Positions 1 through 64,000 of a DNA stretch of 64,000 bases are shown one piece after another. Position 1 is the stretch's first letter, and each line of letters begins with the position of its first letter. Source of the stretch: Turneriella parva DSM 21527 (lineage in GTDB: Bacteria > Spirochaetota > Leptospiria > Turneriellales > Turneriellaceae); assembly GCF_000266885.1 (NCBI RefSeq), contig NC_018020.1:2046001-2110000 (forward strand), given 5' to 3'. The position numbers were made by a program, and so were the translations under genes. Below the pieces are notes generated by a model that was not told the origin of the DNA, searched no databases, and worked only from the letters and a program-made list of their open reading frames with translations.

Positions 1-25
1 AGGTCATAAGGCCCATTGATTATGT

Positions 26-109
26 CATGGTTCGACATGCTCACCATGACAAAATTATTTTTTTACTCTGAGCCAATTATTTGTCACCCTGAGCTTGTCG
101 AAGGGTGAC
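26..109. repeat. Dispersed palindromic repeat (REP-like), copy 1
   Basis: Two palindromic halves lie downstream of mltG. The first (26-50) has CATGG and ACCATG arms. The second (83-109) has GTCACCCT and AGGGTGAC arms around GAGCTTGTCGA. The same two halves, in the same order and orientation, recur inside proS at 38235-38290 with a shorter spacer. The sequence could form two hairpins in RNA and may act as the mltG transcript end, but no U-tract is obvious. Its family and mobility are inferred from the recurrence only. Confidence 0.75.
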
Positions 110-112
110 GCA

Positions 113-1123
113 CTAAGGTCCTATATACTTCTTTTTGGCCGCGTTATGTTCTTTGAAGTCTTTTGAGAAATGGTGTGCGTCGTCGCCTTTGAGCACGAAG
201 AACTTGTAGTCAGTCTTTTCAGGGTTAACCGTCGCGTTAATGGCGGCGATACCTGGCGAACCGATCGGGCCGGGGGGCAGGCCGCGCACTTTATACGTGT
301 TATAGGGCGACTCGACTTCAAGGTCTTTGTAAAAGAGTCTTGCCTTGGGTTTTTCGAACAGGTATTGTACCGTTGCGCACGATTCGAGGGGTTCGCTGTC
401 GCGCAGCCGGTTATGGAAAACCGCAGCGATCAGCGGCCGCTCGTCTTTGAGTTTGGCCTCACGCTCGACGATGCTTGCCAGAATCACCGTTTCATGTATC
501 TTGCGCGGTTCAGTCGGAAAATTCTTCACTTCTTTAGCCTTCTCGAAAAAGTGCTCGATCATGTGTTCGATAATCTTGTCTTTTGGGTAACCCTGTGGCA
601 AGAAGTATGTATCGGGAAAAAGATACCCTTCTGCTGATTGTGCAGGTATTTTGTATTTATCGAGAATCGATTTTTTGGCGGCAACCTGCAAGAATTCATC
701 GCGCGATGCGAAAAATTTCTTTTCGACGAAGAGGTCGGCTATCTGCCGGTTGTGCAGACCCTCGGCAATCGTGATGCTGATTGTTTTGGTTTTACCGCTC
801 GTGATCGTCTGTGCAATTTTTGCGGCCGACATGCCGTCGTGCAGGTCATAGACGCCAAATTTGATTCTGCCGGCTTTGCCGGTGAGGCGCATATAGAGTT
901 TAAATAAGGTCTCGCTGCCGACCAGGTTCGCTTCGCTGAGGCGCGCTGAAACGTTCGAGAGGTTCGAGCCCGCCTTAACGGCAAAATCGATGTGGCGCGA
1001 GCCATCGCCGACCGACCGTAGGCTGATGTACATGGCTAAAGCGCCCATGAGCAGCGTGGCGAGCAATACACCTGCCGCTATCACCAGCGGCTTTCTGACC
1101 TGTTGCAGATTATCTTGCAGCAT
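113..1123 (-). CDS. mltG: Endolytic murein transglycosylase MltG
   Basis: The 336-residue product is a membrane-anchored lytic transglycosylase of the YceG/MltG family, which cleaves nascent glycan strands and so limits their length. An N-terminal transmembrane anchor (about residues 13-33) precedes a LysM-like region and the catalytic domain. Family motifs are visible: GYLFPDTYFLP near residue 165 and ASIVEREAK near residue 220, the latter carrying the expected catalytic glutamate. The length is normal. The ATG start gives a compact N terminus with basic residues before the membrane segment. The gene is divergent from the soluble lytic transglycosylase with about 55 bp between starts, so promoters for two murein hydrolases share one short region. 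Confidence 0.95.
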   Translation of the reverse strand: MLQDNLQQVRKPLVIAAGVLLATLLMGALAMYISLRSVGDGSRHIDFAVKAGSNLSNVSARLSEANLVGSETLFKLYMRLTGKAGRIKFGVYDLHDGMSAAKIAQTITSGKTKTISITIAEGLHNRQIADLFVEKKFFASRDEFLQVAAKKSILDKYKIPAQSAEGYLFPDTYFLPQGYPKDKIIEHMIEHFFEKAKEVKNFPTEPRKIHETVILASIVEREAKLKDERPLIAAVFHNRLRDSEPLESCATVQYLFEKPKARLFYKDLEVESPYNTYKVRGLPPGPIGSPGIAAINATVNPEKTDYKFFVLKGDDAHHFSKDFKEHNAAKKKYIGP

Positions 1124-1177
1124 GCGTGCGGCTACAACTGATTGACGTGCTGTAAAGCGTACATCCCCCTTACGTCT

Positions 1178-3376
1178 ATGCTATCTAAAGGCATCTTGTT
1201 TGCCGCCAGCTGCTATCTGCTCGTCTGTTGCGGGCGCACTTCTGCAGAGGCGAATCTCTTGCATGAGTATGCCGACCTGCCGGGTGGCCAGGGTGTGAAT
1301 TACCTCAGCGAATATGCGCGCGCGCAGAGACTAAAGAGCCCTGCCGACCGGCCTCTGCAGCAGCAGGCCTATCTGGCGAGCGCCTTTCGGGATGCGGCGA
1401 AGGCACCCATCTGCGCCGATGCAGCCTGCGCCGAGGCGGCAATTCGCGCACTAAAGGGCTCTGATCGCTCAAAACTCGCGGACTATGCGGCGTTTCACCT
1501 GGCAGACCTCGCTGCCCGTGACAACCAGACCGCCATTGCTCTCTCTCTCTTGCAGCAAATCTCGAACCCACCCGATAGCCTGCAGCGAAAAGTCTCGCTG
1601 CTCAAAGGCCGCTTGCTTCAGCTTGGCGGCCAGGCGCCGCAGAGCGCGCAGCTCTTTCGCGAACACCTCGAAAAGTTCAAAGACGGCGAGTCTCTGTATC
1701 TGGCCGCCGACGCTTTCGACCGGGCAGGTGATAAGTCAGCTGCGCTCGCCACGGCAATTCAGGGCCTCGAGCACCCCGAGGCAGATTTCGCGTTCGCCCA
1801 AAACGGACTGCACATTCGCAATCTTCTGGGGCAAGGTATCTACAGCATGAGTGCACCCGTTACCCGCATTCGCCTCATGGAGGCTCTGCGCGTCGCGAAA
1901 GACAAAGCGAGTGCGCACAAACTGTTTTCAGGTCTCGTAAACCAAAAGCTCTCGAAACACGACCGCGATCTCTTCGTGCACTACGGTTCACGGCTGATGA
2001 TCGAAAAAGGCGATGCGCGTGCAGTTCAAAACCTGCTCGCTTCAGCTAGCGGCGATTTTTATGGTGAATCAGGTGAAAAGGCTGCACTCGATGTCTGTGA
2101 GCGCCTGTTAAAGAAGAAACAGTACGCTGCGGTTAACCATTTTTTTGCGACTGCCCCAGCGACGAAGAGCAAATTACAGTGCCAGCTGCGGCAGGCTCAG
2201 CGCTCGTCAGACTATTCTGCGAAGGCCCGCGGCATCGCTGCCGAATACATCACCTCTTTCGATGCCGAGTCGACCCTGGCAGAGCGCATTTTTCTGCGTT
2301 CGTGTCTGCCCGACAGGTCAAAATCGCGTTCGGGTGTGGATATCCCCTGTCTTGAAGAGCTGAAGCGTATCACGGCAGGTAAAGTTACCGGGGCCGGCGC
2401 GCGTTATTTCTTGGCGCGGCATTTTGACGCAACCGGCAATGCAGAGCAGGTAAAGGCGCTCGTCACAGAAATTGCGACGCAATATGCCGATGACTACTAT
2501 TTCTATCGCCTGATCGAAAATCCGCTGGTGCTGCAGAAACAACTGATCGCGGCACCTGCCTCTGGTAACGAACGCTCTGCGCTGCTGACGGCGACGCTCA
2601 TCAGCGCCGATCTCGCGCAAGCACGCGGCATTGAAGTCTTGAGTGACCTGCGCAAATTCACCGAGCGCACGCAGAAACGCCAGAAAAAACTCGACGGCCC
2701 TCTCGTCACTGCGGCGCTGCTTTTCGCAGCTGACAGCCGCGACGAGGCGCGCGAACTCTTGCGCAACCCCGAAAGGCTGATGGTCTATGAAAACCTCGTT
2801 GTTGTGGGCCAGGTCTCTGGCAAGAGCGACATTGCTCTTTTTGGGGTGAAGCAATGGCTGCGCGAACAGAAGCTACGACCGTTTCTTTATGAGATCCCCC
2901 TTGAAATGAGGCAGTTGCTCTACCCGACGACCTACGCAGCACACATTGAAAAATATGCGGCAAAAAACCGTGTCGAGGTTGCCGAAGTGCTCGCGCTCAT
3001 TCGGCAAGAGTCGCAGTTCTTTGCAGGGGCGATCAGCCGCGCGAATGCCTTGGGGCTGATGCAGTTGTTGCCCTCGACAGCAAAGCTCGTCGCCGCGAAA
3101 GAAGGCCTTGAGCGATACAACCTGCTTCAACCCGAAGACAACATTCGCCTCGGCACTGCGTTCATGCGCGAGATCAAAGATTATTACTCAGCAGATTTCG
3201 TGGGCCTTGCGATCGCGTACAACGCGGGCCCGGGCCGGTATACACAGTGGAAAAAGAAGCTCGACCCTGAAGAGGCTGTTTTTGTCGAGCAGATACCGTT
3301 TCAAGAAACCTACCATTATGTACGCGTGCTGCTGAGCGACCGGGCGAAATACCGCGCGCTGCTGACAAACCCATGA
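1178..3376 (+). CDS. Soluble lytic murein transglycosylase, lipoprotein (Slt family)
   Basis: The product of about 732 residues has a long alpha-helical, superhelical-like N-terminal region and a C-terminal SLT/lysozyme-like domain (about residues 590-725). The catalytic glutamate lies in IRQESQF at residue 611, followed by ANALGLMQLLPSTA and AIAYNAGPGRY, all diagnostic of Slt70-type enzymes that release 1,6-anhydromuropeptides. ATG at 1178 is preferred over the upstream TTG at 1142 because it gives a signal peptide ending in a lipobox-like LLVCCG, suggesting a lipidated periplasmic enzyme. Its stop overlaps the next start (ATGA), so it is probably cotranscribed and translationally coupled with the patatin gene. 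Confidence 0.92.
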   Translation: MLSKGILFAASCYLLVCCGRTSAEANLLHEYADLPGGQGVNYLSEYARAQRLKSPADRPLQQQAYLASAFRDAAKAPICADAACAEAAIRALKGSDRSKLADYAAFHLADLAARDNQTAIALSLLQQISNPPDSLQRKVSLLKGRLLQLGGQAPQSAQLFREHLEKFKDGESLYLAADAFDRAGDKSAALATAIQGLEHPEADFAFAQNGLHIRNLLGQGIYSMSAPVTRIRLMEALRVAKDKASAHKLFSGLVNQKLSKHDRDLFVHYGSRLMIEKGDARAVQNLLASASGDFYGESGEKAALDVCERLLKKKQYAAVNHFFATAPATKSKLQCQLRQAQRSSDYSAKARGIAAEYITSFDAESTLAERIFLRSCLPDRSKSRSGVDIPCLEELKRITAGKVTGAGARYFLARHFDATGNAEQVKALVTEIATQYADDYYFYRLIENPLVLQKQLIAAPASGNERSALLTATLISADLAQARGIEVLSDLRKFTERTQKRQKKLDGPLVTAALLFAADSRDEARELLRNPERLMVYENLVVVGQVSGKSDIALFGVKQWLREQKLRPFLYEIPLEMRQLLYPTTYAAHIEKYAAKNRVEVAEVLALIRQESQFFAGAISRANALGLMQLLPSTAKLVAAKEGLERYNLLQPEDNIRLGTAFMREIKDYYSADFVGLAIAYNAGPGRYTQWKKKLDPEEAVFVEQIPFQETYHYVRVLLSDRAKYRALLTNP

Positions 3377-5235
3377 ACCAGAAAAAGATTTTGGGTGTCG
3401 CGCGCCACAGTGCGCTGTTTCGCTCGCTGAGCGACGCGCAGCTCAGCCGGGTGTTGAAGCACTTTCGGCTGCACCATCTGCAAAAAGGCGATTATCTGTT
3501 TCGCGCCGACCAGCATAGCCGCATGATGTATTTCGTCGTCGATGGCAAGTTGCGGGTCGAAAAAGTCATCGGCGCGGGCCAGCCGGTGCGCATCGCTTCG
3601 TTGCTTGCCGGCGACATCGTCGGTGAAGTCGCGATGCTCACAGGCGAACGCCATTCGGGGCAGGTGCGCGCGGTCACCGATGCGCATATCGCGGGCATCA
3701 CCAAGAAAGAGCTTGATCCGCTGCTGAGGCATTACCCGTTATTGTTGCAGAATCTTATTCGCATCGAAGCGCTGAGGCTTCGGCACAACATCGTGCGCGA
3801 ACCTAAGCTGAATCAAGAATTGGGATTCATATTGCATCTGTACAGTTGCACCCCTGCAGATTATCTGGCGGCAGAGCCCAACACTACCGCGGCGATCGCC
3901 GCGCAGAAACTCAAGAATTTCATGTTGTTTCCGCGCGAGTTCTTGAAGCGCGCAGGCGCGTCGACCGACGCGCTGCGCAAGGCGATTAGCCAGACCTTGA
4001 TGAAGCACCCCTCGGCCTACCTGACCGTCAATGCGGCAACAACCGAGGGGCACCTAGTTAAGGCGCTCATTTCGATGGCTGACCGGTTGATCGTGACTTG
4101 CTCAGAAGACGAGGCTTCGGTCAAGACGGCTGAACTCTATTTGCGTCAGGCAGAACAAAAGGGCATGCAGTCCCAACTGCGGCCGATGGTGATAAATGTT
4201 CACCATGCTTCGCGCGACAACCTCACGACTTCGGAAATTGAGGCGAGGCTTAAACACAACGTGCGTTTCAGATTGAAACTAAGGCGCGACTATTGGGAAA
4301 ACTCTGAATCGCCGGCGCTCAAAATTCAGGCGATGGCCATTGCAAGGTCGATCTGTGAAAACTCGCAGGGCATCGCATTCGGCGGTGGCGGCGCCCGGGC
4401 GCTCAGCGAGATTGGTGTGATCTCAGAGCTCGAACGACACCACATTGCATTCGACCATGTGTCAGGCACGAGCATGGGTTCGCTGGTTGCAGCGCTCTAT
4501 GCGCAGGGACTCAATGCGCGCGAAATGAGCGAAAAGTTCAAAGAGTTCTTGCCGAGCGACAAAGGGTTACTGCGCTATAATCTGCCGTTTATTTCGTTCT
4601 TTCGCGACCGCAGCGTGAACCGCATTCTGCGGCGGGTCTTTGGCAATGCGCGCATCGAAGACCAGCCTCTGCCTCTGACAATTATCGCCGCCGATCTGAT
4701 TTCAGGCCAGGAGATCAGGCTGACGCGTGGTCTCATTTGGCGCGCCGTGCGCGCGAGCATGAGCCTGCCGGTGGTTTTTCCCCCGGTGCGGTACCACGGG
4801 GCCTATCTCGTCGACGGTGGCGCGATCAACAATGTGCCGGGCAATGTCTTACGCGAACAGGGTGTCGAACGCGTGCTCGGCATCAACTGCACACCGCTCG
4901 AAGACAATTCCATTCGCGAATATCTGATCGAAACAAATCTCTTTCAACTTTTGAAGCCCGGCGACAAATTCTGGAACAACCTCAAGCGCGTATTCAAGGC
5001 ATTGCGCCTTTTTGTGACACGCCCGCCGATTCTGCAAATCGCCAACCGCGCAATGATGCTCGAGGGCTCAGAGCTGATACGCCAGAAATCGCGCGAGTTT
5101 GATCTGCTGTTTAGCCCAGACGTTTCGCGTTTCGGTATGTTCGAATTCGACCGGCGAGAAGAAATCATTGATGCGGGGCGTGTTTACGCGCGTCTGCATG
5201 CCGCTGATCTGAAGAGAATTTTCCGTAAGAGTTAG
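3373..5235 (+). CDS. Cyclic-nucleotide-binding patatin-like phospholipase
   Basis: The 620-residue product has a cNMP-binding domain at residues 15-135 and a patatin-like lipase domain at about 330-520. The patatin part has the glycine-rich oxyanion loop GGGGAR (337-342), the nucleophile motif GTSMG (Ser367) and the dyad aspartate in DGG (Asp481). It therefore resembles the RssA/neuropathy-target-esterase family, serine lipases or lysophospholipases gated by a regulatory domain. The cNMP domain fits the four class III cyclases encoded further along the window, but a direct link is only inference. The region between the two domains is not recognised. The gene overlaps the upstream Slt gene by 4 bp and ends in a hairpin shared with the convergent gene. 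Confidence 0.9.
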   Translation: MNQKKILGVARHSALFRSLSDAQLSRVLKHFRLHHLQKGDYLFRADQHSRMMYFVVDGKLRVEKVIGAGQPVRIASLLAGDIVGEVAMLTGERHSGQVRAVTDAHIAGITKKELDPLLRHYPLLLQNLIRIEALRLRHNIVREPKLNQELGFILHLYSCTPADYLAAEPNTTAAIAAQKLKNFMLFPREFLKRAGASTDALRKAISQTLMKHPSAYLTVNAATTEGHLVKALISMADRLIVTCSEDEASVKTAELYLRQAEQKGMQSQLRPMVINVHHASRDNLTTSEIEARLKHNVRFRLKLRRDYWENSESPALKIQAMAIARSICENSQGIAFGGGGARALSEIGVISELERHHIAFDHVSGTSMGSLVAALYAQGLNAREMSEKFKEFLPSDKGLLRYNLPFISFFRDRSVNRILRRVFGNARIEDQPLPLTIIAADLISGQEIRLTRGLIWRAVRASMSLPVVFPPVRYHGAYLVDGGAINNVPGNVLREQGVERVLGINCTPLEDNSIREYLIETNLFQLLKPGDKFWNNLKRVFKALRLFVTRPPILQIANRAMMLEGSELIRQKSREFDLLFSPDVSRFGMFEFDRREEIIDAGRVYARLHAADLKRIFRKS

Positions 5236-5258
5236 GCCTTGGGCCTCACTCTTACGGA
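5222..5258. terminator. Bidirectional hairpin between convergent genes
   Basis: An 11-bp perfect stem TCCGTAAGAGT / ACTCTTACGGA (5222-5232 and 5248-5258) encloses a second 5-bp stem AGGCC / GGCCT. It spans the stop codon of the patatin gene and ends right before the stop codon of the opposing gene. Its position between convergent genes fits a shared terminator, although U-tracts are weak. Confidence 0.7.
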
Positions 5259-6056
5259 TTATCTGATGCGTGTCTGCTGCAGGGTGAAGTCTGCGCCCGC
5301 AGACATCTTCTCGATTTCGAGCATCGTCTCGCGCGTCGTCTGCATTTTTTCTGAAACGGCCGTCACCTGCTTAGAGATGACCTCGGGCTCGAATACCTGC
5401 ACAGACTGGTCGCGCAGGTAGCGCAGGGTTTCTTCAACCATTTCAATCTGTGCGAGAAACTTTTTCTTATTCGCCTCGGCCTCTTTCACCATCGCGGCGC
5501 GTTTCTCGACGAGCTCGATGCGGCGCTGCAGGGCGTCTTTGGTCTCTGCGGGTGCATCGGGCGCAAGCGCCGCGAGATCGCCCTTCAGTTTCGCGAGTTC
5601 GGCTTCGTGGCCCGAGCCTGCAACCTTTTGCATGTCGTCGAGCCGGCAATAGCCATTGAGCAGATGAATAAAATTGCTTTCGAGTTCGTCGAGGCCCGTC
5701 AGCATTGCTTCACCCGATTGCACAGAAGCTTTGCTGTTCTGGCGGGTGTTCTGTTTAATCTGGCGGATCAATTCTTCTGCCGGCGACATTTTGCTCTTGA
5801 GCGCCGAGCTTGAACCGTAGATCGCGTTTCTCAGCCGGCGAATCTCGTCTTTTTCGGCTTCACGGCCTTCGAGGGCACCCACGGCACGCTGAAATCGTTT
5901 GTTGGTCGCGGCCCCAATCAGAATGACCGTTTCGGCCGCAAAAAGTACGGGGTAGAATAGCGGCAATGACCAGCTGAAAAAAAGACCTGCAATCAGGCCA
6001 GCTCCCAGAAACAGCAGGTTGTACTTGTGCTTAAATGCGTGCCAGATGTACATCAT
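5259..6056 (-). CDS. Membrane protein with long helical cytoplasmic region, unknown
   Basis: The 265-residue protein has two closely spaced hydrophobic segments (about residues 13-28 and 30-46) followed by roughly 215 charged, alanine/glutamate/lysine-rich residues with heptad character, probably coiled coil. I do not recognise a family or catalytic motif. Its start overlaps the stop of the GatB/YqeY gene by 4 bp (ATGA), so the two are probably one operon. There are two adjacent ATG codons at the start; either could be used. A membrane-tethered scaffold is possible, but that is a guess from architecture alone. Confidence 0.75.
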   Translation of the reverse strand: MMYIWHAFKHKYNLLFLGAGLIAGLFFSWSLPLFYPVLFAAETVILIGAATNKRFQRAVGALEGREAEKDEIRRLRNAIYGSSSALKSKMSPAEELIRQIKQNTRQNSKASVQSGEAMLTGLDELESNFIHLLNGYCRLDDMQKVAGSGHEAELAKLKGDLAALAPDAPAETKDALQRRIELVEKRAAMVKEAEANKKKFLAQIEMVEETLRYLRDQSVQVFEPEVISKQVTAVSEKMQTTRETMLEIEKMSAGADFTLQQTRIR

Positions 6057-6478
6057 ACGATTACCTCTTTTGCGATTTCTGAAGCCAGTTTACCATCATA
6101 TTGGCCGTCGTGGTTTGCCTTGAGGTATTTCATGGCCTCACCGATATTTTTCGCGCCCGATTTCTTCAGCGCCGCCCGCAGGTCGTCGGCGCTCATCTGC
6201 TGCGGCAGGTAAGAGAGCAATACCTCTTTTTCGACTTTGAATGCGTCGGCGCGGCTGGCGTCCATTTTACCCTGCGCGGCAAGCGCCAGGTTCTCTTCGA
6301 CGCTCTTCAGAAACTGGCGCACGACTTTCAGAACGTCTGCGTCATTCGGCGCCCGGTGGCCGTCGTCGATTGCGATCGCCTTAACCTGCGAAAGTGCCGT
6401 CGTCAGAACCCCGGCCTTCACGGTGTCGCGTGCTTTGCGCGCCTCGAGGCTTTCTTTTTGCATACGTTCAAAGAGCAT
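6053..6478 (-). CDS. GatB/YqeY domain protein
   Basis: The 141-residue protein matches the YqeY family, which shares the C-terminal tRNA-interacting domain of GatB. Typical features are the N-terminal helical segment with LKAGVLTTAL-like pattern, the central EKEVLLSYLPQQMS motif and the C-terminal GEAMKYLKANHDGQYDGKLAS segment. The ATG at 6478 is chosen because upstream residues in the open frame are non-family-like and arginine/histidine-rich. The cellular role of YqeY proteins is not firmly established; a tRNA-linked function is the usual guess. It is upstream of, and overlaps, the coiled-coil membrane protein gene. Confidence 0.9.
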   Translation of the reverse strand: MLFERMQKESLEARKARDTVKAGVLTTALSQVKAIAIDDGHRAPNDADVLKVVRQFLKSVEENLALAAQGKMDASRADAFKVEKEVLLSYLPQQMSADDLRAALKKSGAKNIGEAMKYLKANHDGQYDGKLASEIAKEVIV

Positions 6479-6616
6479 GTGTGAAAACCTGCCCTCCAGT
6501 GGGGATGTCAAGTGTAATGAATGTCGTGCCCGTGCGCTTCGGGCCATGCTGGGCCCGAAGCGCATAATTGGGCAGTTTATCCTTGACCTGATGAACGCGG
6601 CTATTTGGCGTGAACC

Positions 6617-8587
6617 GTGGTCTCGCATATCTATTTTGACCCGGCGCTTTCACGAATTACGCTCGAGTCGTTTCGTGATCAGGTCATCTTTGCGACGATC
6701 AACGACAACCTCGCGATCAAGCCGCGCACGGCAGACGAAGAGCACGCAGTTGTGTGGCTCGTGACTTCGTCTTCGCTGACTGAAAACGCGCAAGTTATCT
6801 CGAACTGGCTGCAGAAATACCCGCAGCACCGATCGCGCATTATCGTGCTCGGCGATCATGATTTTTCTGAGCTATTGTTCTCGCCGCTGAGCGAACAGCA
6901 GATTCACCTTTACCTGCCAGCGGGCATCAGCATGACACAGGTGCGTAAGGCCTGTGAATCGCAGATCAATGCCCTCTACGCAGAATACGACCGGCTGAGC
7001 CTGCAAGAAAAGCTCGCCAACAGTTATATTGAAATTCGGCGTCTCACGGCAGTCGGTCAGGCGCTTGCCACCGAACGCGATTTCGACCGCCTCATTGAAC
7101 TGGTATTGAATTCGGCGATAGAACTCACCAGCGCCGACGGCGGGTCGATTTACCTCAGCGAGAAGCACGGCAGCGGCGACAAACCCACGCACATACGTTT
7201 CAAGAAGTCGGCGATGCAGCTCGATGCGGGCGAATTTCTGCTGCCGATCGACAAAAAGTCGATTGCCGGTTACGTGGCGCTCACCGTCGAGCCGCTCTTG
7301 ATCGACGACGTGCACAATCTGCCGGTCGACGCCGGCTACACGTATAACTCAGAATACGACAAAGCGCACCACTATTACACCAAGTCGATGATGGTGATTC
7401 CGATGAAGAACCATCACGAAGAAGTGATCGGCATTATTCAGCTGATTAACCGCAAGCGCGACGCCGATGCGAAACTGACCCTCGCTGAACTCAAAGGCGA
7501 TGCCGTCATGTCGTTCACGCGCAAAGACTATTCACTCGTGAGCGCGATGGCAGGGCAGGCGGCGGTGGCGATAGAGAACAACCAACTGCTGCAAGACATT
7601 CAGAATCTGTTCGAGGGTTTTGTCAAAGCTTCGGTAACGGCAATTGAACAGCGCGACCCGACGACGAGTGGTCATTCGTTTCGCGTCGCCGACTATGCGG
7701 TGAATATCGCGATGGCGGTGAACCGCGACACGGGCGCGCGCTTTAATTCAGTGCGATTCACGCGCAACCAGATTCAAGAGCTGCGCTACGCTTCGCTGCT
7801 GCACGACTTTGGTAAGGTCGGTGTGCGAGAAGACGTTCTCGTAAAAGCGAAGAAACTCTACCCGAGTCAGCTCGAGCTGATTCGCTGGCGGTTCCATTTC
7901 ATAAAAAAAGACGTTGAGGCGGGCGTGTTGCGTAACATGCTTGCAGAACTTAAAAAATCCCCCGCTGAGAAGTGGCCCGAAATCGAGGCGCGGCACGAGC
8001 TTGAATTGCAAAAGAATCTGCTAGAAGCCGAAGAGATGTTCTCGGCGATTCTTTCGGCGAACGAACCGACTGTGCTCGCTGCCGGTTCATTCGACTTCTT
8101 GAAAAAAATCGCCGAGCGCAAGGTGAAACTTTCGGCTGACCATGCGGTGCCCTATCTGCACGACAATGAACTCGTGATGCTCTCTATCCGCAAAGGCACT
8201 CTCGACGAACAAGAGCGGCAAGAGATCGAGTCGCATGTGACGCACACCTATAATTTTCTGCGGCAGATACCGTGGACGCCGAACCTGCGCTGGGTGCCCG
8301 AGATCGCGTATGGCCACCACGAAAAACTCAACGGCAATGGGTATCCGCTCAAGCGGCGCGACCCTGAGATTTCGCTGCAGACGCGCATGATGACGATTGC
8401 CGACATCTACGATGCGCTGACCGCCTGGGACAGGCCGTACAAAAAAGCGATACCGCCCGAGAAGGCGATCGACATTCTCTGGATGGAAGTCAAAGACGGC
8501 CACGTCGACAGCGAACTTTTGAACGTGTTTATCGACGCGAAGGTCTACGCACGCATCGACGAACTGCGCGCGGTCGAAAATCGTTAG
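6617..8587 (+). CDS. GAF domain HD-GYP phosphodiesterase
   Basis: The 656-residue protein has an unrecognised N-terminal receiver-sized region (1-125), a GAF sensor domain (about 135-320) and an HD-GYP domain (about 335-640). HD-GYP proteins hydrolyse cyclic di-GMP. Visible motifs are GHSFRVADY, LLHDFGK (His396, Asp397), YGHHEKLNGNGYP (GYP at 575-577) and RMMTIADIYDALTAWDRPYKK. The stretch between HDFGK and HHE is about 170 residues, much longer than the 50-70 usual for the family, because of a charged helical insertion (about 430-520). The start is GTG at 6617. Stop and the next GTG start are separated by 3 bp, suggesting an operon with the AraC-like gene. Confidence 0.9.
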   Translation: MVSHIYFDPALSRITLESFRDQVIFATINDNLAIKPRTADEEHAVVWLVTSSSLTENAQVISNWLQKYPQHRSRIIVLGDHDFSELLFSPLSEQQIHLYLPAGISMTQVRKACESQINALYAEYDRLSLQEKLANSYIEIRRLTAVGQALATERDFDRLIELVLNSAIELTSADGGSIYLSEKHGSGDKPTHIRFKKSAMQLDAGEFLLPIDKKSIAGYVALTVEPLLIDDVHNLPVDAGYTYNSEYDKAHHYYTKSMMVIPMKNHHEEVIGIIQLINRKRDADAKLTLAELKGDAVMSFTRKDYSLVSAMAGQAAVAIENNQLLQDIQNLFEGFVKASVTAIEQRDPTTSGHSFRVADYAVNIAMAVNRDTGARFNSVRFTRNQIQELRYASLLHDFGKVGVREDVLVKAKKLYPSQLELIRWRFHFIKKDVEAGVLRNMLAELKKSPAEKWPEIEARHELELQKNLLEAEEMFSAILSANEPTVLAAGSFDFLKKIAERKVKLSADHAVPYLHDNELVMLSIRKGTLDEQERQEIESHVTHTYNFLRQIPWTPNLRWVPEIAYGHHEKLNGNGYPLKRRDPEISLQTRMMTIADIYDALTAWDRPYKKAIPPEKAIDILWMEVKDGHVDSELLNVFIDAKVYARIDELRAVENR

Positions 8588-8590
8588 CAG

Positions 8591-9277
8591 GTGCAAGCTT
8601 TACCGGTTCACCCTTTCCTTCGCGGCGTTGTCGCGAAAGCTTTTGTCACGGGCCATGCAAGCGCCGACACCTATCGGGTGATGCCGAGTGTCTACACGGT
8701 TATCGGCTTTCAGTTCGAGGGGCGCATCGACCACGTTTCTGAAAACCGTGCGCTCAGTATATTCGGTGTTACGGGAATTCTCGACAAGTGGCGCGAGTTT
8801 CGCAGCGAGCCGAAGACAGAATCGCTGCTGCTGTTTTTCGAACCGGGTGGCTTTTACCGTCTTTTTGGCGCGGTCGCGGGTGAACTCGGCAGCGCGAGCC
8901 TGGCGATGCACGATGTCGTGCCTTCGCGCGTGACGCGGGGCATCAGCGAAATTCTCGAAACGGGCAAAGAGCTTTCACAGAAATGGCAGCGCGTGCAGCA
9001 TTTACTTCTGCAACTTTTGTCTCGTGACCTGTCGCCTGAAGCTATGGGTGCGCTCTACCATTTGCAGACGAACCGCGGTGAACGCCGTATAAGCCAAATC
9101 GCAAAAGACCTCGCGGTGAGCCCCCGAACACTCGAGCGCCGTTTTGCCGCCCAAATCGGTGCCTCGCCCAAACACCTCGCACGCATCATGCGCTGGCGCG
9201 AGGCGATGCAAAATCTCAGTCGCGCCAGAGCGGGCAAGTTTTGCCGGGCTGTTTCAGGCGGTCTGGTACCTGATTGA
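8591..9277 (+). pseudogene. AraC-family regulator truncated inside its DNA-binding domain
   Basis: The frame begins with GTG 3 bp after the HD-GYP stop. Residues 1-145 look like the DUF6597-type sensory region of AraC regulators. Residues about 155-205 contain the first helix-turn-helix of an AraC domain (RISQIAKDLAVSPRTLERRF...GASPKHLARIMRWREAM). The second helix-turn-helix, normally the next 45-50 residues, is absent. After residue 210 the frame runs into a hemerythrin-like reading frame in the wrong phase and ends in a short unrelated tail (AGKFCRAVSGGLVPD). I read this as an AraC gene cut by a deletion around 9220-9240. A protein with one intact HTH might still be made, but normal DNA binding is doubtful. 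Confidence 0.7.
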
Positions 9278-9749
9278 GGCGCACAGCCACACCGAAGAGA
9301 GCGTCACCTTTGCCGAACTCGACCTGCGGGTGCCGGGCGCGAGTGCAACGCTCATGGCCGAACACCGCGAACTCGACCGCGCATACGAAAACCTGAAGCG
9401 CGCATTCGAGGCCGAAGCGCACGTGGCAGAGCCTGAAAAATTCGCCGCTGATCTGAACCGTTTCAGCGCCGCGTTCCAGACCCACATGAACCGCGAAGAA
9501 GACGAGCTCGAACCCATGGTTTGGGCGCATTTCAGCGACGAAGAGATACATGAGCACCGCCGCCGCATCATGGCAGCCGACGGCCCCGAGAAGCTGCTCA
9601 AATATTTTCGCTTCGTTTTCTTCGCGCTGAATGAACAGCAAATCGCAGGCATGCTCGGGCGGCTCAAGGCCATGTTTCCCGAAGATGCCTACCGACGGGC
9701 CGAAGAGCTTGCCGCAGCCGCCAGCAAGCGCCGGCACATGCGTCTCTGA
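9237..9749 (+). pseudogene. Hemerythrin-like domain protein, 5'-truncated
   Basis: From 9237 the frame encodes a four-helix hemerythrin-like (HHE cation-binding) protein without its first helix. Iron-ligand-type residues are visible in IEAHSHTEES, MAEHRELDRAY and FQTHMNREEDELEP, and the C-terminal part continues normally to RRHMRL. The family usually starts about 35-45 residues earlier with a conserved histidine in helix 1; here that part is replaced by the remains of the AraC gene in another frame. An open frame with a TTG at 9144 could still give a chimeric N terminus, but that stretch is AraC-coding DNA read out of phase. Likely a remnant of a non-haem iron, oxygen or NO sensing protein. 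Confidence 0.65.
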
Positions 9750-9788
9750 AATCTATTTACCATGCGATGCCGCTCGCCGCGGTATCCC

Positions 9789-10184
9789 ATGGAAATTCTA
9801 CTCAAAGCGGGCGCAGTGTTCATGATCATCGCGCTCGCACTCGCATGGTTGCTCGTCGCGGTAAAATACCTTGGCCTTTTCGGCGGATTCATCACGAACG
9901 CAAAATATCTACTCAGTGCACACCTCGACTACATCTTTATGGCGATTCTAAACTGGCTCACCTTCGCGCTCTTCAACCAACTACACCTACCCGCAGCAAA
10001 AGAAATGCTGTGGCTGATCGTCGCCGGCTCAGCGCTCAACCCGGCGCTCTTCGTGTTCTTATCGATTAAACCCGACGTGAAGAAGTCGATCTTCTCACCC
10101 TTCGGCATGGCCTCGGGTTTTTCTTTCACGCTGACGAGCGCCGGTTACGGGTGGGCGGCCTTGGTGGTGGGTGGATTTTTGTAG
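9789..10184 (+). CDS. Small integral membrane protein, unknown
   Basis: The 131-residue protein has four predicted transmembrane segments (about 7-26, 39-58, 73-92 and 108-130) and short loops, including LLSAHLDYIFMA and the lysine/aspartate loop IKPDVKKS. ATG at 9789 is chosen because the nine codons upstream are arginine-rich and out of character. I do not recognise a family with confidence; the SAHLDY stretch recalls small four-helix membrane proteins related to styrene-oxide isomerase or hydroxylaminobenzene mutase, but this is weak. Its stop lies 21 bp before the first cassette boundary, so it marks the left edge of the accessory island. Confidence 0.7.
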   Translation: MEILLKAGAVFMIIALALAWLLVAVKYLGLFGGFITNAKYLLSAHLDYIFMAILNWLTFALFNQLHLPAAKEMLWLIVAGSALNPALFVFLSIKPDVKKSIFSPFGMASGFSFTLTSAGYGWAALVVGGFL

Positions 10185-10229
10185 GGGTGTTGCGGGGAAA
10201 ACTAGTTGGCTGCCATAAGCGAGGAACAT

Positions 10230-11024
10230 ATGAATCACTTTAAAATGCGAAATCTAACGAGTAAAGCCATGTTTCTCGGCGTTTTAGCCCTGGCATATTG
10301 GCTTTTAATTTTCGTCACCATAAATGTTTTTGATTTGAAGATATTTCGTGAGAAACTGACGGAGCTATTTGCCTTTAGCATTCTGGGTATTTTGGCTCTA
10401 ATAGCCGCGTCCTTTCTGTTCAATATCGTTTCAAATCTTACAATAATCGCAGATTCAGTACATAAGGACACAAAAAGCGAAATTGCAGCTTCTAAATTTC
10501 ATTACGGTTGGTACCTGATTTCTATGCCAATCGTCATATTGCTTTTGTTCTCCGGGCACTGGCTTACCGTTAAGAAGAAGGAGTCTCTCTTACTGCGAAA
10601 TGCCGAAGAAATTACCAAAAAGTACGAAGTTGATTTTAACACACTTTTAGACTATAAATTCTCAGAAAAATACCTGAAAACGGCTAGAAATTCCCTTTAC
10701 TTAATGAGTAAGTTCGACGAACATTTTCCTGAGGTTTCAATAGTTTTCCAAGTTTCTCATAAAGGAAAGCAACTGTTTGTCTGCTTTGATAGCCAATCGA
10801 GGTGGTCAGAACATGACACAAATGAGGAAACTGACCACATTTGTCGGACCGGAAAAAATGAACGAGCATATATGAATAAAATCTTCACTAATGCTGAGAA
10901 GCTTCCACCACTATTTGAGTCAAATGCAGGGCATTATAAGCTGTTTTATCCAGTCAAACAGGCAGGTCGTACTGGTGTATTGGTTCTCTCTGATTATCAG
11001 AGGTACGGGAAAATTGGCTCTTGA
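10230..11024 (+). CDS. Cassette 1: membrane protein, unknown
   Basis: The 264-residue protein has three predicted transmembrane segments (about 13-33, 43-66 and 88-106) followed by a soluble C-terminal region of about 150 residues with no family I recognise. The ATG at 10230 has a good purine-rich GAGGA site 5-9 bp upstream. The gene is clearly more AT-rich than the core genes to its left, fitting horizontal acquisition. It fills a complete cassette: the boundary box GTTGGCT lies 25 bp upstream, and its complement AGCCAAC begins 10 bp after the stop. The sense orientation matches most other cassettes. Function unknown. Confidence 0.8.
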   Translation: MNHFKMRNLTSKAMFLGVLALAYWLLIFVTINVFDLKIFREKLTELFAFSILGILALIAASFLFNIVSNLTIIADSVHKDTKSEIAASKFHYGWYLISMPIVILLLFSGHWLTVKKKESLLLRNAEEITKKYEVDFNTLLDYKFSEKYLKTARNSLYLMSKFDEHFPEVSIVFQVSHKGKQLFVCFDSQSRWSEHDTNEETDHICRTGKNERAYMNKIFTNAEKLPPLFESNAGHYKLFYPVKQAGRTGVLVLSDYQRYGKIGS

Positions 11025-11034
11025 CGCTTACGGC

Positions 11035-11360
11035 AGCCAACAAAATTTACCTGCTGCGCTCCCTGCGGTGCTCCGGGTTTTGCGGCGCAAAACCCCGGCT
11101 CCACCGAAGACGGAGACTCGCCTACGGCTCGTCACGCGTGCTCTGAAGACAGAGACCCGAAGACGGGTCACGGCCCTATGCGCCAAAGATGCCTTCGTCG
11201 CACAAGCGGGACGCTTGTTTTGTGCTCCACCTAGGACGGAGACTCGGCTTCGCCTCGTCGCCGGCAGGCGCTTCGGGCACATTTGATGACGCAAAATGGC
11301 TTTACCGGTTGAAATAATGACACAGGCGTCATCAAGCGTCAGGTAAATTCCACGTTGTGC
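11035..11360. repeat. attC-like element of cassette 1 (326 bp)
   Basis: The element starts with AGCCAAC (complement of the box at 10205) and ends at GTTGTGC, the boundary of cassette 2. Outer arms AATTTACCTG and CAGGTAAATT are perfectly complementary. Inside are several GC-rich hairpins, including GGGTTTTGCG/CGCAAAACCC and CCCGAAGACGGG. The tail has ATGACGC...GCGTCAT arms around GGCTTTAC. It is about 85-90 percent identical by eye to the elements at 12212 and 15109 over the first 220 bp. Confidence 0.8.
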
Positions 11361-11375
11361 GAAACTCCCTACCTT

Positions 11376-12203
11376 ATGAGCATACTCACTAATGACGGTA
11401 ATTATGACCCAGAAGGTGTCTTCGAACTATTTAAAAAATTTGACCTTGGTTTGCGCGGTTTAGACCCAGGCGGCAAATTCCACGTCGAAATTTGCAGTCA
11501 GTTCTATGTGAAGTATTTAGTTCAGTTTAGAACCCTAATTGACTTTACCCGAGGGCAAAAGATTCGGTTAGAAAACGAGGAATACTTGATATACGATTCT
11601 TATTCAAGCCTATCAATTTCGCGCGCGCTACTTGAGAATTTTCTCAATTTTGCCTATATCTATACGACACCGAAAAGTGAGCCTGAAACAGTTTTTCGCT
11701 TCAATTGCTGGCATTTAAAGGGACTAATTGAACAAGTTTCTACCGTCGAATACAGACCAAATATGCGCGATAATCACGGCAAATCAATTGCTGCGACAGA
11801 AGCGAAGATTGCCAATTTGGTTGCTGAATTATCGGCAGATCCCATTTTTAAGGCTTTGCCTGAAGATAGAAAGAAGAGAATTCTGAACGGCAAAGGCTGG
11901 CAGGTAATGAAGAGGACAGAAATTGCCCAGGCGGCGGGAATCAATGCAAGCGTTCTCAAAACTTATTTTATTCACGCTTCGGCTTACGCACATACCGATT
12001 CAATTAGCCTTTTACAGAACTATAAGGCTGGTATGAAACGACATAAGGATCTTGCCGACCATGCATCTACGTTTATAGCAATGATAACTGTGAAATTTCT
12101 ATGGGACTTAATTGGCCTATTTCCAACGGCAAAGATGCATTTTCCCGATACTGAACTGGCGCATATCAGGGTCAGTGCTGAGCAATTGGCACGCGTAAGG
12201 TAG
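11376..12203 (+). CDS. Cassette 2: hypothetical soluble protein
   Basis: The 275-residue protein starts at ATG 11376, 16 bp into the cassette; the seven preceding in-frame codons begin at the boundary box and are unlikely to be coding. It is mostly helical with no signal peptide or clear membrane segment. The stretch SYSSLSISRALLENFLNFAYI and the later HASAYAHTDSISLL resemble DUF5677-like proteins of mobile elements, but this is a tentative impression. Base composition is AT-rich, like the other cassette genes. It ends 8 bp before the element box GCACAAC. Function unknown; a defence or abortive-infection role is possible from context only. Confidence 0.75.
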   Translation: MSILTNDGNYDPEGVFELFKKFDLGLRGLDPGGKFHVEICSQFYVKYLVQFRTLIDFTRGQKIRLENEEYLIYDSYSSLSISRALLENFLNFAYIYTTPKSEPETVFRFNCWHLKGLIEQVSTVEYRPNMRDNHGKSIAATEAKIANLVAELSADPIFKALPEDRKKRILNGKGWQVMKRTEIAQAAGINASVLKTYFIHASAYAHTDSISLLQNYKAGMKRHKDLADHASTFIAMITVKFLWDLIGLFPTAKMHFPDTELAHIRVSAEQLARVR

Positions 12204-12211
12204 CGAGCGTC

Positions 12212-12516
12212 GCACAACAAAAGTTACCTGCTGCGCTCCCTGCGGTGCTCCGGGTTTTGCGGCGCAAAACCCCGACTCCACCGAAGACGGAGACTCGCCT
12301 ACGGCTCATCACGCGAGCTCTGAAGACAGAGACCCGAAGACGGGTCACGGCCCTACGCGCCAAAGAAGCCTTCGTCGCACAAACGGGACGTTTGTTTGGT
12401 GCTCCACCTAGGACGGAGACTCGGCTTCGCCTCGTCGCAGGCAGGCGCTTCGGGCAGATTTTGGCTTGCCGTGAAGACACGGCCAGCCAAAACCTCAAGT
12501 AGATTCCACGTTGTGT
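12212..12516. repeat. attC-like element of cassette 2 (305 bp)
   Basis: It begins with GCACAAC, the exact complement of the cassette 2 boundary GTTGTGC at 11354, and ends at GTTGTGT, start of cassette 3. The first 240 bp closely match the element at 11035. The tail differs: here a 15-bp hairpin TTTTGGCTTGCCGTG (12459) / CACGGCCAGCCAAAA (12478) replaces the GGCTTTAC-containing tail. Complementarity with the cassette start extends to 17 of 20 positions. Confidence 0.8.
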
Positions 12517-12530
12517 GAAACTTGCGGGGA

Positions 12531-12854
12531 CTAATCTATAAGCATTTCTCGCAAAACTGACTTAACTGAGCCAATGGCTTCAATATTGACCTTACCAAGC
12601 TTCTTAACTAAACGCGCTTTATCGACCGTACGAATCTGGTCGAGGACTATATATCCGGTCTTCTTCTTGAATACTGTTTTCACTCGTGTCGGATAATTTC
12701 GCGAAACAGTTGTCATAGGGGCGATGATTATCGTAGAAATATTACCATTCATCTCATTTGGTGATATGATAAGGCAGGGCCTGGTTTTCTTAATCTCATG
12801 GCCGATAGTCGGATCAAGATTTATCAGAAATACGTCGTATTGTTCCACTACCAT
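12531..12854 (-). CDS. Cassette 3: MazF/PemK-type mRNA interferase toxin
   Basis: The 107-residue protein is a typical MazF/PemK/CcdB-fold endoribonuclease: YDVFLINLDPTIGHEIKKTRP at the N terminus, CLIISPN, IIAPMTT, and YIVLDQIRTVDKARLVKKLG. It cuts mRNA when its antitoxin is lost. Length is standard. It lies on the minus strand, downstream of and overlapping by 7 bp the antitoxin gene, the usual antitoxin-toxin order. Being antisense to the array, the pair must carry its own promoter. Toxin-antitoxin pairs are a well-known cassette type thought to stabilise large integron arrays, which fits this context. Confidence 0.92.
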   Translation of the reverse strand: MVVEQYDVFLINLDPTIGHEIKKTRPCLIISPNEMNGNISTIIIAPMTTVSRNYPTRVKTVFKKKTGYIVLDQIRTVDKARLVKKLGKVNIEAIGSVKSVLREMLID

Positions 12855-13096
12855 TGCCAGTCTCGATCTGCCGCATCTGTGAAATCGGGCATTAATAATC
12901 TATCATCCCGGTTTGTCGCCATCTCTTTGAATTTCTTTGCCCAACCTGCTCGAGCCTTACTTTTAATCGGTTTCAAGAGAAGTCCATCTTTCGTCGAAGT
13001 GACATCCACCTCATCTTCGATATGGTATTGTTCCAAAATACTTTTGGGGATACGCAGCCCTTTCGAGTTGCCCACCTTTACTATCTGCAAGATCAT
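12848..13096 (-). CDS. Cassette 3: AbrB/MazE-type antitoxin
   Basis: The 82-residue protein starts with the AbrB/MazE swapped-hairpin DNA-binding motif (ILQIVKVGNSKGLRIPKSILEQY...) and has an acidic/aromatic C-terminal tail (RLLMPDFTDAADRDWQW) of the kind that wraps the toxin. ATG at 13096 is preferred to a TTG three codons upstream, which adds residues not seen in the family. It should neutralise the MazF-like toxin encoded next and repress the pair through a palindrome just upstream (13109-13121). Confidence 0.9.
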   Translation of the reverse strand: MILQIVKVGNSKGLRIPKSILEQYHIEDEVDVTSTKDGLLLKPIKSKARAGWAKKFKEMATNRDDRLLMPDFTDAADRDWQW

Positions 13097-13108
13097 ACCG
13101 ATCAAGCA

Positions 13109-13121
13109 ATTACATTGTAAT
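13109..13121. promoter_or_regulatory. Probable MazE operator palindrome
   Basis: A perfect 6-1-6 inverted repeat, ATTACA-T-TGTAAT, lies 12 bp upstream of the antitoxin start. Read on the minus strand it also contains a TACAAT hexamer that could be a -10 element. Such palindromes are where MazE/AbrB antitoxins bind to autoregulate. No convincing -35 at standard spacing was found. Confidence 0.5.
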
Positions 13122-13160
13122 CACTTCGTCAAGTTTTTCGATTCCGAACCCGCAAACTTC

Positions 13161-13438
13161 AGACAACAAATTTTCTCTGCTGCGCTCCCTGCGGTGCTCC
13201 GGGTTTTGCGGCCCAAAACCCCGACTCTACCGAAGACGGAGACTCGCCTACGGCTCGTCACGCTTGCTCTGAAAGCAGCGCCGCCGAAGACGGGTTGCGT
13301 GATTACGCGCCAGAGATGCCCTGCGCCCGGCCAAGCGGGAGCTTGGTTTTGCCGGACTCGGGCGGGCGCTTCGGGCATATTTTTGGCTTGCCGTGAAGAC
13401 ACGGCCAGCCAAAACCTCGAATAGATTTCGCGCTGTAC
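13161..13438. repeat. attC-like element of cassette 3 (278 bp)
   Basis: It starts with AGACAAC; the cassette's own start box GTTGTGT would predict ACACAAC, one mismatch. Beyond the box the cassette ends still match: TGAA then TTGCGGG on both sides. The core resembles the elements at 11035 and 12212, but the middle section (about 13270-13360) has diverged. The 3' tail hairpin TTTTGGCTTGCCGTG at 13381 is identical to that of the cassette 2 element. The terminal box is GCTGTAC, a degenerate GTTRRRY with C at position 2. Confidence 0.75.
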
Positions 13439-13451
13439 TCCGTTGCCAGAG

Positions 13452-13994
13452 ATGAGTTTTTCAAGAATTGAAACCGAAAGATTGATTCTTCGCACCTGGC
13501 GGCGCGAAGACCTCAATGACTTTGCTGAGATGAATGCCGACCTAGAAGTCATGCGTTTTTTCCCCACCACTTTAACCTCAGAGGAATCGAACATATTATT
13601 TGACAAAATAGTGGGTCACTTCGAAGAGAAAGGCTTTGGTCTATTTGCGCTTGAGACAAGGGAGACTCAGGAATTCATTGGTTTTACTGGACTTTCGACA
13701 ATAACCTTTCAAGCGCCCTTTTCAGAAATTATAGAATTAGGTTGGCGAATCATTCGAAAATATCAATGCAGAGGCTATGCAACTGAAGCAGCAAATGCTG
13801 CGAAGAACTATGCCTTCCATAAGCTCGGGTTCAAGTCACTTGTGGCATTCACGGTGCCTGAAAATGTGGCATCCAGACGGGTCATGGAAAAGATTGGTAT
13901 GATTCGCAATCCTGATGAGGATTTTGATCACCCGAGAGTTCCGCAACAACATCCACTTCGCCGACATGTGCTATACCGGGTGAAAGCGAGCTAA
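13452..13994 (+). CDS. Cassette 4: GNAT acetyltransferase (RimJ/RimL type)
   Basis: The 180-residue protein is a RimJ/RimL-type N-acetyltransferase (Acetyltransf_3): the opening ETERLILRTWRREDLNDFAEM, the substrate-side strand ELGWRIIRKYQCRGYATEAA with the acetyl-CoA-binding Q/R-x-x-G-x-A/G pattern, and VPENVASRRVMEKIGM near the C terminus are all typical. Substrate is unknown; this subfamily modifies ribosomal proteins, small amines or antibiotics. ATG at 13452 lies 14 bp inside the cassette. Acetyltransferases are common integron passengers. The stop is 17 bp before the 3' element box. Confidence 0.9.
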   Translation: MSFSRIETERLILRTWRREDLNDFAEMNADLEVMRFFPTTLTSEESNILFDKIVGHFEEKGFGLFALETRETQEFIGFTGLSTITFQAPFSEIIELGWRIIRKYQCRGYATEAANAAKNYAFHKLGFKSLVAFTVPENVASRRVMEKIGMIRNPDEDFDHPRVPQQHPLRRHVLYRVKAS

Positions 13995-14011
13995 TATGAA
14001 CGGGCAACGGT

Positions 14012-14236
14012 TTACAACAAAATTTAGCCGCTGCGCGCGCGACCACCTGCGGCTGGGTCGTGTGCTCGGCCTCGGTCGCCAGGAGTCGTTGACGCCGCAC
14101 GCACGTGACGTGCATTCGGTGCGGCGCAACGAGGCGACCTTCAGCAAATTAATAGTGCGCCAAGCCGCGGCTTTCGAATGAAGACCGCACTTATTGCGCG
14201 ATGCGCTATCGACTTCAAGTAAATTCCGTGTTGTCT
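14012..14236. repeat. attC-like element of cassette 4 (225 bp, divergent type)
   Basis: It starts with TTACAAC; GTTGTAAACCGTTGCC (its complement, extending into the cassette) matches the cassette start GCTGTACTCCGTTGCC at 14 of 16 positions counting the mutated box. The ends AAAATTT and AAATTCC are shared with the other elements, but the interior is different, with CGCACGCACGTGACGTGC-like palindromes and GCGCGATGCGC. It is a second structural type of the same site class. Confidence 0.7.
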
Positions 14237-14303
14237 GCCATGGTTGAACATGTTATTCGCCGCCATCCATGGCGGTGCACGATGCCTGTGTGTTGAAAAT
14301 TGC

Positions 14304-15062
14304 ATGAAGAACAATAAGAAGCGATATGATTGGTTACGTCCAACGATACGTGATTGGGCTGCATTTGCAATCTTCGTAATTTTTAGCGCGGTCACGCCTT
14401 TGGTTTTTTCGAACAATAGCGATTTAGGCATATATTGCTTAGTCTTTTTTGGCTTTGGTAGCACCGTTGCCGGTCTAACTGTTTTTCGGAAGATTCGCGA
14501 AAGTAAATTTGATGGTTCATCGGTTGATGTCATTGGCGGCGTAGCAATTAGACCTTCGCGCCTACGCTTGATGGTGTATGCCTTTGGACTTTCTATTTTT
14601 GGCGCGACGATGGCTGTTTTTGGCACCGGGATGCCCATATTTCTCAGGCTAATTGGGGGCGGCCTCTTGGCTCTAGGGATAACAATGGTGATCTTAGGCC
14701 TTCTAAAGAAGTTACCAGCAGGTTTCATCCGCTTCGACGTTGATCGTTTCGTCCTGGGAAATAGGCGTTATACTATCGGCATAGAATGGGACAATATGGC
14801 CCGAATCGAACCGGGCAACATACATGATAATTCCGCCGTGTTCGTCTGGTTAAAATCTCCGCAAGCGATTCAGGTCGAGCCATCCAAATCAATTACTTCC
14901 GCTCTAAAATCCATCTCATGGACTGAACAATGGTACGGTGCACATTTGGCGTTAATTACGGAAATATATGGTCTGCCAGGCCCCATGGTTGCAGCTGCTT
15001 TAACTCGATATAAATCCCATCCAGAGGCAAGAGAAGAGCTTAGAAACAAATACATAACTTAA
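14304..15062 (+). CDS. Cassette 5: membrane protein with PH-like domain
   Basis: The 252-residue protein has about four hydrophobic segments (roughly 14-32, 39-58, 95-112 and 115-134) followed by a soluble beta-rich region (FDVDRFVLGNRRYTIGIEWDNMARIE...) resembling bacterial PH-like domains of the STM3941 type; this match is tentative. ATG at 14304 is chosen over 14244 because the first 20 codons upstream overlap a small palindrome near the cassette edge and look non-coding. No strong ribosome site is visible. Function unknown. The gene is followed by the hairpin CCCGGCC/GGCCGGG (about 15070-15089) within the cassette, possibly a terminator. Confidence 0.75.
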   Translation: MKNNKKRYDWLRPTIRDWAAFAIFVIFSAVTPLVFSNNSDLGIYCLVFFGFGSTVAGLTVFRKIRESKFDGSSVDVIGGVAIRPSRLRLMVYAFGLSIFGATMAVFGTGMPIFLRLIGGGLLALGITMVILGLLKKLPAGFIRFDVDRFVLGNRRYTIGIEWDNMARIEPGNIHDNSAVFVWLKSPQAIQVEPSKSITSALKSISWTEQWYGAHLALITEIYGLPGPMVAAALTRYKSHPEAREELRNKYIT

Positions 15063-15108
15063 TAATGGCCCGGCCGTCCATGGCCGGGCTCGATTGTGCA
15101 ACCACGGC

Positions 15109-15477
15109 AGACAACAAAATTTACCTGCTGCGCTCCGAAGCGGAAACCTGCGGATTCGCGTAGCGAATCCTTGGTCGCGCTGCGGAGCTCCGGGTTTTGC
15201 GGCGCAAAACCCCGACTTCACCGAAACGGAGACTCGCCTGCGGCTCGTCACGCTTGCTCTGAAAGCAGCGCCGTAGAAGCTGGGTCGCGTCCCTGCGCGC
15301 CAGAGATACCTTCGTCGCACAAGCGGGACGTTTGTTCGGTGCTCCACCTAGGACGGAGACTCGGCTTCGCCTCGTCGCAGGCAGGCGCTTTGGGCACATT
15401 TGATGGCGCAAATTGGCTTTACAGCCCAAAATTATGCCATACGCGTCACCGAGCGTCAGGGAGATTTAGCCTTGTAC
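15109..15477. repeat. attC-like element of cassette 5 (369 bp)
   Basis: It starts with AGACAAC, exact complement of the cassette 5 box GTTGTCT at 14230; complementarity extends to 18 of 20 positions (GTTGTCTGCCATGGTTGAAC at the start). It has the common core plus an extra internal hairpin GGATTCGCGTAGCGAATCC near 15153. The tail contains ATTGGCTTTACAG (15412) and CATACGCG (15438). The terminal box is CTTGTAC, where G of GTTRRRY is replaced by C. This is the longest element of the array. Confidence 0.8.
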
Positions 15478-15501
15478 GCAATCTTTCGCAAAAACTTACT
15501 C

Positions 15502-16014
15502 ATGAATCATTTGAGCCTGTTACAGATCAAAAATCTGGTAAGAAAGAAGGCGATGCTAATTTCGGCCCCGAATAATTACCTGCCCTCATTCGGCAAACCC
15601 ACTTACGACGCGCATCCCCATATAGAACTCAATAACCAAAAATATCACTATGTAATTCTTGAGAGAGGCAAAGAATCGGAACGTAGAAGCACTCCAGACC
15701 TGGAGGAGTTTTTTTACTGGATATTTAAGGCAATAACCTGGTCAATGGCTGTTGATTTTGAGCTTTCAAACCGGATAATTGGCGAGGATTGCAGGCGAAT
15801 GATTTTCCAAAAGCAATCAGAATTATTGGGGGCTTTGGATCAGAATTGGCAGCGGAGGTTCGGCTCAGAAACGGCGCAGTTATTGCAGCAGTTCCCTTTC
15901 GATGATGTGGCTGGGTTGAGAGCTTCTTATAGCGGGCGCCTGAGAAAGAAAGGCTTTGCTGAAAGTACCATTGAAAAATTGGCATTTAGAAAGTTCCCAA
16001 AGGTTGTACCGTAG
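15502..16014 (+). CDS. Cassette 6: Imm63-like immunity protein
   Basis: The 170-residue protein resembles immunity family Imm63: LPSFGKPTYDAHPHIELN, YHYVILERGKESERR, DLEEFFYWIFKAITWSMAVDFEL, IIGEDCRRMIFQKQSELLGALDQNW and a late QFPFDD motif follow the pattern I know for that family. Such proteins neutralise polymorphic or contact-dependent toxins. No cognate toxin gene is visible nearby. ATG at 15502 is the first methionine inside the cassette. The cassette's 3' element is truncated directly after the stop, so the C terminus could also have been altered by the same deletion. Assignment is by memory of family pattern, not a search. Confidence 0.6.
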   Translation: MNHLSLLQIKNLVRKKAMLISAPNNYLPSFGKPTYDAHPHIELNNQKYHYVILERGKESERRSTPDLEEFFYWIFKAITWSMAVDFELSNRIIGEDCRRMIFQKQSELLGALDQNWQRRFGSETAQLLQQFPFDDVAGLRASYSGRLRKKGFAESTIEKLAFRKFPKVVP

Positions 16015-16109
16015 CGCCACCGAAGCCAGGCAGGCACTTTGGGCACGCTATTCCCGCGAATCGGCTTTACAGATTGAAATAATCGCGTATGCGTAGACGA
16101 ATGTTGGGC
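16015..16109. repeat. Truncated attC-like element of cassette 6
   Basis: Only the 3' portion of the element is present: GGCAGGC, GGGCACGC, GGCTTTACAG (16063-16072), TTGAAATAAT and the terminal box GTTGGGC (16103-16109), all alignable to the last 90 bp of the element at 11035. The 5' box and common core are missing, consistent with a deletion that removed the R'' side and left the boundary of cassette 7. Confidence 0.65.
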
Positions 16110-16148
16110 GAAACTAACCTTGTGTGACATTGGGGATGCAGCAATTTT

Positions 16149-16781
16149 ATGAGAATAATCTTGTTCACGTTTGCTCTGACCTTACAGTTCATTATAATGG
16201 CGGCATGCAAGTCACAGCAAAAGCTCGAAGAAGAAAGAAATATTCTTGAAGTTTACGAATATGAGGCAGAAAAATTTCACCGGCTCTTAACGCAAATTCC
16301 GACTTTTGATGGATTCGATTTTCCCATCTGTAAACCTGAAGGTGCAGGTTGCTATGATGCGAATCCTTTCGGCACAGACGATCATTTAGGCGAAGACTGG
16401 AATGCCGGCCCAAACAATAAAGACCTGGGTAAACCGATTTACTCCATTGGCAATGGCGTCGTGGTTTATTCTCGTGATATTGGCAACGGTTGGGGGAAAG
16501 TATTGCGCGTAATTCACAGGGTGCAAACAGGTAATTCATTCGATTACATAGAAGCATTATATGCGCACTTCCATAAAATGGAACCTTCACTGGGTGATTT
16601 CTTAACACGAGGACAAAGAATCGGTACGATAGGTACGGCCGGCGGATCGTATGAAGCCCACCTGCATCTGGAATTGCGATCAAGAATAGCGATGCCTATA
16701 GGTGGGGGGTACTCAGCGAATACTGCCGGATTTCTAGTGCCGAAGGTCTATATTAAACAGCATAGGCCGAAAAAGAACTGA
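16149..16781 (+). CDS. Cassette 7: M23-family peptidase lipoprotein
   Basis: The 210-residue protein has a signal peptide ending in a lipobox-like MAAC (Cys20), a short linker and an M23/LytM domain. Zinc-ligand patterns are visible: HLGEDWN (H-x3-D) near residue 80 and AHLHLEL (HxH) near residue 175, with GNGVVVYSRDIG and GTIGTAGG between. The catalytic-looking residues are kept, so it may cut peptidoglycan cross-links, unlike degenerate LytM activators. The gene starts 45 bp after the boundary box GTTGGGC. A cell-wall hydrolase as a cassette cargo is noteworthy; an anti-competitor or envelope-remodelling role is possible. Confidence 0.85.
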   Translation: MRIILFTFALTLQFIIMAACKSQQKLEEERNILEVYEYEAEKFHRLLTQIPTFDGFDFPICKPEGAGCYDANPFGTDDHLGEDWNAGPNNKDLGKPIYSIGNGVVVYSRDIGNGWGKVLRVIHRVQTGNSFDYIEALYAHFHKMEPSLGDFLTRGQRIGTIGTAGGSYEAHLHLELRSRIAMPIGGGYSANTAGFLVPKVYIKQHRPKKN

Positions 16782-17178
16782 GTTTAATGCTTTAAGATTA
16801 CTTTATTGTCCTTGCAACTCATGGTGAAGCCTTGAGTTTTTCGTAGCTCGACCGAAGACAGAGGGGGCAGGCACCCTTCAGAGCACGACTGCCAAGCGTT
16901 GATTACGAGCGCCCCGCAGGCGAAATGAAGACTGGCGGCCGAGCAAAATCCGATGCCAAAAGGCTTTACAGAGGGCTGGCTTTGTGCCGTTCGATGCAGC
17001 GATGAAAGGTCTTTTGGATGCGAGGCTTATCTTCATCTTCTCGGGCAGCGTTAATCTGGTATTTCGGAATGCTGGATGAATCACGGCCCGATACAAGCTA
17101 TATGAGAGGCAACAACGTCGAGATATTGCTTTCGCCTTAGACACAGTATTCTTAGCAAACCACAATCGTCCGCAGCAA
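16782..17178. other. Non-coding stretch with decayed cassette-end sequence
   Basis: No convincing gene lies here; a minus-strand open frame across it is cysteine/serine-rich and low quality. Short fragments resemble the attC-like elements: CCGAAGACAGAG near 16852, GGCAGGC near 16867 and GGCTTTACAG near 16968. No box complementary to GTTGGGC was found, so cassette 7 appears to have lost a functional 3' site. Confidence 0.5.
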
Positions 17179-17808
17179 ATGATTGAACAGGTCATTATCG
17201 ACGAATTTGAAGCACATTCAGAGGCTCGTTCATTTTCGTTCTGGGTGCTGCTGATCACCGCGGCAATCTGTGCAATTCTGGCTCTATCACTGCATGAGGC
17301 AATACAACTCGCATGGCACAGTGCGTTCTTTCTTGCATATATGTTTCAATTCGCTCTGGTCATCTGGGCAGTCGATCGATACCTGAGACAAGAAAGAATA
17401 TCCGAGTTCGTACAAAAATATACCAGAAGCCGAATATCCAAAACCATTGGCTTGCGCCGGCTTCATGAGACGCGCTCAGTGCTTGACAAACACTATAACC
17501 GTGACCGGCGATTTGGCTATCTGCTCGATTTTCTCGAGTTCTTGTTGAGCCCGAGCGATATGCTTTGGTTTAAGCTTTTGAAGTACGTATTGCTCATTGG
17601 CTCTGCCGTGATATTGCTGCCTTACGCATTTGTCGCGAACGCGCCCATAACGTACTTGACGGTTCTATCAGAAAGTGACGGCAACGCGATGGCGGGTTAC
17701 AGATCTTTCTTGTTTTCGATTCTGATTATCGGGTTCTTTTGGTTTGGTTTTTCTGTTATGGTCTGGTTAAGCATCGCCTGGTTTTACGGCGAGGGCCTGT
17801 TCGACTGA
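17179..17808 (+). CDS. Membrane protein, unknown, at right edge of island
   Basis: The 209-residue protein has about four transmembrane segments (roughly 20-38, 46-66, 133-153 and 172-200) and a charged central loop (RYLRQERISEFVQKY...RFGYLLDFLEF). I recognise no family. The ATG at 17179 follows a purine-poor leader. It may be the last cargo of the cassette island, since it lies between a decayed attC-like stretch and the 20-bp hairpin at 17819, but no box pair frames it. Function unknown. Confidence 0.7.
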   Translation: MIEQVIIDEFEAHSEARSFSFWVLLITAAICAILALSLHEAIQLAWHSAFFLAYMFQFALVIWAVDRYLRQERISEFVQKYTRSRISKTIGLRRLHETRSVLDKHYNRDRRFGYLLDFLEFLLSPSDMLWFKLLKYVLLIGSAVILLPYAFVANAPITYLTVLSESDGNAMAGYRSFLFSILIIGFFWFGFSVMVWLSIAWFYGEGLFD

Positions 17809-17818
17809 ACGCTTAAAC

Positions 17819-17861
17819 GCCGCATCTCCCGGATTCGCAAAGCGAATCCGGGAGATGCGGC
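17819..17861. terminator. Perfect 20-bp hairpin between convergent genes
   Basis: Two perfectly complementary 20-base arms (17819-17838 and 17842-17861) flank an AAA loop. It lies 11 bp after the island's last gene and 25 bp before the thiG stop. No U-tract follows on either side, so it may work as a bidirectional terminator or be a mobile hairpin. Its core GGATTCGC...GCGAATCC also occurs inside the cassette 5 element. Confidence 0.65.
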
Positions 17862-17886
17862 AACCCTCAAGTTGGGCTCGACGCCC

Positions 17887-18612
17887 TCATTGCGGGCTGC
17901 TAGCAGTCGCATACAGCTTCGCCGGTATTGCCCCCGCTAGAAATCCGGCACGGCCTGCTTTGACTGCATCGCGCATCGCCGCTGCCATGAGAACCGGGTC
18001 TTTGGCTTTTGCGATTGCGGTGTTGAGCAGAACTGCGTCGGCGCCGAGTTCCATCGCGCGTGCCGCGTGCGAGGGTGTGCCGATACCGGCGTCGACGATC
18101 ACCGGCAAACGCCCGCGCATCATCGTGAGCAAGATCGTGAGGTTCGCTTCGTTGGCGACACCGCGGCCGCTGCCGATAGGGCTCGCGGCGGGCATAATGC
18201 ATTCGGCACCCGCGTCGGCGAGACGGCGCGCCATCACCGGGTCGTCTGACGTGTAGACCATGAGGTAGAGATGCTTGCTGGCGGGGTCGGCTTTAATGAG
18301 TTCGACGGCTTTCAGCGTTTCAATCGGGTCGGGCAGCAGCGTCTGCACGTCGCCTGTGACTTCGATCTTGAGGTGCGTGTTGCCCATCGCGGCCGCGATT
18401 CGCGCCAGCCGCAGAGCGTCAGCGGCAAAGGCACAGCCCGCGGTGTTCGGTAGCAGGGTGATGTTTGTCGTGTCGACATGGTCGACCAGAGATGCAGAAC
18501 GGTTGCTGTCTCTGACCTCGATGCGGCGCAGCGCAACGGTCACCATCTGCGTTTCGGCGACGCGGTGGCATGCCTGCATAATTTCGAGGGTCGGATACCG
18601 GCCGGTACCCAC
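17887..18612 (-). CDS. thiG: Thiazole synthase ThiG, start uncertain
   Basis: ThiG builds the thiazole phosphate of thiamine from deoxyxylulose phosphate, dehydroglycine and ThiS thiocarboxylate. The TIM-barrel signature is clear: GTGRYPTLEIMQACHRV, VTVALRRIEV, ITLLPNTAGC, IKIEV-like strand with HLKIEVTGD, YTSDDPVMARRL, CIMPAASPIGSGRG and PVIVDAGIGTPSHAARAMELGADAVLLNTAIA. GTG at 18612 is the first standard start, but the in-frame sequence upstream still encodes the family's N-terminal strand (about SLNSRLIVGTGRYP) back to a stop near the rpoZ end, without ATG, GTG or TTG. The true start is probably upstream at a weak codon, coupled to rpoZ translation. No thiS or thiF gene is adjacent. Confidence 0.9.
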   Translation of the reverse strand: MGTGRYPTLEIMQACHRVAETQMVTVALRRIEVRDSNRSASLVDHVDTTNITLLPNTAGCAFAADALRLARIAAAMGNTHLKIEVTGDVQTLLPDPIETLKAVELIKADPASKHLYLMVYTSDDPVMARRLADAGAECIMPAASPIGSGRGVANEANLTILLTMMRGRLPVIVDAGIGTPSHAARAMELGADAVLLNTAIAKAKDPVLMAAAMRDAVKAGRAGFLAGAIPAKLYATASSPQ

Positions 18613-18671
18613 AATGAGGCGTGAATTAAGTGAAACGGGCCCGAGGGCTAAGGTATCAGAATCTGGAGATT

Positions 18672-18911
18672 TCAGTCGGTTTCGTTTTCGTCGTCATCAG
18701 CCACTGCAACCGCTTCTTTGCGGTCATAGCCAAATTTGACTTTTTCGTCGGCGAGCATGCTCAGCGTCTGAACAGAGCTTTTGCGGCGTTTGAGGCCTTT
18801 GGGCACGTCGAGCTTAAAAAGATGGTCTACGACATCGAAGCTGGCACAGGCAACCTCATATTTTTTGCTTTTCGCGAGGTAGAGTATTTTGGCAATTTCG
18901 ATGTCTTTCAT
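18672..18911 (-). CDS. rpoZ: RNA polymerase omega subunit
   Basis: The 79-residue protein fits omega by size and motif: an N-terminal MKDIEIAKILYLAKSKKYEVACASFDVVDHL-type helix region, then KGLKRRKSSVQTLSMLADEKVKFGY, and an acidic tail. Omega aids assembly and stability of the polymerase. It lies upstream of thiG with overlapping reading frames at its stop, so both are probably cotranscribed. It is divergent from the membrane phosphatase with 50 bp between starts. Confidence 0.85.
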   Translation of the reverse strand: MKDIEIAKILYLAKSKKYEVACASFDVVDHLFKLDVPKGLKRRKSSVQTLSMLADEKVKFGYDRKEAVAVADDDENETD

Positions 18912-18961
18912 GCGGGGGTACTCCCGCCAGCATTCATAGTTGAAACCAACTGTAAAGAAAA

Positions 18962-20413
18962 ATGAATAAGCCCACGACCAAAAAGCGCCTCATGAACCTG
19001 CTTTTTGGCGACCCCGAAGCCGAGGCGATGGGTATGGGGGGGGGCTTTGTGCTTTTTCCCCGGCGGTTGCCGCCCGACCTTGACGTTCTTTTCTTCGATG
19101 AATATATTCGCGCTCTGCGCATGCCCGTCATTTGGGTGACGATTCTCGTTTATGCGATCGTGCTCATCGGCATCTGCTATTACCAGTCGAAATTTGCCTA
19201 CCTGACGCAGTGGGCCGTGATTTCGGTTTTTATCGGTTTCGTGACGATACTCGATATCTACTTTTTTTGGGAACTCACCAAGAAATGGGGATATCAAAAC
19301 CAACTGACGCTATTGAACACTTTGCTCGGCCTGCTCGTGAGTTCGCTCGCCTGGGGCATCTTCATGTCGTGGGAGACCATGCCCGACCACTACATCGGCA
19401 TGATGACCACGATCATCGGTTCGATTCTTGGCGCAGCAGCGGTGATACTCTCTTATTCGCGCATCAGCTATCTGATTTTTATGTCGGGCCTTGTGGTGCC
19501 GGGCGTTATTTTTATGTTCACACATCAGGGCCCGTTCTATCTCTTTATGGGCCTTTTGTTCTGCGGCGGGTTCTTCTCATTCATTCTCATCAACATGATG
19601 GAGTATGCGAAGCAGCGCCAGCTCTTCGATGCGCGCCAGAAACTCGCGGTTTTTAATTCAGAACTCACACGCAAAGATGCCGAACTCGATCAAGAGCTGC
19701 TGTTTGCCTCGCACATTCAAATGGGAATATTTCCCGAACCACGGCTCACGATCAGCGAATATACCTTTCAGACGACGATTCTGCCGCTCGGTCGCATCTC
19801 GGGTGACTACTGCGATGTCGTGCAGCGCGGCGATATCACCTTCGCGCTTGTCGCCGATGCCTCGGGGCATGGCGTGCCGGCGGCGATGCTGACGATGGCG
19901 GCAAAAAACGTCTTCAGCAATGTGCTCACAGAAAAAATTTCACCTGCTGCTGCGCTGGCGCAGGCGAACCACGAAATTCTGAAAATGATCAAAACGCAAG
20001 ACTTCATGACCGGGTTCTTGCTGAAATTGTATCCGTCGGGTTTGGTGGAGTTTTCAAATGCCGCACACCCTTCGGCATTTTTTCAGACGCGCGCAGGTGA
20101 CATGCGCCTCTTAGACACTTCGGGCTTTATTCTCGGTGGGCTCGACGACGTCGATGCGCTGTACGAAAACGGCAGCGTACAGATGCGCCCGGGTGACCGG
20201 TTGTTTGCCTATACCGATGGCGTTACCGAATCAGCGAATGCGGCGAATCACTTCTACGGCGTCGATCGCCTCGAAAAAATGCTCCGCATCACCCGCGGCC
20301 TTGATCTCGGCCGTGTGACCACCCGCATCTTCTCAGATATGGTTTCGTTCGCTGAGGGTGTGCCGTTTCGCGACGACATCGCGATGATGGTGATCGAATA
20401 TAACCAGACTTAA
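18962..20413 (+). CDS. Membrane SpoIIE/PP2C-type serine phosphatase
   Basis: The 483-residue protein has six transmembrane segments (about residues 55-215), a short coiled coil (220-245) and a SpoIIE-type PP2C domain (about 250-480). Phosphatase motifs are present: ISGDYCDVV, LVADASGHGVPAAML, AHPSAFF, GDRLFAYTDGVTES and FRDDIAMMVIEY, keeping the metal-binding aspartates. Such phosphatases usually act on STAS anti-sigma antagonists; a STAS protein is encoded at 34328 in this window, but a link is not shown. Convergent with the following exported-protein gene with 7 bp between stops. Confidence 0.92.
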   Translation: MNKPTTKKRLMNLLFGDPEAEAMGMGGGFVLFPRRLPPDLDVLFFDEYIRALRMPVIWVTILVYAIVLIGICYYQSKFAYLTQWAVISVFIGFVTILDIYFFWELTKKWGYQNQLTLLNTLLGLLVSSLAWGIFMSWETMPDHYIGMMTTIIGSILGAAAVILSYSRISYLIFMSGLVVPGVIFMFTHQGPFYLFMGLLFCGGFFSFILINMMEYAKQRQLFDARQKLAVFNSELTRKDAELDQELLFASHIQMGIFPEPRLTISEYTFQTTILPLGRISGDYCDVVQRGDITFALVADASGHGVPAAMLTMAAKNVFSNVLTEKISPAAALAQANHEILKMIKTQDFMTGFLLKLYPSGLVEFSNAAHPSAFFQTRAGDMRLLDTSGFILGGLDDVDALYENGSVQMRPGDRLFAYTDGVTESANAANHFYGVDRLEKMLRITRGLDLGRVTTRIFSDMVSFAEGVPFRDDIAMMVIEYNQT

Positions 20414-20420
20414 CAGGTTC

Positions 20421-21644
20421 TTATTTCAGCAGCGCGATACCCTGCGGTAGTTGCAGAAAAACGCCATTGTTGGTTTTCACGATGCGTTCAACCGGCAGAT
20501 CGCGCCGGTGCAGCAGTAACCCGCGTTCGTCGGCAATGATAGCGTGGCCCGACCGGTGTGTGATAAGGCATGCGCTGCCGCCCGTGAGGCTGATCGTGGT
20601 GCTTTTCCAGACATCGGGTGAAAGTTCGGGGGCGGCCTGAACGCTGTCTTTAATTTCGAGCGCGCGCATCTCGGGCGGAGCCTTGGCGCCGCGCGAGATA
20701 AAGAGTTGCAGAAAACCTTCGGCGTTGGTCTGCACGAAGCATGTCGTCTGTGCAGTCAGCGCCACGGGAGATGCCGTGACCGTGCGCACCGCGAGCTCTG
20801 AGCTCGCAACTGTTTTGATGTCAGGTTCGACGCGCCGCATCGTCTCTTCGGCAGCAGCGCCCGCCGGCGCGTTCAGGGTAAACCGGGCGCGCAGCAAAAA
20901 GTCTTTTTGTACAGGCTGCTTTTCAACCGTGACGGTTTTTTCGACGATTGCCGCAAGTTCGCCCGTCGCGAAATCGCATGCGAGAGATTTCAGCGCATAA
21001 CCGAGTTTCGTGCGCATAAAGAGCCTGCGGTCGAAGTGTGCGACAATCACTTCGCCGTCGAGCGAACCGAGGCAGGCCTGCGCGGCAAGATCGGGGTTGT
21101 CGTCGAGCAAATAGTGCGTGAACAGCACTCCCTGAAAATCTGCCTGGGTCTTAAAATCAGGATTCATGAACGTCAGGCGTGAATGGTCGCCGGCGGCAGC
21201 CATGATGTAACGCCCGCGCGGCAACACATGCAAATAGTGGCTTTCGTCTTTTTCCCAGAGAAACTGGCCCTGCTCGTTAAACATGTAAACCTGCGAGCCG
21301 ATCTGGGGGTACCAGATGAAAAACGCGCCATTTTCTGCGCCGGTTATATATCCCTCTTTGTTTTCGAGAGATATTTTGCTGTCGTCAGCCTTGGTGAGCG
21401 TCTGCCCCGGTAGCTGCATGGTACGCACGAGTTCGCCGCGCTCGCTGAGAAGATGCGCGCTGTACTGGCCCGGAGACTTGCGCCGGAAGAAGACGCGGGC
21501 CGCCGTCGCTGCCGCGTTCGGCTCTGCGTCGAATGCGGTAACCGACTGCAGCTCGGGCAGCTGCACTTCACGCGTGGCCGAAACGGGAATCTGCCAGAAG
21601 ACCCAGACGGTAACGGCAACGGCGAACGCGAGCCGGGTAATCAT
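20421..21644 (-). CDS. Exported protein, possibly beta-propeller, unknown
   Basis: The 407-residue product has an N-terminal signal peptide (hydrophobic 5-22, cleavage likely after VSA) and a beta-rich body with repeated short strands such as GAFFIWYPQIGSQVYMFNEQGQFLWEKDE, suggesting WD/PQQ-like blades. I recognise no family or catalytic site. Its start overlaps the XPB stop by 4 bp (ATGA), so it is in the same operon as a DNA helicase, an odd pairing. It probably acts in the periplasm. Confidence 0.75.
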   Translation of the reverse strand: MITRLAFAVAVTVWVFWQIPVSATREVQLPELQSVTAFDAEPNAAATAARVFFRRKSPGQYSAHLLSERGELVRTMQLPGQTLTKADDSKISLENKEGYITGAENGAFFIWYPQIGSQVYMFNEQGQFLWEKDESHYLHVLPRGRYIMAAAGDHSRLTFMNPDFKTQADFQGVLFTHYLLDDNPDLAAQACLGSLDGEVIVAHFDRRLFMRTKLGYALKSLACDFATGELAAIVEKTVTVEKQPVQKDFLLRARFTLNAPAGAAAEETMRRVEPDIKTVASSELAVRTVTASPVALTAQTTCFVQTNAEGFLQLFISRGAKAPPEMRALEIKDSVQAAPELSPDVWKSTTISLTGGSACLITHRSGHAIIADERGLLLHRRDLPVERIVKTNNGVFLQLPQGIALLK

Positions 21645-23392
21645 TTTGCCGGGGCACCCTCGCGCAGTTCTTTCATCTTCTTCATGATCTCGACGTAAGT
21701 GCCGAACTTATCGCGGAAATCCTGGTACGAATAGATATAATATTCGTAACCCTGCTCGGTGAGAAACAGCTGGCGATTGCGGCAAAACTGTTCTTCGCTC
21801 GATTCGTTGGTGATGACAGAATAGAACAGCGCCTGATTGCCGTTGCCCTTCGGACGCAGCACGCGCCCGAGTCTCTGCGCCTCTTCTTGGCGGCTACCGA
21901 ATGTACCCGATATCTGAATCGCGACATTCGCGTCGGGCAGGTCGATCGAAAAGTTTGCCACTTTCGAAACCACGAGTGCCCTGATCTGTTTTGTGCGAAA
22001 AGCTTCGTAGAGGCGCGCGCGTTCGTCGAGCGGGGTTTTGCCCGTGATCAGCGGAATCTTGAAACGCGCCGAAACACGCTGCAGCTGGTCGAGGTATTGC
22101 CCGATCACGAGCACCTGATCGTCGCGGTGGTGGTAAAGCAGCGTGCCGATCACGCGCATTTTTTCAGGGTTCTCTGAAGAAAGCCGAAACTTTTCACGGT
22201 CGTCGGCTACCGAGTACATGCCGCGCATCAGTGAACGCAGAGGCGTGCGAATTTCGACGCAGCGCGCTTCGGCGATCCATTTTTTCTTTTCGAGTTCTTT
22301 CCACGGCACGTCGTATTTTTTCGGGCCGATCAGAGAAAACACGTCTTCTTCGAGACCGTCTTCGCGCACCAGGGTCGCGGTGAGGCCCAGCCGGCGCTTT
22401 GCCTGCAGTTCGCTCGTCATGCGAAAGACCGGCGCGGGCAACAAGTGCACCTCGTCATAGACGATAAAACCCCAGTTGTTCGACGAAAAGAGATGAAAGT
22501 GTGTGAAATCCCCACCCTTTTTTTTGCGGTGGGTGAGAATGTTGTAGGTCGCGATCGTGATCGGCTTAATTTCTTTTTTGTCACCCGAGTATTCGCCGAT
22601 TTCGCTTTCTTGAATCGTGGTCTTGTCGAGAATTTCGTTTTTCCACTGCCTGATCGAGAGTGTGTTCGTCACGAGAATCAGCGTCTGCGCACCGACGGCG
22701 TGCATGGCGCCAATGCCGACGATGGTTTTGCCGGCACCGCAGGGCAGCACCACCACACCCGAGCCACCTTCGACGCTGCCGTCGGCGTAGAAGGCCTTGA
22801 TCGAAGATTCTTGATAGTCGCGAATCACGAAATCATTGCCGCTGCCGAGTTTCGGGCGCAGTTCAAACTTGAAATCATTTCCCTTTTCGTAGCCCGCGAC
22901 GTCTTCAACGGGAAAGCCGATTTTGATGAGTGCCTGCTTGATGTGGCCGCGAAAGTCGGCCTTGACGTAAACTTCGTTTGGGTTCTTCGGGCCTTCGACG
23001 TAAGGCTGAACTTTCTTGTTGCGAATAACCTCGGCGATGTAGCGCGGGTCGGTCGATTTGAGTACGAGGTCGCCGCGGTCGTCGCGATCGAGTTTGAGTT
23101 TGCCATATCGCCCAATCTGCGTGTAGATGTCTGCGCTCACCGCCTGCGGCACAGGATATTTTGAATACTTGTAGAGCGTGTCGACGATCTGCTCTGCCTT
23201 GAGTTTAGACGCCGCCGCGTTCCAGAGAGAAAGCGGAGTGATGCGGTACGTGTGCAGATATTCGGGTGATTTTTCGAGTTCAGCAAACTTCGAAATTTCG
23301 CTGCGCGCGTTCTCAAACATTGGGTGGTCGACTTCTAGCAGCAGGGTCTTGTCTGACTGCACGATCAACGGTTTTTCATCTAAACTTGCCAT
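21641..23392 (-). CDS. XPB/Ercc3-type DNA repair helicase
   Basis: The 583-residue protein is a bacterial XPB-like superfamily 2 helicase. An N-terminal damage-recognition-like domain (about 1-170) precedes the ATPase core: IRDYQESSI, Walker A LPCGAGKT (near residue 222), DEVHLLPAP (DEVH box), LTATLVREDG with the XPB-type RED motif, and a second RecA fold ending with QEEAQRLGRVLRPK. It unwinds DNA with 3'-5' polarity in repair. Bacterial copies are found in a scattered set of phyla, spirochaetes included. It precedes the exported-protein gene in an operon. Confidence 0.93.
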   Translation of the reverse strand: MASLDEKPLIVQSDKTLLLEVDHPMFENARSEISKFAELEKSPEYLHTYRITPLSLWNAAASKLKAEQIVDTLYKYSKYPVPQAVSADIYTQIGRYGKLKLDRDDRGDLVLKSTDPRYIAEVIRNKKVQPYVEGPKNPNEVYVKADFRGHIKQALIKIGFPVEDVAGYEKGNDFKFELRPKLGSGNDFVIRDYQESSIKAFYADGSVEGGSGVVVLPCGAGKTIVGIGAMHAVGAQTLILVTNTLSIRQWKNEILDKTTIQESEIGEYSGDKKEIKPITIATYNILTHRKKKGGDFTHFHLFSSNNWGFIVYDEVHLLPAPVFRMTSELQAKRRLGLTATLVREDGLEEDVFSLIGPKKYDVPWKELEKKKWIAEARCVEIRTPLRSLMRGMYSVADDREKFRLSSENPEKMRVIGTLLYHHRDDQVLVIGQYLDQLQRVSARFKIPLITGKTPLDERARLYEAFRTKQIRALVVSKVANFSIDLPDANVAIQISGTFGSRQEEAQRLGRVLRPKGNGNQALFYSVITNESSEEQFCRNRQLFLTEQGYEYYIYSYQDFRDKFGTYVEIMKKMKELREGAPAK

Positions 23393-23610
23393 AAATCCTC
23401 TTGTGTGCCCTTCATGTCCCGAATGCGGCGAAACTGCGCGCGGTACGGGTAGCCAGCACTGTTATCAACCCTCAATATACACCGCCATCGTGGTCGCGAT
23501 GCGATTTTTGAGCATTGTTTTCAGGTCGCGTTGGCGAAATCGGGGCGGTATGGCCTTGAGATTAAAGACAGCCTGTAAAGGAGAATAAGATTCGCATTTT
23601 TTCGAAAATC

Positions 23611-24576
23611 TTACATTCCAAAACGAAGTGCAATCGACCTCCGAAAGTAGACCTCGGCTGGCGTCCGAAAATTCAGTCGCTTGCGTGGCCGATTATTCAG
23701 TAATTCGAGCGCCGCGTCAACCTGTTCCTGGTCGATTTCCCGAAAGTCCGTTCCCTTCGGAAATGGCTCGCGCAGCAGGCCGTTGGTGTTTTCGTTCGTT
23801 CCCCGCTGCCAGGGCGATCCTGGGTCGCAGAAATACACTCCGCAATTCAGCACCTGTTGCAGGTCCCGGTATCCGCTCATTTCTGTGCCGCGATCATAAA
23901 TCACACCCCGTAACAGAGAATTATCGACGTCTGCGAACAGGTCGCGTGCAGCCGCGTTGAACTGCTCAACGAGTTTGCGCTCGATTTTTGCCGCCTTGGT
24001 GTAGCGCGAATGTCTTTCGACAAAGGTTGCGATTTGTCCTGTGCCGATTTTTCCCTCCACCAAATCACCCTCCCAATAGCCAGGTTTTCGCCGCGTCAAA
24101 GCCTCGGCTGGCAGGTCGTGAATGCGTAAAAACCCTTTGTTTTCAGCCTCAATCCGCACTGTGCGCTTGTATGGTTTTCCCTTGCGGCGCAGGCAAAGGC
24201 GATAGAAATTCGATGTGGCGGATTTCTTACGGATATGATTATAGATCGTCTGCATGCAAACCCCGCCGAAGCGTTCAAGCCGCATACGCCCCGCGATCTG
24301 CTCCGGTGACAGCGTCGATTTGAGCGATGCGCCGATCTGTGACCAGAGTTCCGGGGTCACCTTTGCGGCGTTGGTATTCGTCTGGCGCCTGCGCGCTGCA
24401 TCTTTTGCGCAGCGGGCGCTGTAATGCCGCGGCATTGAATTGCGGCGGATTTCACGATAAATGGTGCTCGGGTGGCGCTTCAGGTCTCTGGCAATACGTC
24501 CGGCATGGCGGCCCTGCCTGAGGCTTTCTTCTATACACAGTCTTTCTTCATTGGATAGTTGAACGTAAGGTCGCAT
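23611..24576 (-). CDS. IS30-family transposase
   Basis: The 321-residue transposase has an N-terminal helix-turn-helix (LSNEERLCIEESLRQGRHAGRIARDLKRHPSTIYREIRRN) and a DDE catalytic domain: GYWEGDLVEGK, VIYDRGTEM and PGSPWQRGTNENTNGLLRE supply the D, D and E residues. It looks intact. ATG at 24576 is preferred to an upstream start that lies near the terminal repeat. The last codons run through the left inverted repeat, and the stop TAA comes from flanking DNA, so translation ends outside the element. Confidence 0.95.
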   Translation of the reverse strand: MRPYVQLSNEERLCIEESLRQGRHAGRIARDLKRHPSTIYREIRRNSMPRHYSARCAKDAARRRQTNTNAAKVTPELWSQIGASLKSTLSPEQIAGRMRLERFGGVCMQTIYNHIRKKSATSNFYRLCLRRKGKPYKRTVRIEAENKGFLRIHDLPAEALTRRKPGYWEGDLVEGKIGTGQIATFVERHSRYTKAAKIERKLVEQFNAAARDLFADVDNSLLRGVIYDRGTEMSGYRDLQQVLNCGVYFCDPGSPWQRGTNENTNGLLREPFPKGTDFREIDQEQVDAALELLNNRPRKRLNFRTPAEVYFRRSIALRFGM

Positions 24577-24667
24577 CCGGGGTCTCCGTGGTCGTATTTC
24601 GCAAATCAACCTCGAAACCCCGGCGCGGCCTTACACTACTTTATCCTATCGCACTTCGTTTTGGAAT
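23615..24667. mobile_element. IS30-family insertion sequence
   Basis: A 1053-bp element is bounded by 17-bp perfect inverted repeats, ATTCCAAAACGAAGTGC at 23615-23631 and its complement at 24651-24667. It encodes one transposase on the minus strand. A TAC trinucleotide flanks the left end and recurs one base outside the right repeat (24669-24671), which would be a 3-bp target duplication if the element includes one extra C at the right. It sits between the XPB gene and the outer-membrane barrel gene and does not visibly split a known gene. Confidence 0.9.
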
Positions 24668-24757
24668 CTACAAATTGCCGGGAATCTTCAGGCGAAACTG
24701 GCCATGCCTGCAAGCGAGTTAAACTTTTCGGCATGTCAAAATTTCTGATCTTGGGCC

Positions 24758-25240
24758 ATGCGTGCAACGACATGGGCTATTCTGGTGTGCGTGGTTGCCA
24801 CGCTCTCACCCCTCATGGCAGCTTCGCATGCCAATCAGCCAGGGCATTTCGGGCTCGGTGGAATTCTCGGCGAACCCACGGGCGTCTCGGCGAAATATAC
24901 CCTCGACCGCCAGTTCGCAGTGCAGGGAGCGCTGGGTTTAAGTCTGGTCGAAAAGGGTGTTTGGCTCAGCACAGATTTTCTGATACATATACATAATGTT
25001 TTTGGCGACGGCGGCAAGCTGCCGCTCTATGTAGGCGGGGGCCTCGTTATTCAAGACAGAGGCGACAGAGGCAAAGACAAAGTGCGCGAAACATCGTTAG
25101 GCATTCGGGGGGTCGTGGGTGTCGAATACCTCGCACAAGACAGAATTTCGATATTCGGTGAAGCCTCGGCGCAGCCGTTCTTGTTTCCCTCATGGGGTTT
25201 AGGCATCAGCGTTGCCGCGGGCGCGCGCTATTGGTTTTGA
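24758..25240 (+). CDS. Small outer-membrane beta-barrel protein (DUF3996-like)
   Basis: The 160-residue protein has a signal peptide (about 1-24, cleavage after MAASHA) and an amphipathic beta-strand pattern ending in aromatic YWF, typical of an eight-stranded outer-membrane barrel. GHFGLGGILGEPTGVSAKYTLDRQFAVQGALG resembles the Borrelia BAPKO_0422 / DUF3996 family found in spirochaetes; the match is from memory. Function is unknown; some relatives bind host factors, which need not apply here. The 90 bp upstream begin at the IS30 right end, so the insertion may have changed its promoter. Confidence 0.75.
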   Translation: MRATTWAILVCVVATLSPLMAASHANQPGHFGLGGILGEPTGVSAKYTLDRQFAVQGALGLSLVEKGVWLSTDFLIHIHNVFGDGGKLPLYVGGGLVIQDRGDRGKDKVRETSLGIRGVVGVEYLAQDRISIFGEASAQPFLFPSWGLGISVAAGARYWF

Positions 25241-25303
25241 GTAACGGCTTGCCGGCAGCCCCCTTTCGGCTTGCCTGCGTGTCACGGCGCGGCTAATGGG
25301 AAT

Positions 25304-26938
25304 ATGCGCAAGATCTGGAAAAACGTCTATAACTGGGGCGACACAGAAAAGAAAATCGATTCGACGATAGAACACCACATTAATCATTTTAAGCATCTGC
25401 TCGGCATACAGGGCGAAGCCCGCGACCTGCCCCTCAACAGCAACGCGCAAGAAGAAGTCAAACTCGCCAAGAAGAGCCGCCTGACGCGCCAGGTGTTGCG
25501 AGATCTCATGCGGTTCGTCGGCAGCGATAACGTGCAGGTTGACGACTTTAGCCGCGCGCGCCACTCGTTCGGCAAATATTACGGCGATATCTTGCGCATG
25601 CGCATGGGTAAGTTTGCGAACGTGCCCGATGCAGTCGTCATGCCGCGCACCGAAGAAGATATCATCAAAGTCATCAACTATTGCAATCTGAAACGCATTG
25701 CGGTCGTCCCCTGGGGGGGAGGTACCTCGGTCACGCGGGCTTTGGAAGCAGAAAAAGGCGGCATCGCGCTCGACCTGACACGCAACTACAAAGACATTTT
25801 GTCGCTAAACGCCGAAGATTCGACAGTGACAGTCGAGGCAGGCATTCTCGGGCCCGAGCTCGAGCAATATCTTAACGAACGCGGTTATACCTGCGGGCAT
25901 TTTCCGCAGTCGTTTGAGTTTGCGACCGTCGGCGGATGGCTCGCCGCTCGCGGGGCCGGCCAGGCTTCGACGGGTTATGGCCGCATCGAAGACATGGTAG
26001 TCGGCTTTCGTGCGGTCACACCCGCAGGTCTCATTTCATGTGGCAACTACCCGGCTGCATCTGTCGGCGCCGACATACGCCACTTTCTCATGGGCAGCGA
26101 AGGCACGCTCGGGGTCATCACCAGAGTCACGCTGCGGGTGCGCCGATACAACGCCGCGAATGCTTCGCTCAAATCTTACATGTTTAAATCGTTTGAAGAA
26201 GCCGTAACGGCGATGCGTGAGATGATGCAGTCGCAGGTGATGCCTCCGCATTTTTTTCGCATCTCTGACCCTGAAGAAACTGAAATTGGTCTCGGCATGA
26301 AGGGCAAAGACAAGGGCATCACCGGCGCAGCGCTGAACATGCTCGGTTTCAGGCAGGGCGGTCGTTCGCTCATGTACGCCATTTTCGAAGGCGACCCGGC
26401 GCAGGTGAAGCTCGGCGTAAAAACGCTTGGGCGCATCGTGCGCAAACACCGCGGACTCTCGCTCGGCTCTTACGCCACACGCAAGTGGCTCGAACAGCGC
26501 TACTCGTCAGCCTATATGCGCGACCCGATGATGGATGCGGGCATTCGTATAGATACGCTCGAAACAGCAGTGCACTACTCGAACCTGACGCAGCTGTGGC
26601 AGGCAGTACGCGAATATATCAAGCGCGACGGGCAGACGCTCTGTCTCACCCATATTTCGCACACCTATGAAACGGGCGCCAATCTCTATTTTATTTTCGT
26701 TTCGCCGATGCTCGCGAAAGACGAGCTGGCGCAGTTCGAGAAGTTTCATCGCGGTATTGTGCAGGTTTTTGCGGCGAACGGCGGTACACTTTCGCACCAC
26801 CACGGCATCGGCCGTCTGGTCGCGCACCTGCTCGACCGTCAGCACTCACCCGCGACGCTGCAGGCCTGGCGCGCGGTGAAAAAGACGCTCGACCCCAAAG
26901 GTATCATGAATCCCGGAGCGCTGATTTTCAAGAAATAA
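25304..26938 (+). CDS. FAD-linked oxidase, alkyl-DHAP synthase-like
   Basis: The 544-residue protein is a VAO-family flavoprotein: a PCMH-type FAD-binding domain (about 90-270) with VVPWGGGTSVT, VTVEAGILGPELE, GGWLAARGAGQASTGYGRIEDMV and GSEGTLGVIT, and a C-terminal FAD-oxidase domain with GTLSHHHGIG. The order and the HHHGxG motif point to alkyldihydroxyacetonephosphate synthase, which makes ether lipids by swapping an acyl for an alkyl chain; other members are glycolate or D-lactate dehydrogenases, so substrate is uncertain. ATG at 25304 fits the family's N terminus better than 25271. It lies 3 bp upstream of the hybrid kinase gene. Confidence 0.85.
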   Translation: MRKIWKNVYNWGDTEKKIDSTIEHHINHFKHLLGIQGEARDLPLNSNAQEEVKLAKKSRLTRQVLRDLMRFVGSDNVQVDDFSRARHSFGKYYGDILRMRMGKFANVPDAVVMPRTEEDIIKVINYCNLKRIAVVPWGGGTSVTRALEAEKGGIALDLTRNYKDILSLNAEDSTVTVEAGILGPELEQYLNERGYTCGHFPQSFEFATVGGWLAARGAGQASTGYGRIEDMVVGFRAVTPAGLISCGNYPAASVGADIRHFLMGSEGTLGVITRVTLRVRRYNAANASLKSYMFKSFEEAVTAMREMMQSQVMPPHFFRISDPEETEIGLGMKGKDKGITGAALNMLGFRQGGRSLMYAIFEGDPAQVKLGVKTLGRIVRKHRGLSLGSYATRKWLEQRYSSAYMRDPMMDAGIRIDTLETAVHYSNLTQLWQAVREYIKRDGQTLCLTHISHTYETGANLYFIFVSPMLAKDELAQFEKFHRGIVQVFAANGGTLSHHHGIGRLVAHLLDRQHSPATLQAWRAVKKTLDPKGIMNPGALIFKK

Positions 26939-26941
26939 CCC

Positions 26942-28705
26942 ATGCAGGCGGTCATTCGGTTCTGGGCTTGGCTGGGTGACATTGGTCTTGGGCACGTGCC
27001 CGAAGGCGCGGCGCAGCCGCTGCTGCGCCTCTTTAACAGAATTGCGATCATTTCGGCCCTCACGGTCATTCTGCAGGCGTTCAGCTTCTATTCTCTCGGG
27101 TTAACCTATGTAGTCACCGTCAATGTCGCCGTTACACTCGCGTATCTGAGCCTGTTGATTCTGACTTACTTCGGCTCATTTCTGCTCGCGCGCGTCTTTT
27201 ACCTGATGATAGCCGCCTTTGCAATTTCGCACCACCACCTCTATTTCGGCTTTGCTTCAGGTTTCTGGATACTGCTCGTTAACCTGACGCAGGCCGCGTT
27301 CGTATTGTACCCGCAGCTGCGCATATCAAGACTTCTGCTTCTCTCGATCGCGATTGCCGCCTGTATCGTTTCGATCGTCGTGATGAGTTTTACCTGGGCG
27401 CCGCTTTACGATGCGATGACACCCGCTCTCGCGGCGAAATTCATGCGCGGCAATCTGGTGCGCGGGCCCGTGCTGCTCATGCTCGTGGCTTATTATCTCG
27501 TCTACGAGAACCGGCGAAACGAACAGGCTTTGCGCTTTACTGCGAATAAGGCAACCGAAGCCGGCAACGCCAAGTCGTTCTTTCTCTCTAACATGTCGCA
27601 TGAACTGCGCACCCCGATGAACGCGATCAAGGGGTTTGCCGAAATCTTGCTCGAGGCCACCAACGGCATCGCCGATGCGAAAGTACGCGAACAGTTTAAC
27701 GCCTACCTCAACCAGATTCGCATCTCTTCGGCGAGTCTCACCTCAATCATCGAGGATATTCTCGATTTTGCCCGCATCGAGACGAACCGAGTCACTCTGC
27801 GCAAAGTCGATTTCGATCTCGCTGAAATCACGCGCAACGTCATGCAAACTGCGCAGTTCTACGGCAACCGCAATAAAGAGGTTGAAGTCAAACTTGAGAT
27901 GGCAGATGATGTGCCCAGGCGCATTGCCGGTGACCCTTCACGCCTCAGCCAGGTGTTGCTGAACCTTGCGGGCAATGCGATGAAATTCACGCACCGTGGG
28001 TTTGTGCGCCTCAGGGTAACGCTGCTCGAAGAATCACCGACAGCCTATTGCATCAGTTTTGAAGTTGAAGATACCGGTATCGGAATTCCCGGCGAGAAGC
28101 TGCCGTTTCTCTTCGAGAGCTTTTCGCAGGTCTCGCGCGAGACTGCCGTGCGTTACGGTGGCACAGGTCTAGGGCTCGCGATCAGCCGTCACCTCGTCGA
28201 GATGCAGGGCGGCAAGATTGCAGTCATGAGCAGCCCCGGTAAAGGCTCAGTTTTCACGCTCACGATGTGGTTCGAAAAACCTGGTGAAGAACAAGAAGCC
28301 CAGCGCAAAGGCGGCCGCGACCTGAAAGGGGCGAACATTCTTGTTGCCGAAGATAACGAAGTGAATCAACTGCTCGTGCGCACGCTGCTCGAAGCCTGGA
28401 ACGCCAAAGTCGAAATTGTGGATAGCGGTCTCAACGCACTCGGGCGCGCACAAAAAGGCGGCTTTGACCTTATTCTCATGGATCTGCAGATGCCCTTCAT
28501 GGATGGAATCGAAGCGGCAGAAAATATTCGTGCGCTCGATGATCCGCAAAAAAGCCAGATACCGATCGTCGCGCTCACAGCCGACGTGCTGAGTGAAACC
28601 CGGCGCAAGGTGCTCGCAGCAGGCATGAACGACGTCGTCACAAAACCGATCAATCAGGCAGAACTCTACCAATCGCTGCGGCGCGCGCTACAAATTCCCG
28701 AGTGA
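26942..28705 (+). CDS. Membrane hybrid histidine kinase
   Basis: The 587-residue protein has six transmembrane segments in residues 30-185, then HisKA with SNMSHELRTPMNAIKGF (phospho-acceptor His220), a HATPase domain (about 320-435; DTGIGIPGEKLPFLFESF and GGTGLGLAIS) and a C-terminal receiver domain (about 463-580) with LVAEDNEVNQLL, ILMDLQMPFMDG (Asp514) and a final KPI motif. The architecture means autophosphorylation followed by intramolecular transfer; a downstream phosphotransfer protein is not encoded nearby. Its signal is unknown. It follows the flavoprotein gene by 3 bp, so they are probably cotranscribed. Confidence 0.95.
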   Translation: MQAVIRFWAWLGDIGLGHVPEGAAQPLLRLFNRIAIISALTVILQAFSFYSLGLTYVVTVNVAVTLAYLSLLILTYFGSFLLARVFYLMIAAFAISHHHLYFGFASGFWILLVNLTQAAFVLYPQLRISRLLLLSIAIAACIVSIVVMSFTWAPLYDAMTPALAAKFMRGNLVRGPVLLMLVAYYLVYENRRNEQALRFTANKATEAGNAKSFFLSNMSHELRTPMNAIKGFAEILLEATNGIADAKVREQFNAYLNQIRISSASLTSIIEDILDFARIETNRVTLRKVDFDLAEITRNVMQTAQFYGNRNKEVEVKLEMADDVPRRIAGDPSRLSQVLLNLAGNAMKFTHRGFVRLRVTLLEESPTAYCISFEVEDTGIGIPGEKLPFLFESFSQVSRETAVRYGGTGLGLAISRHLVEMQGGKIAVMSSPGKGSVFTLTMWFEKPGEEQEAQRKGGRDLKGANILVAEDNEVNQLLVRTLLEAWNAKVEIVDSGLNALGRAQKGGFDLILMDLQMPFMDGIEAAENIRALDDPQKSQIPIVALTADVLSETRRKVLAAGMNDVVTKPINQAELYQSLRRALQIPE

Positions 28706-28728
28706 GTAGCGCAGCGCGTCACCTGAAA

Positions 28729-29754
28729 CTATTCAGGCGTAACGGGCACCAGGTGTGCCGCGACGGCGCCATAGACCTGGTCAGCAGTGAGCTCGCGCCC
28801 GCAGCGAAAGTGCAGTTTCGGGCAGGCAGCGAGGCCCTTGTGGTTGCAGGGTCTGCAACTGATATTGCGCGCCGCGAGCACTTCAGCCGACCCACCTAAC
28901 GGATAAAAACCGAACTCTTCAACCGTACTCAGAAAAAGCGCGACAAGCGGGGTTTTTGCTGCCGAAAGCAGGTGCATGAGACCGCTGTCGTTGGCGACGA
29001 TGACCTTTACCCCGTCGGCGAGAGCCGCCATTTGCGTGACGCTCAGCTCGGCCTGCAAGAACATCATGCGCTTCGCATGCCGCTTGAGGTATGGGTGTTC
29101 TTTCAAGAACTGAAAAATTTCAGTCTCATCGGGGCCGCCCAACCAGACAATTCGCTGCGTCGGTAGTTTCTCAAGAATTTTCGAAGCAAGCGATGCAAAG
29201 TACTCAGCGGGCCAGCGTTTGGTCAGCCAACGCGCGCCGGGCGCGATGAGCGTCGCAGGTTCAGCGATAAACTTTTCGAGCGGCTTTGGCAGTTTTGTAC
29301 GCGACAGACTGACCGCCAGATCTGGCGGCTTTTCAACCAAACCCTCGAGTGACGCAAAATAACGATCGCTCACGCGCAGTTTTTCGGTGTAGCGGTTTTT
29401 CTTCAGCCACACGAGCAAGATGCGGTTGAGGTATGGTTTCTTGTAATGGCGCTTTTGATGCGCGCTGATCAAGAGCGAAAGTACACGTGACTTGAGGTTG
29501 CTCTGCAAATCGGCGATCAGATCGTAACGTGAGACATCCGCCAGTTTTTTTCTTATCTCAAACAGTGAGTCAGATTTCTGCCATTCAACGATGCGGTCGA
29601 CCTGCGGGCAGGCGGCTATAAAAGCCTTGTGTTGCGCCTTCACCAGAAAAGTGATTCGCGCGCCAGGGTATTGCTTTTTGAGAGCGGCGACCACCGGCGT
29701 CGTCAGCAAGATGTCGCCTATGGCGCTGAAGCGCATGACCAGAATTTCTTTCAA
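28729..29754 (-). CDS. Glycosyltransferase family 9 (heptosyltransferase-like)
   Basis: The 341-residue protein is a GT-B fold transferase of the ADP-heptose:LPS heptosyltransferase family. It opens with ILVMRFSAIGDILLTTPVVAALKKQYP and has IAPGARWLTKRWPAEYFASLA and VIVANDSGLMHLLSAAKTPLVALF in the nucleotide-binding half. It acts at the cytoplasmic face during LPS core assembly; the exact sugar is not clear. Its start overlaps the tmk stop by 4 bp (ATGA), so it is downstream in a tmk operon. Confidence 0.9.
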   Translation of the reverse strand: MKEILVMRFSAIGDILLTTPVVAALKKQYPGARITFLVKAQHKAFIAACPQVDRIVEWQKSDSLFEIRKKLADVSRYDLIADLQSNLKSRVLSLLISAHQKRHYKKPYLNRILLVWLKKNRYTEKLRVSDRYFASLEGLVEKPPDLAVSLSRTKLPKPLEKFIAEPATLIAPGARWLTKRWPAEYFASLASKILEKLPTQRIVWLGGPDETEIFQFLKEHPYLKRHAKRMMFLQAELSVTQMAALADGVKVIVANDSGLMHLLSAAKTPLVALFLSTVEEFGFYPLGGSAEVLAARNISCRPCNHKGLAACPKLHFRCGRELTADQVYGAVAAHLVPVTPE

Positions 29755-30380
29755 GCGGTGGCTCCTGATATTTTCGTAGCGAGCGAGTCAAAATCTTTGT
29801 CGGTGAGTTCGTGCGTAATTTCGTGCACGTCTATAGTCGGTGCAGTCTTCTGTATATAACCCATCGCCGCAGCGTAACGTGATGCAATGCCTGCAAGGCG
29901 CGCCTCGGTTTCGAAAACGTCACGCGCGCCGCGACCTGAAAGACGCCTCAAGGCAGTGGCAACCGGCAGGTTCAGATAAATGACGAGATCGGGCCTCAGA
30001 ATGCGCGTGTCGCCGAGATAATCTTGCATGATTTTCTGCGTTTCGTTGGTGTCAGCCGCCTGATAAGCACTGGTCGAAATAAAGTAACGATCAAGCAGTA
30101 CAATCGAGCCGGCTCTGATTGCGGGTTCTATCTGGTGCTTGATATCCCACAGGCGGTCGATGAGAAAGAGTTCGAGCAGGTCGCGGCTGATTTTAGCGTC
30201 GATGCTCTCGGCAGTGCGCAGAATGCGCCGAATTTCGCGGGAGGCATCTGTTTTCTCTGTCGGTTCGCGCAGTTGCGTCGTTTTATACCCCGCCGTGTTC
30301 AGCCTTTCAGCCACAGCCGTGATCGTGGTGCTCTTGCCGCTGCCGTCGATGCCTTCGAATACGATAAATTTGCCAGGCAT
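29751..30380 (-). CDS. tmk: Thymidylate kinase
   Basis: The 209-residue enzyme phosphorylates dTMP to dTDP. P-loop FEGIDGSGKSTT is at residues 8-19, and the DRY motif appears as DRYFISTSAYQ; the lid region near RRLSGRGARDVFETEARL is arginine-rich. ATG at 30380 gives the expected start directly before KFIVFEG. It is followed by the GT9 gene with a 4-bp overlap and is divergent from the acyl-CoA synthetase gene. Confidence 0.95.
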   Translation of the reverse strand: MPGKFIVFEGIDGSGKSTTITAVAERLNTAGYKTTQLREPTEKTDASREIRRILRTAESIDAKISRDLLELFLIDRLWDIKHQIEPAIRAGSIVLLDRYFISTSAYQAADTNETQKIMQDYLGDTRILRPDLVIYLNLPVATALRRLSGRGARDVFETEARLAGIASRYAAAMGYIQKTAPTIDVHEITHELTDKDFDSLATKISGATA

Positions 30381-30529
30381 GGAAAAACTCAGAAACCGGC
30401 GGCAAGATATTGAGCTGAAGCCGCCCTCTCGCGTTGCATGAACCTTCACTGATTATCGAATTGGCCGATACAGCAAAAAAGCGAATTGTCTTGCTTGGCT
30501 ATGCGCTCCACAAAAAAGAGGCGATGGCA

Positions 30530-32434
30530 ATGCTCAGCAGATACACGATGTATGAACTTCTCACGAAGTCAGTGGCTAAATACCAGAAAGAAATTGCGCA
30601 AATGTACCGCGCAGATAAGAACTCGCCCTATACCAAAGTGACCTTTCAAGAGTTCTTTGAAAAGGCGCGCGCGATCGGCCTGGGGCTCGACTCGATCGGG
30701 CTAAAGCGCGGCGACAAGGTGGGCTTTATTGCCGACGTCGGCCAGACCTGGTTGCCGGTCAGCATCGGTATCAATTCGATTGGCGGGGTTGACGTGCCAC
30801 GCGGTACCGATGCGACAGCTGCAGAGTTGACGTATATTTTTAAGCACGCCGATTGCCCGGTCATTATTCTCGACAACGAAAAGGTCTACCAGAGCATTGC
30901 GTCGAGCCTCAGCGCGTTTGAACACCTGAAGACGATAATTTTCGTCAATGGGGCAAAGCCGCAGGTGCCATCGAACATTACCGTATATTCACTCAATGAA
31001 ATCATTGAGAAAGGGAATGCGGCCCATGCTGCAAACCCAAGCCGGTTTGCCGATCTCGGTGGCCGCGTCGCTGAAGACGATCTCGTCACTATCATCTATA
31101 CCTCGGGCACAACGGGCAACCCAAAAGGTGTCATGCACACGCAGAAATCGCTCGCATGGGAAATCTGGCATGTCGCTGATGGTCTGCCCCTGATTTCAGG
31201 CGGGGTGACCATGGGCTTCTTGCCGCCTTGGCACGTCGCCGAGCGCCTGATTGAATCGGTTGCACTCACAAAAGGTGTCGCCATCGCATTCACGTCAGTC
31301 GCGACGCTTGCGAAAGACCTGCAAGAGGCGCGCCCGACCTTCTTGCTTTCTGTACCGCGCGTGTGGGAAAGTTTTTACAACAAGGTAATCGACGGTGTCA
31401 AAAAGGCATCGCCTGTTGCGCAGAAGATTTTCCATTTCGCGCGTTGGTCGGCGATGCATTTCTCTCTCGAGAAAGATATTCTATCGAACACCAAATACCG
31501 ACTCGAAAAGCCATCGATACTCTTTCACCTGTTTCGCCGCCCCGCAGCGCTCGTGAATCTGGTACTGCTCTTTATACCAAACCTGCTCGCGCAGGTAATT
31601 CTCGCCAAGGTGCGCAGGGGCCTCGGCGGGCGTGTGCAGTTTGCCCTTTCAGGTGCAGGAGCTTTACCTGAGCACATTGACCGTTTCTTCTATTCAATCG
31701 GCATCGCGATTGTTGAAACCTATGGCATGACAGAGACGGGCGGCGTTACCTGCCGCCGCACGTACCCGGCAACTGTGATCGGTACTGTCGGCAAACCGAT
31801 CAAGGGCACGCGCGTGAAGCTGCTCGATGATCACGGCAACGAAGTGACAAAACCCAATACGAAAGGCGTTTGCTGGCATACGGGCCCTCACATCATGAAG
31901 GGCTATTATAAAGAAGACCAGAAGACGAGCGAGGTGCTGAAAGACGGCTGGCTGAACTCGGGTGATATTCTCGTGTATACGGCGAACGGCGAACTCAAAT
32001 TCGCCGGCCGAGCCAAAGACACGATTGTGCTTTTCGGCGGTGAAAACGTCGAGCCGCAGCCGATTGAAGACACTTTGATACAGAGCGAATACATTCACCA
32101 AATCGTGGTCGTCGGCCAGGACAAAAAAACGCTGGGGGCACTGATCGTGCCCGCGAAAGAAGCTGTGCTAAAATATGCAGAAGAAAACAAACTGCAGCTA
32201 CCTGCCGAAATGCGCGATTGGCCGGTGAATGCCGATATTCAGAAACTGTTCAAGACCGAGATCAAAGAACGCGTTTCAGACAAAGCAGGCTTTAAGAACT
32301 TCGAAAAAGTGACCACGTTCACGGTGATACCCGACGAGTTTAAAGTCGGTGAAGAACTGACGCAGACTCTCAAAGTGCGCCGCAATGTGGTATTCGACAA
32401 ATACGCCAAACAAATCGAAGACATGTATAAATAG
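30530..32434 (+). CDS. Long-chain acyl-CoA synthetase (AMP-forming)
   Basis: The protein of about 634 residues is an adenylate-forming ligase that activates fatty acids to acyl-CoA. Motifs include IIYTSGTTGNPKGVMHT (P-loop), YGMTETGGVTCRR, GWLNSGDILVYTANGELKFAGRAKDTIVLFGGENVEPQPIE and a late KVRRN-type lysine region. It belongs to the FAA1/FadD15-like branch with a long linker rather than short FadD. ATG at 30530 is chosen because GAGG lies 8 bp upstream; an ATG two codons earlier and a longer frame from 30434 are alternatives. A 9-bp hairpin at 32435 follows its stop. Confidence 0.9.
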   Translation: MLSRYTMYELLTKSVAKYQKEIAQMYRADKNSPYTKVTFQEFFEKARAIGLGLDSIGLKRGDKVGFIADVGQTWLPVSIGINSIGGVDVPRGTDATAAELTYIFKHADCPVIILDNEKVYQSIASSLSAFEHLKTIIFVNGAKPQVPSNITVYSLNEIIEKGNAAHAANPSRFADLGGRVAEDDLVTIIYTSGTTGNPKGVMHTQKSLAWEIWHVADGLPLISGGVTMGFLPPWHVAERLIESVALTKGVAIAFTSVATLAKDLQEARPTFLLSVPRVWESFYNKVIDGVKKASPVAQKIFHFARWSAMHFSLEKDILSNTKYRLEKPSILFHLFRRPAALVNLVLLFIPNLLAQVILAKVRRGLGGRVQFALSGAGALPEHIDRFFYSIGIAIVETYGMTETGGVTCRRTYPATVIGTVGKPIKGTRVKLLDDHGNEVTKPNTKGVCWHTGPHIMKGYYKEDQKTSEVLKDGWLNSGDILVYTANGELKFAGRAKDTIVLFGGENVEPQPIEDTLIQSEYIHQIVVVGQDKKTLGALIVPAKEAVLKYAEENKLQLPAEMRDWPVNADIQKLFKTEIKERVSDKAGFKNFEKVTTFTVIPDEFKVGEELTQTLKVRRNVVFDKYAKQIEDMYK

Positions 32435-32455
32435 CTGAAAGCGCCGCGCTTTCAG
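32435..32455. terminator. Hairpin between convergent genes
   Basis: A 9-bp perfect stem CTGAAAGCG / CGCTTTCAG with a CCG loop begins right after the acyl-CoA synthetase stop and overlaps the last codons of the opposing GlmU-like gene. Position fits a shared terminator; U-tracts are absent. Confidence 0.5.
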
Positions 32456-33447
32456 CCGCGCGGCACCAGAGAGTTTAACAAGGCCTCAAGCGGCGGCGTT
32501 ACCGACCTGCCGCGCCGCTGCATCATGCGGTTAGCATCACGCAAGAACAGCTGGCCTTCGTATTTTTGGCCTTCGCCCCAGGTAAAGAGGGGCACGTAGC
32601 CCGACCAGTGCGCCTTACCGAAGAGGTTTGCCCCCAGGTCGATTATGGTTCCCGTGCCGATGAGGGTGCCAATCGCCGTCTTGGCATAGTCTCCGATGAT
32701 TGCACCAAACTTAATGGTGCCGGTTTCATAGCGTGTGCCGTTGAAAGTGAGCCTTACTTCGCCGTAGTTATTCTTCAGGTCTGAAGTTGTTGTCAGTGCC
32801 CCCAGGTTTACCCAGTCGCCGACGAGCGAATGGCCCAGAAAGCCGTCGTGGTGTTTGTTTGAAAAATCACCGATGATCGAGTCGGCAATCTCACCGCCGA
32901 GCCGGCAATTTTCACCGGCAATGCTGTTCGAAAAGCGGCAGCTGTCGAGCTGTGTTTTCTTGCCGATGTAGGCCGGCCCCTGAATGAGGCAAAAAGCGCC
33001 GATTCGCGCACCGGCGTCGACGACGACGGGCCCGCCTCTGGTATCGATGACTGCATGCCGCGATATGGCGGCTTCGGGATGAATGATTGCCCGGGCAGCA
33101 TTACCCTCAATCTGCAAGGTGTTTGGCTGCGCTGCAGAGAAATAGGCATCAAGCAGCGACAGATCGGCTTCAATCTGCTTGCCTATATTCGTGAGCAAGG
33201 CTGCAGGCCTGGCAGCGGTATGTTTCGTGTCACTAGAAATCCACCTCAGATTTGCGAGCGAAGCATCGAGCTGCGACAGAGCTGCGGTTTCGGGGTTTGA
33301 GCGGCCGGTGATTGCTTCGCTGCATGCTTTGCCCGTTCGTCTGGCCCTTTGCCATGGAGAATAAATGCCATCGCGCAGCAAGAACAGCGGCTTTAGCCGC
33401 AGCAGGGGCAACAGCGTCGGTTCGAAAATATCGAGCGCCGCATTCAT
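32452..33447 (-). CDS. GlmU-like left-handed beta-helix sugar-phosphate transferase
   Basis: The 331-residue protein starts with PLLRLKPLFLLRDGIYSPWQR, which fits the N-terminal region of the GlmU-like family known from Bacteroidetes, and from residue 120 has hexapeptide repeats of a left-handed beta helix (HPEAAISRHAVIDTRG..., IGTLIGTGTIIDLG). GALTTTSDLKNNYGEVRL is the typical UDP-sugar/acetyl-CoA site motif of these proteins. It lacks the classical GlmU pyrophosphorylase loop, so whether it makes UDP-GlcNAc alone or only acetylates is unclear. It is the last gene before the hairpin at 32435. Confidence 0.75.
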   Translation of the reverse strand: MNAALDIFEPTLLPLLRLKPLFLLRDGIYSPWQRARRTGKACSEAITGRSNPETAALSQLDASLANLRWISSDTKHTAARPAALLTNIGKQIEADLSLLDAYFSAAQPNTLQIEGNAARAIIHPEAAISRHAVIDTRGGPVVVDAGARIGAFCLIQGPAYIGKKTQLDSCRFSNSIAGENCRLGGEIADSIIGDFSNKHHDGFLGHSLVGDWVNLGALTTTSDLKNNYGEVRLTFNGTRYETGTIKFGAIIGDYAKTAIGTLIGTGTIIDLGANLFGKAHWSGYVPLFTWGEGQKYEGQLFLRDANRMMQRRGRSVTPPLEALLNSLVPRG

Positions 33448-33503
33448 GGTGAACTACAGTCTTTACCGGTCTCTGCGTGCTGCTTCAAAGTTACAATGCA
33501 CCT

Positions 33504-34292
33504 CTAGTGAATAGTACGCAGCAGGTCTTGAATCGGGTTAAAGTATGCAGCAAGGTTTTGGCCGGCGAAAAGGGCATGCGCGCCAATCATGATGAGAGAT
33601 GCGCCTACCGGAATCGTTAGGTTGTCATCGAGCAAACCTTCGTGGCTCACAAATTCAATGAGCAGAGCAGAGATTGCCCCGATGCACAGCGTCAGCCAGT
33701 TTTCAAGCCGAACGCCGTGAGTATCCCACAGAACAAAATCTGACGCTACGCCGGTCGCTGAAAGCAGCAACAGAAAAACCAGACCTGAGAAGAATGCACC
33801 GCCAATGCCGCCGAGTGTGCCCTGAAGGCTCTTGCCGTTGTAGAAGCGTATCGTACCATATTTGCCTCCGACGAGCGCAGCCGCCGGGTCACCGAACGTC
33901 AGAAACAGAATGGAGAGAATTGCGATATCGCGCGGAAAAAAACCCACAACAAGACAAAGCGCGAGAATATAAGGCACGCTGCCGTGCATCTTGTTGAGCT
34001 CTTTACCCTTGAGCATGGGGCCGGCAACCTTTACAAACAGGTCTTGCCATAGTTTAAAACGAAAGCGCAAGAACTCAATGACCAGAAAAAATATGGTGAT
34101 GACGCCGGTGATCCAAAAGATGAGGGAGCGCGTCGTCTCTTTGAACTGCCATGGGCTGACGGGGTCGAGCCAGGTGAAGAAATAGCCGACGGGAATCACG
34201 AGACCAATCAGGTGAAAAAGCTTGCGGGCATAGTTGAACTTGTCACCGGCCTGGTTATCTTTGCTAAAGAGTTTCTTTTGTTCGGCGGGCAT
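33504..34292 (-). CDS. Polyprenol/phytol/dolichol kinase-like membrane protein
   Basis: The 262-residue protein has about seven hydrophobic segments and the CTP-dependent lipid kinase signature: KFNYARKLFHLIGLVIP near the N terminus, then FGDPAAALVGGKYGTIRFYNGKSLQGTLGG in the middle. Family members (SEC59, DGK1, VTE5) phosphorylate dolichol, diacylglycerol or phytol with CTP. In bacteria the lipid is not settled; polyprenol or diacylglycerol is plausible. It lies 35 bp downstream of the STAS gene on the same strand. Confidence 0.82.
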   Translation of the reverse strand: MPAEQKKLFSKDNQAGDKFNYARKLFHLIGLVIPVGYFFTWLDPVSPWQFKETTRSLIFWITGVITIFFLVIEFLRFRFKLWQDLFVKVAGPMLKGKELNKMHGSVPYILALCLVVGFFPRDIAILSILFLTFGDPAAALVGGKYGTIRFYNGKSLQGTLGGIGGAFFSGLVFLLLLSATGVASDFVLWDTHGVRLENWLTLCIGAISALLIEFVSHEGLLDDNLTIPVGASLIMIGAHALFAGQNLAAYFNPIQDLLRTIH

Positions 34293-34327
34293 TGGGTTAC
34301 GCTCCGTTTTATTCAGCCGGCGACCTT

Positions 34328-34681
34328 TCAGGCCAGCAGTTTTTCGCCCGCAATGCGTGATGGGGCATAAGAGAACATCTCGGTGAAGCCCGTCATGCTG
34401 ATGACCTGCTGCACCCGCGATGAAGGCTGAATCAGCACGAGCTTCTTATTGCCCCGCGACAGCTGCTCGCTCATTTCAAAGAGCAGCCCGATACCGGTCG
34501 AGACGATAAGTTCAACTTCGCTCATGTCGAGCAATACGTGGTCGCGCGTGGCTGCGTCAAGAAAGCGGCGGCGGACTTCGTGGGTATTCTGCGAATTCAT
34601 CGCGCCTTTGACCTTAAAAAATGTATAAGTCTGTGTTTTCTCTTCTGAAACCTGAAATTGTTGCTCTGCAAGCCCGGCCAT
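34328..34681 (-). CDS. STAS-domain anti-sigma factor antagonist
   Basis: The 117-residue protein is a single STAS domain of the SpoIIAA/RsbV kind: FKVKGAMNSQNTHEVRRRFL, then HVLLDMSEVELIVSTGIGLLFEM. The STGIG motif holds the serine normally phosphorylated by an anti-sigma kinase and restored by a SpoIIE-type phosphatase. Two such phosphatases are encoded elsewhere in the window (18962 and 61948) but no matching kinase or sigma factor is adjacent. It precedes the lipid-kinase-like gene and is divergent from the first cyclase gene. Confidence 0.9.
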   Translation of the reverse strand: MAGLAEQQFQVSEEKTQTYTFFKVKGAMNSQNTHEVRRRFLDAATRDHVLLDMSEVELIVSTGIGLLFEMSEQLSRGNKKLVLIQPSSRVQQVISMTGFTEMFSYAPSRIAGEKLLA

Positions 34682-34796
34682 TCGGCTGGCAATCTGTTAG
34701 CGCCCGGCAGACGTACAATTAAAAAAAAGAATCAGAATCGATGCCGGGCGCGTTGCATTGCACTTGACGCGATGCACCAACGGGGTTTGGTCGCAA

Positions 34797-36008
34797 ATGT
34801 TCTCTTTACTCAAATCTCTGGCACGTGCCGGCGCAGACCTCGATGCGCATCGAAACCGCTACATCATCAATTGCAACGTGTTTGCGCTGATCGTCATTGC
34901 CACGTCGCTGCCATACCCCTTTATCTATCTGTACCTCAAAGTCGACATTGACCCCTTGCTACTTTCGGGCAGCGTCGTGTTTCTGTTCTCATACTCGATG
35001 GTGATTTTTCTGAATTTTCTGCGCGTGCACACCCTCGCCAAGCTGCTCTTTTTCGCGACCGCCGTCTGCCAGTTGTTCGGCATTTGTCTTGTATTCGGTA
35101 ATGAATCGGGTCTGCACCAGTTTTTCTATGCGGCGTTTGTTGGCGTGTTCTTTGTCGTCGATCGCCACCAGAAGATTCTGCTGTTTCCCGCGTTGCTCAC
35201 GCTTGCGGCGGAGTACCTGCTCATACAATACATTAACGCATATATTGACCCGATCGCCAGATTATCGCCCGACACGGCGCGCACTTTGAACTACATCAGC
35301 TCGGGCGCAGTCTTTACCCTGTTGGGTGCACAATGCCTGCACTTTTACTGGAGCAGCCTGCGCGGTGAGATCGACCTCGAAACCGCGCGCCACCAGTCAG
35401 ACAAGCTGCTGCTGAATATCTTGCCCGAAACGATTGCCGACGAGCTTAAGCGCAACGGTACCGTCGAGCCGGTCGAACACGACCTCGTGACTGTGGTATT
35501 CACCGATTTCGTCGGGTTTACCGCCAGCTCTGAAACTCGAAACCCTTCTGATCTGCTGCGGCAGCTCGACGATTGTTTCAGCGCGTTTGATGCAATCATC
35601 GAAAAGTATAATTTGGAGAAACTCAAAACGATCGGCGATGCCTACATGTTTGCCGGCGGTGTACCCGTCGACCTTAAAGACAACGCGGCCCGGTGTGTCA
35701 TGGCCGCCAAAGAGATTATCGCGTTCGTTGACAGCAGGCGTACCGAAGACCCGCGCTTCTGGCAGATTCGCATCGGCGTGCACACAGGGCGCCTCGTCGC
35801 GGGAGTCATCGGCAGAAAAAAATTCATTTATGATGTCTGGGGCGATACCGTGAACACGGCGAGCCGGCTTGAAGCAGCGGGCGAGCCAGGTAAAATTAAT
35901 ACATCCACCGAAACGTATAAGCTCATTAAAGACAAGTTTAGTTGTTTGTATCGCGGTGAGATTGCCGTGAAGGGCAAAGGCCCGCTTGCAATGTATTTTG
36001 TCGATTAG
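34797..36008 (+). CDS. Class III nucleotidyl cyclase, membrane-bound (1 of 4)
   Basis: The 403-residue protein has six transmembrane segments (about residues 28-185) and a C-terminal class III cyclase domain. Catalytic features are VVFTDFVGFTASSE (first metal aspartate), EKLKTIGDAYMFAGG (second aspartate and base-contacting lysine), RIGVHTGRLVAGVIG and FIYDVWGDTVNTASRLE (Asp, Asn and Arg of the active site). The K and D pair favours ATP, so cAMP is the likely product. ATG at 34797 is preferred over 34758. It ends within a 14-bp hairpin. Confidence 0.92.
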   Translation: MFSLLKSLARAGADLDAHRNRYIINCNVFALIVIATSLPYPFIYLYLKVDIDPLLLSGSVVFLFSYSMVIFLNFLRVHTLAKLLFFATAVCQLFGICLVFGNESGLHQFFYAAFVGVFFVVDRHQKILLFPALLTLAAEYLLIQYINAYIDPIARLSPDTARTLNYISSGAVFTLLGAQCLHFYWSSLRGEIDLETARHQSDKLLLNILPETIADELKRNGTVEPVEHDLVTVVFTDFVGFTASSETRNPSDLLRQLDDCFSAFDAIIEKYNLEKLKTIGDAYMFAGGVPVDLKDNAARCVMAAKEIIAFVDSRRTEDPRFWQIRIGVHTGRLVAGVIGRKKFIYDVWGDTVNTASRLEAAGEPGKINTSTETYKLIKDKFSCLYRGEIAVKGKGPLAMYFVD

Positions 36009-36030
36009 CGCACTTTGTGCGCTAATCGAC
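36000..36030. terminator. Hairpin between cyclase and yebC
   Basis: A perfect 14-bp stem GTCGATTAGCGCAC / GTGCGCTAATCGAC with a TTT loop spans the cyclase stop codon (36006-36008) and lies just before the convergent yebC stop. It is placed to end both transcripts; AAAAT follows on the plus strand, so it is not a classic U-tract terminator there. Confidence 0.65.
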
Positions 36031-36036
36031 AAAATG

Positions 36037-36789
36037 TCACGCCATCATTGCGTCGGTCAGCTCGAGATTCGTGTACACGTTCTGCACGTCGTCATTGTCT
36101 TCAAGCGCTTCGATCAGTTCGAGCGCCTCTTTCGCCTTTTCGCCTTCAACCGTAATGGTCGTCTGCGGAATGTACTTGAGCGCCGATTCAACGATCTTGT
36201 AACCTTTCGCGGCAAGTTTTGGCTCCATAGCCGACAGCACTGCGTGAAAATCATTCACGCTGGTTTTGACGGCGAAAACCTTTTCATCGTCTTTCTCGAT
36301 GTCTTCTGCGCCCGCATCGAGCGCGATTTCCATGACGTCGTCTTCGGTAATGTTGTCGCCTTCAACGAGAATGAGGCCCTTCTTATCAAAAAGGTATGCA
36401 ACCGCGTTGGCTTCGGCCATAGTGCCGCCGTTAGTCTTGAAAGTGCTCTTGAGCTCGGGCACGGTGCGTGACTTCTTGTCGGTCAGCACTTCAACCATGA
36501 TCGCGATGCCGCCCGGACCATAACCTTCGTAGACGCCTTCTTCATAGGTCACGCCCTCGAGTTCGCCGGTGCCCTTCTTGATCGCCCGTTCGATGTTGTC
36601 TTTGGGCATGCTGTTCTGCCGGGCCTTGAGCGTGGCGGTTCTTAAGCGCGGGTTTGCGGATTCATCACCGCCACCCAGCTTTGCCGCAACCATAATCTCT
36701 TTCGCCAGTTTCGTGAACATGGCGCCGCGCTTCGCGTCTGCCGCGCCCTTGCGGTGCTGAATATTTTTCCACTTACTATGGCCTGCCAT
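36037..36789 (-). CDS. yebC: YebC/PmpR-family protein
   Basis: The 250-residue protein carries the full family signature from MAGHSKWKNIQHRKGAADAKRGAMFTKLAKEI through RLRTATLKARQNSMPKDNIERAIKKGTGE and GYGPGGIAIMVE to the C-terminal QTTITVEGEKAKEALELIEALEDNDDVQNVYTN. Members are transcription regulators or, as shown for some, ribosome factors that relieve stalling at proline runs. ATG at 36789 gives the invariant MAGHSKW start. Divergent from the VapB gene with 91 bp between starts. Confidence 0.95.
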   Translation of the reverse strand: MAGHSKWKNIQHRKGAADAKRGAMFTKLAKEIMVAAKLGGGDESANPRLRTATLKARQNSMPKDNIERAIKKGTGELEGVTYEEGVYEGYGPGGIAIMVEVLTDKKSRTVPELKSTFKTNGGTMAEANAVAYLFDKKGLILVEGDNITEDDVMEIALDAGAEDIEKDDEKVFAVKTSVNDFHAVLSAMEPKLAAKGYKIVESALKYIPQTTITVEGEKAKEALELIEALEDNDDVQNVYTNLELTDAMMA

Positions 36790-36850
36790 GCGCGGATTGA
36801 TTGCGGTTTTAAGACCGGCCGCAAAGTAGAAAGCGGCCACAAATAGTTGA

Positions 36851-36883
36851 CATGTTATCATTATATGCAATCATGATAACATG
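36851..36883. promoter_or_regulatory. VapB operator palindrome overlapping the start codon
   Basis: A perfect 11-bp inverted repeat, CATGTTATCAT at 36851 and ATGATAACATG at 36873, is separated by 11 bp. A TTGACA hexamer (36847-36852) overlaps its left arm, and the right arm includes the antitoxin ATG at 36881. This is a likely autoregulatory operator. No -10 at 16-18 bp spacing is convincing; leaderless translation is possible. Confidence 0.7.
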
Positions 36884-37108
36884 ATTAGGACTCAGATATC
36901 TCTCGAAAGCGAGGTATACGAAGAGGCGAAAATTCACGCTGCTGAGAACGGTATTTCGCTCGCCGAGTTCTGCAGGCAAAGTGTAACCGAGCAGCTCGTG
37001 AAATACCGCAAGGCCGGGCCTATCGCACGCTTTGCCGGTATCTACGACGGTGACCCCAATGACAGTTCAACGGTCGACGAAGTGGTTTATGGCAAACGCT
37101 TCTTATGA
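36881..37108 (+). CDS. Ribbon-helix-helix antitoxin (VapB-like)
   Basis: The 75-residue protein starts with a ribbon-helix-helix DNA-binding domain (IRTQISLESEVYEEAKIHAAENGISLAEFCRQSV) and ends in an acidic/aromatic tail (ARFAGIYDGDPNDSSTVDEVVYGKRFL) likely to block the toxin site. Its ATG sits inside the right arm of a perfect palindrome, consistent with autorepression. It overlaps the toxin gene by 4 bp (ATGA). Confidence 0.88.
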   Translation: MIRTQISLESEVYEEAKIHAAENGISLAEFCRQSVTEQLVKYRKAGPIARFAGIYDGDPNDSSTVDEVVYGKRFL

Positions 37109-37512
37109 CAGAAAAGGTCTTCATCGACAGCGGCATTTTTATCGCCTATTTGAACAAGCGAGACCGTTGGCACCAACAGGCGCTCTACCTCTTTCAAGAG
37201 AAGAATATTCAGCCTTACACTTCAGAGCTGGTATTGTCTGAGACGTATTCGTGGTTCTTGCATCAGGCGGGTGAAGAGATTGCGCGGCAGTTTCGCCTGT
37301 TTGTGCACGCTATCCCTAAACTAAAGATCTTGTTTTCGACTGTCGACGCGCAGGTCGCAACTGAAGCAATGCTCGACCGGCATCGTGGGTCTAAACTGAC
37401 ATACGTCGATGCGGCGAGTCTTGCGCTGCTCGAAGCGCAGAAGATTCAGACGGTGTGGTCAACCGATTATCATCTGTCGCTGACCGGGCGCAAGATTAAA
37501 CCAGTGAAATAG
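37105..37512 (+). CDS. PIN-domain ribonuclease toxin (VapC-like)
   Basis: The 135-residue protein is a PIN-domain nuclease: KVFIDSGIFIAYLNKRDRWH (first acidic residue), TSELVLSETYSWFLH (conserved Glu), KLTYVDAASLALLEAQ (Asp pair) and VWSTDYHLSLTG (final Asp). Such toxins cut tRNA or rRNA when the antitoxin is degraded. Gene order and 4-bp overlap with the antitoxin fit a VapBC module. It is convergent with proS, 18 bp apart. Confidence 0.92.
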   Translation: MTEKVFIDSGIFIAYLNKRDRWHQQALYLFQEKNIQPYTSELVLSETYSWFLHQAGEEIARQFRLFVHAIPKLKILFSTVDAQVATEAMLDRHRGSKLTYVDAASLALLEAQKIQTVWSTDYHLSLTGRKIKPVK

Positions 37513-37530
37513 GGTTTAACGGGTAATGGG

Positions 37531-39348
37531 TTATTCCATCACCAGTTGAACCAATTCGGCTTCGCTGAGTTCGAGTTTTTCGCCACTGCGGCGCAGTTTG
37601 ACCTCGAGTTTACCCGATTCAATCGACTTTTTGCCGACGGTGACAATGAACGGAAAGCCAACCAGCTCTGCGTCGTTAAATTTAACCCCCGCGCGTTCGT
37701 CGCGGTCGTCGAGGTAAACGCTGATACCTTTAGCCTGAAGGTTCGCGTAAAGCTGATCAACGAATGCGATTTCGCTCTCGCTCTTCGCCAGCGACACGAG
37801 ATAAACCACAAAAGGGGTCAGGTTCTTGTGCCAAATCAGACCGCGTTCGTCGTGGTTCTGTTCGATCGATGTCGCCATCGTGCGGCCGACGCCGATGCCG
37901 TAACAGCCCATGGTCGGCGTGAGAGGTTTGCCGTTCGGGTCGAGCACCGAGAGTTTCATCTTTTCTGAGTACTTTTTACCGAGCTTAAAGATGTGGCCGA
38001 CTTCTATGCCGCGTGTTTCGGTAAGTTCTGCCTTCTTACATTGCGGACAAATGTCCCCGGCATGCGCGACGATCAGGTCATGGCCTTCTGAAATAGTGAA
38101 ATCGCGGCCTTCGGCGACGTTCTTGGTGTGGTAACCGGTCTTGTTCGCGCCGGTGATAAGGCCCGAGCGCCCTTTGAGGTGTGTGTCAAAGAAAACGCGA
38201 AGCGTTTTTCTGTTATCTGCGCTCTTGCCCTTGCCATGGTTCGACGGGCTCACCATGACCTTTTCGTCACCCTGAGCTTGTCGAAGGGTGCCTTCGACGT
38301 TTTCGCCATCCTTGTACTTCAGGCCAACTGGCCCGGCGTAGCCTGGTTCGGCGCCAGTGACGGCTTTTATAGTTTCTTCAGCTGCGAGCCAGTAGTCGGT
38401 TGCGCCGGCAAGGTTCTTCATCTTGATTTCAGAGAGTTCGCGGTCACCCTGAACGAAGCAGAGATAGATATTCTGCGCATCTTCAAAGATGACTGCTTTG
38501 ATAAAATCGCGTGGGTTTTGTCCCGTGAGCTTCGCGACTTCTTCAATGGTTTTCAGTGCGCCGGTTTCAAATTCGCTGGCAGTTTCGTTTTGGGCGGATA
38601 CAGATTCGCCCCTGCTGGGATTTTCAAAGAAAGCAGTCTTCTCTTGATTCGAGCGATAGCCGCACGCCTCGTCGCTGCAGAGCAGCAACGTCTCTTCACC
38701 GATCGACGAGGCGACCATAAATTCTTCAGAACCGCTGCCGCCCATATTGCCTGAGTCGGCCTCGACTGGTATCGTTTTTAATCCGCATCTTTCGAAAATG
38801 GCGCGGTAGGCCTCACGCATTTTCTGGTAGGTTTCGTCGAGTGACTTGTCGTCTGCATGAAACGAATAGGCGTCTTTCATGACGAATTCGCGGCAGCGAA
38901 TAAGGCCGTAGCGCGGGCGAATTTCATCGCGGTATTTGCGGCCAATCTGGTAGAGGTTGATCGGTAGCTGTTTGTACGATTGTAGAAAGCTGCGCGCCAC
39001 GTCGGTCATCGCTTCTTCGTGCGTTGGCCCCAGGGCGTAACCGACCTCATGACGGTCTTGCATCCTCATCATTTCTTTGCCCATGAGATCCCATCTGCCC
39101 GATTCTTGCCAGAGTTCAGCGGGGGTAATCACCGGCAATGTGACTTCGACGCCGCCGAAGCGGTTCATCTCTTCGCGAATAATCTGTTCAATCTTGCGGT
39201 GAACCATGTCGCCGAACGGCAGGTATGCGTAGAGGCCCGAGCCCTGTTTGCGAATGTACCCCGCTCGCGAGAGCAGGCGGTGTGAGGCAACCTGCGCATC
39301 GTTCGGATCGTTTTTTGAGGTAAAGAGAGGCAGCTGAGACGCGCGCAT
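37531..39348 (-). CDS. proS: Prolyl-tRNA synthetase with in-frame repeat insertion
   Basis: The 605-residue class II synthetase charges tRNA-Pro. Motif 1 region, motif 2 (YQIGRKYRDEIRPRYGLIRCREFVMKDAYSFH) and motif 3 (PTMGCYGIGVGRTMATSIEQ) are present, with the bacterial editing (INS) domain between motifs 2 and 3 and the C-terminal anticodon-binding domain. The length is about 30 residues above the usual 570-575 because the palindromic repeat at 38235-38290 is inserted in frame within INS, adding the stretch TLRQAQGDEKVMVSPSNHG. The reading frame stays open, so the enzyme must tolerate it. It is divergent from a cyclase gene only 12 bp away. Confidence 0.95.
   Translation of the reverse strand: MRASQLPLFTSKNDPNDAQVASHRLLSRAGYIRKQGSGLYAYLPFGDMVHRKIEQIIREEMNRFGGVEVTLPVITPAELWQESGRWDLMGKEMMRMQDRHEVGYALGPTHEEAMTDVARSFLQSYKQLPINLYQIGRKYRDEIRPRYGLIRCREFVMKDAYSFHADDKSLDETYQKMREAYRAIFERCGLKTIPVEADSGNMGGSGSEEFMVASSIGEETLLLCSDEACGYRSNQEKTAFFENPSRGESVSAQNETASEFETGALKTIEEVAKLTGQNPRDFIKAVIFEDAQNIYLCFVQGDRELSEIKMKNLAGATDYWLAAEETIKAVTGAEPGYAGPVGLKYKDGENVEGTLRQAQGDEKVMVSPSNHGKGKSADNRKTLRVFFDTHLKGRSGLITGANKTGYHTKNVAEGRDFTISEGHDLIVAHAGDICPQCKKAELTETRGIEVGHIFKLGKKYSEKMKLSVLDPNGKPLTPTMGCYGIGVGRTMATSIEQNHDERGLIWHKNLTPFVVYLVSLAKSESEIAFVDQLYANLQAKGISVYLDDRDERAGVKFNDAELVGFPFIVTVGKKSIESGKLEVKLRRSGEKLELSEAELVQLVME
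38235..38290. repeat. Dispersed palindromic repeat (REP-like), copy 2, inside proS
   Basis: The two palindromic halves seen at 26-109 recur here: CATGGTTCGAC...CACCATGAC (38235-38259) and GTCACCCTGAGCTTGTCGAA...GGGTG (38266-38290). The order and orientation are the same, with a 6-bp spacer instead of 32. It is read on the minus strand as codons within the ProRS editing domain. Confidence 0.85.
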
Positions 39349-39360
39349 TCAAAATGAAAA

Positions 39361-40857
39361 ATGAAACTGAGACACCCTGTAAAGACGTTCATCTCGTTGA
39401 CCGGCCGTCTTTTAAAAGCAGTCTGGGAAATGCTGCAAAAGCTCAAAGGCTGGGCTTTGAAACCCTATTACGACGCCGGCTATGTCATTCGGCGCAAGGC
39501 GACGATTCTCTATTATTTTTGCGTTTCGCTCGTTTTGCTCATGCCACTCTTTCTTGTAATTTACGCAATCTGGATTCCGCACCGCATGCCGATTGCCGGG
39601 CCGCCGATGCTCGCTTCGATGGCTATCGGCCTCACCTGTTTATTCATTCTTTCCCGAGGCCGGTTCTATCTCGCCGGGCAGACGCTGGCTTTTGTGGCGT
39701 TTCTGATCATCGCGCTCGCGCAATACCGCAAGCTTGAGGGCGAATATTTCACCGCGTACTCGACATTCATTCACCTGTTTGCAATACCGATTCTGGTCGT
39801 CGGCCTATTCGGGCGCAAGCGTTACATTTTACCGATGTATGCACTCATGGTCATCGCAAACGTGGTTTTTTTCGCGCTGCTTCGCCCAAAGATCGACGGC
39901 GAATATCTGACAGCAGCTCAAGTAGGATTAATGACGAGCGTGATAGCTTTGACCCTGATCACGACTCTGCTCTTTCTGCTGCGCAATGTCATGGATTCAG
40001 CAGTGACCGAGGTTGAAAAAACCAATGCTTCGCTAAACCGGTTTGTGCCCACAGAATTTCTACAGCTCTTGAACCGAAAGAATATTCATGAGGTTGGCCT
40101 CGGCGACCACACCGAACAAGAGATGACGATTCTGTTTGCCGATATTCGCAACTTCACCGGCATATCAGAGACGCTGAGCCCCGCCGAAAACTTCTCATTT
40201 ATCAACGATTATCTGAGCGTCATGGGGCCGATTATTCGTGAGAACAATGGCTTCATCGACAAATATATTGGTGACGCCATTCTGGCGCTCTTCTTTAACA
40301 GCGCCGATGCCGCGCGTGCCGCCGTGGCAATGCATGAAATGCTGCAAAGGTTCAATGCGCAGTTTATTGACGGCATTTTTCCCGAAATTCGCATTGGTAT
40401 CGGTATTCACACCGGGCGCATTATGCTGGGCACTATCGGCGAGGTACGCCGCATGGAGAATACCGTCATCAGCGATACGGTCAATGCAGCCTCGCGCATC
40501 GAAAGCCTCACGAAAAAGCTCGGCGCGGCGATTTTGCTGAGCGGTGAATCGCTGGCGCAGATTCCCAAAGACGATTACCGCATTCGGCTCGTCGATGTCG
40601 CCCAACTCAGAGGTAAAACGCAGACGCTGAAGATCTATGAACTGCTGAATCCACTACCCGAAGAACGCCAGCAGCAGCTCATTGCGAATGCGCACGAGTT
40701 CGAGAAAGGCGTTGAAGCAATGCGTGCCGGCAGGCTCGACGAAGCAAGCGAATATTTCGAAAAGTGCCTCGCAAAGGTGCCGGGCGACGGCGCGGCGCAG
40801 AATCATTTGCGGCTCATTGAAAAGACGCGCCTGCTGAAAAACCGTAAGCACTTGTAG
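39361..40857 (+). CDS. Class III nucleotidyl cyclase with C-terminal TPR-like tail (2 of 4)
   Basis: The 498-residue protein has six transmembrane segments (about 48-215), a cyclase domain (about 250-430) and a C-terminal helical tail with TPR character (FEKGVEAMRAGRLDEASEYFEKCLAKVPGDGAAQNHL). Active-site motifs are ILFADIRNFTGISE, FIDKYIGDAILALF, RIGIGIHTGRIMLGTIG and NTVISDTVNAASRIE. The ATG at 39361 is only 12 bp from the divergent proS start, so its promoter must lie inside proS, or translation begins later, for example at 39427. Confidence 0.9.
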   Translation: MKLRHPVKTFISLTGRLLKAVWEMLQKLKGWALKPYYDAGYVIRRKATILYYFCVSLVLLMPLFLVIYAIWIPHRMPIAGPPMLASMAIGLTCLFILSRGRFYLAGQTLAFVAFLIIALAQYRKLEGEYFTAYSTFIHLFAIPILVVGLFGRKRYILPMYALMVIANVVFFALLRPKIDGEYLTAAQVGLMTSVIALTLITTLLFLLRNVMDSAVTEVEKTNASLNRFVPTEFLQLLNRKNIHEVGLGDHTEQEMTILFADIRNFTGISETLSPAENFSFINDYLSVMGPIIRENNGFIDKYIGDAILALFFNSADAARAAVAMHEMLQRFNAQFIDGIFPEIRIGIGIHTGRIMLGTIGEVRRMENTVISDTVNAASRIESLTKKLGAAILLSGESLAQIPKDDYRIRLVDVAQLRGKTQTLKIYELLNPLPEERQQQLIANAHEFEKGVEAMRAGRLDEASEYFEKCLAKVPGDGAAQNHLRLIEKTRLLKNRKHL

Positions 40858-40904
40858 GCCGGGGCTTTCGCTTTACACTTCGCAAAGCTCGCGCAACCGG
40901 GTTC

Positions 40905-41441
40905 ATGCAATTCATAACAAAATATATTGGCGGCTTTTTCGGTTCGCTGGCTGAAAGACTTTTTGTCTTTTTTGCGGCCCTGATGCTCAGCCAGGCACCA
41001 CAATATATGAACCTCTACCTCAATGTCTTAAGCGGGGCCAGGGCCACGTACGAAAAATCGGTGAAAGAAATTGCTGACAAGGCTGCCGAGCTCGAGATGA
41101 CCACGAAACAGTTCATCGACGACCTGACCAAATCTGAATCGCAGGCGGCAAAAAAATCGGGCGAACTGCACCAGAGCCAGCTGAACAACTTTGAGAAGGT
41201 AAAGCTCGCGTTCGAAGCGATCAAGAACGCATCGGCTTTTTCGCGGCCATTTGTGTTTTTGAAACACGTCGACTGGTCGCTTGCGAAGAATGTACAGTTT
41301 CAACCGGCGTTGCCGATGACACTCGAATCTCTGCTTTACGTCATCGTCGGCATTATTCTGGGTATGCTGCTCTACCGCGCAGTACTGTTTTTTCCCAAAC
41401 GCTGGCTGGGTATTGGTCAAAAAGCCCAGGGCGGCTATTGA
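40905..41441 (+). CDS. Small membrane protein, DUF2937-like
   Basis: The 178-residue protein has a hydrophobic segment near residues 15-35, a long amphipathic helical stretch (50-105) and a second membrane pair (about 138-162). The pattern, with SQAPQYMNLYLNVLSGARATYEKSV after the first segment, is like DUF2937 proteins; this is tentative. Function unknown. It lies between two cyclase genes on the same strand, 47 bp after the first and 60 bp before the next, so it may be cotranscribed with them. Confidence 0.7.
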   Translation: MQFITKYIGGFFGSLAERLFVFFAALMLSQAPQYMNLYLNVLSGARATYEKSVKEIADKAAELEMTTKQFIDDLTKSESQAAKKSGELHQSQLNNFEKVKLAFEAIKNASAFSRPFVFLKHVDWSLAKNVQFQPALPMTLESLLYVIVGIILGMLLYRAVLFFPKRWLGIGQKAQGGY

Positions 41442-41500
41442 AGCGCCAAAGCTGATACCTTTTTCGCGTAATATCAGCCGCATTACCCCGACGAAGGGGA

Positions 41501-42910
41501 ATGAGGCGCGAGAATCTGTTTATCGTCAGCTGGTATGCTTTGGCCTACCTGATTATTCTGTATTACGGTGGCAGCGTCTGTCCCTACATCGATGGCCTCG
41601 GAATCGATCGTTTTGCGGTTGAGCTGGCTGCCGTCTTCATTGCGGGTTTGTCGCTTCGGGGTTTGCTACGCTACACCTCGGCCACGCGCGGCTGGCATGA
41701 TTTCGCTATTTTTGCCGCAATGGCCGTCGGGCTTGCGCTCTATAACCGAACCAACTATGAGTTTCCTTTGGCAAGCGGGGGTAAGGTTGCAGTAGGCTTT
41801 ACGGCGCTCGGCTTTTTTATCTCGACGCATGCATACCTTGCGTTGCAGCGCAAAATGCTCCGCAGTGCAGAGAGTTTTGATTTCTTGGGTAAATCCAAAT
41901 CGTCGATTATTCAACGCATTTCGGCGGTGACAATCGTGGCCGTTGTACTTTCGACGGTAACAATATTTTTGGTCGTCGATAAAGATCTCAAGTGGCTGGC
42001 GACGCAGCAACCAGGCGCCGTTGCCTATTACCGCCCTTCGGTTCTGAAAGAGATCTTCTTTGTGATGGGGGTTCTGCTCGCATTGCTTATAGGCCTCATC
42101 GTCGCTTATTCACGCAACCTCAGATTATTATTTGAGAATCAAACCCGCACACTCGAAGATGTGTCACAGGGTAATCTTGAAGTTGCCGTACCGGTCGTCA
42201 CCAATGATGAATTCGGCAATATCGCCACCCACACAAATTCAATGATTGCCGGTCTGCGCGAAAAACAGAAGATTCAGTCTGTCTTCGGCAAAATGGTCAG
42301 CCCGCGCATCGCCAAGCGGCTGCTCGCCGACAGCCAGCATACAATGAGCGGTGAAAAAATCGAACTGACCGTGCTGATGTCAGATGTTCGAAATTTTACG
42401 ACGCTGTCAGAAAGTATCAGCCCCGAAGCGCTCGTTGCAATGATGAACCGTTATTTTACCGTGATGGTTGAGATTATTCACCGGCATAACGGCGAGGTCG
42501 ATAAGTTTATTGGCGATGGCATTCTCGCGGTATTCGGGCTGGGCGACACTGAACCGGGGCCTCAGAGCGCAGTCACAGCTGCGGGCGAAATGGTAGCGGC
42601 AGCCGCGAAGCTGACGCGTGAGCTGGGGCATGAAATTCGCATTGGGCTCGGCATCCATTCGGGCGAGGTGATTGCCGGTCGTATCGGTTCGCCCGACAGG
42701 CAAGAATACACCTTTATCGGCGACACGGTCAATACCGCGGCACGGCTCGAGTCAGCGAGCAAAGACATCGGGCGCGAAATTGTGGTTTCGAAATCAGTTT
42801 TCGATGCGCTCAGCCCCGAACTCAAGAATGCCGCGTGGCAGGCAGTCGGTGCCCTGGCGCTCAAGGGAAAGAAAAATGCAATTGAAACCTATGCACTGGG
42901 TAGGGCATAG
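41501..42910 (+). CDS. Class III nucleotidyl cyclase with HAMP domain (3 of 4)
   Basis: The 469-residue protein has about five transmembrane segments (10-210), a HAMP linker (about 208-262; NQTRTLEDVSQGNLEVAVPVVTNDEFG) and a cyclase domain (about 285-465). Motifs are VLMSDVRNFTTLSE, EVDKFIGDGILAVFG, RIGLGIHSGEVIAGRIG and YTFIGDTVNTAARLE. It closely resembles the cyclase encoded at 43926, suggesting duplication. The final strand ends ALKGKKNAIETYALGRA, normal for the family. Confidence 0.92.
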   Translation: MRRENLFIVSWYALAYLIILYYGGSVCPYIDGLGIDRFAVELAAVFIAGLSLRGLLRYTSATRGWHDFAIFAAMAVGLALYNRTNYEFPLASGGKVAVGFTALGFFISTHAYLALQRKMLRSAESFDFLGKSKSSIIQRISAVTIVAVVLSTVTIFLVVDKDLKWLATQQPGAVAYYRPSVLKEIFFVMGVLLALLIGLIVAYSRNLRLLFENQTRTLEDVSQGNLEVAVPVVTNDEFGNIATHTNSMIAGLREKQKIQSVFGKMVSPRIAKRLLADSQHTMSGEKIELTVLMSDVRNFTTLSESISPEALVAMMNRYFTVMVEIIHRHNGEVDKFIGDGILAVFGLGDTEPGPQSAVTAAGEMVAAAAKLTRELGHEIRIGLGIHSGEVIAGRIGSPDRQEYTFIGDTVNTAARLESASKDIGREIVVSKSVFDALSPELKNAAWQAVGALALKGKKNAIETYALGRA

Positions 42911-42976
42911 CGACGACGCTGCTTTTCACTTTTTCGGTTCCGTTCGCCTGCTGCCAGGTTGCCAAAAAGGAACCTG

Positions 42977-43756
42977 TCAGGCCTTCAGGTTGGTAGAGAC
43001 TGTTTCGCCGTCGCGCCAGACACGGTATTCGCCGCTTTTGTAATGAATCCAGTTTTCGTTGCCCGTGAGCGGCCGCGTCGCCAGAATCGTGACGACATCT
43101 TTTTCGGTGGTGGCCTTCTGAAAATCAACCGTGACATCTGCATCGAGCAGCTGCGCCTTGCCGAACGGTGCGCGCCGTGTAATGTGCACCAGCCGGTTAC
43201 TGCAGTGTGTAAACAACAGGTTTGAATCGCTCATCAGAATATTCGCCACACCCCGTTCTGCGAGCTCTGCAAACAACTTTTGAATTTCTTTGATGAGTGC
43301 CGGTTGCGCAGGCGGAGTGCTGAATTTTCTGCGCAACTTACCCAAAAGCCAGCAGAACGCCGCCTCTGAATCGGTCGTGCCCACAGGTTCAAAGCTGTCG
43401 AATTTTACTTTTTTGATGCCCTTCAGTTGCCCGTTGTGTGCGAACACCCAGTTGCGCCCCCACAGCTCGCGCACGAAAGGGTGCGTGTTTTTCAGCGCCA
43501 CCTTGCCGCGGTTCGCCTTGCGTATATGGCTGACGACAATCTCGCTGCGAATCGGGTATGACTGCAAGAACGCCGCGATCTTCGAGCGACTGCTCTCTTC
43601 GGGGTCGTGAAACAGTCGCAGCCCCTTGTCTTCGTAGAATGCGATGCCCCAGCCGTCGCGGTGTGGCCCGGTTTCGCCACCCCGGCGGATTAACCCCGTG
43701 AAGCTGAATACAATGTCAGTCGGGACATTGGCGCTCATTCCCAGAATTTCGCACAC
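42977..43756 (-). CDS. Class II glutamine amidotransferase (YafJ-like)
   Basis: The 259-residue protein is an Ntn-type amidotransferase. GTG at 43756 is chosen because it places the catalytic cysteine at position 2 ([19 protein letters not shown]), as removal of Met is needed to free the Cys nucleophile; the longer frame starting at 43774 would bury it. Later motifs are [48 protein letters not shown] and [11 protein letters not shown], all typical of YafJ/GAT-II proteins whose substrate is unknown. It is flanked by cyclase genes on the other strand. Confidence 0.9.
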
Positions 43757-43925
43757 CTTACCGGCACGGCGCATCGACGCGATATGTCAAAAACCATTAA
43801 ATTAACCTTCGCTCTTCTGAACTGGTTACGGGTTAGTTGAAGCCCAGAGCTGGTGCCCGGCGCAGATGTCCGCTTTGGTCAGGTTTATCTGTTTACGCTG
43901 CAATCGCCACTGGTTTTGCCCGACC

Positions 43926-45431
43926 ATGGGTGCGCACTATTTTCGTAATTGCTACATTGGCATGTTAACGATCAGTTTCTTGTCGAACGCAATTGTTGTC
44001 GGGTCAATTACTTGGCTCAGCGGTTTTTTCATCGCGCCCGAGCTGCGTTATCTTTCACGTATTATCGACAGCGATCCGGTAATCTTATTTTCGTCGCGTA
44101 TATTGCCCTTTGTGGTTGTTATGCCGTTCATCTATAAAATAATTTCTCCCGGATTCTATTCAGACTTTGCCAGAAAAATCGCCGATTCGACGAAGTTGCA
44201 GAAGCGGGCGCTGCAGTTACCGATTTTAGTCAGTCTGCTGGCGACGACCGGTTGGGTGATTGGTATATTCTCTTTCAGCGCGATTTTGCTATTCAGACCG
44301 GGAATTCCCGGGCAGTTCATCTGGGATTCACTGATTTTTACCTGGGTGCTCGCCGCGATGGCGCTGCTCATTTGTTACTACAGCCTTGAATTTATCAACC
44401 GGCGGCTCATCATGCCGAAAATCAGCGAGCAGATAAAGCCAGAGGCGCTCATGGGCGCATTTAACCTCTCTATCCGCATGAGGCTCGTGCTTCATCTTCT
44501 GGCGACCCTGGGTTTACCGCTCATTATTCTGGCGCGCATCATATTTTTTCTCGATGCGCACAAACCTGCAGACTTCGAATACCTCGCGACGCGCGACCTG
44601 GTGCTGCTGCTGCTGTTGATCATTGTGATCGGCATAATGCTTACCTGGCTGCAGAGCAAGTTCATCAGCGCGCCGCTGCGTGAAATGCAGAGTGCAACCA
44701 CCCGCATTCAAACGGGTGAATTTACCACCTCGGTTTCTGTGACGTCTGGTGATGAAATCGGCACGCTGGCGGCAGACATCAATGCCATGGCGCGCGGTCT
44801 CGCAGAGCGCGAAGAGATGCGCGAGACATTCGGTCGCATGGTCGACCCTTCGGTGCGCGACTATCTTCTGGGCAGCGGTCAGCTCGACGGCGAACTGCGG
44901 GTCATCAGCGTATTGTTTTGCGATCTCGCGGGCTTTACGGGCTTCTCAGAAAAGCATTCACCCGCAGAAGTCGTGAAGTTTCTGAACCGATATTTCGAAC
45001 TCGCGCAGAATGTTGTTTCAGCGCATGGTGGCATTATCAATAAGTTTATCGGCGACGCCTTCATGGCAATCTTCAATGCACCGGTTCCGCTTGAAACGCA
45101 TGCCGACGCGGCGATCGCCGCGGCGCTGCAATTTCGCACCCATTATTCGGATCTGTCTGGCGAGAAACCGGGCATTCGTTTGGGTATCCATTCGGGTGAG
45201 GTGCTTGCCGGGCGCATTGGCAGCGAACAAAGGCAAGAATACACGGTGATCGGCGACGCGGTCAATGTTGCAGCACGCATCGAAGCGCTGGGTAAAAAAG
45301 TCGGCGAAAATCTGCTGCTCTCTGACGCGACGGCTGAGCTTGCTGCAACCGAGGGCATGCCGCAGCTGCGCAAGATCGGCAAGATCATGCTTCGAGGTAA
45401 ATCTTCGGGCACTGTCGTTTACGCGCTGTGA
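43926..45431 (+). CDS. Class III nucleotidyl cyclase with HAMP domain (4 of 4)
   Basis: The 501-residue protein has six transmembrane segments (about 12-240), a HAMP linker (SKFISAPLREMQSATTRIQTGEFTTSV...) and a cyclase domain (about 315-500). Motifs are VLFCDLAGFTGFSE, IINKFIGDAFMAIFN, RLGIHSGEVLAGRIG and YTVIGDAVNVAARIE. ATG at 43926 is preferred; upstream codons from 43866 are cysteine/arginine-rich and unlike a membrane start. A hairpin at 45433 follows. Confidence 0.92.
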   Translation: MGAHYFRNCYIGMLTISFLSNAIVVGSITWLSGFFIAPELRYLSRIIDSDPVILFSSRILPFVVVMPFIYKIISPGFYSDFARKIADSTKLQKRALQLPILVSLLATTGWVIGIFSFSAILLFRPGIPGQFIWDSLIFTWVLAAMALLICYYSLEFINRRLIMPKISEQIKPEALMGAFNLSIRMRLVLHLLATLGLPLIILARIIFFLDAHKPADFEYLATRDLVLLLLLIIVIGIMLTWLQSKFISAPLREMQSATTRIQTGEFTTSVSVTSGDEIGTLAADINAMARGLAEREEMRETFGRMVDPSVRDYLLGSGQLDGELRVISVLFCDLAGFTGFSEKHSPAEVVKFLNRYFELAQNVVSAHGGIINKFIGDAFMAIFNAPVPLETHADAAIAAALQFRTHYSDLSGEKPGIRLGIHSGEVLAGRIGSEQRQEYTVIGDAVNVAARIEALGKKVGENLLLSDATAELAATEGMPQLRKIGKIMLRGKSSGTVVYAL

Positions 45432-45432
45432 T

Positions 45433-45474
45433 GCCTGCCGCTGCGGCAATTCGCATAAGCGAACCCTGGCAGGC
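45433..45474. terminator. Hairpin between cyclase and apaG
   Basis: Arms GCCTGCC / GGCAGGC (45433-45439, 45468-45474) enclose an inner TTCGC/GCGAA stem with ATAA loop. The inner motif is the same TTCGC...GCGAA seen at 17819 and in the cassette 5 element. It lies between convergent genes. Confidence 0.5.
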
Positions 45475-45485
45475 GAAGCTTGTTG

Positions 45486-45875
45486 TTACTGGTTCACTGT
45501 CAGATAAAAACGCGCGACCCTGATTTCGAAAGGTGAACCGTCGCGGCGAACCATGCTGAAACTGCCTTCCATCGTGCCGAAGTTTGTCGACAGCGGGCAG
45601 AAACTCGAATAGGTATAGGTGTCACCCGGTTCGAGTTCGGGTTCTTCACCCACGACACCCGGCCCATAAACATCTTCGCGGTGGCCGTCAGAGTCGATAA
45701 TAATCCAATGGCGTGATTTCAGTTTGGCCCAGGCATCACCTTCGTTCACGAGCGTAATTTTGTACGTGAACAGGTACTGGCCCTGTTCGGGTATCGACCG
45801 TTCGGCCAAAAAGTGAGGCTCTGCCTTCACGCGAATGCCTTCGGTCACAATCTCTGAATCGGCGGTGGCCGGCAT
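45486..45875 (-). CDS. apaG: ApaG protein
   Basis: The 129-residue protein is a single immunoglobulin-like ApaG domain: ITEGIRVKAEPHFL-type opening, YLFTYKITLVNEGDAWAKLKSRHWIIIDSDGHREDVYGPGVVGEEPELEPGDTYTYSSFCPLSTNFGTMEGSFSMV is the near-invariant core. Role is not well defined; it has been linked to magnesium/cobalt homeostasis and pyrophosphate binding. Standalone gene here. Confidence 0.95.
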   Translation of the reverse strand: MPATADSEIVTEGIRVKAEPHFLAERSIPEQGQYLFTYKITLVNEGDAWAKLKSRHWIIIDSDGHREDVYGPGVVGEEPELEPGDTYTYSSFCPLSTNFGTMEGSFSMVRRDGSPFEIRVARFYLTVNQ

Positions 45876-46075
45876 GCGTACGCCTCTTCTGCGTCAAGGC
45901 GGCGTAAATCACAAATGGCCAGAAGAGGGGGATATCCAACGAATCGCCAGAAGCTCCCGCCAGCGAAAATAGCCTCAGCGAGCTTCTGCCGATTCAATGC
46001 AATTTCAATTGACGGAGCGTGTAGATAATGAAGAGACATAATTCCAGATGCCGGATTTAGGGCTTTTTTCAAGTC

Positions 46076-47164
46076 ATGCTCGCTGAAATACTCTCACGCT
46101 ACAAGACCGGCTCTTCGCTGGTATTGACCGTTACCATTTGCCTCAGCTGCCTCATCTGGAAATCGAACCTGCTGTCGCGTACCGCGAACAGCGCGAGCCA
46201 GGCGCTCGATTTTTTTTCGGGCACCTTCACTTCGTTCGGCAAGGGCATGTCGCGGTTTGTCGACAGCTATGGCACCTATGAAGCTGTGCGATCAGAGCGC
46301 GACGCGTTGCGTGAAAAAGTCAAATCGAACCTCGATACTCAGGTCGAGCTGATCAGGCTGCGCGAAGAGAATGTTAAGCTGCGGCAGTTCTTGCAGCTGC
46401 CTCCCGTGAGCAACCACCCGGTGTTGCAGGCAGAGGTTATTTCTCAAGACCCCGACAACTGGTTCAGAACAATTATTATCAACAAAGGCAGCGCCGACGG
46501 AGTCGCGACTTATATGCCCGTCGTTGCGCTGCAGACGGTGACCGTGCCGGCAGAAAATAATAAGCCCGCAGAAACCAAACTCGTCGTCGGCATTGTCGGC
46601 AAGGTCATTCAGGTGAACCCGCATTCGGCGCGCATCTTGCCCCTTACCGACCAGTTTTCGCGCATTGGCGTGAACGTCAAAAAGACGGGACATTGGGCGC
46701 TCTTAAACGGCCAGAGCCCGCACCAAGACGCGCCGCTCATCGACTATCTCAGCCTCGGCGTGTTTATCTCGCCGGGCGATGAAATCGTGACCTCAGGCGG
46801 CGATGGCATATTTCCCAGGGGGTTGCCGGTAGGCACCGTCGGCAAACGAATAGAACGGCTCGGCAGCTTTCAGAAAGCCGAAATCAGCCCGGTAATCGAT
46901 TTCAAGAAACTCGATTTTGTGATCGTGATTCAGAAAAAGGTCGATACCGAATCGCTGAACTTTTTACCGCTGAAGCCCGACACGGTTGAAGAACCCAAAT
47001 TGCAGCCGCCGGTGCCCGCAGCGCAGAAGGCTAAGCCCGATAAAGCCGACGGCGACGCAGCCGCAGAAAAGTCTGCCGTGAAGCCCGATGCCGCGCCCAA
47101 AGGCGACGCGGCGCCGAAGCCTGCGCAAAACCCTGCCGCACCAGACGCAGAGGAGGCACAATGA
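46076..47164 (+). CDS. mreC: Rod shape-determining protein MreC
   Basis: The 362-residue protein has one N-terminal membrane segment (about 13-33), a coiled coil (75-115; VRSERDALREKVKSNLDTQVELIRLREENVKLRQFLQLP) and the MreC beta-barrel core with INKGSADGVATYMPVVA and GDEIVTSGGDGIFPRGLPVGTV. Residues 305-362 are an alanine/lysine/proline-rich low-complexity tail not typical of the core family. MreC organises the elongasome in the periplasm. It opens an operon with mreD (4-bp overlap), mrdA and rodA; mreB is not in the window. Confidence 0.95.
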   Translation: MLAEILSRYKTGSSLVLTVTICLSCLIWKSNLLSRTANSASQALDFFSGTFTSFGKGMSRFVDSYGTYEAVRSERDALREKVKSNLDTQVELIRLREENVKLRQFLQLPPVSNHPVLQAEVISQDPDNWFRTIIINKGSADGVATYMPVVALQTVTVPAENNKPAETKLVVGIVGKVIQVNPHSARILPLTDQFSRIGVNVKKTGHWALLNGQSPHQDAPLIDYLSLGVFISPGDEIVTSGGDGIFPRGLPVGTVGKRIERLGSFQKAEISPVIDFKKLDFVIVIQKKVDTESLNFLPLKPDTVEEPKLQPPVPAAQKAKPDKADGDAAAEKSAVKPDAAPKGDAAPKPAQNPAAPDAEEAQ

Positions 47165-47712
47165 TACTCGAAAAGATCGTCATTGGCATCGCGATTTTTG
47201 TTTCGTATTTTCTGCAGACGAGCGTCGACTTCTTTGCTCTGGGTTCGGTAAAGCCCGATTTTCTGCTGATACTCACTGTCTACTTTGCGCTCTACCGCGG
47301 TTCTTTCGCCGCCCTGTGGATTGGTTTTTTCGGCGGCCTGTTGCAAGATATCAATCTCGGTGGTTACACAAACCTCGTGAAACAAGATATGCAATATTAT
47401 ATCGGTACGTCGGCGCTCGCCAAGACCATCATTGGTTATGTGTCGGGCAAGGTTGCGCGCGACATCAACAAAGATGCGACCTCTCTGATTGTCATCGTTG
47501 TATTTGTCGCCTGCCTTTTGAAGGGTATTCTCATGTTCTTCACAGTCGCGATTTTTCACAGCAGCGCGCATGCGGCATCGCTCATCACGATCGTCTTGCC
47601 CGAAGCGCTGTTCACGGCGATTCTCTCGATAGTCTGGTTTCGGCTGCTGCGCTGGGCTTTTCCCACGGTTGAGAAAACAGAAGGGCAGCGCATTATCCGC
47701 CGACTGGGGTAA
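47161..47712 (+). CDS. mreD: Rod shape-determining protein MreD
   Basis: The 183-residue protein has five to six hydrophobic segments and the usual PDFLLILTVYFALYRGSFAALWIGFFGGLLQDI motif of MreD. It is the membrane partner of MreC in the elongation machinery. Its ATG overlaps the mreC stop (ATGA) and mrdA starts 8 bp after its stop. Confidence 0.92.
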   Translation: MILEKIVIGIAIFVSYFLQTSVDFFALGSVKPDFLLILTVYFALYRGSFAALWIGFFGGLLQDINLGGYTNLVKQDMQYYIGTSALAKTIIGYVSGKVARDINKDATSLIVIVVFVACLLKGILMFFTVAIFHSSAHAASLITIVLPEALFTAILSIVWFRLLRWAFPTVEKTEGQRIIRRLG

Positions 47713-47720
47713 ATTAAGGC

Positions 47721-49577
47721 ATGGCGCAGACGATACAACAGTTTCAGCTGCGCCAGCGTCTCGACCGGCGCGTTACCGGCCTGACGATTTTTACGCTGGC
47801 GATGCTGGGGCTTTTGATTCTGCGTCTCGGTGATCTGCAGCTTTTGCGCGGTGACGAGTTCTTCGATAAGTCGCAGCGTGTTATTCGCCGGGTCGTGGCG
47901 CTCAATGCCCCGAGGGGAGAGCTCTTCGCCCGCAACTATACCAGCCGTGACAAGGCGACATACATCGTATCGAATTCTTCAGCTGTGTCGCTGAGCGTAA
48001 TACCTTCTCACTTTCCCCGTAAAAAAGAGCTGAAAGAGCTTGTGGGCAAACTCGAACGCCTGCTCCGCTACCCTGAGGGTGCATTGACGCAGAAGGTAGC
48101 CGACAACAAGTACAAGGCGCACGAAGAAATAGTGCTCATCGAAAACCTGAAGCCCGATCAGATTACCGTCATTGCAGATTATTACATTACCTTTTCAAAA
48201 TTCATCATTCGGCCGATTTCGCGGCGTTATTACAATCTGGGTTCAGCCGCCGCGCACCTCACGGGTTACATTGGCCTGCCCAATCAGCGCGAAATTTCAG
48301 CCGGGGTCAGAAGTTACCAGTACACCGGTAAAAACGGGTTAGAGGCGCAGTACGATACGATTCTGCGCGGCGAAGACGGCGAAATCGTACAGATCAAATC
48401 AGCGACGGGCGACATTGAAGAGCAAAAGGTTTTTCGCAACTTTGTGCCGGGCAATAACCTGATATTGACGATCGACGCAGACCTGCAGCTGGCGGCGGCC
48501 AAGGCCATGGCCGACAAAACTGGCGGGTTGATAGCAATCCGCCCTTATACGGGCGAAATTCTGGCGATTGTCTCGAAACCCGATTTTGACCCAAATATTC
48601 TGATCGCGCTCGACAACCCTGACCGGGCCGACCATATTCGAAAAGTACAAGAAGAGAAGGCCGAACTCAACCGCGCAATCTCGACGAAATACCCTCCGGC
48701 CTCAACGTACAAACCTTTGGTCGCGCTCGCCGGCCTTGAAGAAAAGCGCCTTTCAAAATCAGACAGCTATTCATGCCCCGGCAAATTCGTGCTGAAGAGC
48801 AGCTATAAGGGGTCGCCCGACGCGATCTTCAACGACTGGGCGACGCACCACCACAATGACCTCGTCGGTGCACTGGCGCAAAGTTGCTCGGTGTATTTTT
48901 ACGAAGCCGGCTACCGCATGGGCGCTGAACCCATGATCAAATATTCGCGCTATTTTCACCTCGGCGAAAAGTCGCAGATAGACCTGCCAAATGAAATCGC
49001 TGGTTTTGTTCCCGACGGCGCGTGGAAAGAGAAGACATTCAACACGCGCTGGTTCGACGGCGACACGATAAACCTCAGCATCGGGCAGGGCTTTATTGAG
49101 ACAACGCTGATTGGTATGGTCGGTTTCTATTCAGCCGTCGCAACCGGCGGCACCATCTACAGGCCGCATCTCATTAAACAGGTTCGCTTCGCAGAGAACG
49201 ACCAGGTGAAGCTCGAGATGAAGCCGGTTATCGCCGACCAGATTCCCCTTTCAAAGTCAGCGCTTCTGGCTGTGCGCGAAGGCATGCGCGCCGTGACGAC
49301 GCGTGGCACGGCAGCGTCGGTTTTTCGAGTTCCCGGTATTGTGCCGGTTGCCGGCAAAACGGGCACCGTGCAGACGCGCTCGGGTGATCGCTTCAACAAG
49401 GCGTCGCAGCACGCCTGGTTCATCGGTTATGGGCCGTTCGACGGCGAACCCAAAGACGTCGTCGTCATTGGTGTTCTCGTCGAGCGTGGCGTGGGCGGCG
49501 CCGTCGGTGCTGCACCGATAGCGCGCGATGTATTCGTCAAATATTCACAAAAGCTGAAGGCAGGCACGATCAACTGA
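47721..49577 (+). CDS. mrdA: Penicillin-binding protein 2 (elongation transpeptidase)
   Basis: The 618-residue class B PBP has a membrane anchor (about 20-40), a PBP dimerisation domain and a transpeptidase domain. Active-site motifs are STYK (Ser328), SCS in AQSCSVYFYEAG and KTGT near residue 550 (GKTGTVQTRSGDRF). It cross-links peptidoglycan during cylindrical growth with RodA. The gene context (mreC, mreD, rodA) supports PBP2 rather than FtsI. Confidence 0.95.
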   Translation: MAQTIQQFQLRQRLDRRVTGLTIFTLAMLGLLILRLGDLQLLRGDEFFDKSQRVIRRVVALNAPRGELFARNYTSRDKATYIVSNSSAVSLSVIPSHFPRKKELKELVGKLERLLRYPEGALTQKVADNKYKAHEEIVLIENLKPDQITVIADYYITFSKFIIRPISRRYYNLGSAAAHLTGYIGLPNQREISAGVRSYQYTGKNGLEAQYDTILRGEDGEIVQIKSATGDIEEQKVFRNFVPGNNLILTIDADLQLAAAKAMADKTGGLIAIRPYTGEILAIVSKPDFDPNILIALDNPDRADHIRKVQEEKAELNRAISTKYPPASTYKPLVALAGLEEKRLSKSDSYSCPGKFVLKSSYKGSPDAIFNDWATHHHNDLVGALAQSCSVYFYEAGYRMGAEPMIKYSRYFHLGEKSQIDLPNEIAGFVPDGAWKEKTFNTRWFDGDTINLSIGQGFIETTLIGMVGFYSAVATGGTIYRPHLIKQVRFAENDQVKLEMKPVIADQIPLSKSALLAVREGMRAVTTRGTAASVFRVPGIVPVAGKTGTVQTRSGDRFNKASQHAWFIGYGPFDGEPKDVVVIGVLVERGVGGAVGAAPIARDVFVKYSQKLKAGTIN

Positions 49578-49613
49578 TGGGCGCTTACCGACAGCTCGCA
49601 ATTTTCCCGGCAG

Positions 49614-51143
49614 GTGGTTATGGAAAGATTTAGCCGTCTCGACTGGGTTTCAATCTCGCTCGCTGTTGCTGCGACGCTCATTGGGGTCATTGTGCTCTAC
49701 GGGGGCGGCGTGACCGGCGAAGAGCTGGCGCGCAAAAAACTTTTCTGGTTGGTACTTGGCATTATTGTCATGCTGGTTTTTGCGAATATCAATTACCAGA
49801 CGATTGGCGCCTTTGCGCCACTGATCTATGCGATCGGCATCGTCTTGCTGCTTCTCGTTATGGTTCCCTTTATCGGCAAAGAGGTCAAGGGTGCGCGGTC
49901 ATGGTTTAGTTTTCTCGGTGTCAGCTTTCAGCCCGCCGAACTCATGAAGCTTGTCATTGTCATTACGCTCAGTAAGTACCTGGTATTACGCGAATCAGAG
50001 ATCGGTAAATTTAAAGAGCTGATAATACCCTCTGTGCTCGCGACAGTGCCCGCTTTACTCATCGGTGTGCAGCCCGACCTCGGTGGCGCGGTCATGTTCA
50101 TGTCGATCTTGTTTGGCATGCTCTTCATCGGCGGTGCGAACACGGCCGTGCTTTTCGGTTTTGCGATCATTGGGTTTTTTGCGCTTTTCACGCCGATGTT
50201 TCTCGAATACGAGCGGTATGTCATCGTCGACGACATTTACAACGCGCTGCGCGAAGATCATTTTCGCCTTGCGGATGCAGTGCGTATTCTGAACTTCGAA
50301 GTCTGGGAGGTCGCTGAAAACCTGAACTACAATACCCGGCTCGTACAAGACAAAAACCTCGTGACCTGGGCGAAAGAAACGCTTTCACAGGGCGAGAACC
50401 TGAAGATATTCTGGCAGACTGCTGCAGACATTGAAAAGAACAACCCCAGCTTTCTGCGCGATATGCTGCGCAATGGCGTCGTCGTCATGGCGATCGGCGG
50501 CACCGGCATCTTCTTCTATGGCCTTGGCCTTCTCGGTAATTTCATGACGGGTGCCTTCTGGATGCGGCGTGTCGCGAGCATTGCGCTGATCGTCGGGCTC
50601 TCTTTCAGCTCGGGTTTTATGTTCCACAAGTTCATCAACTTCAAACCCCACCAGGTGATTCGAATCGTTTCGTTTGTGAATCCCGACAAGTTTCAAAAGG
50701 GTGCCGGCTACCAGCTGCGCCATTCGCTCATTACTGTCGGGTCAGGCAAATTCGCAGGTAAAGGTATCTTCAAGGGCGACATGACCAAAGGCGACACGCC
50801 TTTCTTGCCCGAGTGGTATAACGACTTCATCTTTTCTGTGGTCGGCGAGCAGATGGGCTTTTGGGGCGCCTCGCTGCTGCTGCTTTTGCTCTTTGGTTTG
50901 ATTCTGCGCGCGATCAATATTGCTGTGACGTCGAAAGACGATTTCGGCGCGATGCTCGCGTCAGGCATCGCGCTCATCTTCTTTTTGCACGTATTCATTA
51001 ATATCGGCATTTCAGTAGGATTGTTACCCGTCACGGGCATACCCCTCAGCTTCGTCAGCTACGGTGGTTCACATATGCTCTTGTGTTACATTTCCGTGGG
51101 AATTCTCATCAACATTTACCGCCGGCGGTTTATAAACGCATAG
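49614..51143 (+). CDS. rodA: Rod shape-determining protein RodA, extended
   Basis: The 509-residue SEDS-family glycosyltransferase polymerises lipid II with PBP2. Family motifs include VKGARSWFSFLGVSFQPAELMKL, GVQPDLGGAVMF, RHSLITVGSGKFAGKGIFKGDMTKGDTPFLPEWYNDFIFSVVGEQMGFWG and the terminal PVTGIPLSFVSYGGSHMLLCY. It is about 130 residues longer than E. coli RodA because of an insertion at about residues 195-345 that holds a charged helical part (YNALREDHFRLADAVRILNFEV...) and two extra hydrophobic segments. The start ATG lies 36 bp after mrdA. Confidence 0.95.
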   Translation: MVMERFSRLDWVSISLAVAATLIGVIVLYGGGVTGEELARKKLFWLVLGIIVMLVFANINYQTIGAFAPLIYAIGIVLLLLVMVPFIGKEVKGARSWFSFLGVSFQPAELMKLVIVITLSKYLVLRESEIGKFKELIIPSVLATVPALLIGVQPDLGGAVMFMSILFGMLFIGGANTAVLFGFAIIGFFALFTPMFLEYERYVIVDDIYNALREDHFRLADAVRILNFEVWEVAENLNYNTRLVQDKNLVTWAKETLSQGENLKIFWQTAADIEKNNPSFLRDMLRNGVVVMAIGGTGIFFYGLGLLGNFMTGAFWMRRVASIALIVGLSFSSGFMFHKFINFKPHQVIRIVSFVNPDKFQKGAGYQLRHSLITVGSGKFAGKGIFKGDMTKGDTPFLPEWYNDFIFSVVGEQMGFWGASLLLLLLFGLILRAINIAVTSKDDFGAMLASGIALIFFLHVFINIGISVGLLPVTGIPLSFVSYGGSHMLLCYISVGILINIYRRRFINA

Positions 51144-51166
51144 GCCAACGGGCTTAAGCCCGTGGC
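51144..51166. terminator. Hairpin between rodA and DUF4349-like gene
   Basis: GCCAACGGGCTT and AAGCCCGTGGC form an 11-bp stem with one bulged A right after the rodA stop and overlapping the end of the convergent gene. It probably ends both transcripts. Confidence 0.6.
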
Positions 51167-52104
51167 ATGGTACGCAACGCGGGTATTATTCTGAGCGATG
51201 CGCGCCAGCCAAGCCATACCAAGGCAGCTATGGGCACAAGATAGATCGCGAGATAGAGTAACTGCAAGAGCACGTTGAGAACTCCTACAAAGGCGTTTTG
51301 AAAGAGAGGCACCTCGATCGCAGCCGGCTTAACCGCCGCCGGTAGTGTCAGCTGCACAGTAATCGTCGCCCACTGCACCCGATCGTTGATGCGCCAGTCG
51401 GCGATGCGGGTCTGAAGTTCTTTGTCTTCGCTCGCGGCGAGCAGGTTTTCAGTGGCCTGCCAGTTGCGCGAAGCTGCAGAATTTTGTGCTGCGGCGGTCG
51501 CCCGGCGGCGCAGGCGAATCTGTTCCCGTTCGGCAAGCATCTGTTGATAGACCGCGTTTTCAGTGTGATCGACGACCGATATATTTTCAGCTGCAAGAGT
51601 GCCGATAGCATCGAGTTCAGCCAGGGCGGCGTAAAGCCCCGAGCTGCGCACCTTCACCGTCAGCGTCAGGTAACCGTTGTCATGCGCCGAAGCGGTCTCA
51701 CTCTGCAAGAAACCGTAACGCGGTATCCACTGGTTAAAGAATGCGCGTGCAGCCTTCAGATCGGCAATCTGGTAGGTCAGATTTGCCCGGTATTCGAGCC
51801 TGCGTTCAGAGCTGACCGCCGGCTTAAAAACAGGGCCGAGGGGTAAGAGGGGTTCATGACCCTGCTGATTCTTGGCCACGTCTTTCTCCCGCCTCGAGCC
51901 CGCGAGCGGGGCGGCGGTGGCAGTCGCAGCGTTCAGCCGTATTTCATCGGAATCTTCTTCAGCGGTCGCGCTCGCCGGTGACTCAGATTTCTTGAATTCG
52001 CCGAGCTTAATCTGCCTGAAGTTATTTGCCGCACGGTTAAAGGTAAGCGCAACGATAACGATGGCCGCGACCAAACCCGAGGTGATGAGAATCTTCTTTT
52101 TCAT
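51154..52104 (-). CDS. DUF4349-like membrane-anchored protein
   Basis: The 316-residue protein has an N-terminal signal-anchor (KKKILITSGLVAAIVIVALTF), a low-complexity linker, a central alpha/beta region (RRLEYRANLTYQIADLKAARAFFNQWIPRYGFLQSETASAHDNGYLTLTVKVRSSGLYAALAELDAIGTLAAENISVVDHTENAVYQQ) that fits DUF4349, a helical segment and a C-terminal membrane helix (VLLQLLYLAIYLVPIAALVWLGW). Family function is unknown. ATG at 52104 is chosen over 52122; both lie in a 13-bp inverted repeat (52097-52128) that could hide the start in the mRNA. Confidence 0.8.
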   Translation of the reverse strand: MKKKILITSGLVAAIVIVALTFNRAANNFRQIKLGEFKKSESPASATAEEDSDEIRLNAATATAAPLAGSRREKDVAKNQQGHEPLLPLGPVFKPAVSSERRLEYRANLTYQIADLKAARAFFNQWIPRYGFLQSETASAHDNGYLTLTVKVRSSGLYAALAELDAIGTLAAENISVVDHTENAVYQQMLAEREQIRLRRRATAAAQNSAASRNWQATENLLAASEDKELQTRIADWRINDRVQWATITVQLTLPAAVKPAAIEVPLFQNAFVGVLNVLLQLLYLAIYLVPIAALVWLGWRASLRIIPALRTMPRA

Positions 52105-52128
52105 GCAGCTTAGACGCTGCATGAAAAA
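52097..52128. promoter_or_regulatory. Inverted repeat spanning the start of the DUF4349-like gene
   Basis: Perfect 13-bp arms TTTTTCATGCAGC and GCTGCATGAAAAA are separated by six bases. In the minus-strand transcript the proposed start codon at 52104 is in the 3' arm. The structure could block translation until opened, or may be leftover terminator sequence. No aptamer was recognised. Confidence 0.45.
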
Positions 52129-52142
52129 GAATGTTCAGAAAA

Positions 52143-52166
52143 TCTGCGCGGTCTTGGCCGCGCAGA
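52143..52166 (-). terminator. Rho-independent terminator after the Omp85-like gene
   Basis: A 9-bp perfect stem TCTGCGCGG / CCGCGCAGA with a 6-base loop lies 10 bp past the barrel gene stop. On the minus strand it is followed by TTTTC, a short U-tract. Confidence 0.75.
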
Positions 52167-52175
52167 GTGAAAAAC

Positions 52176-53669
52176 TCAGAAGATGTGGCTGAAGTTGATG
52201 AACATGTTCGAATCTTCTTTGCTCATCGCATAATCGACCATGACGATCGTCGCCTGGTTCCAGGCGATGCGCAGGCCCATACCATAGGAGTAGCGCCAGA
52301 CGCTCGTCTTGATATCCCCGGGCTTATCGAATGCGCTGCCGATATCGAAGAACGGCACGAGAATCGGTGCGAATCTCTGCCCTGCAACTTCGAAGTCAAA
52401 GGTTGTCCAGCGGACTTCAAAGTTCGCTAGGGCCATATTCGTCGCCATGAAGCGGCTCGCCTTGTAACCGCGCAGTGACCTTAAGCCGCCCAGGCCGCCC
52501 TGGTAGATGCGCTCGGTGCTGCCAAACTGGTCCAGCGCGTAGAACGGCATATCTCCCACTGCTTGCGTATAGGCGACGCGACCAGCGAGAACCAGGTCGA
52601 CGTATTTTTCGAATGGACTGTAATAGACTTTTTCTGAGATTGTATAGCGCGCAAAATTGAACTGCGAGCCATAAGCTTTGTTCGAGAACTCCGAAATAAA
52701 TTCGAAGAGCTGGCCTTTGTTCGGGTCTGGCTCATAGTCACGCGTATCGATGGCAATCGCTGCGCGGCCAAGATTATGCCAGCCGCCGTCGTAACCGCGC
52801 ACGAGACCCTGTTGATTTTCAACGCCAAGCAGGGTTGCATTGCTGGTGCCTTCGCCGCCGGTAGCCTGTACTTTGCTGCCCTGCAGATCGCGTATATTGT
52901 ATTTACCGATATGTACGCCGAACTGCGGGCGCACGATGCCACCGAAGAAGTCGCGTTCAAAGAACGCCACCGCCGCTGGGCGCTCATACGAATAACGGTT
53001 GAAGGCTGAGTTGGTGTTGCCGCTCGCATCGACTTTGCGCAGCTCGTCGTTGTACTCGGCGTACTTGTCGTAGGTGAGGTTATTGAACTGAAACGCGTTC
53101 ATGGTTCGGGCGCCGGTACCGAAATAGTTCGCCCAGATATTCTTCTCGAAAACCAGAGCCGACCGCACCCTGAAGAGCGAGTTCATGATGTAGGGTGAAT
53201 CCCAGTTGAGTTCGTGGTACTGGTAGCCGTAAGTGGTTTGAAAGAACTGCGCATAAACCTGGTGGCGGTATGGTGTGCGGCGAAACAGCGGGTCTTCTTT
53301 CTGGCCGTTCTGAAAGAAAAACACACGTGCGCCGTAGCCGAAGCCCGTGTTGGGGTCTGAGTTCAGCAGCGGCAGGCCGGTAAAAAAACCGCCTTCTTTC
53401 TTCTTGGCGAAGTCTTTGTCGTTGAGCACGCGCTTGCGCTTGAGTGATTCGACCAGTTCGGCTGAAACATCGTATTTTTTCGCCGTGGCTTCGTCGATTT
53501 CTGGCTGTTCTGAATTTTCCGCTGCAGCAGGGGCTGCAGCTGCCGGTGCCGCCGGTGCTGCGACGGGTGCCGCTTTTTTTGCAGGCGCCTTGGCCGCTTT
53601 CTTTTTCTGCGCAAACGCGGCAGGGGCAGCCAGTGCGAGCACCAAGAGGCTCATCAGTATTTTTCTCAT
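52176..53669 (-). CDS. Omp85-type surface antigen, POTRA-less outer-membrane barrel
   Basis: The 497-residue protein has a signal peptide (1-20, cleavage AFA), an alanine/lysine/proline linker (21-50) and a beta-barrel domain like bacterial surface antigen D15. The motif GLRSLRGYKASRFMATNMALANFEVRW is the LRGY strand typical of Omp85 barrels and the chain ends in a terminal phenylalanine. No POTRA domains are visible, so it is not BamA; related short members are poorly understood outer-membrane proteins. A rho-independent terminator follows. Confidence 0.85.
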   Translation of the reverse strand: MRKILMSLLVLALAAPAAFAQKKKAAKAPAKKAAPVAAPAAPAAAAPAAAENSEQPEIDEATAKKYDVSAELVESLKRKRVLNDKDFAKKKEGGFFTGLPLLNSDPNTGFGYGARVFFFQNGQKEDPLFRRTPYRHQVYAQFFQTTYGYQYHELNWDSPYIMNSLFRVRSALVFEKNIWANYFGTGARTMNAFQFNNLTYDKYAEYNDELRKVDASGNTNSAFNRYSYERPAAVAFFERDFFGGIVRPQFGVHIGKYNIRDLQGSKVQATGGEGTSNATLLGVENQQGLVRGYDGGWHNLGRAAIAIDTRDYEPDPNKGQLFEFISEFSNKAYGSQFNFARYTISEKVYYSPFEKYVDLVLAGRVAYTQAVGDMPFYALDQFGSTERIYQGGLGGLRSLRGYKASRFMATNMALANFEVRWTTFDFEVAGQRFAPILVPFFDIGSAFDKPGDIKTSVWRYSYGMGLRIAWNQATIVMVDYAMSKEDSNMFINFSHIF

Positions 53670-53839
53670 GTTGTCTCCTCGAGATAAATTACATCAGGGC
53701 AGGGGTGAACGCGGCTATTTGTCTGTTGCCACCTTCTGAATCAAGCCTGCCCGGTCGGCCATGGGGTGCGTTATGCCGCAATCGTCAATCGAAAATAGCC
53801 GCAGGCAAGACCTGAGCCACCATTTGAGTAAACCTATGT

Positions 53840-54946
53840 TCAGATATCTTTCTTAAGAACGCGGTACGTCTTGTACTTCACGCAGCCGATTTTTTCGAGT
53901 ACGCTGCTCATGGCAGTATTCGTCTCGACGATCAGCGAGCAGTCCGATTCGGTGATGCCGAGCTCGATGCCATTTTCAATCGTCTTGTGAACCATCGCAA
54001 TTTCAATGCCCTTGTTGCGGTGCTCTTTCAGTACGCCCATGATTGTGGTGCGCACTCGCTTGATCTTTCGCATTTCAAGCAACAGTTTAACGATGCCAAA
54101 CGGGAAGAGGCTGCCATTCGCTTTCTTGACCGCCTGGTTCGCATCGATGAGGCTGATCGCAAAGGCAATCGGTTTGCCGTTCAGCTCGGTAATGAACGCG
54201 AGCTTTTCATTGATGATCATCTTCAGGTCTTTCACCAGGTGGTGCCACTGCTCGTCGGTAAAAGGAACATTACCCCAGTTCTCGGCCCACGCCTGGTTAA
54301 AGATGTGCTTTACTGCTTCGGCCTCTGAGTCGATTTTCTTGCGGTTCACCTCGCGAATGACCATGCCGGGCTGTTTCAGCACGCGCTGGTTGATGAGACG
54401 CATGAAATTGGGTATCGTCGTGTCTTTAAGGTATGCATACCAATCGACCTCTTTTTTGAACCCGGCATTTTCGAGCAGCTTCAGGTAATAGGGGGGATTA
54501 TAAGTGCACATGAGCACCGGGTCGATGTCGAAGGCATCGACGAGCAGACCGATTTCATCATACACCGCAAAGTTCATGGGCCCGAGTACAGAACTACATC
54601 CTCTCTCTTTGAGCCATTTTTCACCCTCGGCAAAAATGGCGTTCACAGCCTCTTGGTCGTCGAATGCCTCGAAAAAACCGAAGAAACCCTGGTTGGTTTT
54701 GTAGAACTCATTATGCGCAAAATTGCGGTGAACCGAAAGTCTTGCCACAATCTCGCCGTCGCGTAGCGCGACAAACAGCTGCTTTTCGCCGATTTTATTG
54801 AAGGGCCCTTTCAAAATGAACTTCACGACCTCTGAATAGATCGGCGGCACAAAGTGCGGATATTTGCGGTAAACCCGCTTCATGAAATAGACAAACTTCT
54901 TTACATCATTCTTTGAGTTTGTCAGGGTCTGAATCTGCAGCGACAT
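53840..54946 (-). CDS. GNAT-like acyltransferase (YghO-type)
   Basis: The 368-residue protein starts with FVYFMKRVYRKYPHFVPPIYSE, has GCSSVLGPMNFAVYDEIGLLVDAFDIDPVLMCTYNPPYYLKLLENAGF in the middle and a C-terminal GNAT-like fold around TTIMGVLKEHRNKGIEIAMVHKTIENGIELGITESDCSLIVETNTAMSSVLEKIG. This resembles the YghO group of acetyltransferase-related proteins, some of which are near sphingolipid or peptidoglycan genes. Substrate unknown. Confidence 0.75.
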   Translation of the reverse strand: MSLQIQTLTNSKNDVKKFVYFMKRVYRKYPHFVPPIYSEVVKFILKGPFNKIGEKQLFVALRDGEIVARLSVHRNFAHNEFYKTNQGFFGFFEAFDDQEAVNAIFAEGEKWLKERGCSSVLGPMNFAVYDEIGLLVDAFDIDPVLMCTYNPPYYLKLLENAGFKKEVDWYAYLKDTTIPNFMRLINQRVLKQPGMVIREVNRKKIDSEAEAVKHIFNQAWAENWGNVPFTDEQWHHLVKDLKMIINEKLAFITELNGKPIAFAISLIDANQAVKKANGSLFPFGIVKLLLEMRKIKRVRTTIMGVLKEHRNKGIEIAMVHKTIENGIELGITESDCSLIVETNTAMSSVLEKIGCVKYKTYRVLKKDI

Positions 54947-55075
54947 CGGCGCTATGCGCCAAATGGTACATACCTTGAGAATGAGATTTCTTGGCCTTAC
55001 CCAAAGGCGTAAATGCCCTGGGATTATTGTACATATAAGGCTTTTCGCGAAAATACCCGATAATAAAATGTGAAA

Positions 55076-55882
55076 ATGCGCATTTTTGTACTCTCGCTTG
55101 TGGTAACTACCACAGTGCTCTGGGCTCAGGCCGGCAGACCGCCCGGGGCGGCGCCAACCTCGCCACGGCCTGCGGCCGCTTCTCCCGCGCGGCCAGCGAC
55201 GGCGACGCCGGGCTCGGCAACCGCACCGAAGCCGGCAACAGCGGGCAACCCTGCACCGACCAGCGGCCCCGGTTCGACCGGCAATAGCAATAACAACAAC
55301 GGTGGGGCCAAGATTGAGGGTTTTGATGGTATCGCCTGGGGCATGAGCTACAAAGAAATGAAAGATCGCTTTCGCGTCATGGCCTCTAACGCGAATGCAG
55401 CGGATAACGTTGAAATCATATCCGATAACCCTGACCGGGAAATTCTGATTCGCCGGCGCGAAATCTATTACCGTTACGTGTTCTACAAAAAACCGGCAGC
55501 CAAGGCTGTAGAATCCATGCCAAAGCCTGAGACCGGTAAGCCAGCTGAGAAACCTGCGACTGACGACCCGACAGCTGGCACGGCGAAGTTCTTTTTTGTC
55601 GAAAGTATTTTTCCGCTGCTCAAAGCTGAAGAACTCTACGGCAAACTCAGTGAAAAATATGGCCAGCGCACCGGTTCAAGTGTTGGCGAAACCATGCGCG
55701 GCGCCCACACCTGGGAAAAAGAAGAAGGCTTTCTCGTGCAGTGGGTTGAACCCTATGCGAAGATGGGCTACACACGCTCGCTCTATTACCTGTCGCGAAA
55801 AATTCGCGACGAGATCAAAGGCGATCTGCAGGCATGGCAGTTCGTGCGTGAAATTAAGGCCCTTGAATCACTATTGAAATAG
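55076..55882 (+). CDS. Exported protein with proline/alanine-rich linker, unknown
   Basis: The protein of about 268 residues has a signal peptide (MRIFVLSLVVTTTVLWAQA), a 60-residue Ala/Pro/Thr-rich and then Asn/Gly-rich linker and a soluble domain (FDGIAWGMSYKEMKDRF...) with DGIAWGM at its start, reminiscent of small periplasmic proteins whose repeat begins with a GI-W-G pattern. ATG at 55076 is used; GTG at 55070 is possible. No function recognised. Confidence 0.7.
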   Translation: MRIFVLSLVVTTTVLWAQAGRPPGAAPTSPRPAAASPARPATATPGSATAPKPATAGNPAPTSGPGSTGNSNNNNGGAKIEGFDGIAWGMSYKEMKDRFRVMASNANAADNVEIISDNPDREILIRRREIYYRYVFYKKPAAKAVESMPKPETGKPAEKPATDDPTAGTAKFFFVESIFPLLKAEELYGKLSEKYGQRTGSSVGETMRGAHTWEKEEGFLVQWVEPYAKMGYTRSLYYLSRKIRDEIKGDLQAWQFVREIKALESLLK

Positions 55883-55948
55883 TCCGGGTTGATCGCTTCG
55901 AGCACCTCAGCGACCGTTCGCACCCTGAGGCGCTCGGAGGGTGCGCAC

Positions 55949-56851
55949 ATGAGAAAAATAGGCGTCATTATCAATCCCACTTCGGGTGGCGGTCGTACCT
56001 TACGAGAGTGGCCGCGTCTCGAGGCAGCTCTTGTTTCGCAAGGCAAAACAATCACGCAGCACATTTCAACCAGCGAGGCGGATTTCAGAGCGACCGCGCG
56101 CGCTTACGCTCGCCGGTTTAATGCGCTCGGCATTTGCGGCGGCGATTCATCTCTGACGATCGCGGCAGAAGAGCTCTCTGCTCTGAAATATAAAGGCGAA
56201 TTGCTGTTTTTACCGGCCGGTTCGGTGAATGACATTGTCATCGACATCGACGAAGCGCAGGGAAAAATGAGCGGCTCGATTTATCTGGGCGAACTCAGCG
56301 CAGAGAAAAAACGAAAGGTATTTATCGGTCAGGCGAACTGGGGTCTCGGCGTTATCGTCAACCGTTGGGTGGGTAAACTATTGCGCGTTTTGCCACCGCT
56401 AAGAAAATTTCAAGAGACCATCGGTACACTGTGCATAGTCGCTGCGCACCTGCTGCGCCGTGAAACAGTTTTTGCGACTTTCAATATTGGCAACCGCCGC
56501 GTGAGCGGCCGCTATTCGATCATTCTTGTCACGCAGCTCAAACACTGGGCTTCGGGGTTGAGGTTCGCTGCGGGTGCGAGTTTTTATTCGCCAGACTTTC
56601 AGATTGTGACCGTACGCCGCACGGGACTTATTCGGCTCATTCGCATTATTCTTGCAGCGAAGACCGGCGCGCACACTGCGTTTTCAGAGGTCGAGGTCTT
56701 CAGCTCGTCGAGCCTGAGCCTGCAGCTTCTGAAGCCTGCGGCGGTGCAGGTCGATGGCGATATTCTGAGTGCCCGCGAGAAAGAAGTCACGAGCGGCAGA
56801 TTCGATCTGGTCAAACGCAAGACCACAATGCGGCTAAGCGCTTATCATTAA
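55949..56851 (+). CDS. Diacylglycerol kinase-like lipid kinase, altered GGDGT motif
   Basis: The 300-residue protein belongs to the DAGK_cat/YegS family that phosphorylates diacylglycerol or sphingoid lipids. IGVIINPTSGGGRTL opens the domain and LLFLPAGSVNDIVIDI corresponds to the LP-GT-ND motif. The nucleotide loop, usually GGDGT, reads GGDSSLT here (about residue 70). ATG at 55949 has GGAGG 8 bp upstream. A shortened nucleotide loop could change activity. It is convergent with the MATE gene; the two overlap by 18 bp. Confidence 0.82.
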   Translation: MRKIGVIINPTSGGGRTLREWPRLEAALVSQGKTITQHISTSEADFRATARAYARRFNALGICGGDSSLTIAAEELSALKYKGELLFLPAGSVNDIVIDIDEAQGKMSGSIYLGELSAEKKRKVFIGQANWGLGVIVNRWVGKLLRVLPPLRKFQETIGTLCIVAAHLLRRETVFATFNIGNRRVSGRYSIILVTQLKHWASGLRFAAGASFYSPDFQIVTVRRTGLIRLIRIILAAKTGAHTAFSEVEVFSSSSLSLQLLKPAAVQVDGDILSAREKEVTSGRFDLVKRKTTMRLSAYH

Positions 56852-58204
56852 CCGGTTCAGCCATTTGCCCTGAATGAACCGCCAGAAGAACAGAAGGCCG
56901 AGGCTCGATACCATTGCCGTCAGCACCCACCATGCGCCGATTGCGGTCAGCCCCATTCGGTCTTTGAACTGGTAGACCAGCACAGCCGCAGTCCACATTG
57001 CCGTGTTTGAGACGAGCATCGTCCATAAGGTGTCGCCGGCGCCCTTAAGAATACCACCGAGTACGCTGTACGTTGCGTCCAAAAAGAAGTAGAGGCAAGA
57101 GATGCGCAGCATCGTTTTGCCGACGGCGACGACTCCGTCGAACGACACCAGATTATCGCGTGGCGCAAAGATGACGATGAGCGTCACCGTGGCCGAGAGG
57201 TAGATAGATGTGATGATAATGGAATAACCCCAACCGGCCTTGAGGCCAGACCACGCCGAACGCAGAGCGAGCTTTTTTTTACCGGCACCGAGATAGCGAC
57301 CGACGAGGCTTGATGCCCCCTGGCTGATGCCCAGCAGCGGCAAAAAGGACACCATATCCCAGTTGAGCACGATGGTTGTCGCCGCAGCGACGTCGGGGCT
57401 GTAGCTGTACATAACCATCGTGAAAAAGGTAAATCCGCCGACGTTGACAAAAGTCTCAAGCCCGGCTGGCAAACCATAACGCACGAGCTGGCGAAAAATA
57501 TTGCGGTCGAAACGCGGGCGCATGCGCGTGTTGTAGAGCGTGCGCAGGTCGGCGGCAAAGAAGCGTGCCGCAAAAATACCGATGGGCAAGAAGCCGGCGA
57601 TCACTGTTGCCCAGGCTGCCCCGCGCATGCCGAGCTGTGGCAGACCCCATGCACCGAAAGTCAGGGCATAAGCGAGCGGCAGGTTCAGCCCCACGGCAGT
57701 CAGCGAAGCGATTGTGACCATCTTCGTTTCACCGATGCCAATGAAGAAGTTTGCAAAGACCTGGCGAATGGCAGCGGTAAAGAGCGTCAGGCTCAGAATT
57801 TCAAAATAGCCGAGTTCGCTGCTGAGCAAAACTCCGCCGTGATTGAAAAAAGAAAAAACTTCGGGAGCCGCCGCGCGCGAGATTAAAAAGACTGCGGGAG
57901 CAAAGAACAGAACAAACACGAACCCCTGATGCACCACGCGCGTCGCATCGTGTGGCCTCTGCGCGCCACGGTACTGTGCCACCAGCGGGTTGATCTGGCC
58001 GAGTGTGCCCGTTACCAGAGTCGTCATCATAAAGGTGAGAATACCGCCCGAAAGCGTCGCTGCTAGCTGCTCTTTGCCAATCTGCGAGACGAAAAGCCGG
58101 TCGCAGAAGAGCATCAGCACATCGATCGCCTGCGACAGCACGATCGGCAAGGCAATCGGCGCCAGCTCTCTGAATGATCCGTAAGATCTTTTTCGCGAAA
58201 TCAT
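56834..58204 (-). CDS. MATE-family efflux transporter
   Basis: The 456-residue protein has about twelve transmembrane segments in two homologous halves, with LAPIALPIVLSQAIDVLMLFCDRLFVSQIG at the start and GLPAGLETFVNVGGFTFFTMVMYSYSPDVAAATTIVLNWDM at the start of the second half, typical of NorM/DinF-like MATE exporters driven by sodium or protons. Substrate unknown. Its start overlaps the fmt stop by 4 bp, and it ends antisense inside the lipid kinase gene. Confidence 0.92.
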   Translation of the reverse strand: MISRKRSYGSFRELAPIALPIVLSQAIDVLMLFCDRLFVSQIGKEQLAATLSGGILTFMMTTLVTGTLGQINPLVAQYRGAQRPHDATRVVHQGFVFVLFFAPAVFLISRAAAPEVFSFFNHGGVLLSSELGYFEILSLTLFTAAIRQVFANFFIGIGETKMVTIASLTAVGLNLPLAYALTFGAWGLPQLGMRGAAWATVIAGFLPIGIFAARFFAADLRTLYNTRMRPRFDRNIFRQLVRYGLPAGLETFVNVGGFTFFTMVMYSYSPDVAAATTIVLNWDMVSFLPLLGISQGASSLVGRYLGAGKKKLALRSAWSGLKAGWGYSIIITSIYLSATVTLIVIFAPRDNLVSFDGVVAVGKTMLRISCLYFFLDATYSVLGGILKGAGDTLWTMLVSNTAMWTAAVLVYQFKDRMGLTAIGAWWVLTAMVSSLGLLFFWRFIQGKWLNRLMISA

Positions 58205-59184
58205 TCGAATCGGTCGCCGTCTTGCAGGCGATAGCCGTTCATAAAATCAGCGACTGCCATCGGCTTTTTGCCCTCGGGGGTCACGGAGACTATGTTCAAC
58301 ACGTTACCGTCGCCGCAGACTACAGAGAGGTCGGTTTTGCCGTGTTTGGTGAGTGTCCCCACCCCCGCCTCTGGCACCCCCTCCCCACGTGTGGGGAGGG
58401 GGACGGGGGGTGGGGACAATGCCAATTTCACCTTCTTGCCCCTGAACATGGCAAAAACGCCCGGGCGGGGGGTGAAGGCGCGGCAGCGATTGAAGATTTC
58501 ATGCGCAGGCCTTTCGAAATTTAGTCTGCCATCTTCTGCCGAGATCTTTCCGCAGTGCGTCGCCGCAGATTCGTCTTGTGGTCGGGGCGTTACCTTGCCG
58601 TCGGCGTAGTCGGCGAGCATTTGTGCGCCGTTTTGAATCAGGTCGGCGCTGAGTTTTTCGTAAAGAGTGCCGGTGGTTTCATTTTCATCTATAACGACCT
58701 GCGACTGTGCTATGATGTCGCCAGCGTCGAGTTTTTCGACGATGCGTTGCAGAGTCCAGCCGGTTTCACGAAAGCCGTACAATAATGAGTGTTCGATGGG
58801 TGATGCGCCGCGCAGAAGCGGTAGCAGGCTGCCATGAAAGTTGACTGATTTGAGCGGCGGAGCATCGATAATCGATTGCGGCAGAATTTTGCCATACGCG
58901 ACGACGACAAAAAGATCATAGCCAAAAGTGCTGAGCGTGCTCAGAATTTCACGGGCCTCTTTCTTGACCGACTTCGGCGTCAGCACGGGCAGGCCGAGTT
59001 CGAGAGCCGTATCGTGCACCTTCGAGCGTGCCGCTGTCTTGCCCTGCCGCTGTATCGTCTTTTCTGTCTGGGTAACACACGCCGTGATAACAAACCTGTC
59101 GCTGTGGTTGTGCACCAGATCACGCAAAAAACTGGCAGCAATACCGGGCGACCCCCAGAAGACTATGCGGGTTTTACCGGTCAT
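58201..59184 (-). CDS. fmt: Methionyl-tRNA formyltransferase with in-frame repeat insertion
   Basis: The 327-residue enzyme formylates initiator Met-tRNA. IVFWGSPGIAASFLRDLV, SVNFHGSLLPLLRGASPIEHSLLYGFRETGWTL and LDAGDIIAQ are the hydrolase/formyltransferase core with the HGSLLP-type site; the C-terminal domain has PRPGVFAMFRGKKVKLAL and VTPEGKKPMAVADFMNGYRL. Between the latter two a 63-bp palindromic repeat (58355-58417) adds 21 residues (SPPPVPLPTRGEG...) that are foreign to the family. It overlaps the MATE gene by 4 bp and follows hemH with a 4-bp gap. Confidence 0.93.
   Translation of the reverse strand: MTGKTRIVFWGSPGIAASFLRDLVHNHSDRFVITACVTQTEKTIQRQGKTAARSKVHDTALELGLPVLTPKSVKKEAREILSTLSTFGYDLFVVVAYGKILPQSIIDAPPLKSVNFHGSLLPLLRGASPIEHSLLYGFRETGWTLQRIVEKLDAGDIIAQSQVVIDENETTGTLYEKLSADLIQNGAQMLADYADGKVTPRPQDESAATHCGKISAEDGRLNFERPAHEIFNRCRAFTPRPGVFAMFRGKKVKLALSPPPVPLPTRGEGVPEAGVGTLTKHGKTDLSVVCGDGNVLNIVSVTPEGKKPMAVADFMNGYRLQDGDRFE
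58355..58417. repeat. 63-bp GC-rich palindromic repeat inside fmt
   Basis: Nested inverted repeats: outer GTCCCCACCCCC / GGGGGTGGGGAC and inner CCCCCTCCCCAC / GTGGGGAGGGGG. It is 21 codons long, keeps the fmt frame and encodes a proline/glycine-rich linker in the C-terminal domain. It looks like a REP-like insertion, of another family from the proS one. Confidence 0.8.
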
Positions 59185-59188
59185 CGCG

Positions 59189-60247
59189 TTACGCGCGCGT
59201 GTGCGGTTTCTGCGAATCGCTCAGAATCTGCGCGAAACCTTTTGCCCACGCGCTGTCGTCGTTGAGGCAGGGGATATAGGTAAATTTTTCGCCACCGGCC
59301 GCGAGAAAAATTTCCCGCAGTTGCATATTCACCTCTTCAAGCGTCTCAAGATTATCGGCAACAAATGCAGGCGCAATCACCGCCAGACGGCGAATACCTT
59401 TTTTGGGTAGCTCTGAGATAAATTCAGAGGTCATCGGTTTCAACCACTCGGCGCGCCCCAGCCGCGACTGGAATGAAAAGCCATAACGATCACTCTTAAT
59501 GCCCGCAATTCTTGCCACTGCGTTTGTGGTCTCAATAATCTGGTGGCGGTAACACGTTTTATGCGCCTCGGCGGCTGCAGGCATGCTCTGCTCATTGCGC
59601 CGTTCGCAGCAGTTTTCGACTTTCAGGCAATATGCGCCGGTTATATCGGCCTTCGTGATGTGCCGCACCGGCAGACCGTGGTAGCTGAAAAGCACATAGT
59701 CGTGTTTTGCCCCGGCGGGTTTCACCAGTTTTGCGAGCGCCGTCTGGTGCGCCTTCTGGTCATAAAAAGCGGGCAAAAAGCTCAGCTCGAGTTTCAAATC
59801 TGCAGCATGCAGTTTTGCTTCTTCAATCGCCGTGACTGTCGATGACAGCGCATGGTGAGGATACAGCGGCGCCACGAGTATCTGCGTGTAGCCGGCATTG
59901 CGCATCGTCGTCAGAACATGCAGCACCGAAGGGTTGCCGTAACGCATTGCCCAGTAGATTTTCTTTCTTGAGAATTTCTGCACCTTTTCAGCGAACTTCT
60001 TGGTGTTCGTTAAGAGCGGCGAACCGTCTTTTTCCCAGATTTTGCTGTAGGCTTCGGCAGAACGTTTCGGCCTGAACGGCAGTATAAACAGGTGTACGAT
60101 CATCCAGCGAATCGGGTAGGGCACGTCGATAACGTAACCATCCATCAGAAACTGGGCCAGGTAGCGGCGCACGTCGCTTACCTTAGGCGAATCGGGTGAA
60201 CCTAAGTTGATGAGCAGAACGGCTTCGCCGTTCTGCTGTTTAGCCAT
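59189..60247 (-). CDS. hemH: Ferrochelatase
   Basis: The 352-residue enzyme inserts iron into a porphyrin. LINLGSPDSPKVSDVRRYLAQFLMDGYVIDVPYPIRW at the N terminus, VLFSYHGLPVRHI (metal-site His) and SFQSRLGRAEWLKPMT, PAFVADNLETLEE are all family motifs. ATG at 60247 is preferred over 60265; it overlaps the serC stop by 8 bp. It therefore belongs to a serC-hemH-fmt-MATE gene run. Confidence 0.95.
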   Translation of the reverse strand: MAKQQNGEAVLLINLGSPDSPKVSDVRRYLAQFLMDGYVIDVPYPIRWMIVHLFILPFRPKRSAEAYSKIWEKDGSPLLTNTKKFAEKVQKFSRKKIYWAMRYGNPSVLHVLTTMRNAGYTQILVAPLYPHHALSSTVTAIEEAKLHAADLKLELSFLPAFYDQKAHQTALAKLVKPAGAKHDYVLFSYHGLPVRHITKADITGAYCLKVENCCERRNEQSMPAAAEAHKTCYRHQIIETTNAVARIAGIKSDRYGFSFQSRLGRAEWLKPMTSEFISELPKKGIRRLAVIAPAFVADNLETLEEVNMQLREIFLAAGGEKFTYIPCLNDDSAWAKGFAQILSDSQKPHTRA

Positions 60248-61346
60248 TTTTGCGCGCGAAGTCATTCATGAACGCGACCAGCGCGTTTATCGAATCTTGT
60301 CCGACTGCATTGTAGATCGAAGCGCGCAGACCGCCGACAGAACGATGGCCCTTCAGACCTGCGAGGCCGGCTGCCTCAGCCTCTTTGACGAATTGCTTTT
60401 CGAGATCCTCATTGGCTGTATCGCCCTTATAGATTCTATAGTTCACATTCATACGCGAGCGGTCGGCTTTGTTTACCGGGCAGCGGTAGAAACCTTTTGA
60501 ACCGTCGATCGCTTCATAGAGCGTGTTTGCCTTGGCGACGTTGCGCGCTTCGGTTGCCTTGAGGCCACCGGTCTCTTGAATGTGCTCCATCGTCAGCGCG
60601 AGCATGTAGATGCCAAATGTCGGTGGCGTGTTGTAGAGCGAGTTCTCTGCGATGTACGTACGGTATTGCAGCATCGACGGCAGCTTCTTGTCGGCACGCT
60701 CGGCAAGGTCTTTGCGAACGATGACCAGCGTCACGCCTGAAGGGCCGAGGTTCTTTTGCGCCCCCGCGAAAATGAGTCCGTATTTGCTGACATCGAGCTC
60801 GCGCGAGCAGATGTTCGAAGACATGTCGGCCACGAGCGGCACGCCTTTGGTGTCGGGCAGCCAGTGGTATTCAGTACCGAAGATTGTGTTGTTCGAACAC
60901 ATGTGAACATACGCTGCGTCGGCAGTCAGCTTGATCTCTTCGGGCCTTGGCAACCGCATGAAATTCTCAGATTCGGTGGTCGCGGCAATATTGACCTCGG
61001 CATGCTTCTTCGCCTCTTTTTCGGCCTTCTGCGTCCAGGCGCCGGTCTGAATAAGGTCAATTTTCTTGCCGGGCAGGGCGAGGTTCATCGGCACCATCGA
61101 GAACTGCAGGCTTGCGCCACCCTGAACAAGAATGATCGAATAGTCGTCGGGAACACCCATGACATTCTTCACGCCATCGAGCGCGCGCGCGAGCACTGCC
61201 TCAAACTCTTTCGAGCGGTGAGACATCTCCATGACAGACATGCCGGTGCCTTTGAAATTCAAAAACTCTTCTTGTGCTTTTTTAAGAACAGGCAGGGGTA
61301 TCGCCGCCGGGCCTGCGTTAAAGTTGTGTATACGGTGATCGAACAT
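60240..61346 (-). CDS. serC: Phosphoserine aminotransferase
   Basis: The 368-residue PLP enzyme converts 3-phosphohydroxypyruvate to phosphoserine (and acts in pyridoxal phosphate synthesis). HNFNAGPAAIPLPVLKKAQEEF opens the protein; QGGASLQFSMVPMNL, ADMSSNICSRELDVSKYGLIFAGAQKNLGPSGVTLVIVRKDL contains the PLP-binding lysine in GAQKNLGP. ATG at 61346 gives the conserved start. First gene of the run leading to hemH, fmt and the MATE gene. Confidence 0.96.
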   Translation of the reverse strand: MFDHRIHNFNAGPAAIPLPVLKKAQEEFLNFKGTGMSVMEMSHRSKEFEAVLARALDGVKNVMGVPDDYSIILVQGGASLQFSMVPMNLALPGKKIDLIQTGAWTQKAEKEAKKHAEVNIAATTESENFMRLPRPEEIKLTADAAYVHMCSNNTIFGTEYHWLPDTKGVPLVADMSSNICSRELDVSKYGLIFAGAQKNLGPSGVTLVIVRKDLAERADKKLPSMLQYRTYIAENSLYNTPPTFGIYMLALTMEHIQETGGLKATEARNVAKANTLYEAIDGSKGFYRCPVNKADRSRMNVNYRIYKGDTANEDLEKQFVKEAEAAGLAGLKGHRSVGGLRASIYNAVGQDSINALVAFMNDFARKNG

Positions 61347-61493
61347 GCGTCTAATTTGATGATTTAGACAGGCCGTCGACAAATACGCACCGGGCGACAC
61401 GAGGTCGCCAGGCTTGCGGAGCCATGGATGGCGGAAGCAAGCGTGTGCGTCGCCGGCCTACGGGCGTCGTGCTCTTTGGCCGACCACTACAAA

Positions 61494-61575
61494 CCGGCAG
61501 AAGCGCCGTGGCTTGTAAAGCCCCGGCGCTTCTGCTGGCAATTTGGCTTTACAGCTGTACCCCGCTGCATACGCG
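61494..61575. repeat. Possible relic of an attC-like element
   Basis: A hairpin with CCGGCAGAAGCGCCG / CGGCGCTTCTGCTGG arms (61494-61508, 61524-61538; 14 of 15 paired) and inner GGCTT/AAGCC stem is followed by TTTGGCTTTACAG (61542-61554) and CATACGCG (61568-61575). The last two motifs occur in the cassette 5 element with the same 13-bp gap. No flanking boxes were seen. Confidence 0.35.
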
Positions 61576-61580
61576 CAGCC

Positions 61581-61919
61581 ATGCTGCTACCCGCGCTCTC
61601 TGTTCTGTTACATGTCGACCTGCCGAAAAAATCGGGCGCCGGCACGTGCTACATCGTTGGGCAGCAATATTCTGATCGATTTCCTGAGCTGGTGATGGTC
61701 GAGCTTTCAAACGGCCGAGATTCAACCTGTTTTCAATACCGCTTCGAAATCTTGCGCGATCTCGAAGAAGGCTGGGTCTATTATACTGCAGAGTTGCAAG
61801 ATTCGCGACTTAAGCCTCTGAACAAAGTCGAGGCCGTTGAAGTTGCCGGCCAGAAATACCTGAGGATTGACGGGCGTGCTGAATCCCGTGACGATCTTGG
61901 GCCTGTGCCCGAGATTTGA
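61581..61919 (+). CDS. Small exported protein, unknown
   Basis: The protein of about 112 residues begins with a short hydrophobic stretch (MLLPALSVLLHVDLP), then a beta-rich domain (GTCYIVGQQYSDRFPELVMVELSNGRDSTCFQYRFEIL...). ATG at 61581 is chosen because upstream codons lie over a hairpin-rich non-coding stretch. No family recognised, and the first residues make only a weak signal sequence. It ends before a strong bidirectional hairpin. Existence as a gene is probable, not certain. Confidence 0.6.
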   Translation: MLLPALSVLLHVDLPKKSGAGTCYIVGQQYSDRFPELVMVELSNGRDSTCFQYRFEILRDLEEGWVYYTAELQDSRLKPLNKVEAVEVAGQKYLRIDGRAESRDDLGPVPEI

Positions 61920-61920
61920 A

Positions 61921-61949
61921 AATGCACTGCGCCTCAGGCGCAGTGCATT
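61921..61949. terminator. Bidirectional hairpin
   Basis: A perfect 13-bp stem AATGCACTGCGCC / GGCGCAGTGCATT with a TCA loop begins right after the small exported gene's stop and touches the stop of the convergent regulator gene at 61948. It should end both transcripts. Confidence 0.75.
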
Positions 61950-64000
61950 ATTGTAAAATCATAGTTTCGAGCTTTGCCGCCCGCTGGTGCTCAGGCTCGA
62001 GCTCGAGTACCCGCCGCAAATAGCCCTGTGCCTTGTTGGCGCGCCTCACCATGATATTGAGTTCAGCGGCGAGCAGCAGGTATTGCAGGTTATGGCCGTC
62101 ACGCAGCACGGCGCGCTCAGCCCATTGTAAAGCAGCCTTGATCTTTTTTTCGCGGCGTAAATTCTGCGCAATCAAATAACAGATTTCGATATCTTGCGGC
62201 CGCATTTCATAAATCTGCATCAAAAGTTCGGCTGCTTCATTGTATTGAGTTTTTTCAGCCAGCTCGTTTGCATGCTGGCGAAGCGCCTCTAGCTTCTCAT
62301 CTTGCTCTTCGACAGCCGCAGGTATTTCTTTCGGGTTAAATTCAATGCGCAGCAGAGACAGGTCATCCATAATTTCGCCCATACTCGCGACGCGATGGTG
62401 AATCTCTTGCAGGTTGCCTTTCGCCTCGCGCACGTGTTCAAGAAACAGCTGCTCGTTTTCATTGATGATGTTCGAGCCATCGGCGTTGTGCCCGAGAATG
62501 ACGTCGTCGCGACCGTCTGACCCCATGACGAGAATATCGCCGGGTTCGAGCTGAAAGCAGTGAATCTCGAGGGTGCCCTTGATGCCGGGCGTGCCGAGCT
62601 TGCGCAGAATTTCGGTATCGAGAAAGCGAGTCTCGCCGTTACGGTAAAGTACCATGCTCGGGTGTTCGGCGTTAATATAATACATGAGCCCTGATTTTTC
62701 GTCGATGAGCCCAATGACCAGCGAGATGAGCATCGAGCCCTCAAAACTTTCAAAGATGCGGTGCAGTTCGAGAAAGGTCGTGTGCAGCCAGATCTCGGGA
62801 AAAACATCAGAAAGTTCTTTCGTCCATCTGAGACGTTCGATCGTAGACTGAAAGACTGCCCCGAGCACGAGCGCGCCGCCTGCGCCCTGCATCGACTTGC
62901 CCATCGCATCGGCGTTGACAAACACAACAAACGGCTTGTCTTTCAGCATAATCGACGCGGCCATGTTGATGTCGCCGCCGATTTCAGATTTCCATTTTCT
63001 GAATTCAAAAGTTTTCTTTTGGCGGATTAAATACTCAATATCAATATTGTCGCTGTGCGCGGTGTTTGCGGCCAGCGGTTTTAGAAGCTGAGCGGTGAGA
63101 AAATAATCGGCGTCTTGTTGTTTCTTGAGATCTTGAACGCGTACAAGGCTCTCTTTGAGTTCGCGAGTGCGCTCTTCGACTTTCTTCTCAAGATTCTCAT
63201 TTAATTCTTCTACCTGGTTGTGTACCGTGAGAAAGCGGTTAGCAAGCATTACTGCGATGCCAATGACAAAAAGTGCAAACCCGTATTTCGTGAAGGCAAT
63301 GCCTGTTGCGAAAATGACCGAATCGAGAATGTCAAACACCGCTGTGCCCATAATAGTCAAAATACCGATCAGCAGGTTGCCGGCCGGTGAGAACAGCATC
63401 GTGTTTTTGAAAGCCGACAGGCTTTTGGCGATAGTCGTCACCTTTTGCGAATCGGCGTAACGGGTGCGAATTTCGCGTATCACAAACCGAAAGAGTTGAA
63501 ATGCAAGAAAATAGAGAATGCCGAGCAGGGCGCTCACCTGCCAGACGCGCAATATGGTCGTGTTAAAATGTGATGTGGTAGGTATTACCGCGAGCGAAAG
63601 TGCAGCCCCGAAGGCGCCGTAAATTTTCGGGAAGAGCGTGATGCGTTTTTCAAAGAGCCTGTCGATAAAGATCAAAAAGGGTGTTAAGACGTTAAAGAGT
63701 ACGATGTATTCAACTTTCTGAATAAGCGTAGTATCTTCGAAAATTTCAAAGACGATTGCTGTACGCGTAAAAAGATACACGAACAGGCCGACACAGAAGA
63801 TGCCGAAATAGAAGTTATAGCTTTCTTGCCGACGGCGCGAATAGAGCAGCAGGTGGTATAGACCGATCGCGAGATAGAGGCAAATCAGAATCAACACAAC
63901 AGTCTCGCTGCGGCGGCTGAGCAGTGTGCGCAGGTGATCGACCTCATAGGGTTGCCCGAGATAAAAGCCTACCTCGGCGCTGCCGTGGTCGCCCGCCAGA
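61948..64000 (-). CDS. 7TM sensor SpoIIE-like phosphatase with TPR tail, 5' partial
   Basis: At least 683 residues; the reading frame stays open to the right edge, so the N terminus is missing. The part before residue 34 of the visible frame (SAEVGFYLGQPYEVDHLR...) fits a 7TMR-DISM extracellular domain. Seven membrane segments follow, then a coiled coil (ELNENLEKKVEERTRELKESLVRVQDLKKQQD), a SpoIIE-like PP2C domain (FVNADAMGKSMQGAGGALVLGAVF, AEHPSMVLYRNGE, GDILVMGSDGRDDV) and a C-terminal TPR block (EKTQYNEAAELLMQIYEMRPQDIEICYLIAQNLRR...). Phosphatase target unknown; a metal site looks partly kept. Confidence 0.9.
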   Translation of the reverse strand, partial: LAGDHGSAEVGFYLGQPYEVDHLRTLLSRRSETVVLILICLYLAIGLYHLLLYSRRRQESYNFYFGIFCVGLFVYLFTRTAIVFEIFEDTTLIQKVEYIVLFNVLTPFLIFIDRLFEKRITLFPKIYGAFGAALSLAVIPTTSHFNTTILRVWQVSALLGILYFLAFQLFRFVIREIRTRYADSQKVTTIAKSLSAFKNTMLFSPAGNLLIGILTIMGTAVFDILDSVIFATGIAFTKYGFALFVIGIAVMLANRFLTVHNQVEELNENLEKKVEERTRELKESLVRVQDLKKQQDADYFLTAQLLKPLAANTAHSDNIDIEYLIRQKKTFEFRKWKSEIGGDINMAASIMLKDKPFVVFVNADAMGKSMQGAGGALVLGAVFQSTIERLRWTKELSDVFPEIWLHTTFLELHRIFESFEGSMLISLVIGLIDEKSGLMYYINAEHPSMVLYRNGETRFLDTEILRKLGTPGIKGTLEIHCFQLEPGDILVMGSDGRDDVILGHNADGSNIINENEQLFLEHVREAKGNLQEIHHRVASMGEIMDDLSLLRIEFNPKEIPAAVEEQDEKLEALRQHANELAEKTQYNEAAELLMQIYEMRPQDIEICYLIAQNLRREKKIKAALQWAERAVLRDGHNLQYLLLAAELNIMVRRANKAQGYLRRVLELEPEHQRAAKLETMILQ

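Follow-up and report, generated by a model that had tools for sequence, protein, structure and literature searches.

A pair of REP-type palindromes gained in frame within the editing domain of Turneriella parva prolyl-tRNA synthetase

The editing domain of prolyl-tRNA synthetase (ProRS) in Turneriella parva DSM 21527 contains a peptide encoded by palindromic DNA. Is this segment a mobile repeat that entered the gene, and does it change editing? In T. parva, in-frame palindromes occur in core translation enzymes while close relatives carry the empty site. It has long been debated whether REPs inside genes alter proteins or merely decorate them, and such empty-site relatives, together with a well-understood editing enzyme, make the question testable. 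We analysed a 64,000-nt stretch of contig NC_018020.1 (hereafter the window), the whole T. parva genome (4,409,302 bp, 2 contigs) and the other genomes of the order.

A two-part palindrome in proS

T. parva ProRS has the three Pfam domains of bacterial ProRS, namely the tRNA synthetase core, the editing domain (PF04073) and the anticodon-binding domain. The structure closest to its model is E. faecalis ProRS (2j3l), and the fold is that of a bacterial ProRS with an INS domain (2j3l_A, TM 0.80 and 0.85). The inserted DNA consists of two palindromic units in opposite orientation, built around the core TGAGC-NN-GTCGAA (Table 1). An earlier note on this DNA had described the repeat as an in-frame addition to the editing domain of an essential enzyme. 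We confirmed this, and the repeat-encoded peptide of 19 residues is real; the full gain relative to related enzymes is larger, at 27 residues, with eight extra residues (EG before and KGKSAD after the repeat peptide), and the repeat does not account for 24 of the 81 nucleotides gained.

Table 1. Window coordinates of proS, its gained segment and the related repeat pair
Feature	Position	Strand	Basis
proS, 605-aa prolyl-tRNA synthetase carrying an editing (INS) domain	37531..39348	-	ORF, Pfam, PDB relatives
81-nt lineage-specific in-frame gain, residues 352-378	38215..38295 (about)	-	absent from 17/17 other genomes of the order; empty-site alignments
Inverted pair of REP-type palindromes, read as TLRQAQGDEKVMVSPSNHG	38233..38289	-	residues 354-372 of ProRS
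One repeat unit, TTCGACAAGCTCAGGGT, CACCC/GGGTG arms	38269..38285	-	17-nt core match and arm test
Core of the other proS unit, with CATGG/CCATG arms and orientation opposite to the first; + strand sequence TTCGACGGGCTCA	38240..38252	+	core search and arm test
Intergenic pair of this kind, immediately downstream of the ORF named mltG (113-1123, -)	31..102		core search, arm test

The same note had placed this two-part repeat downstream of mltG as well, a gene name that we take over from it as an assumption. This also held: the mltG-side pair (cores at window positions 31-43 and 90-102) has the same two arm types in the same orientation as the proS pair, with core starts 59 bp apart versus 33 bp in proS. 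The exact 17-nt core occurs twice in the window, at 86-102 and in proS, where shuffled sequences lead one to expect 0.18 matches even with up to three mismatches.

ProRS is present in 18/18 genomes of the order, and alignment with the T. parva enzyme showed that the segment is absent from all 17 others. A segment conserved among spirochaete ProRS enzymes, the finding that would have spoken against insertion, is thus ruled out among these relatives. In the nearest relative, the congener G016, ProRS is 95% identical and the match skips residues 352-378, which indicates a gain of 27 residues (81 nt), the repeat contributing 19. Three named records (L116-L118) also lack the segment; they agree in this region with genomes G012, G013 and G004 and so are not extra evidence. 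The proS insert is a lineage-specific gain. The loop that hosts it varies in length among other genera and species, which have unrelated residues and extensions there. No clean target-site duplication was seen in the proS empty-site alignments.

We favour, with a probability of roughly 85%, the reading that a REP-type pair was inserted into proS after the split from the closest sampled relative and is tolerated in a variable loop, with editing kept. A mobile palindrome, in the form of an inverted pair with its GTC flanks facing inward, would have entered proS by transposition or copying, in a stop-free frame and together with a few additional bases, a net addition of 81 nt. Having landed in an editing-domain loop whose length already varied, it would have survived for that reason, the peptide being tolerated and editing retained.

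The repeat family and its possible mover

A genome-wide copy count and a search for a RAYT-type transposase had been proposed as checks. The palindrome core matched the T. parva genome 79 times, versus 5 times for the reversed pattern used as a control, and complementary arms (the inner three pairs, four of five pairs, or three of five including two inner ones) flank 64 of the 79 sites. The other 15 probably match by chance or as coding sequence; FDEL in the MetH of locus L275, for instance, is a core match in normal coding DNA. Among the armed units, GTC stands next to the core in 47, CTG or TTG in 12 and neither in 5. Arms covary among the 47 GTC units (CACCC/GGGTG in 14, CATGG/CCATG in 11, CATGC/GCATG in 7), and because differing arms stay paired, the folded palindrome is supported as the unit. 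Close pairs (up to 70 bp apart; n = 12, with units shared between pairs in one cluster) have their tags inside in 9 cases and outside in 3; none is in tandem. The family thus has the generic REP features of a short palindrome, many copies and a common core, and it lies predominantly outside genes, as 14 of the 59 units flanked by GTC or by CTG/TTG were counted, partly by hand, inside them. Three identical 33-nt CTTG-type units lie within about 440 bp in a region of low coding score (L097; G000:C1 2327626, 2327864 and 2328056).

How far does the repeat spread? Core counts are patchy across the order: 72 in G008, 34 in G013, 28 in G016, and 4, versus 6 for the control, in the congener G012. A 61-nt repeat query had no match among 72,556 plasmid records. 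The core, with a spacer of 0-3 nt, was absent from the 80 named ProRS loci (492,046 bases), and a wide spread of this core in other phyla was therefore not confirmed at these loci.

Which known class does the family resemble? Di Nocera et al. (2013, PMC3733652) describe GTAG- and CGTC-tagged REPs as short palindromes, single or paired, that are mostly intergenic, with some wholly within ORFs. Spirochaetes are listed there among the phyla with CGTC REPs, for which no dedicated transposase is reported, and Turneriella is not mentioned in that text. In a CGTC REP the tag (CGTC, or TGTC or CCTC) is unpaired at one end, and dimers are mainly head-to-head (HH, tags outside), the TT form being rare (PMC3733652). 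In T. parva, CGTC or TGTC is found in 40 of the 47 GTC units; however, GTC is base-paired with GAC in 24 of the 47, and tags face inward in 9 of the 12 close pairs, which is the TT form. With the tag so often paired and the orientation reversed, we do not file the T. parva repeat as a CGTC REP.

What could have moved the pair? It might be a REPIN that a RAYT mobilises, if not in cis then in trans. The inverted pairing of the units and the three Y1_Tnp genes in the T. parva genome resemble REPIN/RAYT systems, with the difference that no Y1 gene is flanked by the repeat. Each of these genes (L026, L027 and L028, at 4.29 Mb, 25 kb and 1.28 Mb of G000:C1) is instead flanked by its own, different, long palindrome, perfect or nearly so. 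The L026 palindrome recurs at 15 sites in the genome when up to two mismatches are allowed. The T. parva Y1 genes may thus mobilise other short palindromes. None of the three has the repeat core, within one mismatch, alongside, so that a RAYT adjoining the repeat was searched for without success and the implied RAYT-type link was not borne out. Of 17 Y1 loci read across the order, in stretches of 2-3.3 kb, 16 lack the core within one mismatch, and the remaining locus has a single one-mismatch core. Three relatives with 10, 22 and 28 cores have no Y1_Tnp match, two of these genomes being only 82-83% complete. More generally, core and Y1 numbers do not run in parallel in the order: in G007, a 100% complete genome, 10 cores stand against no Y1 match, and in G004 3 cores against 4 Y1 matches. 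We therefore regard a RAYT-driven REPIN as unlikely, and no enzyme could be linked to the repeat.

Consequences for the editing domain

Does the insert impair ProRS? The earlier note had raised the possibility that mistranslation editing is affected. A stronger version is that the insert weakens post-transfer editing, leaving T. parva to put up with, or even make use of, increased Ala-for-Pro mistranslation. The setting gives this idea some appeal: the insert lies inside the sole PF04073 domain of the genome, that of ProRS itself. As neither YbaK nor ProXp-ala of this family was found as a free-standing protein, lost editing would have no compensator from the same family. Several observations make it highly improbable. 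Editing residues of E. coli ProRS include K279, a GXXXP motif, D350 and H369, to which K284, G336, G339, P340, D388 and H407 of T. parva ProRS presumably correspond. All six are invariant in 33/33 aligned ProRS, and the insert falls between P340 and D388, leaving them intact. A K279A variant has served as an editing-defective enzyme (PMC3973320).

The AlphaFold2 model, built from 33 sequences, has a mean pLDDT of 82.5. Residues 357-376 fall below 50 and the strands on either side are confident; a second stretch below 50 covers residues 135-157. The insert loop is thus predicted to be disordered, and other lineages have lengthened it too. Decay of the editing domain would be expected after a loss of editing. 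Between T. parva and G016 the editing domain has dN 0.058 and dS 1.05 over 177 columns. Its 18 amino-acid differences divide into 7 on each branch and 4 undecided, a coarse test, since the dS values approach or exceed saturation and there are few changes to count. ProRS outside the editing domain evolves more slowly (dN 0.011 and 0.021), the editing domain being the faster part on both branches. Because the editing domain does not evolve faster in T. parva than in its sister, there is no sign of relaxed selection, and impaired editing is not supported. On the evidence of sequence and model, with a predicted disordered loop, unchanged invariant residues around it and equal branch changes, the suspected effect on editing was not upheld. 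The insert seems harmless to the enzyme and is probably neutral, in line with the favoured reading of a tolerated REP-type pair.

That the repeat is kept for a role in mRNA or DNA structure inside proS, beyond mere tolerance, is scarcely credible: folding of the sense strand surpasses that of shuffled sequences (z −2.35, equalled by 5 of 200 shuffles), but any palindrome would fold well and the repeat is absent from every relative.

In-frame copies in other enzymes

Tolerance of the peptide in a loop would also explain why MetRS, MnmG and other enzymes contain in-frame copies. Similar peptides had been said to occur in unrelated proteins, and within the T. parva genome they do. Genes with copies, as named by NCBIfam, encode MnmG, MetRS, MetH, dihydrolipoyl dehydrogenase (Lpd), an Mrp/ApbC-like ATPase and a FabG-like reductase, which has two copies. 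Ten proteins were scanned, and for four of these the match was absent or only weak. The GTC type is mostly read as LRQAQGD or (V/L)SPS(N/K). Genic copies of the CTG/TTG type give PSTGSGQ-like peptides, in a frame that the usual GTC type would end at TGA. Units inside genes make up 8 of the 47 GTC-type and 6 of the 12 CTG/TTG-type units (Fisher's test, 0.026). This difference is a hint only, since the gene calls (from a codon score trained on 32 window ORFs) were partly made by hand: sites 1407866 and 1691650 (GTC type) and 204510 (CTG/TTG type) scored under the cut-off and were included manually. In addition, one local array accounts for three of the 12 CTG/TTG-type units.

Family alignments showed how these copies are distributed. 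In MetRS (10 sequences aligned, four of them also read in DNA), T. parva has a pair, and the congener G013 (L217) has one copy, belonging to the other type (GYPSTGSGQV), in the same loop; the other 8 sequences have no copy. In MnmG (11 aligned), T. parva has one unit (TLRQAQGD) and G013 (L231) has a pair in another frame (FDKLSP...RPEPVEGR) in the same loop, such a peptide being absent from the remaining aligned sequences. At this MnmG loop, G017 (L235 / L241) has an unrelated, repetitive-looking extension of about 50 residues. The Lpd copy is found in T. parva only, of 10 aligned, as is the MetH copy, of 12, which is a small replacement (+3 aa) and not a clean insertion. The two-species cases in MetRS and MnmG represent either independent insertions or an old copy since changed; the differing frames favour independence without proving it.

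In-frame REP insertion, tRNA synthetases included, is already documented, if rare, and T. parva shows the same phenomenon in another genus. According to PMC3733652, intragenic REP dimers or groups contribute 20-30 aa, the targets include tRNA synthetases in three species, linkers and loops are suggested as tolerant sites, and recB of two Xanthomonas species has REPs at about the same site. Rickettsia palindromic elements (RPE), cited there as palindromic repeats found in frame in many proteins, are alike in this respect and belong to a different phylum. For Turneriella itself we found no published description of these repeats; the T. parva genome paper (PMC3746428), searched for repeats, transposition and palindromes, mentions none of them, and the peptide strings returned a sole match in print, on ADAM proteases, unrelated by its title.

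Loop reuse in two species and a stop-free variant in genes are the most interesting remainder. In the CTG/TTG variant the TGA of the PST-S-G frame is gone, and its genic copies are all in that frame, as if it were fit for life in genes. Together with the repeated MetRS and MnmG loop hits, this might mean that the repeat moves about and supplies core enzymes with linker peptides, landing preferentially in certain loops, an idea that we regard as speculative and rather doubtful.

Close to proS, two small ORFs lie at window positions 36880-37512, between a yebC-like gene and proS; by their sequence they resemble a VapBC-type antitoxin and PIN toxin pair. Between two converging genes, a perfect 19-nt inverted repeat at 35995-36035 is, judging by its sequence, likely a two-way terminator.
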